Shown: piece after piece, positions 1-64,000 of the stretch
Numbering within the stretch: position 1 is the stretch's first letter
Layout: every line of letters starts with the position of its first letter
DNA from: Liolophura sinensis
Lineage: Eukaryota > Mollusca > Polyplacophora > Chitonida > Chitonidae
Assembly: GCF_032854445.1 (NCBI RefSeq)
Contig: NC_088297.1
Location: 27,273,915 to 27,337,914 of the forward strand
Reading direction: 5' to 3'
DNA length: 64,000 nucleotides
The notes under the pieces: generated by a model
The model's database searches: none
Told to the model about the DNA's origin: nothing
Seen by the model: the letters and a program-made list of their open reading frames with translations, nothing else
Made by a program: the position numbers and the translations under genes

Positions 1-228
1 AGATGTTCATCCAGGTCTATTAACGTTAGGCGGTTTGAACTCCACCAAGTCAGCAAAAGGCCAAGACATACACAAAAAATTCCTTGTTTATGTGTAACCT
101 GACCCTACCAGAGAAAATGATAAGAGTAGGTTTGTGTGGAAAGGTTTTTTTTTTACATGTATATTGTAGCAAATGACACTAGCATAGAGAAAAAAAGCCC
201 AGTAAAAAATGAAGAACTTTTTGAAGAC

Positions 229-1497
229 ATGTACGTGTAGGTATACAAGCAGGCTGGCCGGGTGTTACGTGTACACGTACATGTAGGTATACAAGCAGGC
301 TGGCCGGGTGTTACGTATACACGTACACGTAGGTATGCAAGCAGGCTGGCCGGGGTGTTACGGGTACATGTACATGTAGGTATGTAAGCAGACTGGCCGG
401 GTGTTACGTGTACATGTACATGTAGGTATGTAAGCAGGCTGGCTGGGGTGTTACGTGTACATGCACATGTAGGTATGTAAGCAGGCTGGCCGGGTGTTAC
501 GTGTACAGGTACATGGAGGTATGTAAGCAGGCTGGCCGGGTGTTACGTGTACATGTACATGTAGATATGTAAGCAGACTGGCCGGGTGTTACGTGTACAT
601 GTACATGTAGGTATGTAAGCAGGCTGGCCGGGGTGTTACGTGTACATTTACATGTAGGTATGTAAGCAGGCTGGCCGGGGTGTTACATGTACATGTACAT
701 GTAGGTATGTAAGCAGGCTGGCCGGGGTGTTACGTGTACATGTACATGTAGGTATGTAAGCAAGCTGGCCGGGGTGTTACGTGTACATGTACATGTAGGT
801 ATGTAAGCAGACTGGCCGGGTGTTACGTGTACATGTACATGTAGGTATGTAAGAAGGCTGGCCGGGGTGTTACGTGTACATGCACATGTAGGTATGTAAG
901 CAGGCTGGCCGGGGTGTTACGTGTACATGTACATGTAGGTATGTAAGCAAGCTGGCCGGGTGTTACGTGTACATGTACATGTAGGTATGTAAGCAGGCTG
1001 GCCGGGGTGTTACGTGTACATGTACATGTAGGTATGTAAGCAGGCTGGCCGGGTGTTACGTGTACATGTACATGTACATGTAGGTATGTAAGCAGGCTGG
1101 CCGGGTGTTACATGTACATGTACATGTAGGTATGTAAGCAGGCTGGCCGGGTGTTACGTGTACATGTACATGTAGGTATGTAAGCAGGCTGGCTGGGGTG
1201 TTACGTGTACATGTACTTGTAGGTATGTAAGCAAGCTGGCCGGGTGTTACGTGTACATGTACATGTAGGTATGTAAGCAGGCTGGCCGGGGTGTTACGTG
1301 TACATGTACATGTAGGTATGTAAGCAGGCTGGCCGGGTGTTACGTGTACATGTACATGTAGGTATGTAAGCAGGCTGGCCGGGTGTTACATGTACATGTA
1401 CATGTAGGTATGTAAGCAGGCTGGCCGGGTGTTACGTGTACATATACATGTAGGTATGTAAGCAAGCTGGCCGGGGTGTTACGTGTACATGTACATG
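229..1497. repeat. Minisatellite, about 46-bp unit
   Basis: About 27 tandem copies of a 46-47 bp unit containing GTAGGTATGTAAGCAGGCTG followed by GCCGGGTGTTACGTGTACAT. Copies differ mainly by an extra G in the GGCCGGGG run and in the number of ACATGT steps. No coding sense is apparent. It lies upstream of the EXTL3 gene. Confidence 0.95.
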
Positions 1498-3180
1498 GAG
1501 CTGCTCCTTCACACTCTGTATGAGATGCTACTGTTTTATTTGTACATGCATGTTAATGTGCAAATTTACAGGTGTTATAATTAATTACAAAAACTTTTGT
1601 AGAGAAATTTTTTTTAAATGAAAAAAACACATATGTGTTGTGTAAATAAATGAAGATCTGGCCTCCAAATTTGAGGTGTGCTATCACACTCCCACGCATA
1701 ACACAGCCCTGACCTAAAATCTAGGTGAGGTACAACATATAAGAGACACCTGACAAAATCAAGAATGTGGTGAGAAGGAGTGCAAATCACACTCTCGGCC
1801 TTTGGTAAGGAGTGTGATAATGACACACCGGATTAAAAAGGAAGTCCAAGAGCTGGAACATGTTGGAGTACATGGACATTATTGTCCAAAGTTACCATAT
1901 CCCAGAAGTGAGACTTAATCTTAATGCCAGTCTTACATGCAATGCAGCACTGAGAAATGAGAGGTGCCTGGGACTTCAGTATTAAGTACATGTAAATGCA
2001 TGGCTTTACCAGGCATAGAAAGGTTTTTTTAAAACCACCTGTGACATGTAGATTATTTTGGTACCTGTCACCTTCAGGTATCTACCTGGCCCCATCCGTC
2101 TGACTTTTAGAAAGTCTAGCACTGCCAATCAGCATTGTCCCATTTTGTGAACATACAATTTCAGTTTGGCAAAATTATTTTTTGTCATCATCACTGCCTT
2201 GGCAAAGCAATATCGGTCCACAGTGTTACAAGAATTTTTGGTTTCAGAAGCAAGTTTCTTTTCATTCAATATTCTGTCAGGACCGTGACACCTGCACTGT
2301 CAATCATCAAGATGAAAGTTCATTTTGTACCTGTATATGCATGCGCTTCCCATTACAGAGAAACAACCAAGGAAAAGCATCCAGTGTGTGTTTGTTTAGA
2401 TTGATATGTGTGTGTCTTGAGTTGCTCCCCTTTACACTTGCAACGCCACGTATAGTCCAAACCTTGAGCGGGAAAAGTTAGCAATGCAGCCCTAAAACTG
2501 TACACTTTTGGGCGATAGGAAGAGGTTGGGACAATAAATATTAATGTCCTTTTATTGTTTATTTATTTGACTGGTGTTTCACACTGTTTCCTGTGAAAAT
2601 GGCTTCTTCAACATTGAAGGTACGTTTGGTCTTGGAATTGAAAGCGCAAATATGATGACAACCTTGTCCACTAAATGACGTAGTAGCAATGTTGACTTGT
2701 TCAGGCAGAAAATGTCTAAGTCTTGTGACAACACTTGATTGCGGGAACGCCAAGTAAATATACAGACTTCACAAACATAGACCTGCATGGATATTGACTT
2801 AAACATGATTGGAAACTTATTGAGCCTACCTGTGGCTGCAGCAGGTGAATTTTTTTTGTGACCTGTCGCCGACAGGTAGACAGATGTTATTTCTGTCCCT
2901 GCTTTACTACAACATTAACATGTAATTCACGTATAAACAACTGGCCTATGGCTTTCATGCTTTCAGCTCTAAATTGTAGTGTTGTTCTGATTCTTGAAAA
3001 CACAAAAAGTATTAACAGATATATTCATATACATGCACATGGGTCAATGCATGTTGACAAAGGAGAATTTCATTTCTCCACAGTTAATACATACATGTAC
3101 ACATGTAGTTACATGTGATAAAGGCAACACATTTTAACTCACACACATGTTGCCACATAGGCCTAGTTTTAACACGTTTG
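1498..3180. other. Unassigned non-coding DNA
   Basis: I see no exon-like open frame with plausible splice sites, no transposon protein and no long tandem array in this stretch. Short open frames on both strands look like chance. It could be upstream intergenic DNA or a 5' intron of EXTL3. Confidence 0.4.
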
Positions 3181-3469
3181 CTGCCACTTAGTTTAGCATC
3201 ATGCTGCCACTTAATCTAGCATCACCTTGCCACTTAGTTCAGCATCACCTTGCCACTTACCCTAAATGACCTAAAATTTCGTTCATGACTAACGTGCCCA
3301 TTCTGCCAGATTCTGAGAGTTCTATTGACTTTAGATGGATGTTTTTGATGTTTGTTTGGAGCATGGGATGATATTCTACTGGAAGATTGTAAGTTTCAGC
3401 ACCGAAAGTAATATTTTGTGACATTTATTTGCCACTAACAATACAGTTTTGTTAGGTCATTTAGGGTAA
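3181..3469. repeat. Short tandem motif and small inverted-repeat (MITE-like) element
   Basis: Positions 3181-3256 hold three to four imperfect copies of a unit around TGCCACTTAG...CAGCATCACC. A 16-bp perfect inverted repeat follows: TTACCCTAAATGACCT at 3257-3272 and its reverse complement at 3454-3469. Arms about 200 bp apart fit a small non-autonomous DNA element, but no target-site duplication was identified. Confidence 0.5.
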
Positions 3470-4723
3470 TCCAAACCCTAACACCAGGTTGTCACTCCGT
3501 TTATAAACAGTATGTCTAGCCCTTAACTAGGGATGTTTCTGGTAGTCCCTGAGTATTGTTCTGTTACACTGCCTTATAAATTGGGCAACCTGAACCTTAT
3601 GTTCTTTTCCAGTTTGACAGGAACTGTCACATCTGATATAATATTGACACTGGCGTGTGATTAAGTGCAGTTTCGGATGTTTCAATGTTATCCTGCGTTA
3701 AACCATATATCTGTTAAAGGCCAAGTGTCAGTGGTTTGTTGTTAGATGGCTGAGGCCAAACAGGATAGTCAGGAAGGGGTCGATTGTCCTCCCCTCCCCT
3801 CCCCCTCACCCCCCTTACACTTCAACTCAGGCTACACTGCTAGTATGACACCAGCACTGCAGTGATTTCAAAAATTTATCTGTATAAAATTAGGCACATT
3901 AGGATGCAGTTGGTGAATATTAAACCCAGTATAGTGTATTTGACTGAAAATTTTGTCCTTGGTCAGATTTCTAATTTTGCATGATTCCAAGAGCTCTGTT
4001 ATTGTTAAAGTTGTTTTGAGTTTTTTTGTGTGTTATATTTTTGTGCCCTTCATTTGCTCCTGAAAATGTACTTTTTACAGCTAAAATTTTTAAGACAAGT
4101 AAAGTAACAAGTCCTGTGAACTTGCATGAAAATTTACACAAATTTAAAATATACACATTTACAGGGGAAATGTCAAACAACATTGACATGTTTGTGGTAT
4201 ACTGTAAACAAGGTGCAGCTGAGACAGTTGAATGCACACATGTACATCTCTACAGCCTGACACCCCCACAAGAAGGAAATGAGCAAGTGCTTTTCTGGGA
4301 ACAGGTGTTTCTGTCTTAAGTTTGTACCACTTATAACCACGAATAGATCTAAGACTGTGAGAAAGGAGGTGTGCAAAGCTCTTCTCAACTGCATCGAAAT
4401 AGTTTTGAATCATTGGTTTGTTTCAATGTGATGAAAAGAATATAAATGTTTGTACATGTGCATCTTTCATTTCAGTAGTTAGTGAACAGTGGCAGTAAAG
4501 AGACGTATATGTGCACTGTGCACAAATCTGTATATTATTTAACTGTGTGGGAATCAGTTCAAGTTACAGTGTATAAGTACGTATATTAGTGTTGTATTTT
4601 TCACGGTACTGAGTAACAGACAGGTAAAACTTTTTTTTCTGTTATTCTTGTCTTTTTTCCCCCAGATACATGTAAGAATGAATTTATATGTTTTTATTTA
4701 TTTGATTGTTTTCGTGATTTCAG
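3470..4723. other. Unassigned non-coding DNA
   Basis: No gene or repeat structure recognised. It includes a C-rich run near 3790-3810 and AT-rich DNA up to the putative acceptor at 4722-4723. Confidence 0.35.
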
Positions 4724-4868
4724 GTATGTCCAAAATGTGATGACAACTCTGAAAGGGGTGGGTGAACTGTGACACTATGACTGTCAGAAGGTTAACTTCT
4801 CGAAACCTCATCTAGTAGACGTCTTCAGGCCTGGAGAAACTTTGTCCGTCATCATGACTTAACAACAG
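4724..4868 (+). other. Putative non-coding 5' UTR exon of EXTL3
   Basis: A pyrimidine-rich stretch ending TTTCAG at 4718-4723 looks like a 3' splice site, and AACAACAG|GTAAAT at 4861-4874 looks like a donor. The enclosed 145 bases have no long open frame, so if real it would be an untranslated exon. The assignment to EXTL3 rests only on position and strand, since it lies about 1.3 kb upstream of the first coding exon. It could equally be chance splice-like signals. Confidence 0.35.
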
Positions 4869-5389
4869 GTAAATTGAGATGTTCATATTGTTGGACAAAG
4901 TTTTTACTTCTGAAAATACATACTATACATGTAAACAAAATTCATGCCAGGTCAAATTGAAAGTAATTTTTCCAGGTCTTGAAAAGAGTGAAAAATCATG
5001 GCACTTTTAATTTTTGATTGAACCTGGAAAGGCATTGAAATTGAGAATAAGGCACACCTAATGTTGGCTGATGGCTGATTAATAGAGATCAGAACAGCTG
5101 ATATGTAGCAGCTTTCAGTAGGCTGACTTTATCGTGGAGAAATTTGTTTTCCTGCATCATAGACATTGCTCATTGCACTAGTGCACGAACCTCATGTAAA
5201 ATTTAAGCACCTTTATATCGTCCGACCCATGAAATGCTGGCCTTACGGCTGTGTGTGAATCCCTGGACTTGTGTACCCATGTTTGTGCTGAGAAGTGGAC
5301 ATTGAATCCAGGGGTTTGGTAGTATGACTTCAGCTTTAAGTCAGAAGGTCAGCTACATAGCAGCTCCTTCATCATGTGCTCCTCTACTT

Positions 5390-6190
5390 GGATATAAACA
5401 TGAGATATGCTAACCTTATCTCCCTTCTGTAGGTGTGTGCGGGAAGAGCGTGAGAGGCCGAGCATGGCCAGGTTTGACTGTCTTGGCCACAGAGGCGCCT
5501 CTACTTGGATATAAACATGAGATATGCTAACCTTATCTCCCTTCTGTAGGTGTGCGCGGGAAGAGCGTGAGAGGCCGAGCATGGCCAGGTTTGACTGTCT
5601 TGGCCACAAAGACTCCTGTATTTGGATATAAACATGAGATATGTTAACCTTATCTCCCTTCTGTAGGTGTGTGCAGGAAGAGCGTGAGAGGCCGAGCATG
5701 GCCAGGTTTGACTGTCTTGGCCACAGAGACTCCTCTACTTGGATATAAACATGAGATATGCTAACCTTATCTCCGTTCTGTAGGTGTGCGCGGGAAGAGC
5801 GTGAGAGGCCGAGCATGGCCAGGTTTGACTGTCTTGGCCACAGAGGCGCCTCTACTTGGATATAAACATGAGATATGTTAACCTTATCTCCCTTCTAATT
5901 CTATAGGTGTGTGCGGGAAGAGCGTGAGAGGCCGAGCATGGCCAGGTTTGACTGTCTTGGCCACAGAGACTCCTCTACTTGGATATAAACATGAGATATG
6001 TTAACCTTATCTCCCTTCTGTAGGTGTGTGCGGGAAGAGCGTGAGAGGCCGAGCATAGCCAGGTTTGACTGTCTTGGCCATAGAGACTCCTGTATTTGGA
6101 TATAAACATGAGATATGTTAACCTTATCTCCCTTCTGTAGGTGTGCGCGGGATGAGCGTGAGAGGCCGAGCATGGCCAGGTTTGACTGTC
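5390..6190 (+). repeat. 117-bp tandem repeat duplicating the EXTL3 splice acceptor and start codon
   Basis: Seven tandem copies end in the genuine start of EXTL3. Each unit holds a pyrimidine tract and acceptor (TTATCTCCCTTCTGTAG), a short leader, and then ATGGCCAGGTTTGACTGTCT, the first codons of EXTL3. The start codons lie at 5464, 5581, 5698, 5815, 5938 and 6172; the copy at 6055 reads ATA. Spacing is 117 bp except for one 123-bp step caused by a small insertion beside the acceptor at about 5895. Only the last copy runs on into the long EXTL3 frame. In the copies I translated, the others stop after about 16 codons. Confidence 0.95.
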
Positions 6191-9100
6191 TTCCACCACG
6201 AGGAAGGTTGATGCACTGGCTCAAGTCGCTGCGGATCACACGGGTCATTGCCGTCCTGCTCCTTGTGCTGGTAAGCGTGGCCTTGATAACCCACTATTAC
6301 CTGTCCAACATGAGCACAGAGCCTGTCAGGGAAGGCTCACAGAGACGCAAACCCCTTGGAGATGCCATCGTTGATCCAGATCTCATCAAAGGTATTGCGG
6401 AGGTTTAATGCCACTCTCAGTATTCAGCCATTTTCATGCCTTAAAACTGTATTTTAAGTTCATAAGTTTTATATCTGTAGAGAATTATTAACATTCATTG
6501 GCAGCAAAACGTCAAATTTTAGGGGGCTGAGGCAGCGGAAGTAGTATCCCACCCAATCAGGCGAGAGTCCAGGGGCTGCCTAGACATTTCATTTGGTCTG
6601 TAAAAAAAAATTATTTCAAGGGGCACTTAGGTCCCCCACTTATATCTTCATGGGGGGTTGGGGGGTGGGGGAAGGGTCTGGGCTGGTGGAAGGAACCTAT
6701 AGCCTATGACATTTGACAGTAGTATGTTTCATCTTGGTGATAGTAAGTAATGCACGAATCCCCCATGGCCTTTTGCAAAGTGTAACATTCATTGATGACA
6801 AATTGTCTTTCAGCAAAGTGTTTTGCATTTTTTACAACCCTCGTGGGAAAGTAACTTGCCAAAGGTCAGCCTAGCCACTCCCTGTACTAGACATATTGTT
6901 AAGTAAATGTGTTTTATGAAGGTAGACTTTATTAGTGGAATTAGTTGAGGATTTAGGACAAGTAAAACTGTTCAAATTCTGTGTTTAATTTGGTACCACA
7001 TAGTAATTTTTGAAAAAGTCAAGAACATTGCTTTATATTAAGCTGTCCTGTACAAAGTACAAGTAGAACTTACATGTATTTCGTACTAATACCCTGAGCA
7101 TTAGTGTTGATGTTGGCGTAGAATAGCAGGCGTGACAGGGAAAGCAATGTTTCAGTACATGCTCTAGGGGTGGTACATGTACCTCAAAAAGCACTGCATG
7201 TATTAATTTCAGTACTTTACAAAATTTATGGTCTTCAGCTCCTTATGTATTCAGCTAAAGTTTTGTATTGATGTGTCTCCTGTAGGTCAGCTGTTTGGTA
7301 GCCTTGCTACCAAATCTTAAGGTCTTGTTTTTCATTTTTATCAAATTTTACTCTTAACCAATTTTCTTTGGATTTAAACATTACACTGAGAGAAGGCCTG
7401 AACTATTACCCAGTATTTGCAGATGTGTTTCTCAGTATTGGTTTATGTCCTCCACATGGCTGAGATTGTTATCGTGCCAGTATGGCGCGATAACCCAGGA
7501 GCTTCTCACTGATGCAGTCGCTGTGAGTTCAAGTCCAGCTCATGCTGGCTTCCTCTCTGGTCGTGCGGGTGATGATCTTCCAGCAGCCTTCAAATGATAG
7601 TGACTTTGCCCCAGGCTCTGCCCGGTTTCCTCTTGCCACAATCAAATAAATCAGTATTGGATTATGTGTATTGTAATACCTGGCACTGGATATAGGGTTT
7701 TATTTTTTTGGTCATTTCCAGGGTCCGACCTGGAGTACCATGTAGACGAGCTGAAACGAATCAAATCCTCGGTGGCCAAGGAGTTACGGGACTTGGAGAG
7801 TAAGCGCCAGAAGCTGCAGACAGAGATCTCGGGGTACACTACCCACATTGACAGCCTCAAGTCTGAGTATGAGCGGTTGACCAAGGACCTTCAGATGCTC
7901 AAGATCACCATCAACCAGGCTAATATGGAGAAAGAGGAAGCTTTCATGAAAACTCTGCCGGACATCAAAGCCCCGCAGCGCATCCTGGCAGGCCTGGAGG
8001 ATAACGTGAATGTTGCATCGCCGCGCTCCCCGCTGTCCTGCAGAATGCACTCATGCTTTGATTACTCACGTTGCTCACTGCTGTCGGAGTTCCCGGTCTA
8101 CTTCTACAGTCCCAGTGACTATGGCATGGGGTTATCGCCAGTAGAGCACTTCGTTGAGAGGTCTGTGAGCGAGGCATTCGGTGTGACGCCGTATGCCGTC
8201 AGCGATGGCGATCTCGCATGTTTGTACGTTGTTCTGATTGGAGAACTGCAAGATGCGTCGTTCAGCACAGCTACGCTGGAGGAGACGCTGCGCAGTTTGC
8301 CTTACTGGCACGGGGATGGCAGGAACCATGTGCTGTTAAATGTCGCCAGGACGCATTCCAATGTGGACATCTTCGATGACGTGGATACAGGAAGAGCTTT
8401 CCTCGTTCAGTCCACTTTTACCTCCAGGAATTTCAGACGTGGGTTTGACATAGTGTCTTCACCAGCTCTCGGTGTGGCCAACGGTGAAGTCTGGCAGGGT
8501 TTGCCTCCCCTGTCACCACTAAGACGGAAATATCTGTTAACATTCCAGGGTGAGTATCTCGCTCCGCAGCCAGCCTCTATTAAGACCAACGCCAACAAGA
8601 ATAATGTGCTGCAAGAAATAAATAATCAAAGACAGCTTCAAAGTGTTTCTGAAGTGGCTAATTTGTTGAGTCTTGAAAAGACAGTCGTGGACACGCTCAA
8701 GAGAATGCAGTCTGTGTCAGAAGACGGGTTTAACTTTCAGTTTGCATGTGAGGGTTCCAAGTTACTGGGTGCGGTCAGCGAGTGGTCGCTATGCGGGGAC
8801 TGACCAGTCAAGGCAGAACTTCTTGCAGGATTCTACCTTCACACTTATTTTGACTCCCACAAATACTAGTCTCGTGTCCACTGTTATAACTCAGATCCGT
8901 CTTTATGAGGCACTGAGGTATGGTGCTGTTCCTGTCATCCTCGGTGACCACCTTGAGCTGCCGTTCTCCGAGGCCATTGACTGGCGCCGTGCATCCATTA
9001 TCCTTCCGAAGGCACGTCTCACCGAGCTACACTTTTTTGTGCGCACCTACACAGACACTGACATTTACACTCTGAGGCATCAGGGACGTTTTCTCTGGGA

Positions 9101-12100
9101 GACGTACTTCGGCTCTACAGAGCGGCTTGTAGAGACTTTACTGGCTGTTGTACGGACCAGACTACAAATCCCCCCTGTACCAGTCATGGACTCCCCCAGC
9201 CCTAGTATTTTTAACACCTCGTTTATCCCCCCTAAGTTAAGTGCTCCTGATCTGGACCCTGAGACTGACGACGTGTTGGGCCCGATTGAACAGCCATTTC
9301 CTTCACCCATGTTCCGTAGGAACTTCACAGTGACATTTGAGGAGTTTAATCATCCTCGTGACCCCTTCCATCTCTACCCTAATTCCCCATTCGACAAAAA
9401 GCTGTCCTCCGAGGCCAAGTTTTTGGGTAAGTCCATTGTGGAACAAGTAATAAATGTATTGAAGCTCTCGCACAGTTTCCCCTTCATTATGGGCATTGGA
9501 GTCTCACCTGATTCCGAACCCATTTTTAACCACATAGTACAATGTAGTACGGTTGAAACTTAGACGGCTGAACATTTTATTTCACTCTTTGCACAAAATT
9601 GGTAGCAGGTATACAGGGAAAAGTATAATTTAGCAAGTAAAAGTTTTTCTCTGATGACATCGTTTTTATTTATCGGTGAGCACAGAAGTTTTGTGTTTGG
9701 CTTGTTGGTTTTACTCCATGTACACGTTTTGGAGTAAAATAATGACTAAAATTTATTTGTACTCATAAATGTAAATATATGTATGTATTAGTATCTAATA
9801 GCTCTTCTGTACTCTATGTCCTAAATTCAAGGGAGATAACTCACCAATCCCCATTGGCATGAGAGTTATTACCCTCTTAACCTGAACAGTTACATCAAGT
9901 CATTGGACTTGCCAGTTACTCAGTAATAGATATATGCCTGTGATATAAGTGAAATACATGTTGTTATTGATCATGGCATTCAGGGTTGGAATTTAAGCTA
10001 AAAGTCAAACTGTACACCAGGACCAGAGGCCACTTTCACAAAACAGCATACAACATTTATTTATCGTGCATTTGTCGTACGATATTTTGTACATTATTAT
10101 CACCATATCATTGTCCAATATGTGCGATATGGTACATGAACATTTATGACATCTTTGTGCAACTGGACTCAGTACTCTGTGAATTCCACTGCTCTGCCCA
10201 CAAGTTTACTGGTCCTGACACAAAAGATAGAATCAATTTGGAATGGCTAACCGAGAACCAAGATTGCTTTTCATTGTCAGTGAATGCTGATTTAAAATTT
10301 CTACACCACATACATGTAAGTCATAGTATGGATTTCGGCATTGTAGTGAAGCAACTACCCCTCAACAATCTATCGGCAACACTTTATAGGCCTGATGCTG
10401 ATGCTCACGGTCATATTGAATGTTACTTTCAAAATTTTAATTATCCAATAATTTTTACACCCTCCTTTCTAAATGTTAATGACTAAGACTTTCTCTGTGA
10501 AGTTTTTATTTTCTGCTGGCCTAAGGCACACAGTACATTGTACCTTACAAAATCTACTGGTACATGTATGTCAGAAAATGACAGGAGTTGGGCCACTGGA
10601 TTACTGCTAATTTCAAACCCCTGGCATTATGCATTAATAAAATATAAATAAATCAACACATGTACATGTAAGTAATTGTTGTCCATGTAATTGACAACAA
10701 CCTGTCGTACATATACTTCTGCATTTCATCTTTTCAGGCTCTGGGTTAGGATTTCGGCCCATCAACAAAGGGGAGGGTGGGGCAGGGAAGGAGTTCAATG
10801 AAGCCCTGGGTGGCAATTACCCCAGGGAACAGTTTACAGGTGAGTTTTTACATCAGTTGTTTAGGAATCTAGAGATGTAGGGTTTGCTGATCTATTGACG
10901 TGGACTGGACCCAGGGGAATGCACACTTGTACGTGGATGTTTTGTATACTTGCAGTAAAGGTCAGATACAGTAAGGGCTGTAAAACTATGGCCGATTCCA
11001 CAAAGCTGTTTCTCACTTTTTAAAAGTCAAAATTTAAATTCTATCTACAGTCCGTAGTTTTTGATACTAAAAGTTGAAATGTGGACTTTGTCTTAAGATA
11101 ACATTGATGAGGCGCACAACATTTCTAAAGCCCAAACATAAGCCTTAAAATTGTATTTACAACTGTGACTTAAATCAGAATTGGGTTTGTGCAATCGGTC
11201 CCCAGTCCCTGTGAACAGAGACTGGCTTTGTGCAATCGGTCCCCAGTCCCTGTGAACAGAGATTGACCTTGTGCAATTGGTCCCCAGTCCCAGTGAACAG
11301 AGATTGGCTTTGTGCAATCTGTCCCCAGTCCCTGTGAACAGAGATTGGCTTTGTGCAATCGGTCCCCAGTCCCTGTGAACAGAGATTGACCTTGTGCAAT
11401 TGGTCCCCAGTCCCAGTGAACAGAGATTGGCTTTGTGCAATCTGTCCCCAGTCCCTGTGAACAGAGATTGGCTTTGTGCAATCGGTCCCCAGTCCCTGTG
11501 AACAGAGATTGGCTTTGTGCAATCGGTCCCCAGTCCCTGTGAACAGATTGGCTTTGTGCAATCGGTCCCCAGTCCCTGTGAACAGAGATTGGCTTTGTGC
11601 AATCTGTCCCCAGTCCCTGTGAACAGAGATTGGCCTTGTGCAATCGGTCCCCCAGTCCCTGTGAACAGACTGGCTTTGTGGAATCGGTCCCCAGTCCCTG
11701 TGAACAGAGATTGGCTTTGTGCAATCTGTCCCCAGTCCCTGTGAACAGAGATTGGCTTTTGTGCAATCGGTCCCCAGTCCCTGTGAACAGAGACTGGCTT
11801 TGTGCAATCGGTCCCCAGTCCCAGTGAACAGAGATTGGCTTTGTGCAATCGATCCCCAGTCCCTGTGAACAGAGATTGGCTTTGTGCAATCGGTCCCCAG
11901 TCCCTGTGAACAGAGATTGGCTTTGTGCAATCGGTCCCCAGTCCCTGTGAACAGAGATTGGCTTTGTGCAATCGGTCCCCAGTCCCAGTGAACAGAGATT
12001 GGCTTTGTGCAATCGATCCCCAGTTCCTGTGAACAGACTGGCTTTGTGCAATCGGTCCCCAGTCCCAGTGAACAGAGATTGGCTTTGTGCAATCGATCCC

Positions 12101-15100
12101 CAGTCCCTGTGAACAGAGATTGGCTTTGTGCAATCGGTCCCCAGTCCCTGTGAACAGAGATTGGCCTTGTGCAATCGGTCCCCAGTCCCCTGTGAACAGA
12201 GATTGGCTTTGTGCAATCGGTCCCCAGTCCCAGTGAACAGAGATTGGCTTTGTGCAATTGATCCCCAGTCCCTGTGAACAAAGATTGGCTTTGTGGAATC
12301 GGTCCCCAGTCCCTGTGAACAGAGATTGGCCTTGTGCAATCGGTCCCCAGTCCCTGTGAACAGAGATTGGCTTTGTGCAATTGGTCCCCAGTCCCAGTAA
12401 ACAGAGATTGGCCTTGTGCAATCGGTCCCCAGTCTCAGTGAACAGAGATTGGCCTTTTTGCATTCCGTCCCCAGTCCCTGTGAACAGAGATTGCAGAACT
12501 GTGCATTTATGTACATGTACATGTCTATCTCATAAACCCCTTGACTCTTAACTGATACAGGCTTTTGTAAGGCATCTCCCACAGGGTCAGCTGTGACCCT
12601 ACCCCAGGAGATTTGTCAGGTACATGTATACAAGGTGGCCCTTATGGACGAGATTGGAGTAATCACATTACGGCATGTGTCACATGAAACCCTTGACCAA
12701 CTTAGGCAGGGTTTTTACAGGCATCTCCCACAGGGTCGGCTGTGACCCTACACCAGAAGGTTTCTCAGTGTCAGGATACAAAAGTACATGATTACTCATT
12801 GGCAGGATACAGAAATACATGGGTAGTCAGTGGCTGGATACAGAAATACATGGTTACACAGTGGCAGGATACAGAAATACATGGTTACTCAGTGTCAGGA
12901 TACAAAAGTACATGATTACTCAGTGGCAGGATACAGAAATACATGGTTAGTCAGTAGCTGGATACAGAAATACATGGTAACACAGTGACAGGATACAGAA
13001 ATACATGGTTAGTCAGTGGCTGGATACAGAAATACATGGTTACACAGTGGCAAGATACAGAAATACATGGTTAGTCAGTGGCTGGATACAGAAATACATG
13101 GTTACACAGTGGCAGAATACCTTAAATACATGGTTACTTTGTGGCAGGATACAAAAGCACATGATTACTCAGTGTCAGGATACAAAAGTACGTGATTACT
13201 CAGTGGCAGGATACAGAAATACATGGTTAGTCAGTGGCTGGATACAGAAATACATGGTTACTCAGTGTCAGGATACAGAAATACATGGTTACACAGTGGC
13301 AGGATACAGAAATACATGGTTACTTTGTGGCAGGATTCAGAAATACATGGTTACTTTGTGGCAGGATATGGAAATACATGGTTACTCAGTGGCAGGATTC
13401 AGAAATACATGGTTACTCAGTTGCAGGATACAGAAGCACATGATTACTCAGTTGTAGGATACAGAAATACACGTATCCTATCACTCTGTAACCATGGAAC
13501 AAATTTATCCTGTAAAAATCGATTTAGCATAGAAGATCAGTATACAAGTGACTTACTTCAAAGATGTGACAGTTTCTGGCACAAGCAAACAAAGGGAGAT
13601 AACCTAGTTAGCAAACACATACATGTATGACATCGGCTGCACTATACTGGAATGTACACATCCCTCAGGACCATTGCTGTCCAGTGAAAAGCGGAGTACT
13701 TCGTCTGATGCAGGATAAAAACTGCATACATGCATCTTACACCAAATCTTAACAAATGCATCTTGACAAATTAGTAGGTTGTGTTCAGTCTGGCTCCGAA
13801 AGAGATTAACCTGTACACAAACAGAAGACAAAGATCGCACTGACTGGACACCACTTCTAAGACAGGGGTTGTTGTGCAGAGTAATTTTTTTGACTAGGAA
13901 GGAGTGAATTGTCTTCATGTTCATGGAGATGTTAAGTACTTGAGCACTGTCCTCTTATGGAGGGAAAATTGCCACGGCATAAATTCATTGGTGACAGCAG
14001 TGGGCAATGACAACAGTTTTACATGTAATAAACTACAAATTGTGATGGAAGTTTATTAAATTGTTGCCTCATAAAGTTTACACATGTGTGTTTCTTATGA
14101 CTTATGGGTTTGTTATTTTCCATATCCTTTAGCATTCCAGCTGTATTCAATGTCAACAAAACAGCACACTAGGGTTTCATTCATTTGGCGACGGCAAAAA
14201 AAAATGCTGACCTAGAAACATTGCATCACAATTTTAGACAAGTTTTACATTATGTCATCGCTAATTACTAGTGCTGGACCATAGCTCTAAATTTTCTTTG
14301 TTTTCTGACCTACAGTTGTGATACTAACTTATGAGAGGGAAGCTGTGCTCATCAATGCCCTTCAAAGGTTCAAAGGTCTACCTCATCTTAACAAGGTCAT
14401 TGTGGTCTGGAACAACCCTACACTCCCTCCAGTTGAAATGAGATGGCCTGAAATTGGAGTCAAAGTCCATGTAAGTGAAACATATTCTGAGGGCATTCTC
14501 TTTTGAATAAAATGAAAATACACCACAAAAGTGGAGTCTGCATTATAAGTACATATTACACAATGCCTTGATAAGAATTTTTTTTTTCAATATCCAAACA
14601 ATTTATTCGCAAAGAGAAAAGTCTTTGTGATTTCACCAACACCCAAGAAAACAAATGTGGTCAAATAATCTAAGAAATCAAGCAATTATTATAGGTACAT
14701 GTAAATGGTTGTTGTATAGATACAGCTTCCAGTTGTGCCTTAAGGCAGCTTTTTTTGTTTGTCTTGCTCAGATACAGTTCATGCTTGGCAGGCCTTGTCA
14801 GAACCATGGACACTCTCAGACACCTGGGATTTGTCCCACAAGTCCAGGCTCTACAACTCTATTAAACTATTCTTCCGAGTTCTCCCATGGCTCTGACAGG
14901 GGCAGCATTCTGTATGTTACACACCTGTGCTGGTTGTATCTGGCAAATGACAGTGATTTTCTCCAGGCCCATCTTGGATTTCTCAACTCATGAACTTTAC
15001 TTTTATGCATGTAAAATATTCTTGAAAGTCGCCGCTTAACACCGATCAAAGTGAAATTTAAAAAATACCTGAGGTACAATGTGATTAATATGTTGTTAGA

Positions 15101-18100
15101 AGAGATTACTGTCTAACAATCTACTGTGTGTGTCTATCAAAATAACCTTTGATCTGCAATATCTGCCAGCAACCTGCGGATGCTTGTGGGTTTCTCCCGC
15201 GCTATGCCTGGTTTCCTCCCCACCTTAATGCCGGCCACCATCATATAGGTGAAATATTCTTGAGTACGGCATAAAACACCAATCAAATAAATAAATCTGC
15301 CACACCCATGAACCTCATGCCTCCTAAACCTTGAACTAATGCCCTTCAACATTCTTTTAGATATTCTGAGGTGACACAGTGACACTGTGTAAAAAAATCA
15401 CAAATTGTCAGTGTTTAAAAAAAAAAAAATGGAAATGTTTATTATGTGAAAATATGCCTCTGTTGATTAAATGTAGAATTGTCTATGATACATTACGTTG
15501 TATATAGTCATTGATCATCGTCTGTCCTGTACATTTATATCTTATATACACTGTATACACCTGTAAATGACTTCATGTGTGATGGTGTGTTCCCAAGGGA
15601 CTTGATTGTGAAACTAATTGATCTCCCTCAGAAAATAAATTATTATTATTTGTCTGCAGATTGTGAAAGCAGCCAAGAACAGTCTGAATAACCGCTTCTT
15701 GCCATACGATGCCATAGAAACAGAGGCCGTGTTAAGTATAGACGATGACGCCCATCTACGCCATGATGAGATTATTTTTGGTTTCAGGTAAATTTTTTTT
15801 TGCCAGATTTACCTGATGTAATGGATGATTCATGGAAAATTTTCTAACGTGTATCTTGCTTTCAACACCATTAATATCTGTCCCAAATTTTAGAAGAACT
15901 GGGTAATCAGGTCAGGACCTTTGGAAACCACTTATGAACTGAAAGAATTATGCAAATATATGTAAATATAATTATTGTGTTCGCTCTAAAAATTCACCAA
16001 AAGAAAGAACCTCAAAGCATGTTTTTAAGATCAATAGAATTGGGCAAACATGGGTAAGTTAGTCACGTATGAAATTTTAGATGAAATGTAGTATTTTGCA
16101 GGTTTTGACACAAACAGGTGTGATTTGTGAAATGTGTTTGTGTTATATAGGGTGTGGCGAGAGGAAAGGGACAGGATTGTAGGGTTCCCGGGACGTTTCC
16201 ATGCCTGGGATTTGTCCCACAAGTCCTGGCTGTACAATTCTAACTATTCCTGTGAGCTCTCCATGGTTCTCACAGGGGCAGCTTTCTTCCATAAGGTATG
16301 TCACATCAGTGCTAAATGTACGTGTCACATGATGACGCTCTTAATGACAACTGAGATTTGTCTCACAAGTCCTTGCTCTACAACTCTAACTATTGCTGTG
16401 AGCTCTCCATGGTTCTGACAGAGGCAGCATTCTTCCATAAGGTATGTCACACACCTGTGCTATCTGTCTCACATTATTACTACTCGTCGGTCAGAAGATG
16501 TCATCTTAATCCTTTGTCCTACTATTCCATTTAAGTAGAATAGGAAGAACAGTGCCTGGCTGTCACAAAATCAAATTATATGTCAGCATTTTAATTTGTC
16601 CATCTTTTCAAAAGTTTAAAAATTACAATGTAATATATAAAGTGACTACAAAACGCATTGCTTAGGTATAAATTGCTAAGCCACAAAATGATGATATTGG
16701 ATCTTGTGTTTGCTGTGACAGAATGTGACAAATTCAGCAAAGGATTGGCATGTAACAGCCTAGTGTAAGTGTGGATCATGGTGACTTTGTAGAGAATGAC
16801 GTACCTGTGTCATGTGTGAGGAACAATGTGGCATGTAACAGCCTAGTGTAGGTGTGAATCATGGTGACTTTGTAGAGAATGACGTACCTGTGTCATGTGT
16901 GAGGAACAATGTGGCATGTAACAGCCTAGTGTAAGTGTGGATCGTGGAGGCTTTGTAGAGAATGATGTACCTGTGTCATGTGTGAGGAACAATGTGGCAT
17001 GTAACAGCCTAGTGTAGCTGTGGATCATGGTGACTTTGTAGAGAATGACGTACCTGTGTCATGTGTGAGGAACAATGTAGCACGTAACAGCCTAGTGTAA
17101 GTGTGGATCATGGTGACTTTGTAGAGAATGACGTACGTGTGTCATGTGTGAGGAACAATGTGGCATGTAACAGCCTAGTTTAAATGTAGATCATAGTGAC
17201 TTTGTAGAGAATGACGTACCTGTGTCATGTGTGGGGAACAATGTGACATGTACCAGCCTAGTGTAAGTGTGGATCATGGTGACTTTGTAGAGAATGACGT
17301 ACCTGTGTCATGTATGAGGAACAATGTGGCATGTAACAGCCTGGAGTAAGTGTGGGTCATGGTGACTTTGTAGAGAATGACGTACCTGTGTCATGTGTGA
17401 GGAACAATGTGGCATATAACAGCCTAATTTAAGTGTGGATCTTTGTGACTTTGTAGAGAATGACGTACCTGTGTCATGTGTGAGGAACAATGTGGCATGT
17501 AACAGCCTAGTGTAAGTGTGGATCATGGTGACTTTGTAGAGAATGACGTACCTGTGTCATGTGTGAGGAACAATGTGGCATGTAACAGCCTGGTGTAGGT
17601 GTGGATCATGGTGACTTTGTAGATAATGACGTACCTGTGTCATGTGTGAGGAACAATGTGGCATATAACAGCCTAATTTAAGTGTGGAACTTTGTGACTT
17701 TGTAGAGAATGACGTACTTGTGTCATGTGTGAGGAACAATGTGGCATGTAACAGCCTGGTGTAAGTGTGGATAATGGTGACTTTGTAGAGAATGACGTAC
17801 CTGTGTCATGTGTGAGGAACAATGTGGCATATAACAGCCTAATTTAAGTGTGGATCATGGTGACTTTGTAGAGAATGACGTACCTGTGTCATGTGTGAGG
17901 AACAATGTAGCACGTAACAGCCTGGTGTAGGTGTGTATCATGGTGACTTTGTAGAGAATGACGTACGTGTGTCATGTGTGAGGAACAATGTGTGATGTAA
18001 CAGCCTAGTTTAAATGTAGATCATGGTGACTTTGTAGAGAATGACGTACCTGTGTCATGTGTGGGGAACAATGTGACATGTACCAGCCTAGTGTAAGTGT

Positions 18101-19476
18101 GGATCATGGTGACTTTGTAGAGAATGACGTACCTGTGTCATGTGTGAGGAACAATGTGGCATGTAACAGCCTGGTGTAAGTGTGGATCATGGTGACTTTG
18201 TAGAGAATGACGTACCTGTGTCATGTGTGAGGAACAATGTGGCATATAACAGCCTAATTTAAGTGTGGATCATGGTGACTTTGTAGAGAATGACGTACCT
18301 GTGTCATGTGTGAGGAACAATGTAGCACGTAACAGCCTGGTGTAGGTGTGTATCATGGTGACTTTGTAGAGAATGACGTACGTGTGTCATGTGTGAGGAA
18401 CAATGTGTGATGTAACAGCCTAGTTTAAATGTAGATCATGGTGACTTTGTAGAGAATGACGTACCTGTGTCATGTGTGGGGAACAATGTGACATGTACCA
18501 GCCTAGTGTAAATGTGGATCATGGTGACTTTGTAGAGAATGACGTACCTGTGTCATGTGTGAGGAACAATGTGGCATGTAACAGCCTGGTGTAAGTGTGG
18601 ATCATGGTGACTTTGTAGAGAATGACGTACCTGTGTCATGTGTGAGGAACAATGTGGCATATAACAGCCTAATTTAAGTGTGGATCTTTGTGACTTTGTA
18701 GAGAATGACGTACCTGTGTCATTTGTGTCTATAAACCACGCCTTCGTGTAAATGGCTCACTAATGTGTGTTTTGTTTCTCTGACAGTATTACGCTTACAT
18801 GTACAGTCACATCATGCCTCAGGCCATCCGAGACAAAGTGGATGAGTACATGAACTGTGAAGACATTGCCATGAACTTCCTAGTCTCCCATCTCACGAGG
18901 AAGCCACCTGTCAAGGTAAGGTTTTACACTTGCTGAATGGGTTCCTACCTAAACGATAAACCACCCATCGAGTTCAGGTTATGTATATGCTGAATGGTTT
19001 CCTCCCTAAACATGTACAAATTATATACATATATAAACAATACAAGACACATGGAGACCAGACTATTGATGAAAATAACAGTAATTTCAAGACGTAATTA
19101 ACCCTTATGCTGGCATCCTCTCCGGTCTGTAGGCAACCTGCGAATGATTTGCCCTGGGCTCTGCCCGGTATCCTCCCTCCTTAATGCTGGCTGCTGTAAT
19201 AGAAGTGAAACAGTCTTGAGCAAGATGTGAAACAGACAAAATTTGTATGTGTTGTTGTTGTTGTAGGTGACGTCACGCTGGACGTTTCGCTGCCCTGGCT
19301 GTCCACAGGCACTGTCAGGTGACGAGTCCCACTTTGAGGAGAGACACAAGTGTATTAACTTTTTTGTGGAAGTGTACGGCTACATGCCGCTGTTATACAC
19401 ACAATATCGTGTTGACTCGGTCCTGTTTAAAACTCGACTGCCTCACGACAAACAAAAGTGTTTCAGATACATTTGA
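6172..19476 (+). CDS. Exostosin-like 3 (EXTL3), eight coding exons
   Basis: EXTL3 is a Golgi type II membrane glycosyltransferase that adds the first GlcNAc in heparan sulfate chain synthesis. Coding exons are 6172-6391, 7722-9426, 10738-10839, 14316-14470, 15660-15787, 16151-16295, 18787-18915 and 19267-19476. All have GT-AG borders with compatible phases. The total is 2,794 bases; removing one surplus base (see 8795-8798) gives 2,793, or 930 residues against about 919 in human EXTL3. The N-terminal membrane anchor is around residues 22-42 ([15 protein letters not shown]), followed by a coiled coil, the exostosin domain ([26 protein letters not shown]) and the GT64 domain (ILTYERE; the acidic DDD motif in [58 protein letters not shown]). 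The C-terminus ends in a CF-aromatic-I motif as in vertebrates. Start 6172 is chosen because the frame, membrane anchor and Kozak context fit there. The identification is firm. Confidence 0.96.
6392..7721 (+). other. EXTL3 intron 1 with a SINE copy
   Basis: Intron between coding exons 1 and 2. A tRNA-derived SINE occupies about 7440-7650: GCGCGATAACCCAGGAGC, a box-B-like GAGTTCAAGTCC, and CTCTGCCCGGTTTCCTC before AATCAAATAAAT. It lies just ahead of the exon 2 acceptor. Nothing else is recognised in the intron. Confidence 0.6.
8795..8798 (+). other. Single-base frameshift in EXTL3 exon 2 (GGGG run)
   Basis: The exostosin-domain frame reads ...EWSLCGD and stops at TGA (8801-8803). The continuation of the same domain ([16 protein letters not shown]) lies in the next frame. 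Reading GGG instead of GGGG restores one continuous frame and makes the summed exon length divisible by three. Either the consensus has an extra G, or this allele is broken. Everything downstream is well conserved, so a sequencing error is the simpler explanation. Confidence 0.9.
9427..10737 (+). other. EXTL3 intron 2
   Basis: Starts with a consensus GTAAGT donor at 9427 and ends TTTTCAG at 10737. No repeat array, SINE or internal exon is recognised. The open stretch around 9986-10486 has no family resemblance that I can see and is probably chance. Confidence 0.6.
11170..12490. repeat. 41-bp minisatellite in EXTL3 intron 3
   Basis: Roughly 32 copies of a 41-bp unit around TGTGCAATCGGTCCCCAGTC followed by CCTGTGAACAGAGATTGGCT. 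Because 41 is not a multiple of three and the reverse strand lacks stops in all three phases, it produces three overlapping 400-470 codon minus-strand open frames. These are artefacts of the repeat. Confidence 0.95.
12560..12770. repeat. Two copies of a palindromic GGGTCA-GCTG-TGACCC segment
   Basis: A segment around GGCATCTCCCACAGGGTCAG continuing CTGTGACCCTA occurs at about 12570-12605 and again at 12718-12755. In the first copy the core is an inverted repeat of GGGTCA half-sites with a 4-base spacer (12584-12599). The second copy (12733-12748) has one mismatch. Such half-sites resemble nuclear-receptor elements, but no function can be claimed. Confidence 0.5.
12772..13480. repeat. 31-bp minisatellite in EXTL3 intron 3
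   Basis: About 22 imperfect copies of a unit around GGATACAGAAATACATGGTT and ACTCAGTGGCA. Variants alternate between ACTCAGTGGC, AGTCAGTGGCT and ACACAGTGGC. Forward open frames of 70-150 codons across it are repeat artefacts. Confidence 0.93.
13481..14315 (+). other. Remainder of EXTL3 intron 3
   Basis: Unique-looking DNA up to the exon 4 acceptor (TGACCTACAG at 14306-14315). No gene signal seen. Confidence 0.5.
14816..14930 (+). pseudogene. Decayed partial copy of EXTL3 exon 6, in intron 4
   Basis: This stretch matches the second half of exon 6 (GGGATTTGTCCCACAAGTCC; CTACAACTCT; TCTCCCATGGCTCTGACAGG; GGCAGCATTC) and then a tail ACACACCTGTGCTGG that also follows the other duplicate at 16345-16470. 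It lacks the AAG|GTATGT donor and has indels, so it cannot serve as an exon. It lies one intron upstream of the true exon. Confidence 0.85.
15135..15300 (+). mobile_element. SINE copy
   Basis: A tRNA-derived SINE fragment: GCCAGCAACCTGCGGATGCT, CCTGGTTTCCTCCCCACCTT, then GTGAAATATTCTTGAGTACG and AAACACCAATCAAATAAATA. Plus orientation, in EXTL3 intron 4. Confidence 0.85.
16345..16470 (+). pseudogene. Partial copy of EXTL3 exon 6 with intact donor, in intron 6
   Basis: About 50 bp downstream of true exon 6 (16151-16295) its 3' half is repeated: GAGATTTGTCTCACAAGTCC, CTCTAACTATTGCTGTGAGC, TCCATGGTTCTGACAGAGGC, then TTCTTCCATAAG|GTATGTCA with the donor preserved at 16441. The 5' half and an acceptor are missing. 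It resembles the intron 4 copy more in its tail (CACACACCTGTGCT) than it resembles exon 6, so the two copies may have arisen from each other. Confidence 0.88.
16740..18740. repeat. 83-bp satellite-like array with higher-order structure, EXTL3 intron 6
   Basis: About 24 copies of an 83-bp unit (GTAACAGCCTAGTGTAAGTG; GATCATGGTGACTTTGTAGA; GAATGACGTACCTGTGTCAT; GTGAGGAACAATGTGGCAT). Diagnostic variants such as CACGTAACAGCC recur at 17081, 17911 and 18326, that is at 830 and 415 bp, indicating a five-unit higher-order repeat of 415 bp. Each unit carries an acceptor-like CTTTGTAG and many carry a donor-like GTAAGTGT. It ends 45 bp before the exon 7 acceptor. Confidence 0.93.
19110..19240 (+). mobile_element. 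Degenerate SINE copy
   Basis: Diverged SINE: GGCATCCTCTCCGGTCTGTA, GGCTCTGCCCGGTATCCTCC, AATGCTGGCTGCTGTAATAG, then GTGAAACAGTCTTGAGCA. It sits in the last EXTL3 intron, ending about 25 bp before the exon 8 acceptor. Confidence 0.75.
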
Positions 19477-19489
19477 GGCTGTAGTGTCA

Positions 19490-19725
19490 CCAATCAGCTG
19501 GAAAGTGCCAGACTTGGTGTCACCAATAAGCTGGATAGTGCCAGGCTTGGTGTCACCAATAAGGTGGAAAGTGCCAGGCTTGGTGTCACCAAAAAGCTGG
19601 ATAGTGCCAGGCTTGGTGTCACTAATAAGCTGGATAGTGCCAGGCTTGGTGTCAACAGTAAGCTAAGTGCCAGGCTTGGTATCACCAGTAAGCTAAGTTC
19701 CACACTTGGTGTCCCCAATAAACTG
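19490..19725 (+). repeat. 33-bp tandem repeat immediately 3' of the EXTL3 stop codon
   Basis: About seven copies of a 33-bp unit (GTGTCACCAATAAGCTGGAT, AGTGCCAGGCTTG) start 14 bases after the EXTL3 stop at 19474-19476, so the array should lie in the 3' UTR. The unit length is a multiple of three, so it stays open in several frames (an 11-residue VSPISWIVPGL-like repeat), but it is not joined to the EXTL3 frame. Confidence 0.9.
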
Positions 19726-20430
19726 GATTCAGGAAGCATGGAGTTTGGGAACATTGGACTACTGATTTCAACAAGACTGAGGTGAGGGAAAACATGAGGG
19801 TGTGCCTGCTGAACCAGACATGAGTTATGAACTAGGAACTACTTGTGGCTTTTGTATGGAAAACTATAACTACAGAGAAGAGAAACTTCAAGAGAAAGTG
19901 ACCAGGGCTGAGATGGAAGGGACCAAGATACAGCAGAACAGAGACAAGGCTAACCAAAATGGACAAGATGTTGACAGTTCAGTGGTATGACACTGGTATA
20001 AAAGTTGCATCTTTCCGTTGTTTTTTAAATTACAAGCTTGAGTTCAGCAATAGGCACCAAAAATGGTCAAGTATTTGTTTTAAGATGTTTTAGCTCATAC
20101 CTTCACACACGTGTAACTGTTTCATCAGCCAAGAGCTTTCAGGTCATCAGCGAAGTTGAATTGGAATACATGTGTGTTATAGTTTGAAAAGCACACAAGG
20201 ATTTTGAGAGAAGGATTCATCCCAACCTACATTACATGTGGTGTTGTTACAGTTGATAAATATATGATCACGGATATATTGTGAGAGTTTCAGGACTTTC
20301 ACTTATGTTCAGAGTAAACTTTCATCATCCATCGTTGTATTTACTCTCTTAAGTTATCTCCCCTATGTGCTTGTCTCCCCTACCTGTCAATCTGTACATG
20401 AACACAACTGTCTCACATCTGTCAGAGGTT
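19726..20430. other. EXTL3 3' flank, no further gene recognised
   Basis: Probably the distal 3' UTR and intergenic DNA. No unambiguous polyadenylation site could be chosen. The small open frame at 19802-19990 has no recognisable domain. Confidence 0.35.
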
Positions 20431-20439
20431 GGCTTCTTC

Positions 20440-20580
20440 TCCACCCATGCATTGGAAGATCTGCAGCAATCTGTGCATGGTTTTGGGTTTCCTCAAACCA
20501 TAATGCTGGCCGGCGTCGTATGAGTGAGATATTCTTGAGTACAGCGTAAAACACCAATCAAACAAATTAAATCTACCAGA
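20440..20580 (+). mobile_element. SINE copy
   Basis: CTGCAGCAATCTGTGCATGG, CCATAATGCTGGCCGGCGTC, then GTGAGATATTCTTGAGTACA and AAACACCAATCAAACAAATT. Plus orientation. Confidence 0.85.
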
Positions 20581-20954
20581 GGTAGTGCTGCTTGTCTCTT
20601 GTGCAACAGTGGGTGTCTCATATACAGGTAAGGTAGGCTCTCACACGACCTACGCACATCTAAGTAGGATGAGTGAATAAGTTTGCCATGTTGATATCAC
20701 ATTGGCAATGTACATGCATCAGTCCTGTTGTGTCTGCTGTAGCAGAAGGTTAAATCAGCAGCCATTTTGGAGGAATGTTACCATTACTTGTATAGCAGTT
20801 GTGCACCAATATGACTGACAAAAGTTGATCATGGAATCCATTGCATCGCTCATTAATTCTGTTAATATTAGCCTAGGGTACATTCCATAATTATGGATTG
20901 AATGTCAGCTGGAATATCAGTTGTATTGAACAGACATGTTAATGTTCTCATGTT

Positions 20955-21415
20955 ATGCCTGCAGCGCTGATGAGCATAGGCGAGCTCTGATGAGCATCAG
21001 GACACAAGCAGAGGTACATGGCTGTGGTGATCATAGACTAGGTCTGATAAGCGTCAGGACACAAGCAGAGGTACATGGCTCTGGTGAGCATAGATGAGCT
21101 CTGATAAGCATCAGGACACCAGCAGAGGTACATGGCTCTGGTGAGCATAGACGAGCTCTGATAAGCATCAGGACACCAGCAGAGGTACATGGCTCTGGTG
21201 ATCATAGACTAGGTCTGATAAGCGTCAGGACACAAGCAGAGGTACATTGCTCTGGTGAGCAGAGATGAGCTCTGATAAGCGTCAGGACACAGGCAGAAGT
21301 ACATGGCTCTGGTGAGCATAGACAAGCTCTGATAAGCATCAGGACACAAGCAGAGGTACATGGCTCTGGTGAGCATAGACTAGGTCTGATATGCATCAGG
21401 ACACAGAGGTATATG
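20955..21415. repeat. About 61-bp minisatellite
   Basis: Around seven copies of a unit containing GAGCTCTGATAAGCATCAGG, ACACAAGCAGAGGTACATGG and CTCTGGTGAGCATAGAC. The minus-strand short open frame across it is a repeat artefact. Confidence 0.92.
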
Positions 21416-23080
21416 GTTGTTGATTACCTGTATCTTGAAAACTTCTCTTCTCCTACATTAGTTGTGCCAACCATTTGAAGTTCAGCAGAAAGTTCTGAGA
21501 TGTACCTGCACGAAACTTTTATAGTCATTTTTAGTCACATTGTGTTTTTAGAAGCTGTTTGTGTCTGGGGTGCTTTTCAAACTTTTCAACTTTTGCTACA
21601 ACGCCTATCATTCATTCCGTGTGGGAATACTTTTGAGTTAGCATCTTTCCATTTATGTCTTATAAGAGAATCCACTTGTTATGAGGATGTTTTTCAGAGT
21701 GGTATGTAACTTACTGTAATTCTTTAACCTTTTCACATGTTTGCAACTTGCTGTTTATTCAAGCTTATTCCAAGGGCATTATTCTATGTACCCTATTTTT
21801 TTCAACTTTTTCAACCTGCTTAGCAAACAACATTTTGAAACATTCTGAGAGAGCTGTATAGAGAGATAGTTTGCAAAGTTTAGAATTTTTATCAGTCTTG
21901 TATCTTTAATCACACAAACAAATCATTTTTAGTGCCTTTTTCATAATTATTGTATGCATAACTAGTATTGAAAAAAGTGGTTCATTGGTTGAAAACATTG
22001 AAGATTTACTATAGGTTGATAAAACTGGAAATTGACCAACCAAGACAAATGTAGTTTTGTCTGTGAAGTGGAACTGAAAATGTGCATAAATCGTGCTGAA
22101 AGTTGCTCTTTCATATGCGAAAAGGTTGAGGAATTAGAGTAGTGTTGGCAATTTCTCCTCTGACCTAGTTCCGAGAGTACACCATATGATGTCCAGTAGG
22201 TGTTTCACCTCTTGCAACTCTTTTAACCCAAGATCACCTTCATCATAAGGATGCAGGCATCATTGCTATAAAAATATTCCATCCAAAGATCAGAACTACG
22301 TTCTTTATAGCGAAATATTAACTTGACTGCTGCAATCTTCTTGTGTGAGGTCAACTTTACAAGGACGCCATGAGTCACTTGTGTTACAGCTGTCTTAGCA
22401 AAAGATCACCCATTGCTATATCCCCTATAGTCTAATGTTGCGTTTGCTACAACTCGCTTTATAGCCAAAGATCACCTTTGCGACAACACAACTTTTGCTA
22501 CAACGCCTATCGTCCGACAACGTGTTTGCTACAATTGGCTTTTTGATACAACTTAACGTATCTTAGTCGAACTGCTCCTTAGTAAGTTTCTTTTGCTACA
22601 ACCCCAGCACAGGGGTGCTTTTACATGTTTTACATGTCTTGCACGCATGAAGCTCTCAGGAGATCTTTAGCCGGCCACCATATGTATACTGTACTGTATG
22701 TCAGGTCGCTGGATACTTGAACAGATCCAGGATTTTACTGCAGTCGCTGTGTTGTTATGCTTTGAACGGGATATGTGGCAATACAGATAGTATACTACTC
22801 CCTCAAGTCTTGCACCCGACCAATTCGTATTTGCGGAAAACAAATCAGTGCAATGATATTGTGTTTCCTGCATGTTGTAACTGGGCTAAGAAAAAAATAG
22901 ATGATGCCATGGTAGCTAGAATCGACTTGGCCTTTGGTCGCCTTGTGCAGAAAACCCCTGAGTAGAACTCTGTAACAGGCCCTAGAGGAGTTTTGGAGGT
23001 ATATCTTTGGGGGATGGGGGAGATATTTAGTACTACTGGGTACCGGTACTTGACATGCTGTGCTGTTTTCATACCATACA
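21416..23080. other. Gene-free DNA
   Basis: No exon with splice sites or protein resemblance is seen. The phrase TTTTGCTACAACGCC recurs at about 21592 and 22491, suggesting a degraded dispersed repeat. Open frames here are short and without domains. Confidence 0.35.
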
Positions 23081-23085
23081 TACAT

Positions 23086-23250
23086 CATCCTGCATCATGT
23101 AACGTCATCCTGCATCATGTAACATCATCCTGCATCATGTAACATCATCCTGCATCATGTAACGTCATCCTGCATCATGTAACGTCATTCTGCATCATGT
23201 AACATCATCCTGCATCATGTAACATCATCCTGCATCATGTAACGTCATTC
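23086..23250. repeat. 20-bp tandem repeat
   Basis: About eight near-identical copies of CATCCTGCATCATGTAACRT (R is A or G). Confidence 0.93.
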
Positions 23251-23909
23251 ATTTGGAGTGGTGCTTAAAATTTTATAAGCTTTTACACTGAGGTAGTGTG
23301 CGTAAACTCAGCCTCTGGCTTACAGACGACTCGGCACATTATAATGACCTCGATATCCGCTGGAACAGCTCCCAAAGTCAACCGGATGTATTTTTTTTGC
23401 CCGCTGCGCAAGTCATGAAGTTTGCATTACACTTCACTGAGGATTTCACCAGATTCTGTGACTGTAACATCCCAATTTTTGAGACCTGTTTGTATTATTT
23501 TGGTCTACATTATACGTTACATCTGAGAGACTGTAAATTCATCGCTATAATAATTTTTCCTGTGAGGCATTATGTAACTAGGGCTTCTGTTGGGTGAAAC
23601 TTTCTGTAGCCTAGCAATACCGCTTTTTCTGTAAAAGTCCATCTGTAACAGGCCAATCACACAATCATAACGATTGAGACAAGAGAAACGAGGGGTTTGA
23701 ACTGAAATTTAAAACAGAATTAAAATGAAGCGTTATCTAGACTACTGCGTTCTTTGTCCTGTGTCTTAAATTTTGAAATAATCATCTAAACCTTGTTTTA
23801 AATTTTAAATTGCGTTAGTTTTTTGTTTTTTGTTTGTTTGTTTTTTTTCACTTAGTCCCTTGGTGTGTCTCCAGAAACGAATTTTGAGCTTGAAATTCAG
23901 GCTTCCTGT

Positions 23910-24110
23910 CTTACGAAATGGATAGCGGGACGTGGCTCTGTGAATGGGACTCCCGTAACGACGAGGCACACGAGGGGAAGGTTCAATCCCGGCCTTGGAC
24001 AAGTCCTCATTGTTCTTTAGGCCTTGGTGACAATAAAGGATCGACGATGGCATTTTTGCCCGGTCTTCTGTTCGCTGTAGACCGCTTGTCTTCCACCAGA
24101 GTATAGAAGG
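23910..24110 (+). mobile_element. tRNA-derived SINE, second type
   Basis: A tRNA-like head with a box A region (GTGGCTCTGTGAATGGGACT) and a good box B (GGTTCAATCCC), followed by an unrelated body with CCTTGGTGACAATAAAGGAT. It lacks the ATATTCTTGAGTAC tail of the main family, so it is probably a different SINE or a degenerate tRNA pseudogene with a tail. It is not a functional tRNA. Confidence 0.55.
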
Positions 24111-25254
24111 CATACAAGGTGGGAAACGTGTCGTCAGTTAGTTGCCATAGGTAAGTGGTTTACCACGTGGGCACTCCGTTTTCCTCCAAATTCATAGATG
24201 ACCGTCAGACTCACGGCATCCGTGAAAAGTTGTTGATTGTTGCAGGTCATTGAATAATGTGGTAATTGTACTTTCTAAACAAATTCTCACTTTTAAACAT
24301 CCAAAACTTGTACATATTCTAGTCAGCAAAGATGTAGTGTGATAGTGAATTCCAACTCCTTTACATGTACGCAATGTATAATCACCAAAGATCCATTTGC
24401 TTGTACTTATCTATTCAATATATCATAGATTTTTAAAGGCAACGACAGAAGCATATGTCTGATGAAAGACCATTACAATAGTTAGATTTATATTTTTAAA
24501 AAAATGTTCAACCTAGGTATATGCATTTGAAACATTGGGCTCTATAGGGACATTTTCTGACCTTATTGGGGCCAGTGTTGTTTGCCACATAACACGCATG
24601 GCAGGCGTAAATTTCAATATTCAAGAAACAGCAAAAATCTGCATATGATACCCTCTGGGTCATTACAGACCACTGTAGAATATAATGTTTTAAAGACACC
24701 CTATTGGGTTTGAAGAATTCTTAAAATATAAATCGAACTATTTCCCTGGGCACTGTTTAACGGTCCGTCATGTGATATACTTCATTTTAGTGTTTTCTTT
24801 GCCTTTATAATGTAACGTAGCTCCCATTTATTTTGGCCTATTTTATTGTCATCGTTTTGAATCTCATGTTTGTAAATACATGTACGTGTACACCAACGCT
24901 TGTGTATTTTGTGCATATATACACATGTACTGTACATTTGTGTACGTGGAACCCAGTTGACTGGATTAGACACATATTAAATTTGGTTGTTGTTCCTTCA
25001 ACACAAATGTCCGTGTCATTTACACAAACAGCTGTCATCGTTTATTATGCTTCGTCAAGGTTGTAATTGCTTGCCAAATAAAACGACTTTTTTTTCTTTT
25101 TTTTTTTTACATTGAGGTGTTGACAGGTGTTGTGAATGGCGTTGAGTATATAACCACATGTGCATGTATGCTGGGGATTTTTCGATCGTGCTTGACAATT
25201 TTGCTGTCATGTGACAACAATGAGGCATCCGATGTGTTTATATATACTGTGTCT

Positions 25255-25430
25255 TCTTGTGGCAGGGCGAGTCCATGCTGCCAAAGTGCTGCCGTCGGTG
25301 AAGTATCATACCGAAGACACCAGACATGACAGCAACAAGTCCCATTTTTTGAAATCTTTGGCATGACCCGACCTTGGTTTGATCCCGGGCCTCCGGACTT
25401 CGAGGCCAACCCTAATTTTCGTAGTTCTGC
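25255..25430 (-). mobile_element. tRNA-derived SINE, minus orientation
   Basis: Read on the minus strand there is a box-B-like GGGATCAAACC near a tRNA-type head (GGCCCGGGATCAAACCAAGG), with the phrase CCGAAGACACCAGACATGAC on the plus strand in the body. I infer a SINE of another family; the ends are approximate. Confidence 0.5.
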
Positions 25431-25967
25431 ATTACTACTGTCAGCCATATTGTATTGAACTTGAGATAGTGTAAAAAGTCAGAAAGGTCTATATTATAGT
25501 TATGAATAGCAGATTGTGGCTTAAAAAGATGTAAAAAAAAGAAGTGATAGGGTAGGAGATATGGGTGGCGCATAGCTTTATGGGCAGTAAGAAAAGAAGA
25601 ATAAATATTTAATTTAGGCAAAGGAAGGACCTTCAGAGGCTTTAAAAATGAGAAGTGTGTTCCAGCCTGTGCAAAAAGGGAACGACTCGCACCTTACGTT
25701 TTTGAGGCTGAGTAAGTGGCAGTAGGTGAGTTTGGTATCTATACTTCCCCAAAGTGCGCTGTCGTCGTTCAAGCAGGAAAAGATCAAGAAAAGAGTAAAG
25801 TATTGATCTTCTTGTTAAAAGGCTTTCTCATGTGAAGGCTTTATCATCCCAATATTTTGAGATGCTTTCATGCACGTGAAATTTAAAAGAGCCACGAAAG
25901 TTTGTTGTTGAAAATAAGGCCAAGGAATTTGTGCTCGCTCACCACGGTCAGAAGAGCTCAGTCCCAC

Positions 25968-26215
25968 ATGATATATTTATTTATTTATTTACTTATTTGT
26001 TTTACGCCATACTCCAGAATATTTCACTTGTGCGACGGCGGCCAGCACTGATTGTGGTGGGAGGAAAGCAGACAGAGCACGGGGGAAACTCACGACCATG
26101 TGAAAGACCTCACGTATGGCCGGAAAGAAAGTCAGCATGAGCTGGACTTGAACTCACGGCGACCACATGGATGAGGGGTGTGCCTGCTAACCTCCCTCAG
26201 CCACGGACGCCCCGT
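25968..26215 (-). mobile_element. Near full-length SINE, minus orientation
   Basis: From the 3' end it reads TTTATTTATTTACTTATTTG, TTTTACGCCATACTCCAGAA, TATTTCACTTGTGCGACGGC, then a tRNA-like head with the box B complement GGACTTGAACTC and CATGGATGAGGGGTGTGCCT. This is one of the most complete copies of the main family in the window. Confidence 0.88.
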
Positions 26216-26489
26216 CCAGGCTGATTGATTGTCCTGGAGGAAGTTTGAGGACAGTCCTAACAATCAAGACTTTCGGCTAATTCTGTGCAAATAGTTTTAT
26301 TAATAAGAGGAAGATGGATGCTACACAGCAATTGTGAGATCTTGGCAAACTCTGACGTCATCAGATGGAGCGGACGAACAGGCACTGGTGAGCGAATAGG
26401 CTAATTTCAAAATACTGGATGAGCGCATGTCATTGGTGCATTAAAAAAAATGAAGAAAACCCAATATTGAGCCCTTTGAGACACCATAT

Positions 26490-26745
26490 AATACCCTATA
26501 AAAATTGTCTTAAGTTTAATGGAAAGTCTTGTCTGAGTGATGCTAAAATGTATTCTGTTATTATAACACAATATACTGTCGTATTCCACATAACATTCTG
26601 TTAGTCTTGTAGAATCTTTATGTTGAATTAATGGAATGTGTGTGCTGTATCTAACAGAACAATCTGCTGCAATAGCAGATTACATTGTAGCATCACTCAG
26701 TCAACAGACTTTCCGTTAAAAGTAACAGGTAAAATTTTTTTAGTG
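26490..26745. mobile_element. MITE-like element, copy 1
   Basis: Imperfect terminal inverted repeats of about 60-70 bp: TAATGGAAAGTCTTGTCTGA then GTGATGCTAAAATGTATTCT on the left, and the complement of TACATTGTAGCATCACTCAG then GACTTTCCGTTA on the right. It has no coding capacity. It shares the core GTGATGCTAAAATGTATT with the element at 27511-27749. Confidence 0.75.
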
Positions 26746-26839
26746 TGTTGGTGTAAATGGAGACAGAAATCCTTCAAATTTGACAGTTTATTGTCTGCCA
26801 GCTAAGTAACCCGGCAGCAAATCATAAAATGCAGGGGCC

Positions 26840-27055
26840 TCCGAGGCCGAGGCAGTTGACACGCCAGCTCTGCACAATGACCCAGGAGCCTTTCACCAAT
26901 GCGGTCGCTGTAAGTTCAGATCCAGTTAATTCTGGCTTCCTCTCCGGGTGTTCCCGGGAAGGTCTATCAGCCACCTCCCACCATGATGCTGGCCGCTGTC
27001 GTGTAAGTGAAATAAATGCTCTTGAGTACGTCGTAAAACACCAAACAAGTAAAAC
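26840..27055 (+). mobile_element. Near full-length SINE
   Basis: tRNA-like head (GGCAGTTGACACGCCAGC; AACGCGG-type segment CACCAATGCGGTCGCTGTAA; box B GTTCAGATCC), body CCACCTCCCACCATGATGCT and tail GTGAAATAAATGCTCTTGAG, AAAACACCAAACAAGTAAAA. Confidence 0.85.
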
Positions 27056-27510
27056 AATAAACATTAGACGCCACAATGAAGCCATTTTTACTTCTTTTCT
27101 GTAGGAACAAGGTGTGATTCACTGTATCAAAGGCTTCCGATAAATCAAAGAAGACAATAGCACTAACATGCGTAGATTCTCATGCAGAAAGAAGAAAGTT
27201 GTAAAGGAAACAAGCAGTATGTACACAGCTGAATGTTTTTATCCTGAAAACATGATTATCAGGATATCTGATATGATCATACATAATGAGTAAATCCACT
27301 TTACTCGGTTGAAAAATTCTATAAAAGAAAATGAAGCGGACTTTCCCTTAACAGTACTTTATGGTCTTTAACCTGACATGTACTTCATGATAGTGTTTTC
27401 TTTGTCTTTATAACACGGACGCTAATTTCCTACACTTTGTGCTAATCCTTTATCCTTCTCGCGGATTAAGTCTATCCTTTCTCACAGAAATATAGACAAA
27501 AAACGACATA

Positions 27511-27749
27511 CACTCAAAAGCTTCATCTGTTAAGTTTGTCAGTGATGCTAAAATGTATTTGTTATTACAGGGGATTGCTCTGCTCAGTATAATACAAATA
27601 TTTTAGTAATTCAACAAAAAGATGCTATTAATCTAACACAATATTATGTAGAATATGACAGTATATTGTGTTATAATAACAGAATAAATTCTAACATCAC
27701 TCAAGACAACAGGCTTCCTGTTAAAATTAGCAGATGAATATTTTGAGTG
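27511..27749. mobile_element. MITE-like element, copy 2
   Basis: Terminal inverted repeats begin CACTCAAAAGCTTCATCTGT on the left and end ATGAATATTTTGAGTG on the right. Inside, GTGATGCTAAAATGTATTTG pairs with the complement of ATTCTAACATCACTC. About 240 bp and non-coding. Together with copy 1 it defines a local family. No target-site duplication could be assigned. Confidence 0.78.
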
Positions 27750-28057
27750 TAAGAAAGTCACATGGGGCCTTCCACACGAAAAGATAGGCGGTGAGATCAT
27801 ACTATTTGCTAACAACCAAAATATGACGCGGATATGATATCAGTACCGGTATCCCACAGCGACCGTGTTAAATCGATTTTTTTTTAACCTGAGCAAAACA
27901 CCAAGCCCGCCACAGCACAGGTGAGAGGTACGGATATATGTAGGTCGTCAAGTCTGTAGAGTGAACAGAGAGAGTTTCGTGATCCGAGGCGGACTACAAC
28001 ACAGGGATTACGTATGATATATACGTGTATATATGTAGGCCTGTGGGTGCGAGAACC

Positions 28058-31000
28058 ATGGCTGTGAGAGTCGGAAATATACAACTGTTTGTCGGTATCA
28101 CAGGTAAATGTAATATGAGTATATATAGTATAAGTCCATATTCTTCATTATGACCCGCACTTAACTATAACGCACATCCCTTTAATATTGTATGTCGTAT
28201 AGGTCAAAAAGATATGGGATTTGGATAGGTAGATGTAGGCACAGTTCAAATATGAAAGATATCAATGAAGTTCTCCAGCTATTGCCCTATTTAAAACTCG
28301 ATTATCCCGTTTAGTCCAAAATATGAAGAAAGAGCGATCAGAATCTGGCGCAGAAGAGTCGCATTTCTTCTCGCTAAAGTATGGCTGCAGACTTACATCA
28401 TGGGGTTTGCAGGGTACCCTGCGGCGTGCAGCCTTCATCCCCTACACTGCCCCTCTTCCCCCCCCCCCCCCCTCCCACACACCCTCCGGTTTATCAACAC
28501 CCATTTATCTGATAGCCATCGTATGACTGAACCACGAGTAACACCGTCGAACGTATAAGTGGCTATCAATGTTTGGAAGATACTCGCTTTAGAAATATCG
28601 ACATCTCCAGCAAAGCATCGATATTGACTTCAGTCTACTAGTTGTTTGGATAGCAATATTGCTGAAGATGTCCTTAGGCTGTCTTAGTAATGCCAAGACT
28701 TCACAATTAATCTAAGCACTAAATCCGAAGACCGTATACCACTAGTGGTACAATGCACAGGTGTTCCAACTCGCACGACTCATTCCATTTGCACGACCAT
28801 CCTCTTTCCTGATATGACAAGATCTACCGAAAAATTGAACTGGACAATCCTGCATTTGATTGGTCAGCTCCTCACATAAAGACATCATCTAGGATGAAAT
28901 CGATACTGTACCTTTTTTCTATAACCCCGAATTCCCTTCTTCTTGTTGTTTGGGGGGGGGGGGTCACTACTGAAATAGTGAGATTGAGAAAGGCATATAT
29001 CGGTATGCCCTTTTTTATCGCGATGCCCATCAATTGGTAGGGGACCTTTAGAGGAAACTGATGGTTTCCGAAGGATGAAACCCCCGATATGGATATGCGG
29101 TGGTTAAATGTGGTGTAACATTCGATGTCTTCTCTAGGAAGTGTAATACAACTAACGCACCTTCCTTCTCCTTCAAACTACAGTTAGCCTGCTCAGTTCT
29201 CACAAAGCACACCTATGCTGTGTATTAACGGAAAATAGGACAGTTTACGCACTGTCCTGTGCGCTGCAAACATGATACGTTTAGCATTGACTAAATACCG
29301 TCATATCAGCATGGCCTATATACAAGCTTGTCTCGCGCAGATTATATTATCTGTTTTATGTTTCATGTGCGGTGTGCTGTCATAAATATCACATACAGGT
29401 TTTTAGCTCGCACCTGGGCGGGCTGACTCACAAAATGACGGGAAAACACATACTCCTCACAGCGCATGCACCTAAACCGAACGAATATCGATGGAGTGCT
29501 CGGCACATCAACTGTTTTAGCAATGATAGTTATAGACGAACAATCCACAGCTCTTTCTCACTAGCTGCGACTCTATGTCAAGGATTATTATTATTCTTAT
29601 TAATTATACTGAAAAAACTGAAAATCATTAGCCCCTCTTTATTACTGGTTTACGTTTCGGGTGAGACACAATTTAACGATGGGGCGTCAGTGTTCTCAGT
29701 CCAGGTATGAAGGTCTCGTGGGTTAGGTTGAAGTGGAGCTGACATCAGTGTAATACGTTTTGATTTATTTATTTATTTATTTGATTGGCGTTTTACGAAA
29801 TACTCAAGAAAAGCTCCCTAATATGACGGCCGCTAGCATTATGGTGAGAGGAAACCCACGACCATCCGCAGCTTGCTATTTACCTATCGGCACTAAATAG
29901 GTTATAAATGAATGACAACATGACAAATGATGGTTCATGTAGTCACCTAGGTTTTGAAACACTCAATCACCCTATCAAGCATTCAATCAGTCAATCAAAC
30001 AAGCAGTAAGTAAGACACGGCGGCGTTAATGAGTGCAATATCAATGAGACAGTCTGTCAATCGACGCAGACTTAGTTAGACAATTAATCAATCAGTGCGA
30101 TAAGCCAAACAATCCACCGATCAGGGAGACAATCCGTCAATCAGTGTGATCAGTGAGACAATCCGTCAGTCAGTGCGATTCGTGAGACAATCCGTCAGTC
30201 AGCGCGATCAATGAAACAATCCGTCACTCAGAGCGATCAGCCAGACAATCCGTCAATCAGTGCGAACACTCAGAAAATCCGTCAATCAGTGCAATCAGTC
30301 AGACAATCAGTGCGATCAGTGGGACAATCCGTCAATCAGTGCGACCAGTCAGACACTCTCTCAATCAGTGCGATCAGTCGAACAATCAGTCAGACAATCC
30401 GTCATTGCGAGCAGTCAGACAATCCGTTAATCAGCGCGATCAGCCAGAAAATCCGTCAATCAGTGCATTCAGTGGGACAATCAGTGGGATCAGTGGGACA
30501 ATGTCTCAATCAGTGCGATCAGTCGAACAATCCGTCAATGGATAGGATCAGTCAGACAATCCGTCAATCAGTGCGAGCAGTTAGACAATCTTTTATTCAG
30601 CTCGAACAACTAGAAAATCCGTCAATCAGTGCGATTTATTAGACAATCCGTCAATCAGTGCGATCATCCAGACAATTGTCAATCAATAGGATCAATCAGA
30701 CAATTCGTCAATCGGTAGGATCAGTGAGACAATGCCTCAACCAGTGCGATCAGTCAGACAATCCGTCAATCAGTGCAATGAGTCAGACAATCCGCCAATC
30801 AGTGTAATCAGTCACACTGTTTGTCAGTCATTGCAATCATTCAGACAATCCGCCAATCAATGCGATCAATCAGACAATCTATCGACCTGTGCGATCAGTT
30901 AGACAATCCGTCAGTCAGTGCCACAAATGAGACAATCCGCCAATCAATGCGATCAGTTAGGCAATCTATCAATCAGTATCATGCGTTAGACAAAGCCCTC

Positions 31001-34000
31001 AACCACCGCGATCAGTTAGACAATCTGTCGACCAGTGCGATCAGTTAAACAATCCGCCAATCAATGCAATGAATGAGACAATCCGTCAATCAGTGCAATG
31101 AGTCAGACAATCCGCCAATCAATGCTATCAGTTAGGCAATCTATCAATCAGTATCATCCGTTAAACAATCCCTCAACCACTGCGATCAGTCAGACAATCT
31201 GTCGACCAGTGCGATCAGTTAGACATTCCGCCAATCAATGCAATGAATGAGACAATCCGCCAATCAGTGCGATGAATGAGACAATCCGCCAATCAGTGCC
31301 ACGAATGAGACAATCCGCCAATCAATGCAATGAAAGAGACAATCCGCCAATCAATGCGATCAGTTAGGCAATCTATTAATCAGTATCATCCGTTAGACAA
31401 TCCCTCAACCACTGCGATCAGTCAGACAATCTGTCGACCAGTGCGATCAGTTAAACAATCCGCCAATCAATGCAATGAATGAGACAATCCGTCAATCAGT
31501 GCCACGAATGAGACAATCCGCCAATCAATGCAATGAAAGAGACAATCCGCCAATCAATGCGATCAGTTAGGCAATCTATCAATCAGTATCATCCGTTAGA
31601 CAATCACTCAACCACTGCAATCAGTCAGACAATCTGTCAACCAGTGCGATCAGTTAGACAATCCGCCAATCAGTGCAATGAATGAGACAATCCGCCAATC
31701 AGTGCGATGAATGAGACAATCCGTCAACCAGTGCGATCAGTTAGACAATCCGCCAATCAATGCAATAAATGAAACAATCCGCCAATCAGTGCGATGAATG
31801 AGACAATCTGCAAATCAATGCGATCAGTTAGGCAATCTATCAATCAGTATCATCCGTTAGACAATCCGTCAATCAGTACGATCTGTGAGATAATCCGTCA
31901 ATCAGTACGGTCAGTGAGACAATCCGTCAATCCGACGCCTATGATTTTACCACGATCAATTTTCATTTAGGTCTAGTCTCTCATGAACCTCCCCCCCCGA
32001 CGCCCCCCCCCCCCACAGCTCTGTCTTATTCCATAAGCTTAGTTTGGCTTTAGTATACTACTGCTGGGTACCAAATAGCTTGTCTGTCCGAAGGCACAGT
32101 CGTCTTAGCTATCAATTCCAAGTACATGTTCCCAAGTGTGATCTCTAGTAAATGCACTCAAGCATGAAACTACTGGAATCTCGATAAATTCTAACTCCAA
32201 CTAAAGCCAGTATACTAAAGCCAGCAAGGGAAGCACAGAGGTGTTCAAGATATAATCAAGTATACCTAATCACAGCATTACAGAGCTAGTTAGAAACGTG
32301 TGTAGCTACGGCAGCAATCTCTTCACGGTCTAATCTCTCATGAATTCATCCAATTCCCAATTTCGTCTTATTTCTTCACAGCCATACTGATCTGTCTCTG
32401 TGACGGTCAGTTAGATAGTAAACCAGTGTGTACGTACGACATTAATCAAGCGGCCCAGGGATGCCAGCTCGACATACTTATAATGTCTGATATACTGAAG
32501 GACCCTTTGGACGGACAGACGAATAGAGAAGACTTTTGCAGGTAGGATTTCTTCATTTATAACACAAGTACTTCACCTATTACTCAGATGTATGGGCGTT
32601 TTAAAAAAAAACACATAATAAGCTTGAACATGTTCATTATTTGGCATGTAAACTATATCTTCGTTCTGCAGGAAACTATGTCTTCGTTCTGCAGGAAACT
32701 ATATCTTCGTTCTGCAGGAAACTATATCTTCGTTCTGCAGGAGATTATGTCTTCGTTCTGCAGGAAACTATATCTTCGTTCTGCAGGAAACTATATCTTC
32801 GTTCTGCAGGAAACTATATCTTCGTTCTGCAGGAAACTATGTCTTCGTTCTGCAGGAAACTATATCTTCGTTCTGCAGGAAACTATGTCTTCGTTCTGCA
32901 GGAAACTATGTCTTCGTTCTGCAGGAAACTATATCTTCGTTCTGCAGCAGATTATGTCTTCGTTCTGCAGGAAACTATATCGTTGTTCTGCAGGAAACTA
33001 TGTCTTCGTCCTATATCTATATCTTCGTTCTGCAGGAAACTATGTCTTCGTTCTATATCTATATCTTCGTTCTGCAGGAAACTATGTTTTCGTTCTATAT
33101 CTATATCTTCGTTCTGCAGGAAACTATATCTTTGTTCTGCAGGAAACTATATCTTCATTCTGCAGGAAACTATATCGTCGTTCTGCAGGAAACTATGTCT
33201 TCGTTCTATATCTATATCTTCGTTCTGCAGGAAACTATGTCTTCGTTCTATATCTATATCTTCGTTCTGCAGGAAACTATATCTTCGTTCTGCAGGAAAC
33301 TATGTCTTCGTTCTATATCTATATCTTCGTTCTGCAGGAAACTGTATCTTCGTTCTGACAGATCAACTCCCAACCTAATTTAGTTCGAAGTGGTCCTCCC
33401 AGGTTCGAGATTTCTCTGACGTTAAGTTTGGCAAACTTTTGCTGGGCCAAGGATGGCCCCAAACCAACTTCAGAGCGCGCTGCATTTAAAATCCTGATGC
33501 AGTTACCCGTCCTTTGTCAAATACGTCGAGGCTGTCAGTACAGTCGTTCGCTTTTAACATCACCAAGGAATCTCAGACCCATCAGGTAACAGCATCAGGC
33601 AACAGCATCAGGTTTTGAAATGGAGCGCGTTCTGGGGTTGGTTTGCAGCCATCCTGGGCGGAACAAAATTTTGCCAAACCTAATATCAGAGAAATCTAGG
33701 ACTAAACCTAATAGCCCTCACAGAATGTGGAAGGTAACCCTTAGTCTCTGCCAATATTTATAACTGTATGAAGTATTGGCCACGCATAATCTCTTATAAT
33801 ACCTAATAGAACATATCCTCAGAAAGCCTATTGTACGATTTGCAATTAAATGCTAACGAAAAACATAACAAGTCAACGGAAGTAAATGAGTATGTTTATT
33901 AACAACAGAAGGGTAGACTTTATGTGGTACTTAACATTTTTTCAGTCATATGACGATGGGGAGTAAAGTTTATTTCTTTTGGAGAGTGGCCTATATTCAG

Positions 34001-37000
34001 CTCTCTGTAAATTCAGTTATACTCGCTGCCAAAATTGCCTTTAGTCAGTAACACGTAACAACACAAGCTCTACACATGGTTATGTTGGAAATCTATATTA
34101 TTGCAAAGAAAAGTGAAGCTAGAACATTTTTTCTAATCCATAAGTCCATAAGCTCGGGTTTGACTGCAAGAACCCATTGCCTCGGGTGACGTCATAATTA
34201 TTTAAAAGAAAAACAATGGCATGCTGGATATTGGTCGGAGTTCAACGTGTTTTGACGGAGGGCGACACCACTTACCTAAACTGCTATGGACTTAACCGTA
34301 AACCCTGTCACTGATATAGCCATATTTGAAAATGTTTACACGTTTTAGGATAATATAACCGTAACAGATGAATTTTATTTTATCTCGTGTAGTATATGAT
34401 CTCACGGCGGGTTTTTTTTGGAGATGGAAGCTAGGAAATTAAAGCCATGTAGTCAATTCACAGAGACAGTGGTGTAGGCTGTGTTACTGCGTGGGGTTTG
34501 TTCTAACCGCTTGTTGGTTCAGCCATTGTAAAACAAATTACTCTCCACGCCCGTTGTCCTGCATGTAATTTGCTTTTGAATTTTTATGACGTCACCCGAG
34601 ACAATGGTTTTTTTGGTGTATGACTGATTTTACAGACAGCTGAATACAGGCAACTCTCTAAAAGAAACAGACTATAGGTGTGTGTACAAATACTCTGTCT
34701 GCTTGTACCAGGACGAGTTTGTTCCCTCAATGTAGACCACATTGGGCCATTCTAATCATTTTCGCCTTTTTGTCTTTTGAGACCACATTGGACCATCCTA
34801 ATTATTTACACAATTTTGTCTTTGTAGACCACATTGGGCCATTCTAATTTTTTACACCATTTTGTCTTTGTAGACCACATTGGGCCATTCTAATTATTTA
34901 CACCATTTTGCCTTTGTAGACCACATTGGGCCATTCTAATTATTTTCGCCTTTTTGTCTTTGTAGACCACATTGGGCCATTCTAATTATTTTTGCCTTCT
35001 TGTCTTTGTAGACCACATTGGACCATTCTAATTATTTACGTCATTTTGCCTTTGTAGACCACATTGGGCCATTCTAATCATTTTCGCCTTTTTGTCTTTG
35101 TAGACCACATTGGGCTATTCGAATCATTTTCACCTTTTTGTCTTTGTAGACCACATTGGGCCATTCTAATTATTTTCGCCTTTTTGTCTTTGTAGACCAC
35201 ATTGGGCCATTCTAATTATTTACACCATTTTGCCTTTGTAGACCACACTGGACCATTCTAATTATTTTCGCTTTTTGCCTTTGTAGACCACATTGGGCCA
35301 TTCTAATCATTTTCGCCTTTTTGTCTTTGTAGACCACATTGGGCCATTCTAATTATTTACACTATTTTGCCTTTGTAGACCACACTGGACCATTCTAATT
35401 ATTTTCGCCTTTTTGTCTTTGTAGACCACATTGGGCCATTCTAATTATTTTCGCCTTTTTGTCTTTGTAGACCACATTGGGCCATTCTAATCATTTTCGC
35501 CTTTTTGTCTTTGTAGACCACATTGGGCCATTCTAATCATTTTCGCCTTTTTGTCTTTGTAGACCACATCGGGCCATTCGAATCATTTTCACCTTTTTGT
35601 CTTTGTAGACCACATTGGGCCATTCTAATTATTTTCGCCTTTTTGTCTTTGTAGACCACATTGGGCCATTCTAATTATCTACACCATTTTGCCTTTGTAG
35701 ACCACACTGGACCATTCTAATTATTTTCGCTTTTTGTCTTTGTAGACCACATTGGGCCATTCTAATTATTTTCGCCTTTTTGTCTTTGTAGACCACATTG
35801 GGCCATTCTAATCATTTTCGCCTTTTTGTCTTTGTAGACCACATTGGGCCATTCTAATCATTTTCGCCTTTTTGTCTTTGTAGACCACATCGGGCCATTC
35901 GAATCATTTTCACCTTTTTGTCTTTGTAGACCACATTGGGCCATTCTAATTATTTTCGCCTTTTTGTCTTTGTAGACCACATTGGGCCATTCTAATTATC
36001 TACACCATTTTGCCTTTGTAGACCACACTGGACCATTCTAATTATTTTCGCTTTTTGTCTTTGTAGACCACATTGGACCATTCTAATCATTTTCGCCTTT
36101 TTGTCTTTGTAGACCACATTGGGCCATTCTAATTATTTACACCATTTTGCCTTTGTAGACCACACTGGACCATTCTAATTATTTTCGCCTTTTTGTCTTT
36201 GTATACCACATTGGGCCATTCTAATTATTTTCGCCTTTTTGTCTTTGTAGACCACATTGGGCCATTCTAATTATTTACACCATTTTGCCTTTGTAGACCA
36301 CACTGGACCATTCTAATTATTTTCGCCTTTTTGTCTTTGTAGACCACATTGGGCCATTCTAATTATTTACACTATTTTGCCTTTGTAGACTACACTGGAC
36401 CATTCTAATTATTTTCGCTTTTTGTCTTTGTAGACCACATTGGGCCATTCTAATTATTTTCGCCTTTTTGTCTGTAGACCACATTGGGCCATTCTAATTA
36501 TTTATACCATTTTGTCTTTGTAGACCACACTGGACCATTCTAATTATTTGCGCCTTTTTGTCTTTGTAGACCACATTGGACCATTCTAATTATTTTCGCC
36601 TTTTTGTCTGTAGACCACACTGGACCATTCTAATTATTTTCGCCTTTTTGTCTTTGTAGACCACATTGGGCCATTCTAATTATTTTCGCCTTTTTGTCTT
36701 TGTACACCACACTGGACCATTCTAATTAGTTACGTCATTTTACCTTTGTAATAAATTATGCCATTTTGTCTTTGTTGAAAACATTAGGCGATTTCAATTA
36801 GTTATGCAATTGTGTCTTTGTAGAACACATTAGACTTTTGGAATTATTTAAGCCATTTTGTCTTTGTAGAGCGCATTAGATCATTACAGTCAGTTCGAAC
36901 GTTCTTGTCTTTCTAGAAGATCATTTGAGATTCACAATACATTATCGCATTTCTCCATTCGTGAAAAAGTTTGAACTGTAGGATAAGTTATATGTCATGT

Positions 37001-39073
37001 AGAATCACGAATCCATTTTTGTCCTTAGGAATAGGTTTGAGCAGTGCGTAAAAGCCGTCCAGAGCGGAACGGATCACCAATGTGAGGGAGTCGATGTTAA
37101 AGAAGAGATGCACCATGCACGTGTGAACGCCCTCAGGGGGTTCTGTCGTGAAATAGACGGTATGCATGTAGTTTTATAGTAACTTTTTATTGTAGTTTTG
37201 CCACATTTTTCACATTTCATCGTTATTTTTTCACTGTAAATACTCAGCTTAAACAGAGCACATTTTGACATGCATTATGCAGATTTTTAGGTACGTTGGA
37301 AATTAATGCCTTTTGTGTTACTTACAACATTTGTGGTTACCATGACCACTGTGGCCTAGGTGGTTAGCACCTCAGCACGCCGCAATAACCAGGAGCGTCT
37401 CACCAATGCATTAGCTGGCTTCTCTGTTTACCTTTTTGTTTACCTTTTTTACATTTATTATTGGGTGGTGGATATTTGCGTCATTATTGTAGTTACCTTT
37501 CCCATTTGTATTATTTTTCATCACTGTTATAATTATCATGACCATCATGTTTATTATCATTATAATTATATTACATTGTATTATTATTGGCACCTTCAGT
37601 GTGGCAGAAATACAAAGGCTGTTTGCAGGCTCAGCTGCTGGACGCCATCGCTGTTTGCCAACGGGAGCATTATCTCAACAAACAGAATTTCACTGGAACG
37701 GAGTTTTCCGGAATGTACAAATCGGAATTTGACAGGAGGAATGCGCGATGCGGGTAATTAAGTATTCTCTTAGAAAAACTTCCCAGTGGTACATATAATT
37801 AAGTATCCTGGGCGGGACGCTTCCTGCAGGTAATTAAGTGTCCCAGGAAGGAGGTCCTGTGCAGGTACTTAGGTTTCTCCAGAGGAACGTTCCCTGTGGG
37901 TAATTACGTATCCCTGGAGGAATGCTCCCTGGGGCAATTAAGTATCCCAGGAAGGAGGTCCCCTGAGGGTACTTAGGTTTCTCCAGAGGAATGTTCCCTG
38001 TGGGTAATTACGTATCCCTGGAGGAACGCTCCCTGCGGGTAATTAAGTATCCCAGGAACTACCCCTGCAGTTACTTAGGTTTCCCCAGAAAAACGCTCTT
38101 TGCGGGTAATTAGTTATTCCTGGAGTAACGTGCCCTGTGGGTAATTAGGTATCCCCGGAGGAAGGCCCGTTGCATGTTACACGAGTTTCAGACTAACTGG
38201 AATGATTAAAGCTTTCCCACTTAAAGTGCATTCGGGTCCAAGTTGTGTAGTCATGTTATTTATTCATGCCTTGGCGATGATTTGTCGGCAAACTGATAAC
38301 GTTTATACATGCAGTACTCATGCTTTGCAGCTTGGAACCGAGTCACCATAGTGAGGGAACTTTCCTTAATTAGACTTACGAGTTGTATCTTTATTTAAGA
38401 CCTATGTACTAGGTGAGGATGACACATAGGTCAGACTAGTTAGCTATCATTACGTCGGTCGTCTTGGGCTCATTCCCTAACAGTGTTATAGCAAGGACTT
38501 CTTAAAATGGGTCAACTGACGTCCGAGGGAGACGATTTGAGATATACTAGAAAGGAACCATTCTCCTATTTTCATCTGCAGTTTTTTTTTCCCTTACAAT
38601 GCTGGCCGTCGTCGTATAAGTGAAATATTCGACATAAATCACCGACGATTTACATAAACGGTGACAATAAATGTTTCTCCGTTTTCTAAGTACTTTTGAA
38701 TTGTTCTTTCCTAATATGAAATATTCAGTGAAAATGATATTGTATTTGCATGTACTACAATGTAAACCCTACAATGTTAATCGATGTATCGATCTCAGTA
38801 ATGCATAAATTTTTGTCTTTTTTCGTCTCCAGTGTTCAGCGCTCCTTCCAAGTATGTACAGAAAACGTCATATACGCCAACTGTCGGGACTATTATTTTT
38901 ACTTCAAAGACTACCAGGTGGCTCTGCTGACACCCTATTGCCGCCAGTTATACGATCTGACGTCACGCTACGTCACGGATGACCCAAACAAGGGGGCTAC
39001 TCCTGGTTCTTCCATTCTTCGGGTCGCATTGGTTGCTGTTGCTACTTGCATTACGTCAAAAATCGCACTATAA
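28058..39073 (+). CDS. Unrecognised secreted Cys-rich protein, probably GPI-anchored (five exons)
   Basis: Exons 28058-28103, 32382-32541, 37029-37159, 37600-37753 and 38833-39073 join in phase through GT-AG introns to give 243 residues. The first exon and the start of the second form a signal peptide (MAVRVGNIQLFVGIT then AILICLCDG). The mature part has twelve cysteines, three per exon in exons 2-5, each triplet spaced C-x(8-11)-C-x(18-30)-C, with an N-glycosylation site (NFTG) in exon 4. The C-terminus (small residues near GATPGSS, then a hydrophobic run LRVALVAVATCI and a short end) looks like a GPI-attachment signal. The helical, cysteine-paired look distantly recalls the DUF19/T20D4.11-like domain, but I do not recognise the family and assign no function. 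The exon chain is well supported by phase and signal sequences; expression is unproven. Confidence 0.75.
28104..29759 (+). other. Intron 1 of the Cys-rich gene, 5' part
   Basis: Consensus donor GTAAAT at 28104. It contains a poly-C run at about 28461-28472 and a poly-G run at about 28953-28963. No exon or transposon protein is seen. Confidence 0.5.
29760..29885 (-). mobile_element. SINE fragment, minus orientation
   Basis: TTTATTTATTTATTTGATTG, GCGTTTTACGAAATACTCAA, then GACGGCCGCTAGCATTATGG and GAGAGGAAACCCACGACCAT: the 3' two thirds of the main SINE in reverse, inside intron 1 of the Cys-rich gene. Confidence 0.85.
30020..31935. repeat. About 29-bp minisatellite, nearly 2 kb
   Basis: More than 60 imperfect copies of AGACAATCCGTCAATCAGTG then CGATCAGTC, with phase variants (GCCAATCAATGCAATGAATG). 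Longer blocks, such as the one with GGCAATCTATCAATCAGTAT and CATCCGTTAGACAATC, recur several times, so there is higher-order structure. Serine-rich forward open frames across it are artefacts. Confidence 0.95.
32640..33360. repeat. 23-bp minisatellite in intron 2 of the Cys-rich gene
   Basis: About 30 copies of GAAACTATATCTTCGTTCTG then CAG, with later variants TATATCTATATCTTCGTTCT. Each unit ends in a pyrimidine tract plus CTGCAG, which looks like a 3' splice site. Open frames of about 250 codons in two phases and 127 in the third are repeat artefacts. Confidence 0.94.
33381..33720. mobile_element. Fold-back (long inverted repeat) element, about 340 bp
   Basis: The left arm contains GAGATTTCTCTGACGTTAAG, TTTGGCAAACTTTTGCTGGG, ATGGCCCCAAACCAACTTCA and GAGCGCGCTGCATTTAAAAT. 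The right arm contains their complements in reverse order (AATGGAGCGCGTTCTGGGGT, GGTTTGCAGCCATCCTGGGC, ATTTTGCCAAACCTAATATC, AGAGAAATCTAGGAC). Arms of about 120 bp make most of the element a hairpin. No coding region. Confidence 0.85.
33960..34685. mobile_element. Second fold-back element, about 720 bp
   Basis: The left arm has TTTCTTTTGGAGAGTGGCCT, TATTCAGCTCTCTGTAAATT and CCATTGCCTCGGGTGACGTC. The right arm has the reverse complements: TGACGTCACCCGAGACAATG, TTTTACAGACAGCTGAATAC and AACTCTCTAAAAGAAACAGA. Both arms carry a CRE-like TGACGTCA. Non-coding centre. It lies next to the smaller fold-back element but is not similar to it. Confidence 0.82.
34715..36770. repeat. 46-bp minisatellite with splice-acceptor-like units
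   Basis: About 44 copies of GTAGACCACATTGGGCCATT, CTAATTATTTTCGCCTTTTT, GTCTTT. Every unit has the order of a 3' splice region: a branch-point-like CTAAT, a T-rich tract and TAG. It lies in intron 2 of the Cys-rich gene and ends about 260 bp before the real exon 3 acceptor (TTTTTGTCCTTAG at 37016-37028), which resembles it. Degenerate copies trail on to about 36880. Confidence 0.95.
37340..37430 (+). mobile_element. SINE 5' fragment
   Basis: A tRNA-like head only: GTGGCCTAGGTGGTTAGCAC, CAATAACCAGGAGCGTCTCA, CCAATGCATTAGCTGGCTTC. It is in intron 3 of the Cys-rich gene and lacks box-B completion and the tail. Confidence 0.6.
37750..38170 (+). repeat. Minisatellite arising from the exon 4 donor of the Cys-rich gene
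   Basis: The exon 4/intron 4 junction reads GATGCGG|GTAATTAAGTATT (break after 37753). The following 400 bp is a tandem series of about 35-bp units that repeat that junction with changes: TGCAGGTAATTAAGTGTCCC, TGTGGGTAATTACGTATCCC, TGCGGGTAATTAAGTATCCC, alternating with GAGGGTACTTAGGTTTCTCC. The donor has therefore been multiplied about ten times. Confidence 0.85.
38590..38655 (+). mobile_element. SINE tail fragment
   Basis: CAATGCTGGCCGTCGTCGTA and TAAGTGAAATATTCGACATA match the 3' part of the main SINE family with a small internal loss. It lies in intron 4 of the Cys-rich gene. Confidence 0.7.
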
Positions 39074-39362
39074 AAAAAATATCGTTCCATCCTAGGTAAA
39101 TTGTTTCATACAAGTGGAAAGTCTTCAAAGTATCCTGCGTTTTGGGTTCAAATGTTGATGCACGGAAATAATATGAGCTGTCAAAAGTCAGAATTAATCA
39201 GGGGCTCCGAATTCCAATGAGACATAGGGTTGACTTCAAGAAACTGAAGGTGTTTACAGCAATGTACGGGAAAATGTGAGCATATCTCATTCGTTGTGTG
39301 TTGTCTGAAATCTAGTAAATTTCTTGCCCAGCTCAGGTCATAATTACTTAATTAAGACCTAC

Positions 39363-39364
<2 letters not shown>

Positions 39365-39451
<87 letters not shown>
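39365..39451. repeat. (TA)n microsatellite
   Basis: About 43 uninterrupted TA dinucleotides, 290 bp downstream of the Cys-rich gene stop codon. The true length is likely to vary between individuals or assemblies. Confidence 0.97.
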
Positions 39452-39454
<3 letters not shown>

Positions 39455-41830
39455 CGTGAGGTAAACATCGTGACCAGGAAACAACCGACTTGCGGACAAC
39501 GAAGATTAAGTGACACAATATGAATGGCTTAAAACAAACGTTTGGAAGGCAAATCTAATCTACTAAGACGGAAAGATTGCTTCCAAAAGAATATACAGTC
39601 TACTTTTCACTGAAGTGTTATGTAGCGTTCATATTTCAATAATTTTCCATCTGATGCTCTTTTAAAAAATCCGAGTCGACTTCCATTAGCTCTAAATGCT
39701 ATATGTTTTTACATCATGTCATGAATACTATCTACTTGAGAATAACATTAGCGGTAGACTGATGCAGCGACTGTGTTATGTATTGATGTAGAATGTGTTT
39801 TTTTTAATCATCACTCATATTTTTAAGGCAAGAGAAACAAAAAACACTAAAATAAAGTGTATATCAGATGAAAAACCATTTAAAACTTTCCAGGAAAATA
39901 GTTATTTTTCTTTCTTTAAAGATTACAGATTAAAATTATGTAATAAGATTAGATTGTATGGTAGTGTGAAAAAACTCGTTTCAAGGAATGTTCCGGACAT
40001 GTATTCATAGATCTATATGTTATATATGCATTTTAAATGATGAAGGTCACCATAGAATCTAATGTTTAATAAGCATTTTACCATCTTGAACAAATTCAAA
40101 CAAAATAAATCCAACATTTTCTATATCTATACATCATTTTAGTGTTGTCTTTGTTTATAATGTATTTTTGTTGGTTTTGTGACCTTCTGAAAATATTACA
40201 AAACTATTTGTGCATATATAGCCTTAAACGTCTTTACATGAGTGCAACTTCTGTACGATAAATTTAGGTAGCATAACTTTTATTTGATTACATAATGTTT
40301 ACTTTTGTACAAGGTGCTTTTGTTAGTTTTGTCATCTATTGAAATAAACTTTTGCTGAAAGGTAGAGAGGTTTAAAGTGCTATCTGCTGTCGTGACTGTA
40401 AACTCGTGATCAGTGAGGCGTGAGATCAAATCTATCCCTGGCTGATTTGGCTGCAATGTATTGTTTGTAAAATTAATCAAGTACTAAACGCGTGTTCAAT
40501 GATACCCTCAGACAGGCAATTTACACACTCCCCCTCTCTCCCCCCTTTAGACAATCTAACCATCGCTGATACCACTTATCTTCCATAAATACTGAAACAA
40601 GTCAGCTCGTCAAAGGTCGGAAAGTTCGTCAGTAACTTACAAAAGGTAGGTGGTTTAGCACGAGCACTCCGTTTTCCTGCACCATTAAATTTGAACGCCA
40701 TCGTACAACTGAATTTCAGGCAGCCAAACTGAAAGCTGGAGCCTTTTGTTTTTGGTCGGATTATTATTCTTTTCAAAATTTGATTTTTGTCTTCTTTGTG
40801 GAAAACTGTAGACCAGACCTGGTATTCATTTACACTGTTCATTACCAAATATCTTGCGCTATAGGCCATGGTATATGGAAGTTTTAAGTACCGTTGACCG
40901 CCATATTAAAGACATATAGGCCTACATAGAAATCCTTGGAGAAATTCTTCTCAAAAACCGCTTATCTGGTCGTCTTAAATATAATGCGCAAGTGCAAACC
41001 TAATCAAATGGTCTGAAAACTGTTGAAGCTTCGGCTCAAAAACGACCTATACATTTGAATCTTTAAATAAAACTATGCAGCGGGGCGTGGTTTGGCATAT
41101 TGAATACGAATCTGGTTTTTATTTTTGTGACCGCGATTTAGTTTTCTTGTTAATTTTAAATTTTCATTTCATTTTTTTATTTCACTAGATATGCAGTCGA
41201 CACAGGAAATCATTTTGCACCAGATGCATACATCAACAGTTATAATGATGTGCCGCTCCCTAATGGGCACAGAAACCCCAAAGGGGAAACTGTGCGGTTC
41301 TTCTTTTTTCGCGTTTTTGGAGGTCACGTGACTGAAAGAACGTGAGTTGGAACCCATTGCCTGTATGAAGCTGAAAGAATTAAACAGGAAAGAATTTTAT
41401 GTTGTTCTCTGCAAACATTGTGGAGCTCTAATAATAAGTTCATAAGGTAGGGCCGTCCAAAATTAAAAGATTGACTTTTACCTCATATACACTCTACATC
41501 TTCGATGCATACGCTTTCTCCCTCTTTGTTTGTAGCAGTGGGTAGGAGAAACAGAAGTTCATCAAATCAGCCAGATTCCCCCAAGCTGACAACAATTATG
41601 CTTCAAAACCGACCTGCTCTAGAGCAAGAGCTCTACCTCAGTAGTAGAGTATGCGCGTTTGGTGTCGCATTGAGGAGTGAGTTTTTGTGGTTTTGAGGAG
41701 GGTGTTTTTTGTGTGTGTCAGGTGTGTGTCAGATAGTGGTGATGGTGGGTTTTTTCCACGACGGGGTGTGTATACTAGAGTTGAGTGTAGTATAATAGAG
41801 TACAGTATAGTAGTGGTGGTAGTGGGAGTG
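39452..41830. other. Intergenic DNA, AT-rich
   Basis: No protein resemblance is seen on either strand. Fragments with GGTTTAGCACGAGCACTCCG (about 40650) and CATCATTTTAGTGTTGTCTT (about 40127) resemble sequences at 24160 and 24780, so degraded dispersed repeats are present. The region from about 41640 is rich in CCACCAC/GGTGGTG-type simple sequence. Confidence 0.35.
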
Positions 41831-41885
41831 GAAAAAAGAGGCAAAACGTCGGCTTGTAAAGTTGAGTGGGACAGCTCTTTGTCGC

Positions 41886-41962
41886 CAAAAACGGACCAAT
41901 GGGTGAGCGGGATTTGCCCCAAAACGGACCAATGGATGGCCCCCAAAACGGACCAATCACCG
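41886..41962 (+). promoter_or_regulatory. Triple CCAAT motif, likely TBCA promoter
   Basis: The phrase AAAACGGACCAAT occurs three times, near 41888, 41920 and 41945, within 75 bp and about 300 bp upstream of the TBCA start codon. Tandem CCAAT boxes are typical NF-Y sites of housekeeping promoters. The function is inferred from motif and position only. Confidence 0.5.
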
Positions 41963-42236
41963 CGCGAGAAGAGGGTATGGAAGAAAAAATGGACGCGTGT
42001 CTCAGAGAAGTCAGTAAACAGTACCGAACAGCAGACATTCATAAGGCCGGATGTACATCAACAACAGACGGAGCAGTTACGTCCCGTATTCCATATTATA
42101 CTGATCGCAGAGGCCCACTGCATCCACACGTGAGCAAATACATATACATAGCAGCCAGAAAAGCAGAAATTGTAAGTGCATCTACTGAAGAGTAAGCCCA
42201 AACGCGGCGTCTTCAGGTCACTGATTCCTTACAGCC

Positions 42237-42289
42237 ATGGTCGATCCCAGAATCAAGCCTGTAGTAATCAAGGCGGGTGTGGTCACCAG
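42237..42289 (+). CDS. Tubulin-specific chaperone A (TBCA), first coding exon only
   Basis: The exon encodes MVDPRIKPVVIKAGVVT plus two bases of the next codon before a consensus donor (ACCAG|GTAAGT). It aligns with the conserved start of TBCA, where vertebrate proteins begin MADPRVRQIKIKTGVVKR. TBCA is a small cytosolic cofactor that captures folding intermediates of beta-tubulin. No exon for the remaining roughly 90 residues is visible before the next plus-strand gene at 55.9 kb. A 12.4-kb Polinton starts 770 bp downstream, so it would lie in intron 1 if the gene continues. The exon could be orphaned by rearrangement, or the rest may lie beyond the window. The family match is good but short. 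Confidence 0.72.
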
Positions 42290-42430
42290 GTAAGTCTGAC
42301 TTTTTCTTAGGCGTGTCATGTATACTTAACAGGTTCTGTATATTAAACCAGCAGATACAGGTGAAAGAAAATTAAACGAAATTTCAAAATGAAAAAAGAA
42401 AAAAAAAATTCACTCTATTTGTTAAAATAT

Positions 42431-42650
42431 GCCGTCTTTATTATAACACATTATAATACAAACCTTTCTCATACGAGGCATGTTTAGGCAGGTGTTTAGT
42501 TTACAGGCCCTAATCTAAGTTATACATGTACATCCATGTCTGAAAGATTGAAGTGCCGGATCAATATACTTGTACCGTAGGTCATCCATGGCTGATCACA
42601 TGATCTGTTGGAAGAGTTCCACAGGTGGGTCGGAGTGGTTGGCATAGCAT
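42431..42650 (-). repeat. Dispersed repeat, inverted relative to 62372-62586
   Basis: Read on the minus strand this matches 62372-62586: CCAACAGATCATGTGATCAG, GTATATTGATCCGGCACTTC, CACTAAACACCTGCCTAAAC-like, GAGAAAGGTTTGTATTATAA and AATAAAGAC. Identity is roughly 85% with small indels. The partner overlaps a coding exon of the RNA-binding gene, so this is either a transposable element that contributed exon sequence there or an inverted duplicate of that exon and its flank. Confidence 0.8.
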
Positions 42651-43195
42651 GGAGCTGTTGGAGCTGCTCCACTCGACTTTACAAGCCGACGTTTTGCTCC
42701 TTGTCGCGCTCATTGGTCTGTCATGTCCCTCGCTCATTGGACGTCGCAGTGCGAAGGTTTGCCTGGAACATGATAAGCTGTTCTAGAAGACAATGCAGAA
42801 GCTAGAACCACGCGAAAACAAAATTTGTTTTTTCTATTTTTGAATATTACACAGGACAATGCCTGTTGTCAAATCGATGTCAGCGATAGTAGATTGGATT
42901 TGGGTCATTTTCAACCACCCAGATAGCCTTAGTGTTTTTTGCAGAACTCATGTGATGTTTTTTTTTGTACAACATAACGCTAGACATGCAGGCCGTCGAC
43001 TAAAACTGACATTTATCATACGAGCATGCAGTATAAAGACATGCCGTATTTCGTTCAGTAGTATACAGAATAGGAGTTCTGGCACACCCTCCCCCTGGGC
43101 CCTCCCCAGAACAAAATAGAGGCCCCCAGCCCCTTCTCATGTTCTATTAGACATACCAATTGCACCAGGTATACGTCGATAAATTCAACAACAAC

Positions 43196-43474
43196 ATGCC
43201 AAAGGGTAGCAATAATTGCCAGTGGCTTCTCATCGGTTCCACGGGGCTCCGTGGTAAAAGTTGTCTGTGGGAGTACTGCGGGGTTCACCTAGCCCGTCTG
43301 CGGAAGAGTCCTGGCACCCAGCCATGTATTAGCTGTAGCCGGGGTGTTAAAAACCGATTTCGGCTTTGCGGGGACTGCGGATACAATAATGTCCAGACGT
43401 GTGAAAGGCAGCGGAGGCGCAAGGCTTTCTTGGACGAGTTCAAACGGCTGGCGGCTATCAAAATTCCCTATTAG
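43196..43474 (+). CDS. Small cysteine-rich Polinton-associated protein
   Basis: A 92-codon frame from ATG 43196 to TAG 43474, with paired cysteines (CISCSRG; LCGDCGY) suggesting a zinc ribbon, and a basic C-terminus. It lies next to the left terminal repeat. Proteins of this look accompany DNA polymerase B in invertebrate elements as I recall them, but I do not know a function. The stop codon TAG belongs to the TATTAG target site in which the hAT element is inserted, so the frame may have ended elsewhere originally. Confidence 0.55.
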   Translation: MPKGSNNCQWLLIGSTGLRGKSCLWEYCGVHLARLRKSPGTQPCISCSRGVKNRFRLCGDCGYNNVQTCERQRRRKAFLDEFKRLAAIKIPY

Positions 43475-44632
43475 CAGGGTTCGTACGCTGCCTTAATTTC
43501 CTTAAAAGTCTTTAATATTCGTTGTGTTTAATTAAGGACCTTAAAAACCTTAAAATTTGATAAAAGTGAGATCAGGGTCTTTAAAAGTCTTTAAAAATTA
43601 TAAACTGCAACCAGTGAAAAAAATTATTGCTGAGTAATTAATATTACAAGCTAACAATTAAGAATCATCCACGAAAATCATACGGTTAGACACCATATTT
43701 CAGAAACCCCATTTGAGCCCCTTCACACGAAAATTGCCGAGTGTTGCAGATTGTAATATCGGAAACAGAACCACATCATAAGTAGTCATTGAAAAAGCTG
43801 GTTTCCGAAACCGGAAATTGCGCGGGTTCTCAGGAAAGTTTTCTGACGGGATTGGTTTGAATCGAGGAAGCCGTAGTATGTGAACTTGCTAACAATGTTA
43901 AACATGCCTGGCTATTGTTTGTTCCACGAAATATGGCTGGAAAACAGTGAATATGTCGGGTGGTTGGAAAAAGATCCAGATAAACACAAGGCGAGATGTA
44001 AAGTTTGTGTCAAATCATTTGGCCTGGGCACAATGGGGGAAGCAGCATTACGAGTCCACATGTCTGGCAAAAAGCACATTGCTCTGATGCGCAGTAAAAT
44101 GTCCTTGCGGACCCCATCCATAACGGATTTTATTAGTTCCCAGAGGCCAACAGATGAGGCAGGTAGCAGTCAACCTTCTGCAGCTGCTGGTCCGTCACGG
44201 CCGATGCCACAACAACAACAACAACAAGGTAATGTGTGGTCCATGCTGGTTATATTTCGAATCAGGGGGGACAACTTATGACAAACTTGATGTAAATACA
44301 TGAGTAGTCCCCCCTTAATAATACAGTTTCACATAACAACTATACGTTAATATTATAAACAGTTCTGGGTTCTGCATGCCCTGTATTTGTGCACAGTAGC
44401 AAATTTGTATTATTCAGGGAAGGCACCATCGAATTAAGTTTGTCAATAGTTGTTCCCTTCCTCTTTTTTGTTTTTCAGTATCTATCTAATATTTCAGATT
44501 TTAATGGAAGAGAAAGAAAATCATTAACAGGTTGTAATTATTTTTAAATTCATGTTTTTCAAATCGACCAATCAGCTCAACATTAACATCATTTGTGGAG
44601 AGAGAGGAGACTGTCAAAGCAGAGATCATATG

Positions 44633-47380
44633 CAGGGTTTTACCTGGCTGTAATTTTTGTGGGGTCCAATGGACCCCATTCAGAAAAAAAGTGGGGTCCC
44701 ACATACCATAATGGGGGTCCAATGAATTTTTAATATATAAATGACCTATAAAAACACATATATATATATATTAATGACCTTTGTGCTCTGTTTATTTTTT
44801 TCAATGTTACAAAGACTTTTTCTCTATCATGAAAGTCAAACTCTCAATTTATGTTATGATTATCACTTATATAGTCACTGAGTGGCCTTGAGTGACAGTC
44901 TGACTAACTGTACACTGAGAGAACTTATTAATGAGGAAGTCTTTTTTTCATGTCAGTGAAAATTTTGGCTGCTCTGGCAAAGTCAAAGTGCTCCACACTG
45001 CCACCATTCAGTTTGATAAACATCAGCCTGTTTAGACGTTCTGGGGTTATCCGGTTCCTGGATTTGTTCTTGATTGCATTTTGGATGGAAAATCCCCTCT
45101 CACATGGGGCAGAGGAAACTGGAAGCACCAATGCAATTTTGCCATGTAACACAAAGTCAGGAAACTCTTCATTGAACTCTCTGATCAACACTTTCACAAA
45201 AGCTTCAAATGAAAGCACTTGGTATGACTTAACTAAGTGTTTGAACTGTAGAAAGCTAGCTTCCATTCTCTCTTTGTTAACAAGCTCTTGGTAAAACTCT
45301 ACTAACACACCAAACCGCCATAATCTAAGAGGTTAAGGTCACTAGGGTATCGCCCTGGGTTGAACAGGACATCAAAACATTCAAGCTTGTCTAACATGTC
45401 ACTGGGAAACCTGTCATCAAGGTTACTGCTGAGCTTATCCAGGTAGGTATTTCTGATATCATTAAACCTTTGCCTGAGAATGTTATTATCTGTAACATTC
45501 ACATCATGGTACTTGGCGGCCTCTCCTGTTGTTGGCATCTCACCCAAAGCATTGAGGACTTCCGTAACCTTGCTGGACCCTTTTCTCATGTCAGTCAATG
45601 TGTTCTTGGCAGAAGTAACACTGTGTTTGATATGAGAAAGGTTGACGGCATCTTTCTGGAACGTAAGACTTAGAATTCCAATGGCTGTTAAAATGTCAAT
45701 GAGGAGGGCTGTGAACAACAGGAACAATGAATTGCCAATAAATTTCGATAGTCCTACTGCTTTCGGTGATTTTTCCGCATCAAGGGAGAGCATAATGGCA
45801 CAATAACTGTCTAGAATCATTTTCACAGCAGACTCAATAGAAAGCCAACGAACAGATGTGGGTTGCACGATTTGTTTTGCCTTGCCGTTAAGAACAGTTT
45901 GTAGCTGTCTTAGCTTATCGTATCTGACAGAAGAATCCCTGTAAAACTGATAGAGTGAGTGGATCATGGCGTGATAGTTCTTGCAATACTCAATCGACTT
46001 TCCTGCCTGGGATACAGCTAAATTCAAACGGTGAGCCACGCAGTGGATATGGACAATATTCTTATTTCGACGGCCCAGTTTTGCGCCGAGTCCATTGTGA
46101 CGACCAGTCATTACAGCCGCTCCGTCAGTTCCCAGACCAAGGACTTTCTGCATGTCATCCTGGCAAATGTTTTTCCTTTCCAAAACTAAGATAATGGCAG
46201 TTTCAATACCAGCAGCGGTACCGTCTGTTATACGTTCATTGCCTATAAACGACACATGCACTTCTCCATTGTCAATGTATCTAACATAAATGGCATTTTT
46301 TTTTCCACTGATACATCACAGGTCTCGTCCAACATTATGCCAGTGAAGTCACTTGCCTGTAATTTGTCAAGAATGCTTTCCTCCACGACTTGTTCTATAC
46401 ACTCCTCCATATCGGAGACAATTTGCGGCCGTTTGTAGTACTGCTTCACTTTTACACCATTCAAAACTTGCAAGTCCATTAGGTCTCGAAAATTATCAGC
46501 GGCAATGTTATTTTTGGCCATCACAAAAACAGTTCTTAGCTGAATCATTTCGCTGTTCATTTTTTCGTCGTACGTATTTTGGCTGACTTCGCGAACTTTT
46601 TTCATGGCCGCATCTGTGTGAGAGCGCATATGTAAAATCTTTACAGCCTCGATGTGTTGTTTAGAATCTTGATGGCGGGACAATGCGCTGAGTTGATAGT
46701 TACAACAGCCCTGGTTTGTTGCGAAGGAATAGTCAAAATTTGCACTTTTACAAGTGTTACATATCATACCCGAGGCCTGGGATTCGGAGTTGGCCCTACT
46801 CAACCATGGAAATTTCATTTGCCATTCGGTTTGAAACGATCGAGTGCGAGCCCGTTTAGGTGCCGATACCGCGTCTGTTTCAGTGTGTGAAGTTTTTTCA
46901 GCTTCAGCCGGCTCAGGTGATTCAGAATCACGCATGACAACAGTGTGGCTAGACTCGGATCCACCGCCGAAAAACTTTGACAACTTGGACTGTTTGCTCA
47001 TGATTTGCTTTGAATGATAGCCCATTTGCTCAGCGGACCGCTTACACTTTGCAGCGCGTGCCGTGTGCATTGAAGCAGTGCGTCAATTCATTGATCCCCC
47101 TCTAGCAGCATACGTCACAATTGTAGGCCACGCATGCTATTTTTAGCGCTGGATGTGCCATGTTGCTACCGTAGAACACGTGGATGCTGGTTTATGAAAA
47201 TAACTGGATACATGAATTATTTTAGTGACTAAATCAGCTTCCATGGGCACTTGGATGTGGTTGTAAATTTTGGGGGGTTTTTTTGTTGCGTCCCATGGGA
47301 CCCCTGCCGATGCATTTTTTGCGTCCAAGTCAAAAAACACGCGTCAGAGACGCGTGTTTTTTGCGTCCGGTAAATCCCTG
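44633..47380 (-). mobile_element. hAT transposon (inner), minus orientation
   Basis: Terminal inverted repeats CAGGGTTTTACCTGGCTG (44633) and CAGGGATTTACCGGACGC (complement, ending 47380), flanked by a 5-bp duplication ATATG (44628-44632 and 47381-47385). Subterminal palindromes are present: TGGGGTCCAATGGACCCCA near 44663 and a 14-bp stem AAAAAACACGCGTC...GACGCGTGTTTTTT at 47332-47362. It carries one transposase gene on the minus strand. The short duplication differs from the 8 bp usual for hATs. Confidence 0.9.
44928..47070 (-). pseudogene. hAT transposase of the inner element (KIAA1586/ZNF862-like), two frameshifts
   Basis: Read from 47070 downward. An N-terminal nuclear-type basic region and a zinc finger (CNTCKSANF...SRHQDSKQH) are followed by the catalytic core with Asp in GIMLDETCDVS, Asp in LGLGTDGAAVMTGRHNG, the C-x2-H of HCVAHRLNL, and Glu in APCERGFSIQNAIKN near the C-terminus. 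The style matches the domesticated KIAA1586/ZNF862 group. The frame is broken twice: at a nine-T run (46296-46304, plus strand), where one more base would restore it, and near 45310. Both breaks are single-base. Either the copy is dead or one break is a consensus error. Confidence 0.85.
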
Positions 47381-49924
47381 ATATGGACGCTTCACACTGT
47401 ACAACATCACCATTCCTACAAATCCAACGAAGGGATTCAAGCTGTTTTCAAAACCGTGTTTCCAGATAGTGAAATTGCGAAACGATTTACATGTGGTGAG
47501 AAGAAAACAGCATATTTGTGTTGTTTTGGACTTGCTCCACATTTCAAATCCTTGTTGGAAAGTCGTGTAAAACAAGAACAATTTGTGCTCTGCTTCGATG
47601 AAAGCCTCAATAAGGTAACAAAGAATGAGCAGCTTGACCTACATGTAAGATTTTGGGACACAAATTGTGTTTCCACTAGATATCTGGGATCACAGTTCTT
47701 GGGCCATACAAATGCTGAAGCCCTACTTGAGAGTGTGTGTGAAGATCTTGAGAGGATGAATCTTTCAAATTTACAACAGGTATCAATGGATGGGCCATCC
47801 GTAAATTGGAAACTTTTTGATATGCTCCAAGACAAGGTTGAAAAAGACACTGGAAACAAATTTCTGAACATTGGCAGTTGTGGACTTCATGTTATCCACG
47901 GTGCCCTGAAAGATGGGTTCTTTAAATCTGACAATGGTGTTCACAATTTCCTTTCATCTTTGTACTGGCTGTTTAAAGATTCCCCTGCACGACGAGAAGA
48001 CTTCTCAAAACTGACAGGTTCCAACACATTTCCGTTGATGTTTTGTAAGCACAGGTGGGTGGAAAATGTCCCTGTTGCTGAAAGAGCATTGGAGATGTTC
48101 GACAATGTGAAAATGTTTGTTAAGGCAGATCAAGACAAAAAAGTGAAAGACCCTGGGACAAAGTCATTTCAAACTGTGCAGGAAGGATGTCAGAATGTTT
48201 TGCTTTATGCAAATATCCATATGTTCCTGACAGTAAGCAAACTGCTGACACCATTCCAGACCATGTATCAAGCAGAAAGACCACTGCTGCCCTTCATGTC
48301 AGATGACCTCTCCTACTTGCTAAAAAGCCTGCTTCAGTCAGTGATCAAAGCAGATGTTCTAAAAGAAATTGATACCCCACTTAAACTAATTAAGCTTGAT
48401 GTAAGAGACAAAAAGCTGTGGAAAGAAGTATCAGCAGTAGATCTTGGGTTTTCAGCAGAAAATGAAGTAAAGCGGTTGCATTCAAAGAAGAAAATTTCAG
48501 ATCGTCAACTCATTGAGCTGCGACAGGGTCACCGTGAAGCATTACTTCGCGTTGTCGAGAAACTTCAAAACAAATCACTATTGAGTTACACTCTTGTTCG
48601 TAACATGAAGTGTTTAGATCCGAGACAGATGGTTCTGGACAAATCTGGCTGTGTAGCAAAGATGAAGAGACTGTTAAAGTGTCTGGTGGACAGTAAGAAA
48701 ATCATTGAGTCAAATTGTGATGATGTGATTAGAGAGTACCAAGAGTTCTTGGATCAAGAAGTTCCAATGGCAGAGGCAAGCTTTAGTGAATTTAATCCAA
48801 AGCTTGATACCCAGAGAGGTGATGTTTTTTTGCATGACCATCTTGCCCACAAAGCCAAAAAGTTATGGCGAGTTGTCAAAAGCCTTCTTATTTTGTCACA
48901 TGGCCAGGCAAGTGTGGAGCAGGGATTCTCTGTGAATAAAGAAGTTGCAACAGACAACTTGCAAGAAAGATCTTTCGTGGCTCAGAGAATAGTCCTTGAT
49001 CACCTCTCAGCAGTTGGTGGTATTTCAGGTGTAAACCTTACAAAGCCTCTAGTGCTTGCTGTAGGTAGTGCAAGGCAGAAGTATATGGCCCACCTAGATG
49101 ATGTGAAAAGACAGAAAGAATCACATAAACAAGCACAGAAAAGAAAGTCAACAATGGACCAGTTAGAGGAATTGAAAATGAAGAAAAGGAGAATCGAACA
49201 GAACATAGCAGGTTTATACAAGTCATCAGAAGAGTTTTCAGAGAGGGCAGAGGCAACAGGGGACATTACCTATGTGGCAAGAGCCAACAGCCTCAGGAGA
49301 AATGCTAAGGAGAAATCCAACAGTATTACAGATATTGACAGAGAAATAGAGGAAATCCTGAAAAATCTTAAGAATTAGGCTACAGGCATCTGAAATTTTA
49401 GAGACTTTAGTGAGTTATCTAAACTGAGTGAGACCTAATGGACCTCATTAAAACTGTGCTCTAAACCATTATCTGAACACGTACTGTGTGATTGAACTTC
49501 TTGTTTTATTGCCTGTTACCTTAATGTGTGTTTGCCTGAATTGGCATTTGAGATTTGAAATGTGTTCAGTTATCTTAACTGACTCATTCAACATTAAAAT
49601 CTGTGTCTGCTGGAATTTGTCCCAATTAAAAGTGTTACAATTTAACTCTCTGGCTTGCTTCGTATTCAGTATGGTCGCTGATGGTGTAGCTATCTCGAAT
49701 ATAGGTGCTTGTCCATCAACCTGAGGCTGCACGAGCGTGGTTTCAATACCTGTGTCAAGGGATTTTCATGATCCTCATGCTTTCACTGTGTGAGGCCTTG
49801 ATCGCAATATGCAGTCGGTGTTGCTATTTATATGGCTTTACATGGATGTTGTGACTTCCGTTCGCATTAAGTTCATTACAGATCGCATGCAGTTCATCAA
49901 TATGTCGAGTCAGTCATACAAGTT

Positions 49925-50060
49925 CAGCTGGTATAACTCACCAAAGGTCGCTGGTTTACCACGGGTACTCTGCCTTCCTCCAGCCGCAATGCACTAGTCG
50001 CCATCATAGAAGTGAAAAATTCTTTGTGTGGTGTAAGACAAAGATTAAATGAATAGATCT
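49925..50060 (+). mobile_element. Degenerate SINE inside the outer hAT
   Basis: CACCAAAGGTCGCTGGTTTA, CTCTGCCTTCCTCCAGCCGC, CATCATAGAAGTGAAAAATT and GGTGTAAGACAAAGATTAAA resemble the main SINE with many changes. It sits in the 3' non-coding end of the outer hAT. Confidence 0.55.
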
Positions 50061-50213
50061 TTACAAACAACTTGATGAAATTGGTCTTTAATTTTGGAGA
50101 ATGACAGCCTTAAAAGTCTTTAAAAAGTCTTTAATTTTCATAATACCTAAGGTGTATGAACCCTGTATTAGAGAATCACTGTCAATAGGTATAACGATGA
50201 TGTTGGTATAACA

Positions 50214-51240
50214 GTGCGTACAATGAAACATCATCAAAAAGCACAAGCACTACGGGAGGAGTTTGAGACGCTCCTAGGTGTGCGGCCCAAGTACCCACGG
50301 TCCCACATTGCCTTGGAAGAACTGCAGGGGATCCTCGACAGGTATAAAACGGCTGTGGCTGAGTTGAAGCGGCTGCAAGACAGCAAGAACTCCCGAAGTA
50401 ACGAGGAGTTGAAGCAAGACGTCAGTAACGAGGAGTTAAAGCAAGACGTTAAGAACCTCCTCAGTAACGAGGAATTGGATGAATTGCTAGGCGAAAAGAA
50501 ACTAGAATTCATTAACACCGGCAGGGTTATAAGGAATCTCCTCCGGGTCTGGCAGATGAATGTACCCGAAGGCGTTTGGACGGACTCAGTAGCCGTCTTA
50601 GAAGAAGTTCGAGCTGTTATTCGCCAGAAGCTAGAAGAAGAGATCCTGGCACTCAACGGGGTTCAATTCCAACTAGGCCTCAGGGTTCAGTTGCGAAAGA
50701 GCAACGCCGATGGCAGTGAAGAGTATACCAGCCCAGTACTACACAACAAACAGGAGGCCCTCTTAGAAGCCGGTGACATTGACGGGGCTCTAGAAAAGGC
50801 CTTCCCCACCATCCAGGAGGTGCTAGAAAAATGGACACAGCGAGGGTCAGGGTGGGTTGTCAATAGCGTGCAAACACTCTGGCTTGACATTGCAAGGTAT
50901 CAGCCACTGAGAGGCGGGTCCTACATCCCCCTACCCGCAGCTGTGAGTAACAAGAAAGCAGTCATCGGTGTGAAGAACAAAGACGACGACTGCCTCCGAT
51001 GGGCACTCCGGTCTACCTTATTTCCAGCCGCCGGGCACCCTCAGAGACCAACAAAGTACCCCACCAATGATGGTCTTGACTTTGGGGGGATCGACACCCC
51101 CACGCCCATCTCTCAGATCCCTAAAGTGGAGTAAAAGAACGACCTCGCCATCAACGTGTTCGGGTGGGACAAGGGCGTGATCGTGCACCGCCTCAGCAAG
51201 AAGCCCGGCGACATGCCGCGAATCAATCTGCTGCTGATTG
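50214..51240 (+). pseudogene. Polinton-associated protein, N-terminal part of the polymerase-linked polyprotein type
   Basis: A frame from ATG 50223 runs to TAA 51132-51134, then resumes in the same frame to about 51240 before all resemblance stops. The N-terminal half is acidic and coiled-coil-like with a duplicated SNEELKQDV segment. The C-terminal part (GSGWVVNSVQTLWLDIARYQ; LRGGSYIPLP; KKAVIGVKNKDDDCLRWALR; PISQIPKVE) is a conserved block that usually precedes DNA polymerase B in invertebrate elements of this type. The in-frame stop at 51132 and the lost downstream part make this a broken gene. Its role is unknown. Confidence 0.7.
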
Positions 51241-52100
51241 ATCATGCAGAAATGTTGATCAACCAGTCAATGCCGTTTTAACTCTGTTGAGGTTGACGGC
51301 CGCTGCCAAACTCCTCACCTCGTTTTTTGACAGCATGATATCGGCTAAGCATCTGCAGGAGAATATTGACTATAAGTATTTTGTTCAGTCTTAACATTGA
51401 AGGCAGTTATACTGAATTTAGTGTCTTTAAAGATATAACTGTGAAGAAACTACTGGTTAACAAAACTTCGCCCTGTTTGTGCAGAAAAAATGTATCTTTG
51501 TATGGCAGAGGAATAGTTTGTTTTCTGTCGGGACACTCACACGAGGGCCGAATGACTGTTTACAAAAATGGCGTCCCGTGGGAAATGCATATCAAAAAGG
51601 TCCATTGCTTTTTGGGAGGACGATTTAAAATCAAATTTTGAATTTACGTTGGATGATGGAGGAGAGAAAGTAGTGGCTGTAACATGCAGTCTGCTTACAT
51701 TTATGATGTTATTTGAGTGCTTCTGTTCCTGATGAATAAATCTGTTGAAATTTTCAACACTGGTTTTAACATCAAACTAAAAACGCAACTTTGTATCATC
51801 AGTTAATAAGGTTTTCTCATATGTTTATCATATGCTGAATTATGGTATTCATTTATTGTGTCCTGTTGCCTGATTGTTAGTTGGCACTTGTGACAAGGGC
51901 TCGCCATCAATAAAAGTCGATTTAGGTTAATTTGTCACCAAACCGTTTGTGTTTAAAGTTTTGATAAATCTAAATATTAAAAGAGTTAAACTGAATTTTA
52001 GTTGTTTCTTACATGTATATACATTTATTTTGAGAATTTTCGTTTTGACTCTTTGGGCTCTCGCAAATGGCAGTAGTGGGAGTCCACCTGGACTCTCGCG
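51241..52100. other. Unidentified AT-rich segment interrupting the Polinton gene
   Basis: The conserved frame breaks off near 51240 and recognisable polymerase-associated sequence resumes near 52100, with more than 100 expected residues missing. The DNA between is AT-rich, with short open frames of no known family. It could be an insertion of another element that replaced Polinton sequence. No terminal repeats were found. Confidence 0.4.
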
Positions 52101-52133
52101 TCTCCGCACGAAATTCTGACCCTGGAACGCCCC

Positions 52134-54306
52134 GTGGAATACAGAGGCCCTAACGCGACAGAACACTTCCTCAGAGCTCTCCAACAGGAGGAGCGGGAAA
52201 TCAAAAATGTTCTAGCCAACCTTATACCCATGAATATGACTCCCCAGGACTGGCAGGCCCACAACAACGTGTGTGAGAAGCCTCTAGGCGCCGATTCTGT
52301 GCGCGATCACTGCCATATCACCGGCAAGTACAGAGGCGCGGCCCATAACGCATGCAACCTAAAGTTGCGGCTGGGTCCCAAGACAGCCATACCAGTAGTC
52401 TTCCACAACCTACGGGGCTACGACGGGCACCTCCTGATGCAGGCCATAAGTAAGGCGGAGGGCCGCATCTCCTGCATCCCCAACAGCACGGAAAAGTACA
52501 TCTCCTTCTCACTGGGGCAGCTCCGCTTCATCGACAGCATTCAATTCTTACCGACTTCCCTTGACAACCTGGTAGAGGCCAACAAACCGGAGGCTTTCCA
52601 CATCACAGCCCGGTATGAGCCCGCCGAAGAAAAATGAAAGCTGCTCATGCGTAAGGGTGTCTACCCCTGTGAGTATATGGACTCCTGGGAGCGCTTCGAC
52701 GAGTCAAGCCTCCCACCCAAAGAGGCTTTCTACAGTAATCTCAAAGTCAGAGGCATTAGCGATGAAGACTACATCCACGCTCAACAGGTATGGAAGGTAT
52801 TTGACTGCACCAATCTGGGAGACTACACAGACCTTTACTGCCGCACAGACGTGCTCCTGTTGGCCGATGTGTTTGAGGCCTTCCGGAAGACTTGTTTACG
52901 GCAGTATGGATTGGACCCTGCACACTACTTTACGAGCCCAGGTCTCTCGTGGGATGCACTGTTCAAGAAGACCGGGGTAGAGCTGGAGCTGTTGACAGAC
53001 TACAACCAACATCTCTTCATTGAGAAGGGGTTGCGCGGAGGTATCTTCATGGTAAGTAAGCGATACGCCAAAGCCAATAATCCGCAGGTGGAGGGATACA
53101 ACCCAGAAAGTCCAAACAGCTACATCCAATACCTAGACGCCAATACCTTCCAATGGGCGGCTTCCAGTGGGTAGATGACGCACGGCGTCTCGGCGAAACG
53201 ATTGCTACCCACCCCCACGACAGTCCTTCAGGTTACATCCTCGAGGTTGACCTAGAGTATCCGGCCGGCCTACATAACGCACATAACTGGTGGTCCAGAA
53301 GGAGTGGATGTCAGGCTATCAGCACGGCCTTCTCGGTAGGTCTACCGAGGTCGAAAAGCTGGTCCCCAACCTCCGCAACAAGGAACGGTACGTCCTGCAC
53401 TACCGGAACCTACAGCTGTATCTATCTCTAGGAATGCGCCTGACCAAGGTTCACCGGGCCCTGAGATTCGCCCAGAGCCCTTGGATGGAACCCTATATCA
53501 GGATGAACACCAAGCTCCGAAAAACGGCCACGAGTAAATTCGAGAAGGACCTGTACAACTCGGTCTTCGGAAAAATCATGGAGAACCTTCGGAAGCGTGT
53601 GGACGCCAAGCTGGTATGCTCTGGAGAAGACGATAAGATCCGGCGCTTGATAGCCAGCCTGAGCTTCGCACGGGCGAACATATTTGATGATGACCTCGCA
53701 GCGTTTCAGATGCACAAGACCCGTCTAGTCCTAAACCGACCTATCTGCGTGGGCATGAGCATTCTAGATCTCTCCAAGCACCTGATGTACGACTTCTACT
53801 ACAACCACATGAAGGCCCAGTACGGAGAGCGCTGCCAGTTCCTCTACGCTGACACGAATAGTCTGCTACTCGAGATTAAGACTGAGGATGTTTATGAGGA
53901 TATAGCTGAGAATGCAAACCTGTACGACACCTCAGATTACCCACAAGACCACCCCCTGCACAGCGTAGCAAATATGAAGGACAAGTGCGCGGGGCGGCAG
54001 ATCGCCGAATGCATGAATCGTCTGCGCCCCAAGATGTACTCCATTCTGGAGGCAGGTGGAGCCAACATTAAGAAGGCCAAGGGCGTGAAAAACGGAGTTG
54101 TGGAAAAGCGCACCCGCCATAAGCAGTACAAAGAGGCCCTCTTCGAGAAAAAGATCTTCCGACGCAGTATGGACGTGCTGCGATCAGAGCGCCACCATAT
54201 CTATGGGCAGCACCTGAATAAGGTCTCACTGTCCCCCTTCGATAGTAAGCGCTGGATAGCCGAAGATTGTGTCCACACTTTGGCTCATGGCCATGCGCCT
54301 CCTTGA
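52134..54306 (+). pseudogene. Polinton DNA polymerase B pseudogene
   Basis: Order of parts: an HNH/endonuclease VII-like segment (DHCHITGKYRGAAHNACNL), exonuclease motif II (NLRGYDGHLL), exonuclease III region (YTDLYCRTDVLLLADVF), the palm and TPR-like region (FIEKGLRGGIFMVSKRYAKA; GYILEVDLEYP), the finger region (TATSKFEKDLYNSVFGKIME), the palm motif C region at about 53850 and the C-terminal thumb (YSILEAGGANIKKAKGVK). The gene is broken by an in-frame TGA at 52635-52637, a frame change with a small loss near 53150 just after palm motif A (IQYLDAN), and another near 53285. In motif C the second aspartate of DTDS is asparagine (YADTNSLL), so even unbroken it would lack a catalytic residue. 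Confidence 0.88.
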
Positions 54307-54329
54307 CGGCAGGATGGGACTTTGAGGAA

Positions 54330-54533
54330 CTACCGTAGAAGCCCATCCGGGGGAAGTTGAGTATCAGGAGGCACTATAAGCAACTCCTCATGAACGAATC
54401 CCCATCGCGAACCATCCGACGTATCGTCTACATAGTACAGCACGGGTTCATTAGGCTTTGTGACAGAGCGCCCAAGCCGATATATCTCTAGAGACCAGAC
54501 AGGGTCAGTCGCGCGACGGCGGTCGCCCTCCAA
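54330..54533 (-). pseudogene. C-terminal remnant of the Polinton integrase
   Basis: The minus-strand frame contains VWSLEIYRLGRSVTKPN, VLYYVDD and GFVHEELLIVPPD, resembling the C-terminal SH3/chromo-like end of Polinton integrases. The catalytic DDE core that should precede it is not found. The position would instead be occupied by the plus-strand membrane-protein frame, so a deletion joined the two. It converges tail to tail with the polymerase. Confidence 0.65.
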
Positions 54534-54976
54534 CTCTCCAGGCTGATAGAGATAACGAGCGCCAACACCCTCAGGGATCTTCCGCTCATTAAGTACCAGC
54601 GCGGTGTCTTAGCCGCCAAGGCCCTTGATTCGGCCATGCTTACGGCCGGTTTGGGACTAGGGGTTGCAGGTGTGGGACTACTCACAACAATAATTGCAGC
54701 CCCTGCTGTCTTGGATATGGAAGCTGCGGCCATAGCTTGCGGTGTCTTAAATACCGCCGTAAAATTCGTTAGCCGCCGACTTCACGCAAAGGCCAAGAAA
54801 CATAACGATATACGGCTGAGGCTAAACTTAACAGCATCTGTGCGCAGGTATCTACGGCATTATCTGATGGTGTTATTTCGGACGTAGAGTACACGCAAGT
54901 CGTTCAGGAACACCAGAACTACTCTGATCCAAAGCAGGAGACAGTGCTAAGTCTCGTAAGACATTCACCGCCGTAG
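54497..54976 (+). pseudogene. Polinton-associated membrane protein, frameshifted
   Basis: The frame opens after a stop at about 54490 and has a long hydrophobic stretch (AGLGLGVAGVGLLTTIIAAP, then AAAIACGV) followed by a basic region (SRRLHAKAKKHNDIR). One frame ends at 54887. The likely continuation lies in another frame from about 54835 and stops at 54976. Proteins with this membrane-plus-AKKH layout occur with Polintons as I recall, but the function is unknown to me. Confidence 0.55.
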
Positions 54977-55072
54977 AGATCGATGAAAGCACGAAAAACA
55001 GCTTATAGATCTCGGCCGAAAACTAGCTCGGCAAGAGCTGAAAAACGCTCTTTCCGAATGATGTTCTGGGCG

Positions 55073-55321
55073 TTAGGGTTGTTGCCTCATTAGCTCGGGG
55101 AACAGCCGGTTTTCATAATACTGCCGGATTGGCTCGGGGTGATCCACCGAAGCGCACACGTCGTTGGTGAAGAGCTTCAGCATGAGCAGCCGGCCCGCAT
55201 TGACGCGTCTGTCTTCAAACATGCTGTGGGTGACTTCTTTGGAGCCTCGCAAGTCTTGCACTGTGCCGACTAACTTCGCCCAAATAGGCTGGCTGGTCGT
55301 TTCCATCGCGGGAGATCCCAT
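55073..55321 (-). CDS. Short minus-strand Polinton frame of unknown function
   Basis: An 82-codon frame beginning MGSPAMETTSQPIW and ending in PEPIRQYYENRLFPELM, just inside the right terminal repeat. It has normal amino-acid composition and no stops. I do not recognise a domain, and it could be a fragment of a longer Polinton protein. Confidence 0.4.
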   Translation of the reverse strand: MGSPAMETTSQPIWAKLVGTVQDLRGSKEVTHSMFEDRRVNAGRLLMLKLFTNDVCASVDHPEPIRQYYENRLFPELMRQQP

Positions 55322-55470
55322 GATTATTCATTGTATTCGCTGTATACCTAATAAGAAATTTCGATAGCGGCCAGACCCTCCGCTGGGGGGGCTGGGGGCC
55401 TCTATTTTGTTCTGGGGAGGGCCCAGGGGGAGGGTGTGCCAGAACTCCTATTCTGTATACTACTCGTTCA

Positions 55471-55903
55471 GCGAATTTCAGGGGGAATAACTCTGGGCCG
55501 CTTGTTGACACGACTATAGACGGGGAACAGCCTTTGGCACTGAATGGCTAATCGAAGCCCACCTGTTTAAGTTTGTATAACCGAACACTCACTGAAGTAT
55601 AAACACATGCCATATTTCTTACTATGAATGGTTCAATTTTCGATACATGAGACCCCTAGGTGAACCGCTTTCGCAGTGGCACAGCGAGTGCTACATAACC
55701 GTATGCCTCCAAGTTATTAGCTTATTTTTTTACCTATATGTTGCCTTACACGATTCTGCGGTCATATTCTCTGGATTTGGTGCCTTTTCTATGTAAATTG
55801 GAATAAAACAATAATTATTGGACATCATAGATGGCACTGTATTGCTCTTCTAAGCCCACTCACGTGTGTGGTAAAGTCCAGTTTTCCTACTTTTATTTTG
55901 CAG
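55471..55903. other. Intergenic or 5' flank of the RNA-binding gene
   Basis: No missing TBCA exon is visible here. It ends in a pyrimidine-rich acceptor (TTTTATTTTGCAG, 55891-55903), implying at least one upstream non-coding exon of the next gene. Confidence 0.45.
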
Positions 55904-55930
55904 CAGTGAGACCAGCAACAAGGTGTAAGT

Positions 55931-58900
55931 ATGGCATCCGCGGAGAAGGCTTTGCCGTATCGTGTGACCTGGGCGCCAAACGAAGCCTTGCTGAAACTTA
56001 TGGAAAGAACAGGATACACCATACGGCATAAAAAAGGGCAAAGAAAGTACGGCGGTCCACCTCCCGACTGGGAAAGCCCGCCTCCTTTAAAGGGTTGCGA
56101 ACTTTACATCGGAGGTATTCCAAGAGACTGTTATGAAGACGAGCTTGTTCCAGTATTTGAGAAGATAGGGAAGATTTATGAACTGAAACTCATAATGAGC
56201 TACCTCTCTGGATCCCATAGAGGATATGGATTTGTTATATACACTAACGAAGAACACGCGAATCAAGCGGTAAAGGAGCTTAACAACTACGAAATTCGTA
56301 AAGGCCAGCTCTTGGGTGTTTGCAAATCTGCCGTAAGTCATGTAATTTCCACTATAGAAGCTTTATTGGTTGTCTCTTCGTTGCAAATTAAAACACATTT
56401 AATTGCCAATGTAGACAGCACCAGACGTCGGAAATATTGGTTGGTTAGTTGTAAAATTCACGAGTAGGTATCACAGTCCAAACAAATTTGACCAAATTTG
56501 AATTTATGTAAGCCGTTATTTGAAAAGTTATAATTGAACTAAAGTTTTTTGTATGAAAGGGGTATTTTGTGAGGGTGGATATGTGTAAAATGTTGCGTAA
56601 CTTCTTGAAATTTCTTATCGTCTGCTCTTTCATTTTCTGTCACGAGAAGGTGGTGTGTGCGCGCGCGCGCGCAACATTTCTTACAACAAGTGATTTCTTT
56701 TGTACGGGAGGCTGCGGTAATAATTAATATGGTCACTTATGGCTTAAAAGCACTGATGCATCGTCATCTTGTCCATTAATATTGTGCATATTTGTATGAC
56801 TGGAATAATATTTATGTTGTGCATATTTGTATTACAGAGGAGAGTTTTGCACGTGGGGAACCTTACGTCGAGAATTACAGAAGACAAAATTAGAGAGCTG
56901 TGCAGTCAAGTTGTGGGAAGAGACAATGTTGTGGAAAGAGTAAAGAAGATAAGAGGTTTTGCATTCATTCATTTTAGAGACAGAGATGATGCTATTATGG
57001 CCATGACTAAACTTAATGGTGAGAAAAATTATTTATTTTGGAGTTGTGTTGATTGGTTTTGGATAAATACAAAATGCATTAATGGAAGTATATTTCTTCT
57101 ATCGGTAGGCAAATGTAGTTTTTGTGTGCATTTATAGAGTGTGATATATTTCCATTCTGATAGTTCTGTTTCTGATAAGTAAAAGTTCATTTTCGTTTGT
57201 CAGTCGCATGTGGCACATTATTATTTTTTAACTAGTTTTTCACTTGATTGATGTTTACAGAAAATTACATGATAGAATATCCACCAACATCTAAGGGAGA
57301 GTATTTGGAAAACATGCTAACTCGAGTAATTAAGATGAAACAGTGAATAACTGACACATCGCTTGCCTATAGGATGTTTAATACTCCAACTACGTACAGG
57401 AAGTGGCTCACAATTATGGGACAGACTTATATATATTTACAGAAGAGCACATACAGTATAAATTCACACTTCAAAGCATAAGGTGTGGGCATTCTCTAGA
57501 ATATTTGTTTGGATAAATTTCTGTATAAATTGGATTTTATGTTAGCTTATTATTAACTTAATATCATCCCTCATTCAACATGGATGGGAAGGTCTGACAG
57601 CAACCTGTGAATGGTTGTGGGTTTCCACCAGGCTCTGCCTGGTTTCCTCATGCTATAATGCTGGTCACCGTCGTATAAGTGAAATATTCTTGAGTACAGC
57701 GTAAAAACGCCAATCAATAAATCATTCAGCATGAAAAAAAGCTGTTGAACATTAAATGATCAAATGTTTAAAAGAGGGGAGTTGTTTCAACAGTTACATG
57801 TAATAGGCTGAATATTGAACCCAAGCTCCCAGGACCATTTTGCCAGGAATTTTTTGAGAAAATAAGAAGTTTTCTTGGGAAAAACTCTAGGTAGACTGTA
57901 TCTGGAACACTTTTTAACTGATGTGTAGCATTTGTACTACGTCCTCATTCTTTCAAGAAATAAAACTAAAGGAAGATCAAGGTGAGAAGGCATTATATAA
58001 TAAGTCATATATATTTCTCTCTAGGAATGAATGTTGAAGGCACTTGCATTGAGGTTGTATGGGCAAAAGGAAGAAATCAGGTAAGAAATGATTTGGTCAA
58101 TGTTACTGCCACATCGTGAAAGTCATCTCAAATGTGTAATTCAGGACAGCCCAGCGATCATCCTCTCCCATAGGTTAAGTTTGTCTGTAACATAGTATGT
58201 GAAGTAAACTGTGTTAAGTTGGAAGGGTTCAAATGTTTTCATATTGAGAGTTTGTGGAAGGTATTTGGTCGGGAACCGGGACCTGTCCACATTTTTCCCC
58301 CATCAGCTTTCTTTCACCATTGTAAACTCATCTGTCGTGTATGTGTGAAGTAAGCTTTGCATATAAACACCAAATTATTTATATATATTTATATCTGGTA
58401 AATAATTGAATTTTACTACTGATGAAAATTCTTTATTGCAGGCTAATCAGGACTGTCACTTGGATGAGGTTGATAGAGCATACAACAGAGGCCAGGAAGC
58501 ATTGGAATCTTGGAAGCAGAGAGTATCATATGTCAGGGTAAGAGTTCCTCATATGGTAGGACAGGGGGTTCTGTTATGTCAGGGTAAGAGTTCCTCCTAT
58601 GTTAAGGTAGGGGGTTCTCATATATCTGTAGCGGGTTCTCACATATGTGGGTAGGAGGTTCTCATATGTCAGGGTAAGAGTTCCTCATATGTCAGGGTAG
58701 TGGGCTCTGTTATATCAGGGTAAGAGTTCCTCGTATGTCAGGGTAGTTGGCTCTGTTATGTCAGGGTAAGAGTTCCTCATATGTTAAGGTAGGGGGTTCT
58801 CATATATCTGGGTAGGAGGTTCTCATATGTCAGGGTAAGAGTTCCTCATATGTCAGGGTAGTGGGCTCTGTTATGTCAGGGTAAGAGTTCCTCATATGTT

Positions 58901-61900
58901 AAGGTAGGGGGTTCTCATATATCTGGGTAGGAGGTTCTCATATGTCAGGGTAAGAGTTCCTCATATGTCAGGGTAGTGGGCTCTGTTATATCAGGGTAAG
59001 AGTTCCTCGTATGTCAGGGTAGTGGGCTCTGTTATGTCAGGGTAAGAGTTCCTCGTATGTTAAGGTAGGGGGTTCTCGTATACCTGGGTAGGGGGTTCCC
59101 ATATGTCAGGGTAAGAGTTCCTCATATGTTAGGGTAAGGGGTTCTCATATGTCAGCATAAGAGTTTCTGGTATGTAAGCATAGGGGTTTCAGATCCGGTA
59201 TGCAAGGGTAGGGAATGCCACTGATGGCTTATGATGTTGAAATTTTCCAGTGTGTAGTAATATTGAAGGCTCATATGTGTAGTATAGTGCCTTAGCCTTT
59301 CGGGCAGTGGATTAAAAAAATTATTAGAACTACATGCTAAAAATCTTTTATAATAACTTTTTTAATCGGTGTATAATACTATATTCAAGAATTGTCACAT
59401 TATTCCACCACAATCAGGTTTATGGATGGAGGAAATTGGAGTAAGACCTGGATTTGTACATGAATTTATAGGTCAAGTGGAAGCAAGTCAGCTGTTCAAC
59501 CGTTTGAGCGAATCTGCTTTTATGCATGCTTTGGTTGTATGACAAGTGTACTTGATACTGTGACAAATTTTTCAGGGCTATGGCTATGATTTTGATCCTA
59601 GTTACTCTCCACCATCGTTTTACAACCCGATGTCTCCACCACCCGCAAGGTAAGAACTATTTTGGCCTGAAATCCACAACTCTGTTCACCCAATATAAGA
59701 ATACAGATGAGAATCCAGCACAGCAGATGATCTTGCAGTCAGAAAAGAGTTGTATTCTTGGAATTTTTATAAAAAATCGGTTAGCTTAGAACAATTTTTG
59801 AAGAATTAGGAGCATAGGTTGTCATATTCCACCGTGTGTGTCCAGTTTGTCTTTTTAATATCAGGGTTCTCAGAACTGTCAGATGCTCCGTCATTTGTGT
59901 GCTTCAGACCAGGGACAGGATATTTGTCTTTGGTTTTAAATCATTTCAGTTATGATCATCTAAGATGAAATCTTAGATAACCTAAGATTATATTTTACCT
60001 TATGATTTGTCTGTAATAACTGTAACTGTAAATAAGCATAGGTAAGTGGGTTTTACAAAGTACAGTATTGTAGCTCTCCTGCTGATATGTTAATGGATAC
60101 AGAGTACAGAGTGAGAACTAGAAAAATGACATGGGCAAGTCTACTTTGGAAACTGAAATCCAAAATGAGGTAATGACGGATTTCAGTTGGAAGGTGCTTC
60201 ACAGGGAGCAGAAATATTTGCAAGACTGTGCAAGGCATAGCTTTATTGAAAACAGGCGATTTTATTGAATGGTAGGGGCTTGCTTTTTGCCAAGAATTAA
60301 TATGAACTTCGTACCACCTGTGACCTATATTCTTTAATTGTCACTCTGTAGCTTTCCATTCATCAGCATACATGTAGGAAAGGTACACTACCATATTTAG
60401 TGGTTTTGCCATTGTGGCTGATAGAGTCATTTGACGTGAAAGAAGTTGCATTTATGTGTTATCCATGCGATGTCCTCAAAAAAAAAAACGTTCTATGAAC
60501 TTCTTACATGTAAGTATACAAAGAAGCATTAGGTTTCATCAACCGAACCTTAATAGCTCAATATATTTGATTTTATGTGAACATCTCAGTAGGAAAAGCA
60601 GGAAGAAGAAACTTTAAGAAGGCTCAGTCACATAATTTTTACCATGAAATAGCTTGAATATTTGTGCTTTTTGTACTGTTAGCAGGGGGTTGGCAGAGCA
60701 AGGTCCCATGGGCATCAGAAGCCCTGTGGGAGGCCAAGGGATGATGAGTGGGTGGGGCTTTAGGAAACATCCAGCAGAGGTGTGTATCGTTGTCAATGCA
60801 GAAGGTTTCTGGTCCCATATCCCATTAAAAAGTTGCGCATTGCAACATATTCTGAAGCATGCTTAAAAGGACTATGCAGTCATAAAATCTACAATCTGCC
60901 TACGCCGTACTAAAAGACATGAACCGATTGTGCAATTAACCAGAAGGTGAGTTAGTTCAGTTTCGTTGAAGATGGGTGTTTGTTTAAACTTTGAAGTAAC
61001 AGGTAACATACTTAGAAACTAATTCTTATCTAATATTTCCTATACATGTAATGAGTTTTGAATTAAATTTCGTTAATCAGGTGTGTTAATAGCCAAAAAA
61101 AAATTGGCTGTCTTGTTATCATTGAAAGTTGTCATAATGCAAGGCTCTGTGTTTAACCTTTGACCATGATTTTGTTTTGTGGAAGAATTTTTGTTTTACT
61201 AATTACCTTTAATTTATAGCCTGATTGCCCGAGTGAGGCTTCAGTAAATCAAGAGTGTCAAAAACTGTATGCATGTAACGATGTTCACTATAGGTGCTCG
61301 ATGACCTTTGCCAGAAGAATGGATGGGGAAGTCCTGTATACGAGCTTCAGCCTCCCATGGTAAGGGATGGAAGTGGTGCCCAACAGCTCTTTTTGTACAA
61401 GGTACTACCATAGGTTTCAACAAAATGTTGATAAGAAACTTGTTTGAAGAGATAAGAATCAAGTTTTTTTGCTGGAATGTAACTTTTTTTATACAATTAA
61501 TCATGTCCATGTGTACCAGAAAGAATAAGAAGTAAATTATCTTATAAAAATAAATAAAAATAATTGATCTGACGTAAATCGAAAAAAAAGAATTTCGTGG
61601 TTGTGATTTATACATGTATAAGTGTCATGTATAAGTGTCATGTAGAAGTTGATGTTAGACATTTACATTGGTAATCTATGGTAAAGTACATTTGTCTTTC
61701 AGATCACCATACCAGCTCTCGGTACTCGGTTTCCAAATCCTAACCCATTTACCCCAATTAAACTGTGTTCTACTGTTGAGGAGGCAAAGGTTTTTGCAGC
61801 AGAGTACACTTTGATGCAGTTAGGTGTGCCTCTTGAAGGTAAAGTTAGTGTCCAGAGAAAAAAGGAAAGACAAACAAATGCTTCACAGCCCAAGCTCTAC

Positions 61901-62435
61901 CCTTTTTCACTTATGATACATCATTTTATAAGTGGCCATTGTATGCTTTGATTTCTTCTTTCTTTCCTGAACCAGCTTTGCTTCTTGAAAGTTAATTTAA
62001 GAAAGTAAGAGCTATCTCATTTTACATGTTTGTAACAGTATATGAAAAGTATAAAAAAACTTCTTTACTGGATAATATGTAATAAGACATGCTGCAAAAA
62101 CTTAATTGCTGAAAATTACTATTCATAGCTGAGCTGTTTGCCGTTATGTAAGCACTTGTGACATGCATCAGGTATTCTGTGTCTTAGCAACTCGTTTGAA
62201 GAATGAATGGTTAAATACTCACATACATACATGCATGTGGTTACCCAAGTATATTTTGAATGAATATTAGCCAGGAAAGTAACTATTTGCATAACTAGAA
62301 TTGTCAGAGTTTATTGTTTTGTGCTGCAGCCCTAGAGTACATTGGCCCACCATATCCTTACACCCAGCCCAGCTATGTCACCCACCCCGACCCACCTTCC
62401 AACAGATCATGTGAAAAGCCATGGATGGACCTAAG
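55931..62435 (+). CDS. A1CF/RBM46/RBM47-family RNA-binding protein lacking RRM2
   Basis: Coding exons are 55931-56332, 56838-57018, 58025-58080, 58442-58537, 59576-59649, 60686-60779, 61294-61401, 61703-61838 and 62330-62435, all GT-AG and phase-compatible. Domains: the family leader ([12 protein letters not shown]...[12 protein letters not shown]), RRM1 ([37 protein letters not shown]), an RRM equivalent to the family's third ([36 protein letters not shown]), a Gly/Pro-rich linker, and the DND1-type dsRBD ([49 protein letters not shown]). Exon 1 joins directly and in phase to the RRM3-type exon, and no RRM2 exon lies in the 505-bp intron. Relatives act in mRNA editing, stability or germ-cell differentiation. 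The end is uncertain: translation may read on to a stop at 62614-62616, or splice to 63387. Confidence 0.85.
56656..56673. repeat. Short GC-alternating tract
   Basis: GTGTGTGCGCGCGCGCGCGC: an alternating purine-pyrimidine run, potentially Z-DNA forming, in the intron where RRM2 would be expected. Confidence 0.8.
57590..57722 (+). mobile_element. SINE copy
   Basis: CAGCAACCTGTGAATGGTTG, CAGGCTCTGCCTGGTTTCCT, AATGCTGGTCACCGTCGTAT, GTGAAATATTCTTGAGTACA and AAAACGCCAATCAATAAAT. In an intron of the RNA-binding gene. Confidence 0.88.
58531..59180 (+). repeat. Minisatellite of duplicated splice donors in the RNA-binding gene
   Basis: The exon ending at 58537 reads TATGTCAGG|GTAAGAGTTCC. The next 640 bp repeats TATGTCAGGGTAAGAGTTCC about a dozen times, alternating with GTCAGGGTAGTGGGCTCTGT and GTTAAGGTAGGGGGTTCTCA (46-bp period from two 23-bp halves). 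Each full copy preserves the donor hexamer GTAAGA and the last bases of the exon. Confidence 0.93.
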
Positions 62436-62586
62436 GTACATGTATATTGATCCGGCACTTCAATCTCTAAGACAATGGATATACATGTATAACTTGTACT
62501 TGATTAGGGCCTGGACACTAAACACCTGCCTAAACACGGCTCGCGTGAGAAAGGTTTGTATTATAATGTGCCATAATAAAGACCGC
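62372..62586 (+). repeat. Dispersed repeat overlapping the last family exon
   Basis: Partner of the inverted copy at 42431-42650. It starts within the coding exon (about AGCTATGTCACCCACCCCGA) and runs through the donor at 62436 into the intron. The exon's codons for about the last 20 residues therefore lie in sequence present twice in this window. Confidence 0.8.
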
Positions 62587-63386
62587 ATATTGACCGGTCA
62601 TGTTTTGTGCTATTAATTGAATGGCTGAAGTATTTGCGTCTTATAATATTGTTATTGATCGCCAAAAGTTTTCAAAACCAAGGTGCGTAAAAGCGGCCTT
62701 GCAGGAAAGTCAAAGCGCCGGAGCGATATCAGTGAGTCGCCAAACTTGGGGTTTAAGAAGCTAATTCGGAGCGAAGCTGTTGTTTCTTCACACACAGAAA
62801 AGTTATCATTTTGTCCAAGTATGTACCGAATAGTTTTGTTTGGTCGATTACATCTTGTGATCCCTGATCATCTGAACTACTGTGTGTAACTGACAGCCGT
62901 GTACATGGGCTTGACAGGCAAACATGACTTTTCACAAGGGTTTAATTCACCCGGCACGGAGAGTCATGTTTCACCAGATTGCTTCTATCTCCTGAAGTCT
63001 CAAAATGGCCACCGTCGTATAAGTGAAATATTCTTGAGTACAGCGTAAAACACCAATCAAATAAATAAATAAATAAATCTCAGAATGGTTTGGATATAAT
63101 GTTCTAGCCATTCTCTTGGTCCGCAGTTGTTTTGCTATGTGGTTTGAATCTTAAAGCACTGATGATAAGGCTCAAACATGTTTAGTATGGAGTGAAACAC
63201 TTAGGACAGTTTTAACAAGGGGAATAAATCTGGGGGTGTAGTATCATGGTAGGATACTATACATAGGAATAGGAATGTCAGAGCTTTAATTCAATCAGGC
63301 GTTACTATATCAATGTAAAATGTTGAACATCTGGACATTGCTTTGGTTACTTAACCAGCTTCAATTTATGTTCTTTCTTATTTCAG
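62587..63386 (+). other. Intron or intergenic segment with a SINE tail
   Basis: Contains a SINE 3' end at 63005-63082 (CACCGTCGTATAAGTGAAAT, TCTTGAGTACAGCGTAAAAC, then AAATAAATAAATAAAT). An open frame at about 62683-62889 (basic, GKSKRRSDISESPNLGFKK) has no family I recognise. It ends in a strong acceptor, TTCTTTCTTATTTCAG, at 63386. Confidence 0.5.
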
Positions 63387-63393
63387 TTTAAAC

Positions 63394-63498
63394 ATGGCAA
63401 CTTCAAGATATCACTTGTTCGATCCGCCAGAAGAAATTGACTTCCTAGCCGTGTTCCTTGGAGCAGGAGGCGGAACCTGTGAGGACAATGAAAAATAA
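63394..63498 (+). CDS. Short frame overlapping the Nanos-Myc start (possible N-terminus or terminal exon)
   Basis: From ATG 63394 (AACATGG context), just after the strong acceptor at 63386, a 34-codon frame reads MATSRYHLFDPPEEIDFLAV... and stops at 63496. Two readings fit. It may be the N-terminus of the Nanos-Myc protein with a one-base error in AAAAA at 63491-63495. Or it may be the terminal exon of the RNA-binding gene, because joining the donor at 62435 to the acceptor at 63386 keeps the phase and enters this frame. No domain is recognised. Confidence 0.4.
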   Translation: MATSRYHLFDPPEEIDFLAVFLGAGGGTCEDNEK

Positions 63499-63979
63499 AA
63501 GAATCAAGAGAAAGGTCAATCCTACAAAACACACCTTTTGTGTGTTATGCAAGAATAATGGCGAGATGCTGTCGGTGTATGGTATGCACGTTTTGCAGGA
63601 TGACTCCGGTCGTGTGACATGTCCAATCCTTTGGCGTTACACCTGTCCTATATGTGGGGCAGTCAGGGATAACGCACACACCGTCAAATACTGTCCCAAC
63701 AACGTGAACCGAGAAAGGCAACTAAGGAATTACTTGAAACAAAGCTTCTGGGAATTAAAAGACGCAGTTCCAGCGCTCATACAACAGGAAAGGGTACCAA
63801 GAGTGGTTATATTGAAAAAAGCCACAGACCACATTCATGAATTAACTACGAAGCAAAATGTTATGTTGACAGAACTGCAAATACAGAGAGAGCGAATTAG
63901 CAGCTTATTGGAAAGCTGCGGTTACTACAGTGTTGAAAGCTTGTACATTACCTGTCGTCGTGCCCTTGTGTTCATGTGA
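63488..63979 (+). CDS. Nanos zinc finger fused to a Myc-type bHLH-leucine zipper
   Basis: One uninterrupted frame of 163 codons from ATG 63488. After a basic start (MKNKRIKRKVNPTK), residues about 19-68 form a complete Nanos double zinc finger: C-x2-C-x12-H-x10-C (CVLC...H...C) and C-x2-C-x7-H-x4-C (CPIC...AHTVKYC). Nanos fingers bind RNA with Pumilio. The last zinc ligand is followed within three residues by a Myc-like domain: ERQLRNYLKQSFWELKDAVP, RVPRVVILKKATDHIHEL, then a leucine/isoleucine-rich zipper. Vertebrate Myc has [20 protein letters not shown] and APKVVILKKAT at the same places. The Myc histidine that reads the E-box is Asn here, and the preceding basic residues are missing. Upstream, a short frame from ATG 63394 (34 codons, stop 63496-63498) overlaps in another phase. 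An extra A in the A5 run at 63491-63495 would join them. Confidence 0.85.
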   Translation: MKNKRIKRKVNPTKHTFCVLCKNNGEMLSVYGMHVLQDDSGRVTCPILWRYTCPICGAVRDNAHTVKYCPNNVNRERQLRNYLKQSFWELKDAVPALIQQERVPRVVILKKATDHIHELTTKQNVMLTELQIQRERISSLLESCGYYSVESLYITCRRALVFM

Positions 63980-64000
63980 TTGTCATTGCAAGACGGAGAG

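Follow-up and report, generated by a model that had tools for sequence, protein, structure and literature searches.

A decayed, multi-copy Nanos-Myc chimera on one chromosome of the chiton Liolophura sinensis, probably an unprocessed pseudogene

Towards the end of a 64,000-nucleotide stretch of the Liolophura sinensis genome (the window, C3:27273915-27337914 of a 609.46-Mb assembly in 632 contigs), a single open frame places a Nanos zinc finger just ahead of a Myc helix-loop-helix (HLH). Does this frame belong to a gene for a fused protein, or is it what a chain of duplications and losses has left behind? Overall, we believe that the second answer is very probably the right one, and that the window locus is a decayed, multi-copy, chimeric unprocessed pseudogene that arose as a duplicate of Myc. 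The assembly was published under the name Liolophura japonica (PMC11068029), the species name being the subject of a published correction (PMC12441733), and a partial genome duplication is reported for L. sinensis (PMC12005716).

The frame is open for 176 codons at window 63449-63979 on the plus strand (P0001), and it does join the two domains without a break, as the earlier note had claimed. Its principal features are these:

63488..63979, plus strand: the frame as reported from its first ATG at 63488, 163 codons and a stop (ORF translation, Pfam)
63539..63694, plus strand: the eight CCHC-CCHC zinc ligands of the Nanos finger, none lost in the window copy (translation, Pfam, PDB match)

Pfam recognises the whole finger (zf-nanos PF05741, positions 1-54 of 54, E=2e-22, 79.6 bits against a cut-off of 27) and, after a spacing of 3 residues, the HLH (PF00010, positions 7-53 of 53, E=2.9e-9, 37 bits against a cut-off of 20.7). 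The first half of the frame matches Nanos structures in the PDB (5kl1, 5kl8 and 3alr, E=1.9e-16 to 5e-16), and the second half matches Myc (1nkp, E=4.2e-11) better than Max (best E=4.2e-6), so that the HLH is one of Myc type. All eight ligands are present in P0001 at the canonical spacing described earlier, the first set as C31-x2-C34-x12-H47-x10-C58 and the second as C66-x2-C69-x7-H77-x4-C82, and the finger-bearing relatives in our alignment have the same spacing.

Other parts of the two proteins are missing or broken. The frame has no Pfam match to Myc_N, which the Myc gene on C7 possesses, and it has no N-terminal region of Nanos, the nanos DNA amounting to only 239 bp with Myc upstream of it. 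Most of the Myc basic region is absent and an ERxxR remnant stays, the stretch reading QHNVLERKRRN in C7 Myc and PNNVNRERQLRN in the window frame. We take the DNA-contact residues of the Myc basic region to be H, E, R and R; the replacement of the key His by Asn, previously pointed out, is borne out by this comparison. The zipper-like tail of the earlier note survives in part: the start of the zipper is present, and a 1-bp deletion near 63894/63895 has exchanged its end for a foreign C-terminus with the tail SLLESCGYYSVESL... In an AlphaFold2 model of the 163-residue frame (mean pLDDT 80.4, pTM 0.40), helices are predicted at residues 74-100 and 108-143, and the Foldseek matches of this model are Nanos chains in six cases out of six, the Nanos half alone being recognised.

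At the DNA level, homology runs in the order Myc, nanos, Myc, with Myc flanks on both sides. The features of the locus, with L028 as the reference for Myc, are as follows:

62590..62999, plus strand: Myc 5' region (promoter/exon 1 area) kept from the duplication, 80.9% DNA identity to L028 6490-6944
63003..63083, plus strand: short interspersed repeat, represented by its tail and ending in (AAAT)n, inserted into the Myc-derived 5' region
63269..63474, plus strand: end of a Myc intron, splice acceptor and first part of the start-codon exon, 89.0% identity to L028 7072-7281
63394..63498, plus strand: reading frame opened by the Myc start ATG, closed by TAA after 34 codons (MATSRYHLF...) and in a different phase from the chimera
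63440..63448, plus strand: disabling changes common to copies W, A and B, from the alignment with copies C-E and Myc
63475..63713, plus strand: nanos fragment comprising the linker end and the whole zf-nanos, 239 bp, 91.6% ungapped identity to C1:24540148-24540386 (minus strand)
63713..63979, plus strand: piece of the last Myc exon with the ERxxR remnant, HLH and zipper start, from the DNA alignment to L028
63980..64000, plus strand: start of the homology to the Myc 3' UTR, which runs on past the window end in L009

The AG of the Myc splice acceptor lies at 63385-63386 and the Myc start ATG ends at 63396. The changes that W (the window copy) has in common with A and B are a 2-bp deletion between 63440 and 63441 and a CAG to TAG change at 63446-63448; this TAG closes the chimera frame on its 5' side, and copy F is open across the corresponding site. 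Downstream of the finger, window 63713-64471, as extended by L009, retains 83.7% DNA identity to L028 9003-9807. The interspersed repeat, presumably a SINE, has a second tail of 61 bp at window 57662-57722 (87%) and more copies in L028-L031.

Separate nanos and Myc genes, for which the earlier note had proposed a search, do exist elsewhere in the genome. The nanos parent, at 24.540 Mb on C1, has the whole finger inside a 274-codon open frame, and the Myc parent, at 26.247-26.249 Mb on C7, has two exons with matches to Myc_N (PF01056, E=9.8e-30) and HLH (E=7.6e-14). The first of these exons reads MATSRNHLFHRPEECDSFQPCFFEHETDEEF... and includes EDIWDKFELLPTPPRSP and LIQDCMWSGLSA, which we assume to be Myc boxes I and II. 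Other nanos genes are numerous. A tandem array on C11 (17950687-18196922, minus strand; L002-L008, L017 and L018) extends over 246 kb and holds at least 141 zf-nanos matches (141 of the 150 scored among 204 candidates, a scored set to which the window copy does not belong), most of them in frames of 201-218 codons; five units in L017 are 1672-1673 bp apart, and the chiton literature searched makes no mention of the array in its available text. A second nanos-like cluster, at C1:59619542-59650978 (L011-L014), has six frames in both orientations, three of which are identical to the annotated L. sinensis proteins P0005, P0008 and P0014.

Because Myc lies on both sides of the nanos piece, L028 7282-9002 of Myc must have been replaced by the nanos fragment. 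The Myc DNA that is missing, about 1.7 kb, begins in the start-codon exon, whose remainder carries the Myc_N region, takes in the intron and ends in the first part of the last exon, and it is the loss of this last-exon start that takes most of the basic region away. The retained intron end and flanks speak for a duplication at the DNA level. A retrocopy (processed pseudogene) was accordingly rejected, with the intron end beside the acceptor and the 5' flanking homology still in place, and so was a mobile element with fixed ends, given that the flanks are kept and that the boundaries differ between copies. The junctions suggest, rather, that a Myc duplicate lost its middle by a break and that the nanos fragment may have served as filler at repair.

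Two further candidates were dismissed on the sequence of the 5' part. An extra A in GAAAAAT (from 63490) was considered as a frame-breaker, and comparison with parental nanos shows a substitution of GGAAAAT to GAAAAAT (E to K) and no indel. The stretch MATSRYHLF... was considered as a Nanos N-terminus and is that of Myc: its DNA is 89% identical to C7 Myc, which starts in the same way; when it was compared with three Nanos proteins over 1000 shuffles, P0014 beat all of them and P0002 and P0005 did not, and its likeness in L014 amounts to 41% over 17 residues.

The window chimera is one of seven. When the genome was searched with the Myc part, seven matches came up, six on C3 (window included) and Myc on C7, and a DNA search with 617 bp gave 12: the seven chimera copies on C3, the parental nanos on C1, two pieces of Myc on C7 and two weak matches within a C1 nanos cluster. 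The copies found by the DNA search are located on C3 as follows:

27.337 Mb (W, the window), 27.443 Mb (A) and 23.150 Mb (B): chimera copies W, A and B
4.5405 Mb, minus strand (C), and 4.5468 Mb (D): chimera copies C and D
2.958 Mb (E) and 2.921 Mb, minus strand, partial (F): chimera copies E and F

An artefact of assembly or library preparation at the junction was named in the earlier note as a danger to the fusion, and nothing specific speaks for it, the coverage being 14x HiFi according to the genome report (PMC11068029). It can be given practically no credence, since the 5' junction is found in all seven copies and the 3' junction in five (W, A, B, C and D; it is deleted in E and F), at distinct positions and in copies that have accumulated substitutions independently. 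A junction that recurs seven times is no artefact. W is 98.9% identical to A over 25.3 kb, and 98.6% identical to B over an unbroken 21.4 kb, with two more stretches of 3.0 and 0.7 kb. Near-identity over more than 24 kb means that W, A and B are products of segmental duplication or, possibly, partly uncollapsed haplotypes, given the heterozygosity of about 1.24% stated in the same report (PMC11068029). Downstream of the chimera lies a 97-bp tandem repeat (L009 3856-4540), whose copy number is apparently different in W, A and B. The chimera would thus have multiplied on C3 after its formation, its youngest copies by way of segmental duplication.

The rest of the window holds neighbours of other kinds. 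Directly upstream of the chimera, and within the segment duplicated in A and B, are exons of an RNA-binding gene (window 55910-61950). They encode RRM_1 and, by a match below the cut-off (PF14709, E=1e-4), a dsRNA-binding stretch of DND1 type, and the gene presumably resembles RBM46/RBM47. Remains of mobile elements occupy window 44928-54306, where most of the scanned frames have no Pfam match, one has a zinc-finger match (PF25431, E=7.6e-13) and one has a faint likeness to type-B DNA polymerases (PF03175, below the cut-off at E=0.009); we take frames in this region to be hAT-like. An exostosin (GT47) gene, which may be EXTL3, is divided between two frames at window 8780-8810, close to a run of GGGG; either a frameshift or an assembly error would account for this.

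All seven copies are damaged in at least one of the following: start frame, zinc ligands, basic region, HLH and zipper end. No copy combines the start, the eight ligands and the zipper. In W, A and B, 176 codons are open and all eight ligands are kept, and the frame is severed from the Myc ATG by the 2-bp deletion and the TAG, with the end of the zipper lost to the 1-bp deletion. Copies C and D have the Myc ATG changed to ATT and two Cys ligands gone in each, D having a stop and indels in addition. Copy E keeps the ATG and is open through to Myc's own C-terminus, with half of the finger and the basic region removed by in-frame deletions; as its sequence stands, E could yield an HLH-zipper protein. 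Copy F also keeps the ATG and is in frame through most of the finger, with seven of the eight ligands, and its last ligand and HLH are deleted. Flanking and intronic DNA of Myc, together with disabling changes relative to the parent, are marks of an unprocessed pseudogene, and both are found here.

That the older frame linked the Myc ATG to the finger is seen in E and F, where reading from this ATG still passes into the nanos piece without a shift. It is reasonable to ask whether an ancestral chimera, with a Myc N-terminus, a Nanos finger and a Myc HLH-zipper under one promoter, once worked and was duplicated, its copies decaying afterwards. The two junctions are both in frame (1 in 9 by chance, by our reckoning), there are several copies, E and F still cross the first junction in frame, and the stem branch of the copy tree has 10 nonsynonymous (NS) and 6 synonymous (S) changes, an omega of about 0.45 from numbers too few to tell. 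Set against this, the pooled counts after the fusion fit neutrality, and segmental duplication without selection would also account for the spread of copies. We consider a working ancestor unlikely.

The substitution counts over the copies were obtained by parsimony on a tree of six of them, with the truncated F left out and gapped codons skipped. Relative to its parent, the nanos piece of the window has changed in 20 of 79 codons, 16 of the 20 changes being nonsynonymous (neutral expectation 77.7%; dN/dS 1.16), and at each of the 16 nonsynonymous sites a relative's protein, P0002, agrees with the parent. Over the tree, the nanos part has 37 NS and 11 S changes (omega 1.00, 0.50-2.18) and the Myc part 48 NS and 16 S (omega 0.71, 0.40-1.35). 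The pooled omega is 0.85 (0.55-1.37), with P=3e-7 under an omega of 0.3 and P=0.008 under 0.5. The window lineage alone has 38 NS and 10 S (omega 1.03, 0.50-2.32) and the terminal branch of E 12 NS and 3 S. Substitutions after the fusion thus fit neutrality, with weak constraint also compatible and single pairs variable: pairwise omega is lowest, at 0.26, for the nanos part of A-B, where there are two changes, and highest, at 3.1, for that of W-E; in the HLH-zipper, C-Myc gives 0.46 and C-D 0.44.

Comparison of coding DNA with its flanks shows no consistent better conservation of the coding part across copies. W and C differ by 10.5% in nanos, 13.2% in the HLH-zipper, 10.5% in the 3' UTR and 11.3% in the 5' intron, and C and E by 4.6%, 5.0% and 10.4% in the first three of these, the HLH-zipper being the slower there (Fisher P=0.02). 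The reverse is seen in W-E (P=0.003), W-D (P=0.005) and W-Myc (P=0.06), where the HLH-zipper has changed more than the 3' UTR; W-C has P=0.31. In W-A and W-B the 5' intron is the most changed part (4.3-4.6% versus 0.4-1.7% elsewhere). C and D show no difference over an 87-bp piece of the Myc N-exon, although the ATG is lost in both, and their pieces differ from Myc at 2 of 90 and 2 of 87 positions. Gene conversion between copies is a possible source of the spread of pairwise rates. In a simulation without indels at the observed number of substitutions, an open frame with all ligands was kept in 4.5% of cases per lineage (for W, no stop in 23.7% and all ligands in 17.7%), a figure uncorrected for the four other lineages in which they were lost. 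W's retained frame and ligands are hence a mild hint against neutral decay, and we count them against our main reading, together with the open A, B and E copies, the two in-frame junctions and the comparisons that look constrained (the HLH-zipper of C-Myc and C-D, the coding DNA of C-E and the N-exon piece of C and D).

Could one of the copies nonetheless make a working product now? The candidates would be a W-type Nanos-HLH protein begun at ATG 63488 or a copy E HLH-zipper begun at the Myc ATG. An HLH-zipper without activation domain is expected to pair with Max, and either candidate would do so, bind E-boxes poorly and, having no Myc boxes, act as a Myc antagonist. The case for such a product is made by the open frames with all ligands in three of the seven copies, by E, by the Myc 5' region and acceptor that came with the duplication, and by the two predicted helices. 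It has to contend with the omega of the window lineage and the counts on the E branch given above, with a Myc ATG whose frame in W, A and B overlaps the chimera in another phase, with the frameshift that costs these copies the end of their zipper, with Foldseek recognition of the Nanos half only, and with absence from the database matches described next. If the locus were transcribed from the inherited Myc 5' region, the Myc ATG would be the first AUG of the exon and would yield a 34-residue peptide, so that the window's Nanos-HLH protein would be possible only through initiation at the internal ATG. A working product of this kind is, in our judgement, distinctly unlikely, and its more specific version, a W-type germline protein coupling the Nanos finger to Max, or an E-type HLH-zipper, held under relaxed constraint, is very unlikely. 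The earlier suggestion of a Max-tethered RNA-binding finger or a dominant-negative Myc finds no support, given substitutions that fit neutrality, a broken start frame in the window and losses in all seven copies. Judged from its sequence, the window chimera most likely does not work as a protein, and the copies on C3 do not appear to have been kept for one.

Neither of the two protein searches found both domains in one protein. A single-sequence search gave none among 29 matches (34 candidates of about 90-285 residues), and a search with an alignment of five copies gave none listing both Pfam domains among 104 matches (1605 candidates of 107-340 residues); three and four annotated L. sinensis Nanos-type proteins were among these 29 and 104 matches, so the annotation of this species was covered within these lengths. 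Titles and opening lines of abstracts in the literature held nothing relevant to a Nanos-Myc fusion or to nanos in chitons. As far as these searches reach, the pairing of a Nanos finger with a Myc HLH is a new combination, while the kind of object, a duplicated chimeric pseudogene, is known.

The pseudogene reading also sets the locus in relation to its nearest counterparts. Like other unprocessed chimeric pseudogenes, it is a genomic copy with an intron end and flanks, a foreign internal segment, disabling changes and substitutions that fit neutrality; it differs from them in its seven copies on one chromosome and in a Nanos-Myc pair that is absent from the 29 and 104 matches. With L. sinensis Myc it shares the 5' region, the acceptor, the first 27 or so codons, the HLH, part of the zipper and the 3' UTR, whereas the Myc_N region is gone, the basic region is mostly gone, the start frame and zipper end are broken, and ERxRR has Arg changed to Leu in addition to the His to Asn change. 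With L. sinensis nanos it shares the whole CCHC-CCHC finger, but it is without the N-terminal region (about 110 residues) and the C-terminal tail, and its 79 codons carry the 16 nonsynonymous changes counted above. Dominant-negative Myc forms without an activation domain are expressed or engineered proteins, whereas the window copy has a zipper cut short and is known here from sequence alone.

The locus provides a clean case of a domain combination arising, in which a fragment of one gene came to lie in the gap of another gene's duplicate, in frame on both sides, and in which duplication multiplied the resulting chimera before it was lost again. It is at the same time a warning that neutral evolution can leave a long open frame and every metal ligand in place. 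Should a copy prove to be translated after all, L. sinensis would possess a natural Myc antagonist, one that in its W type would carry an RNA-binding finger.
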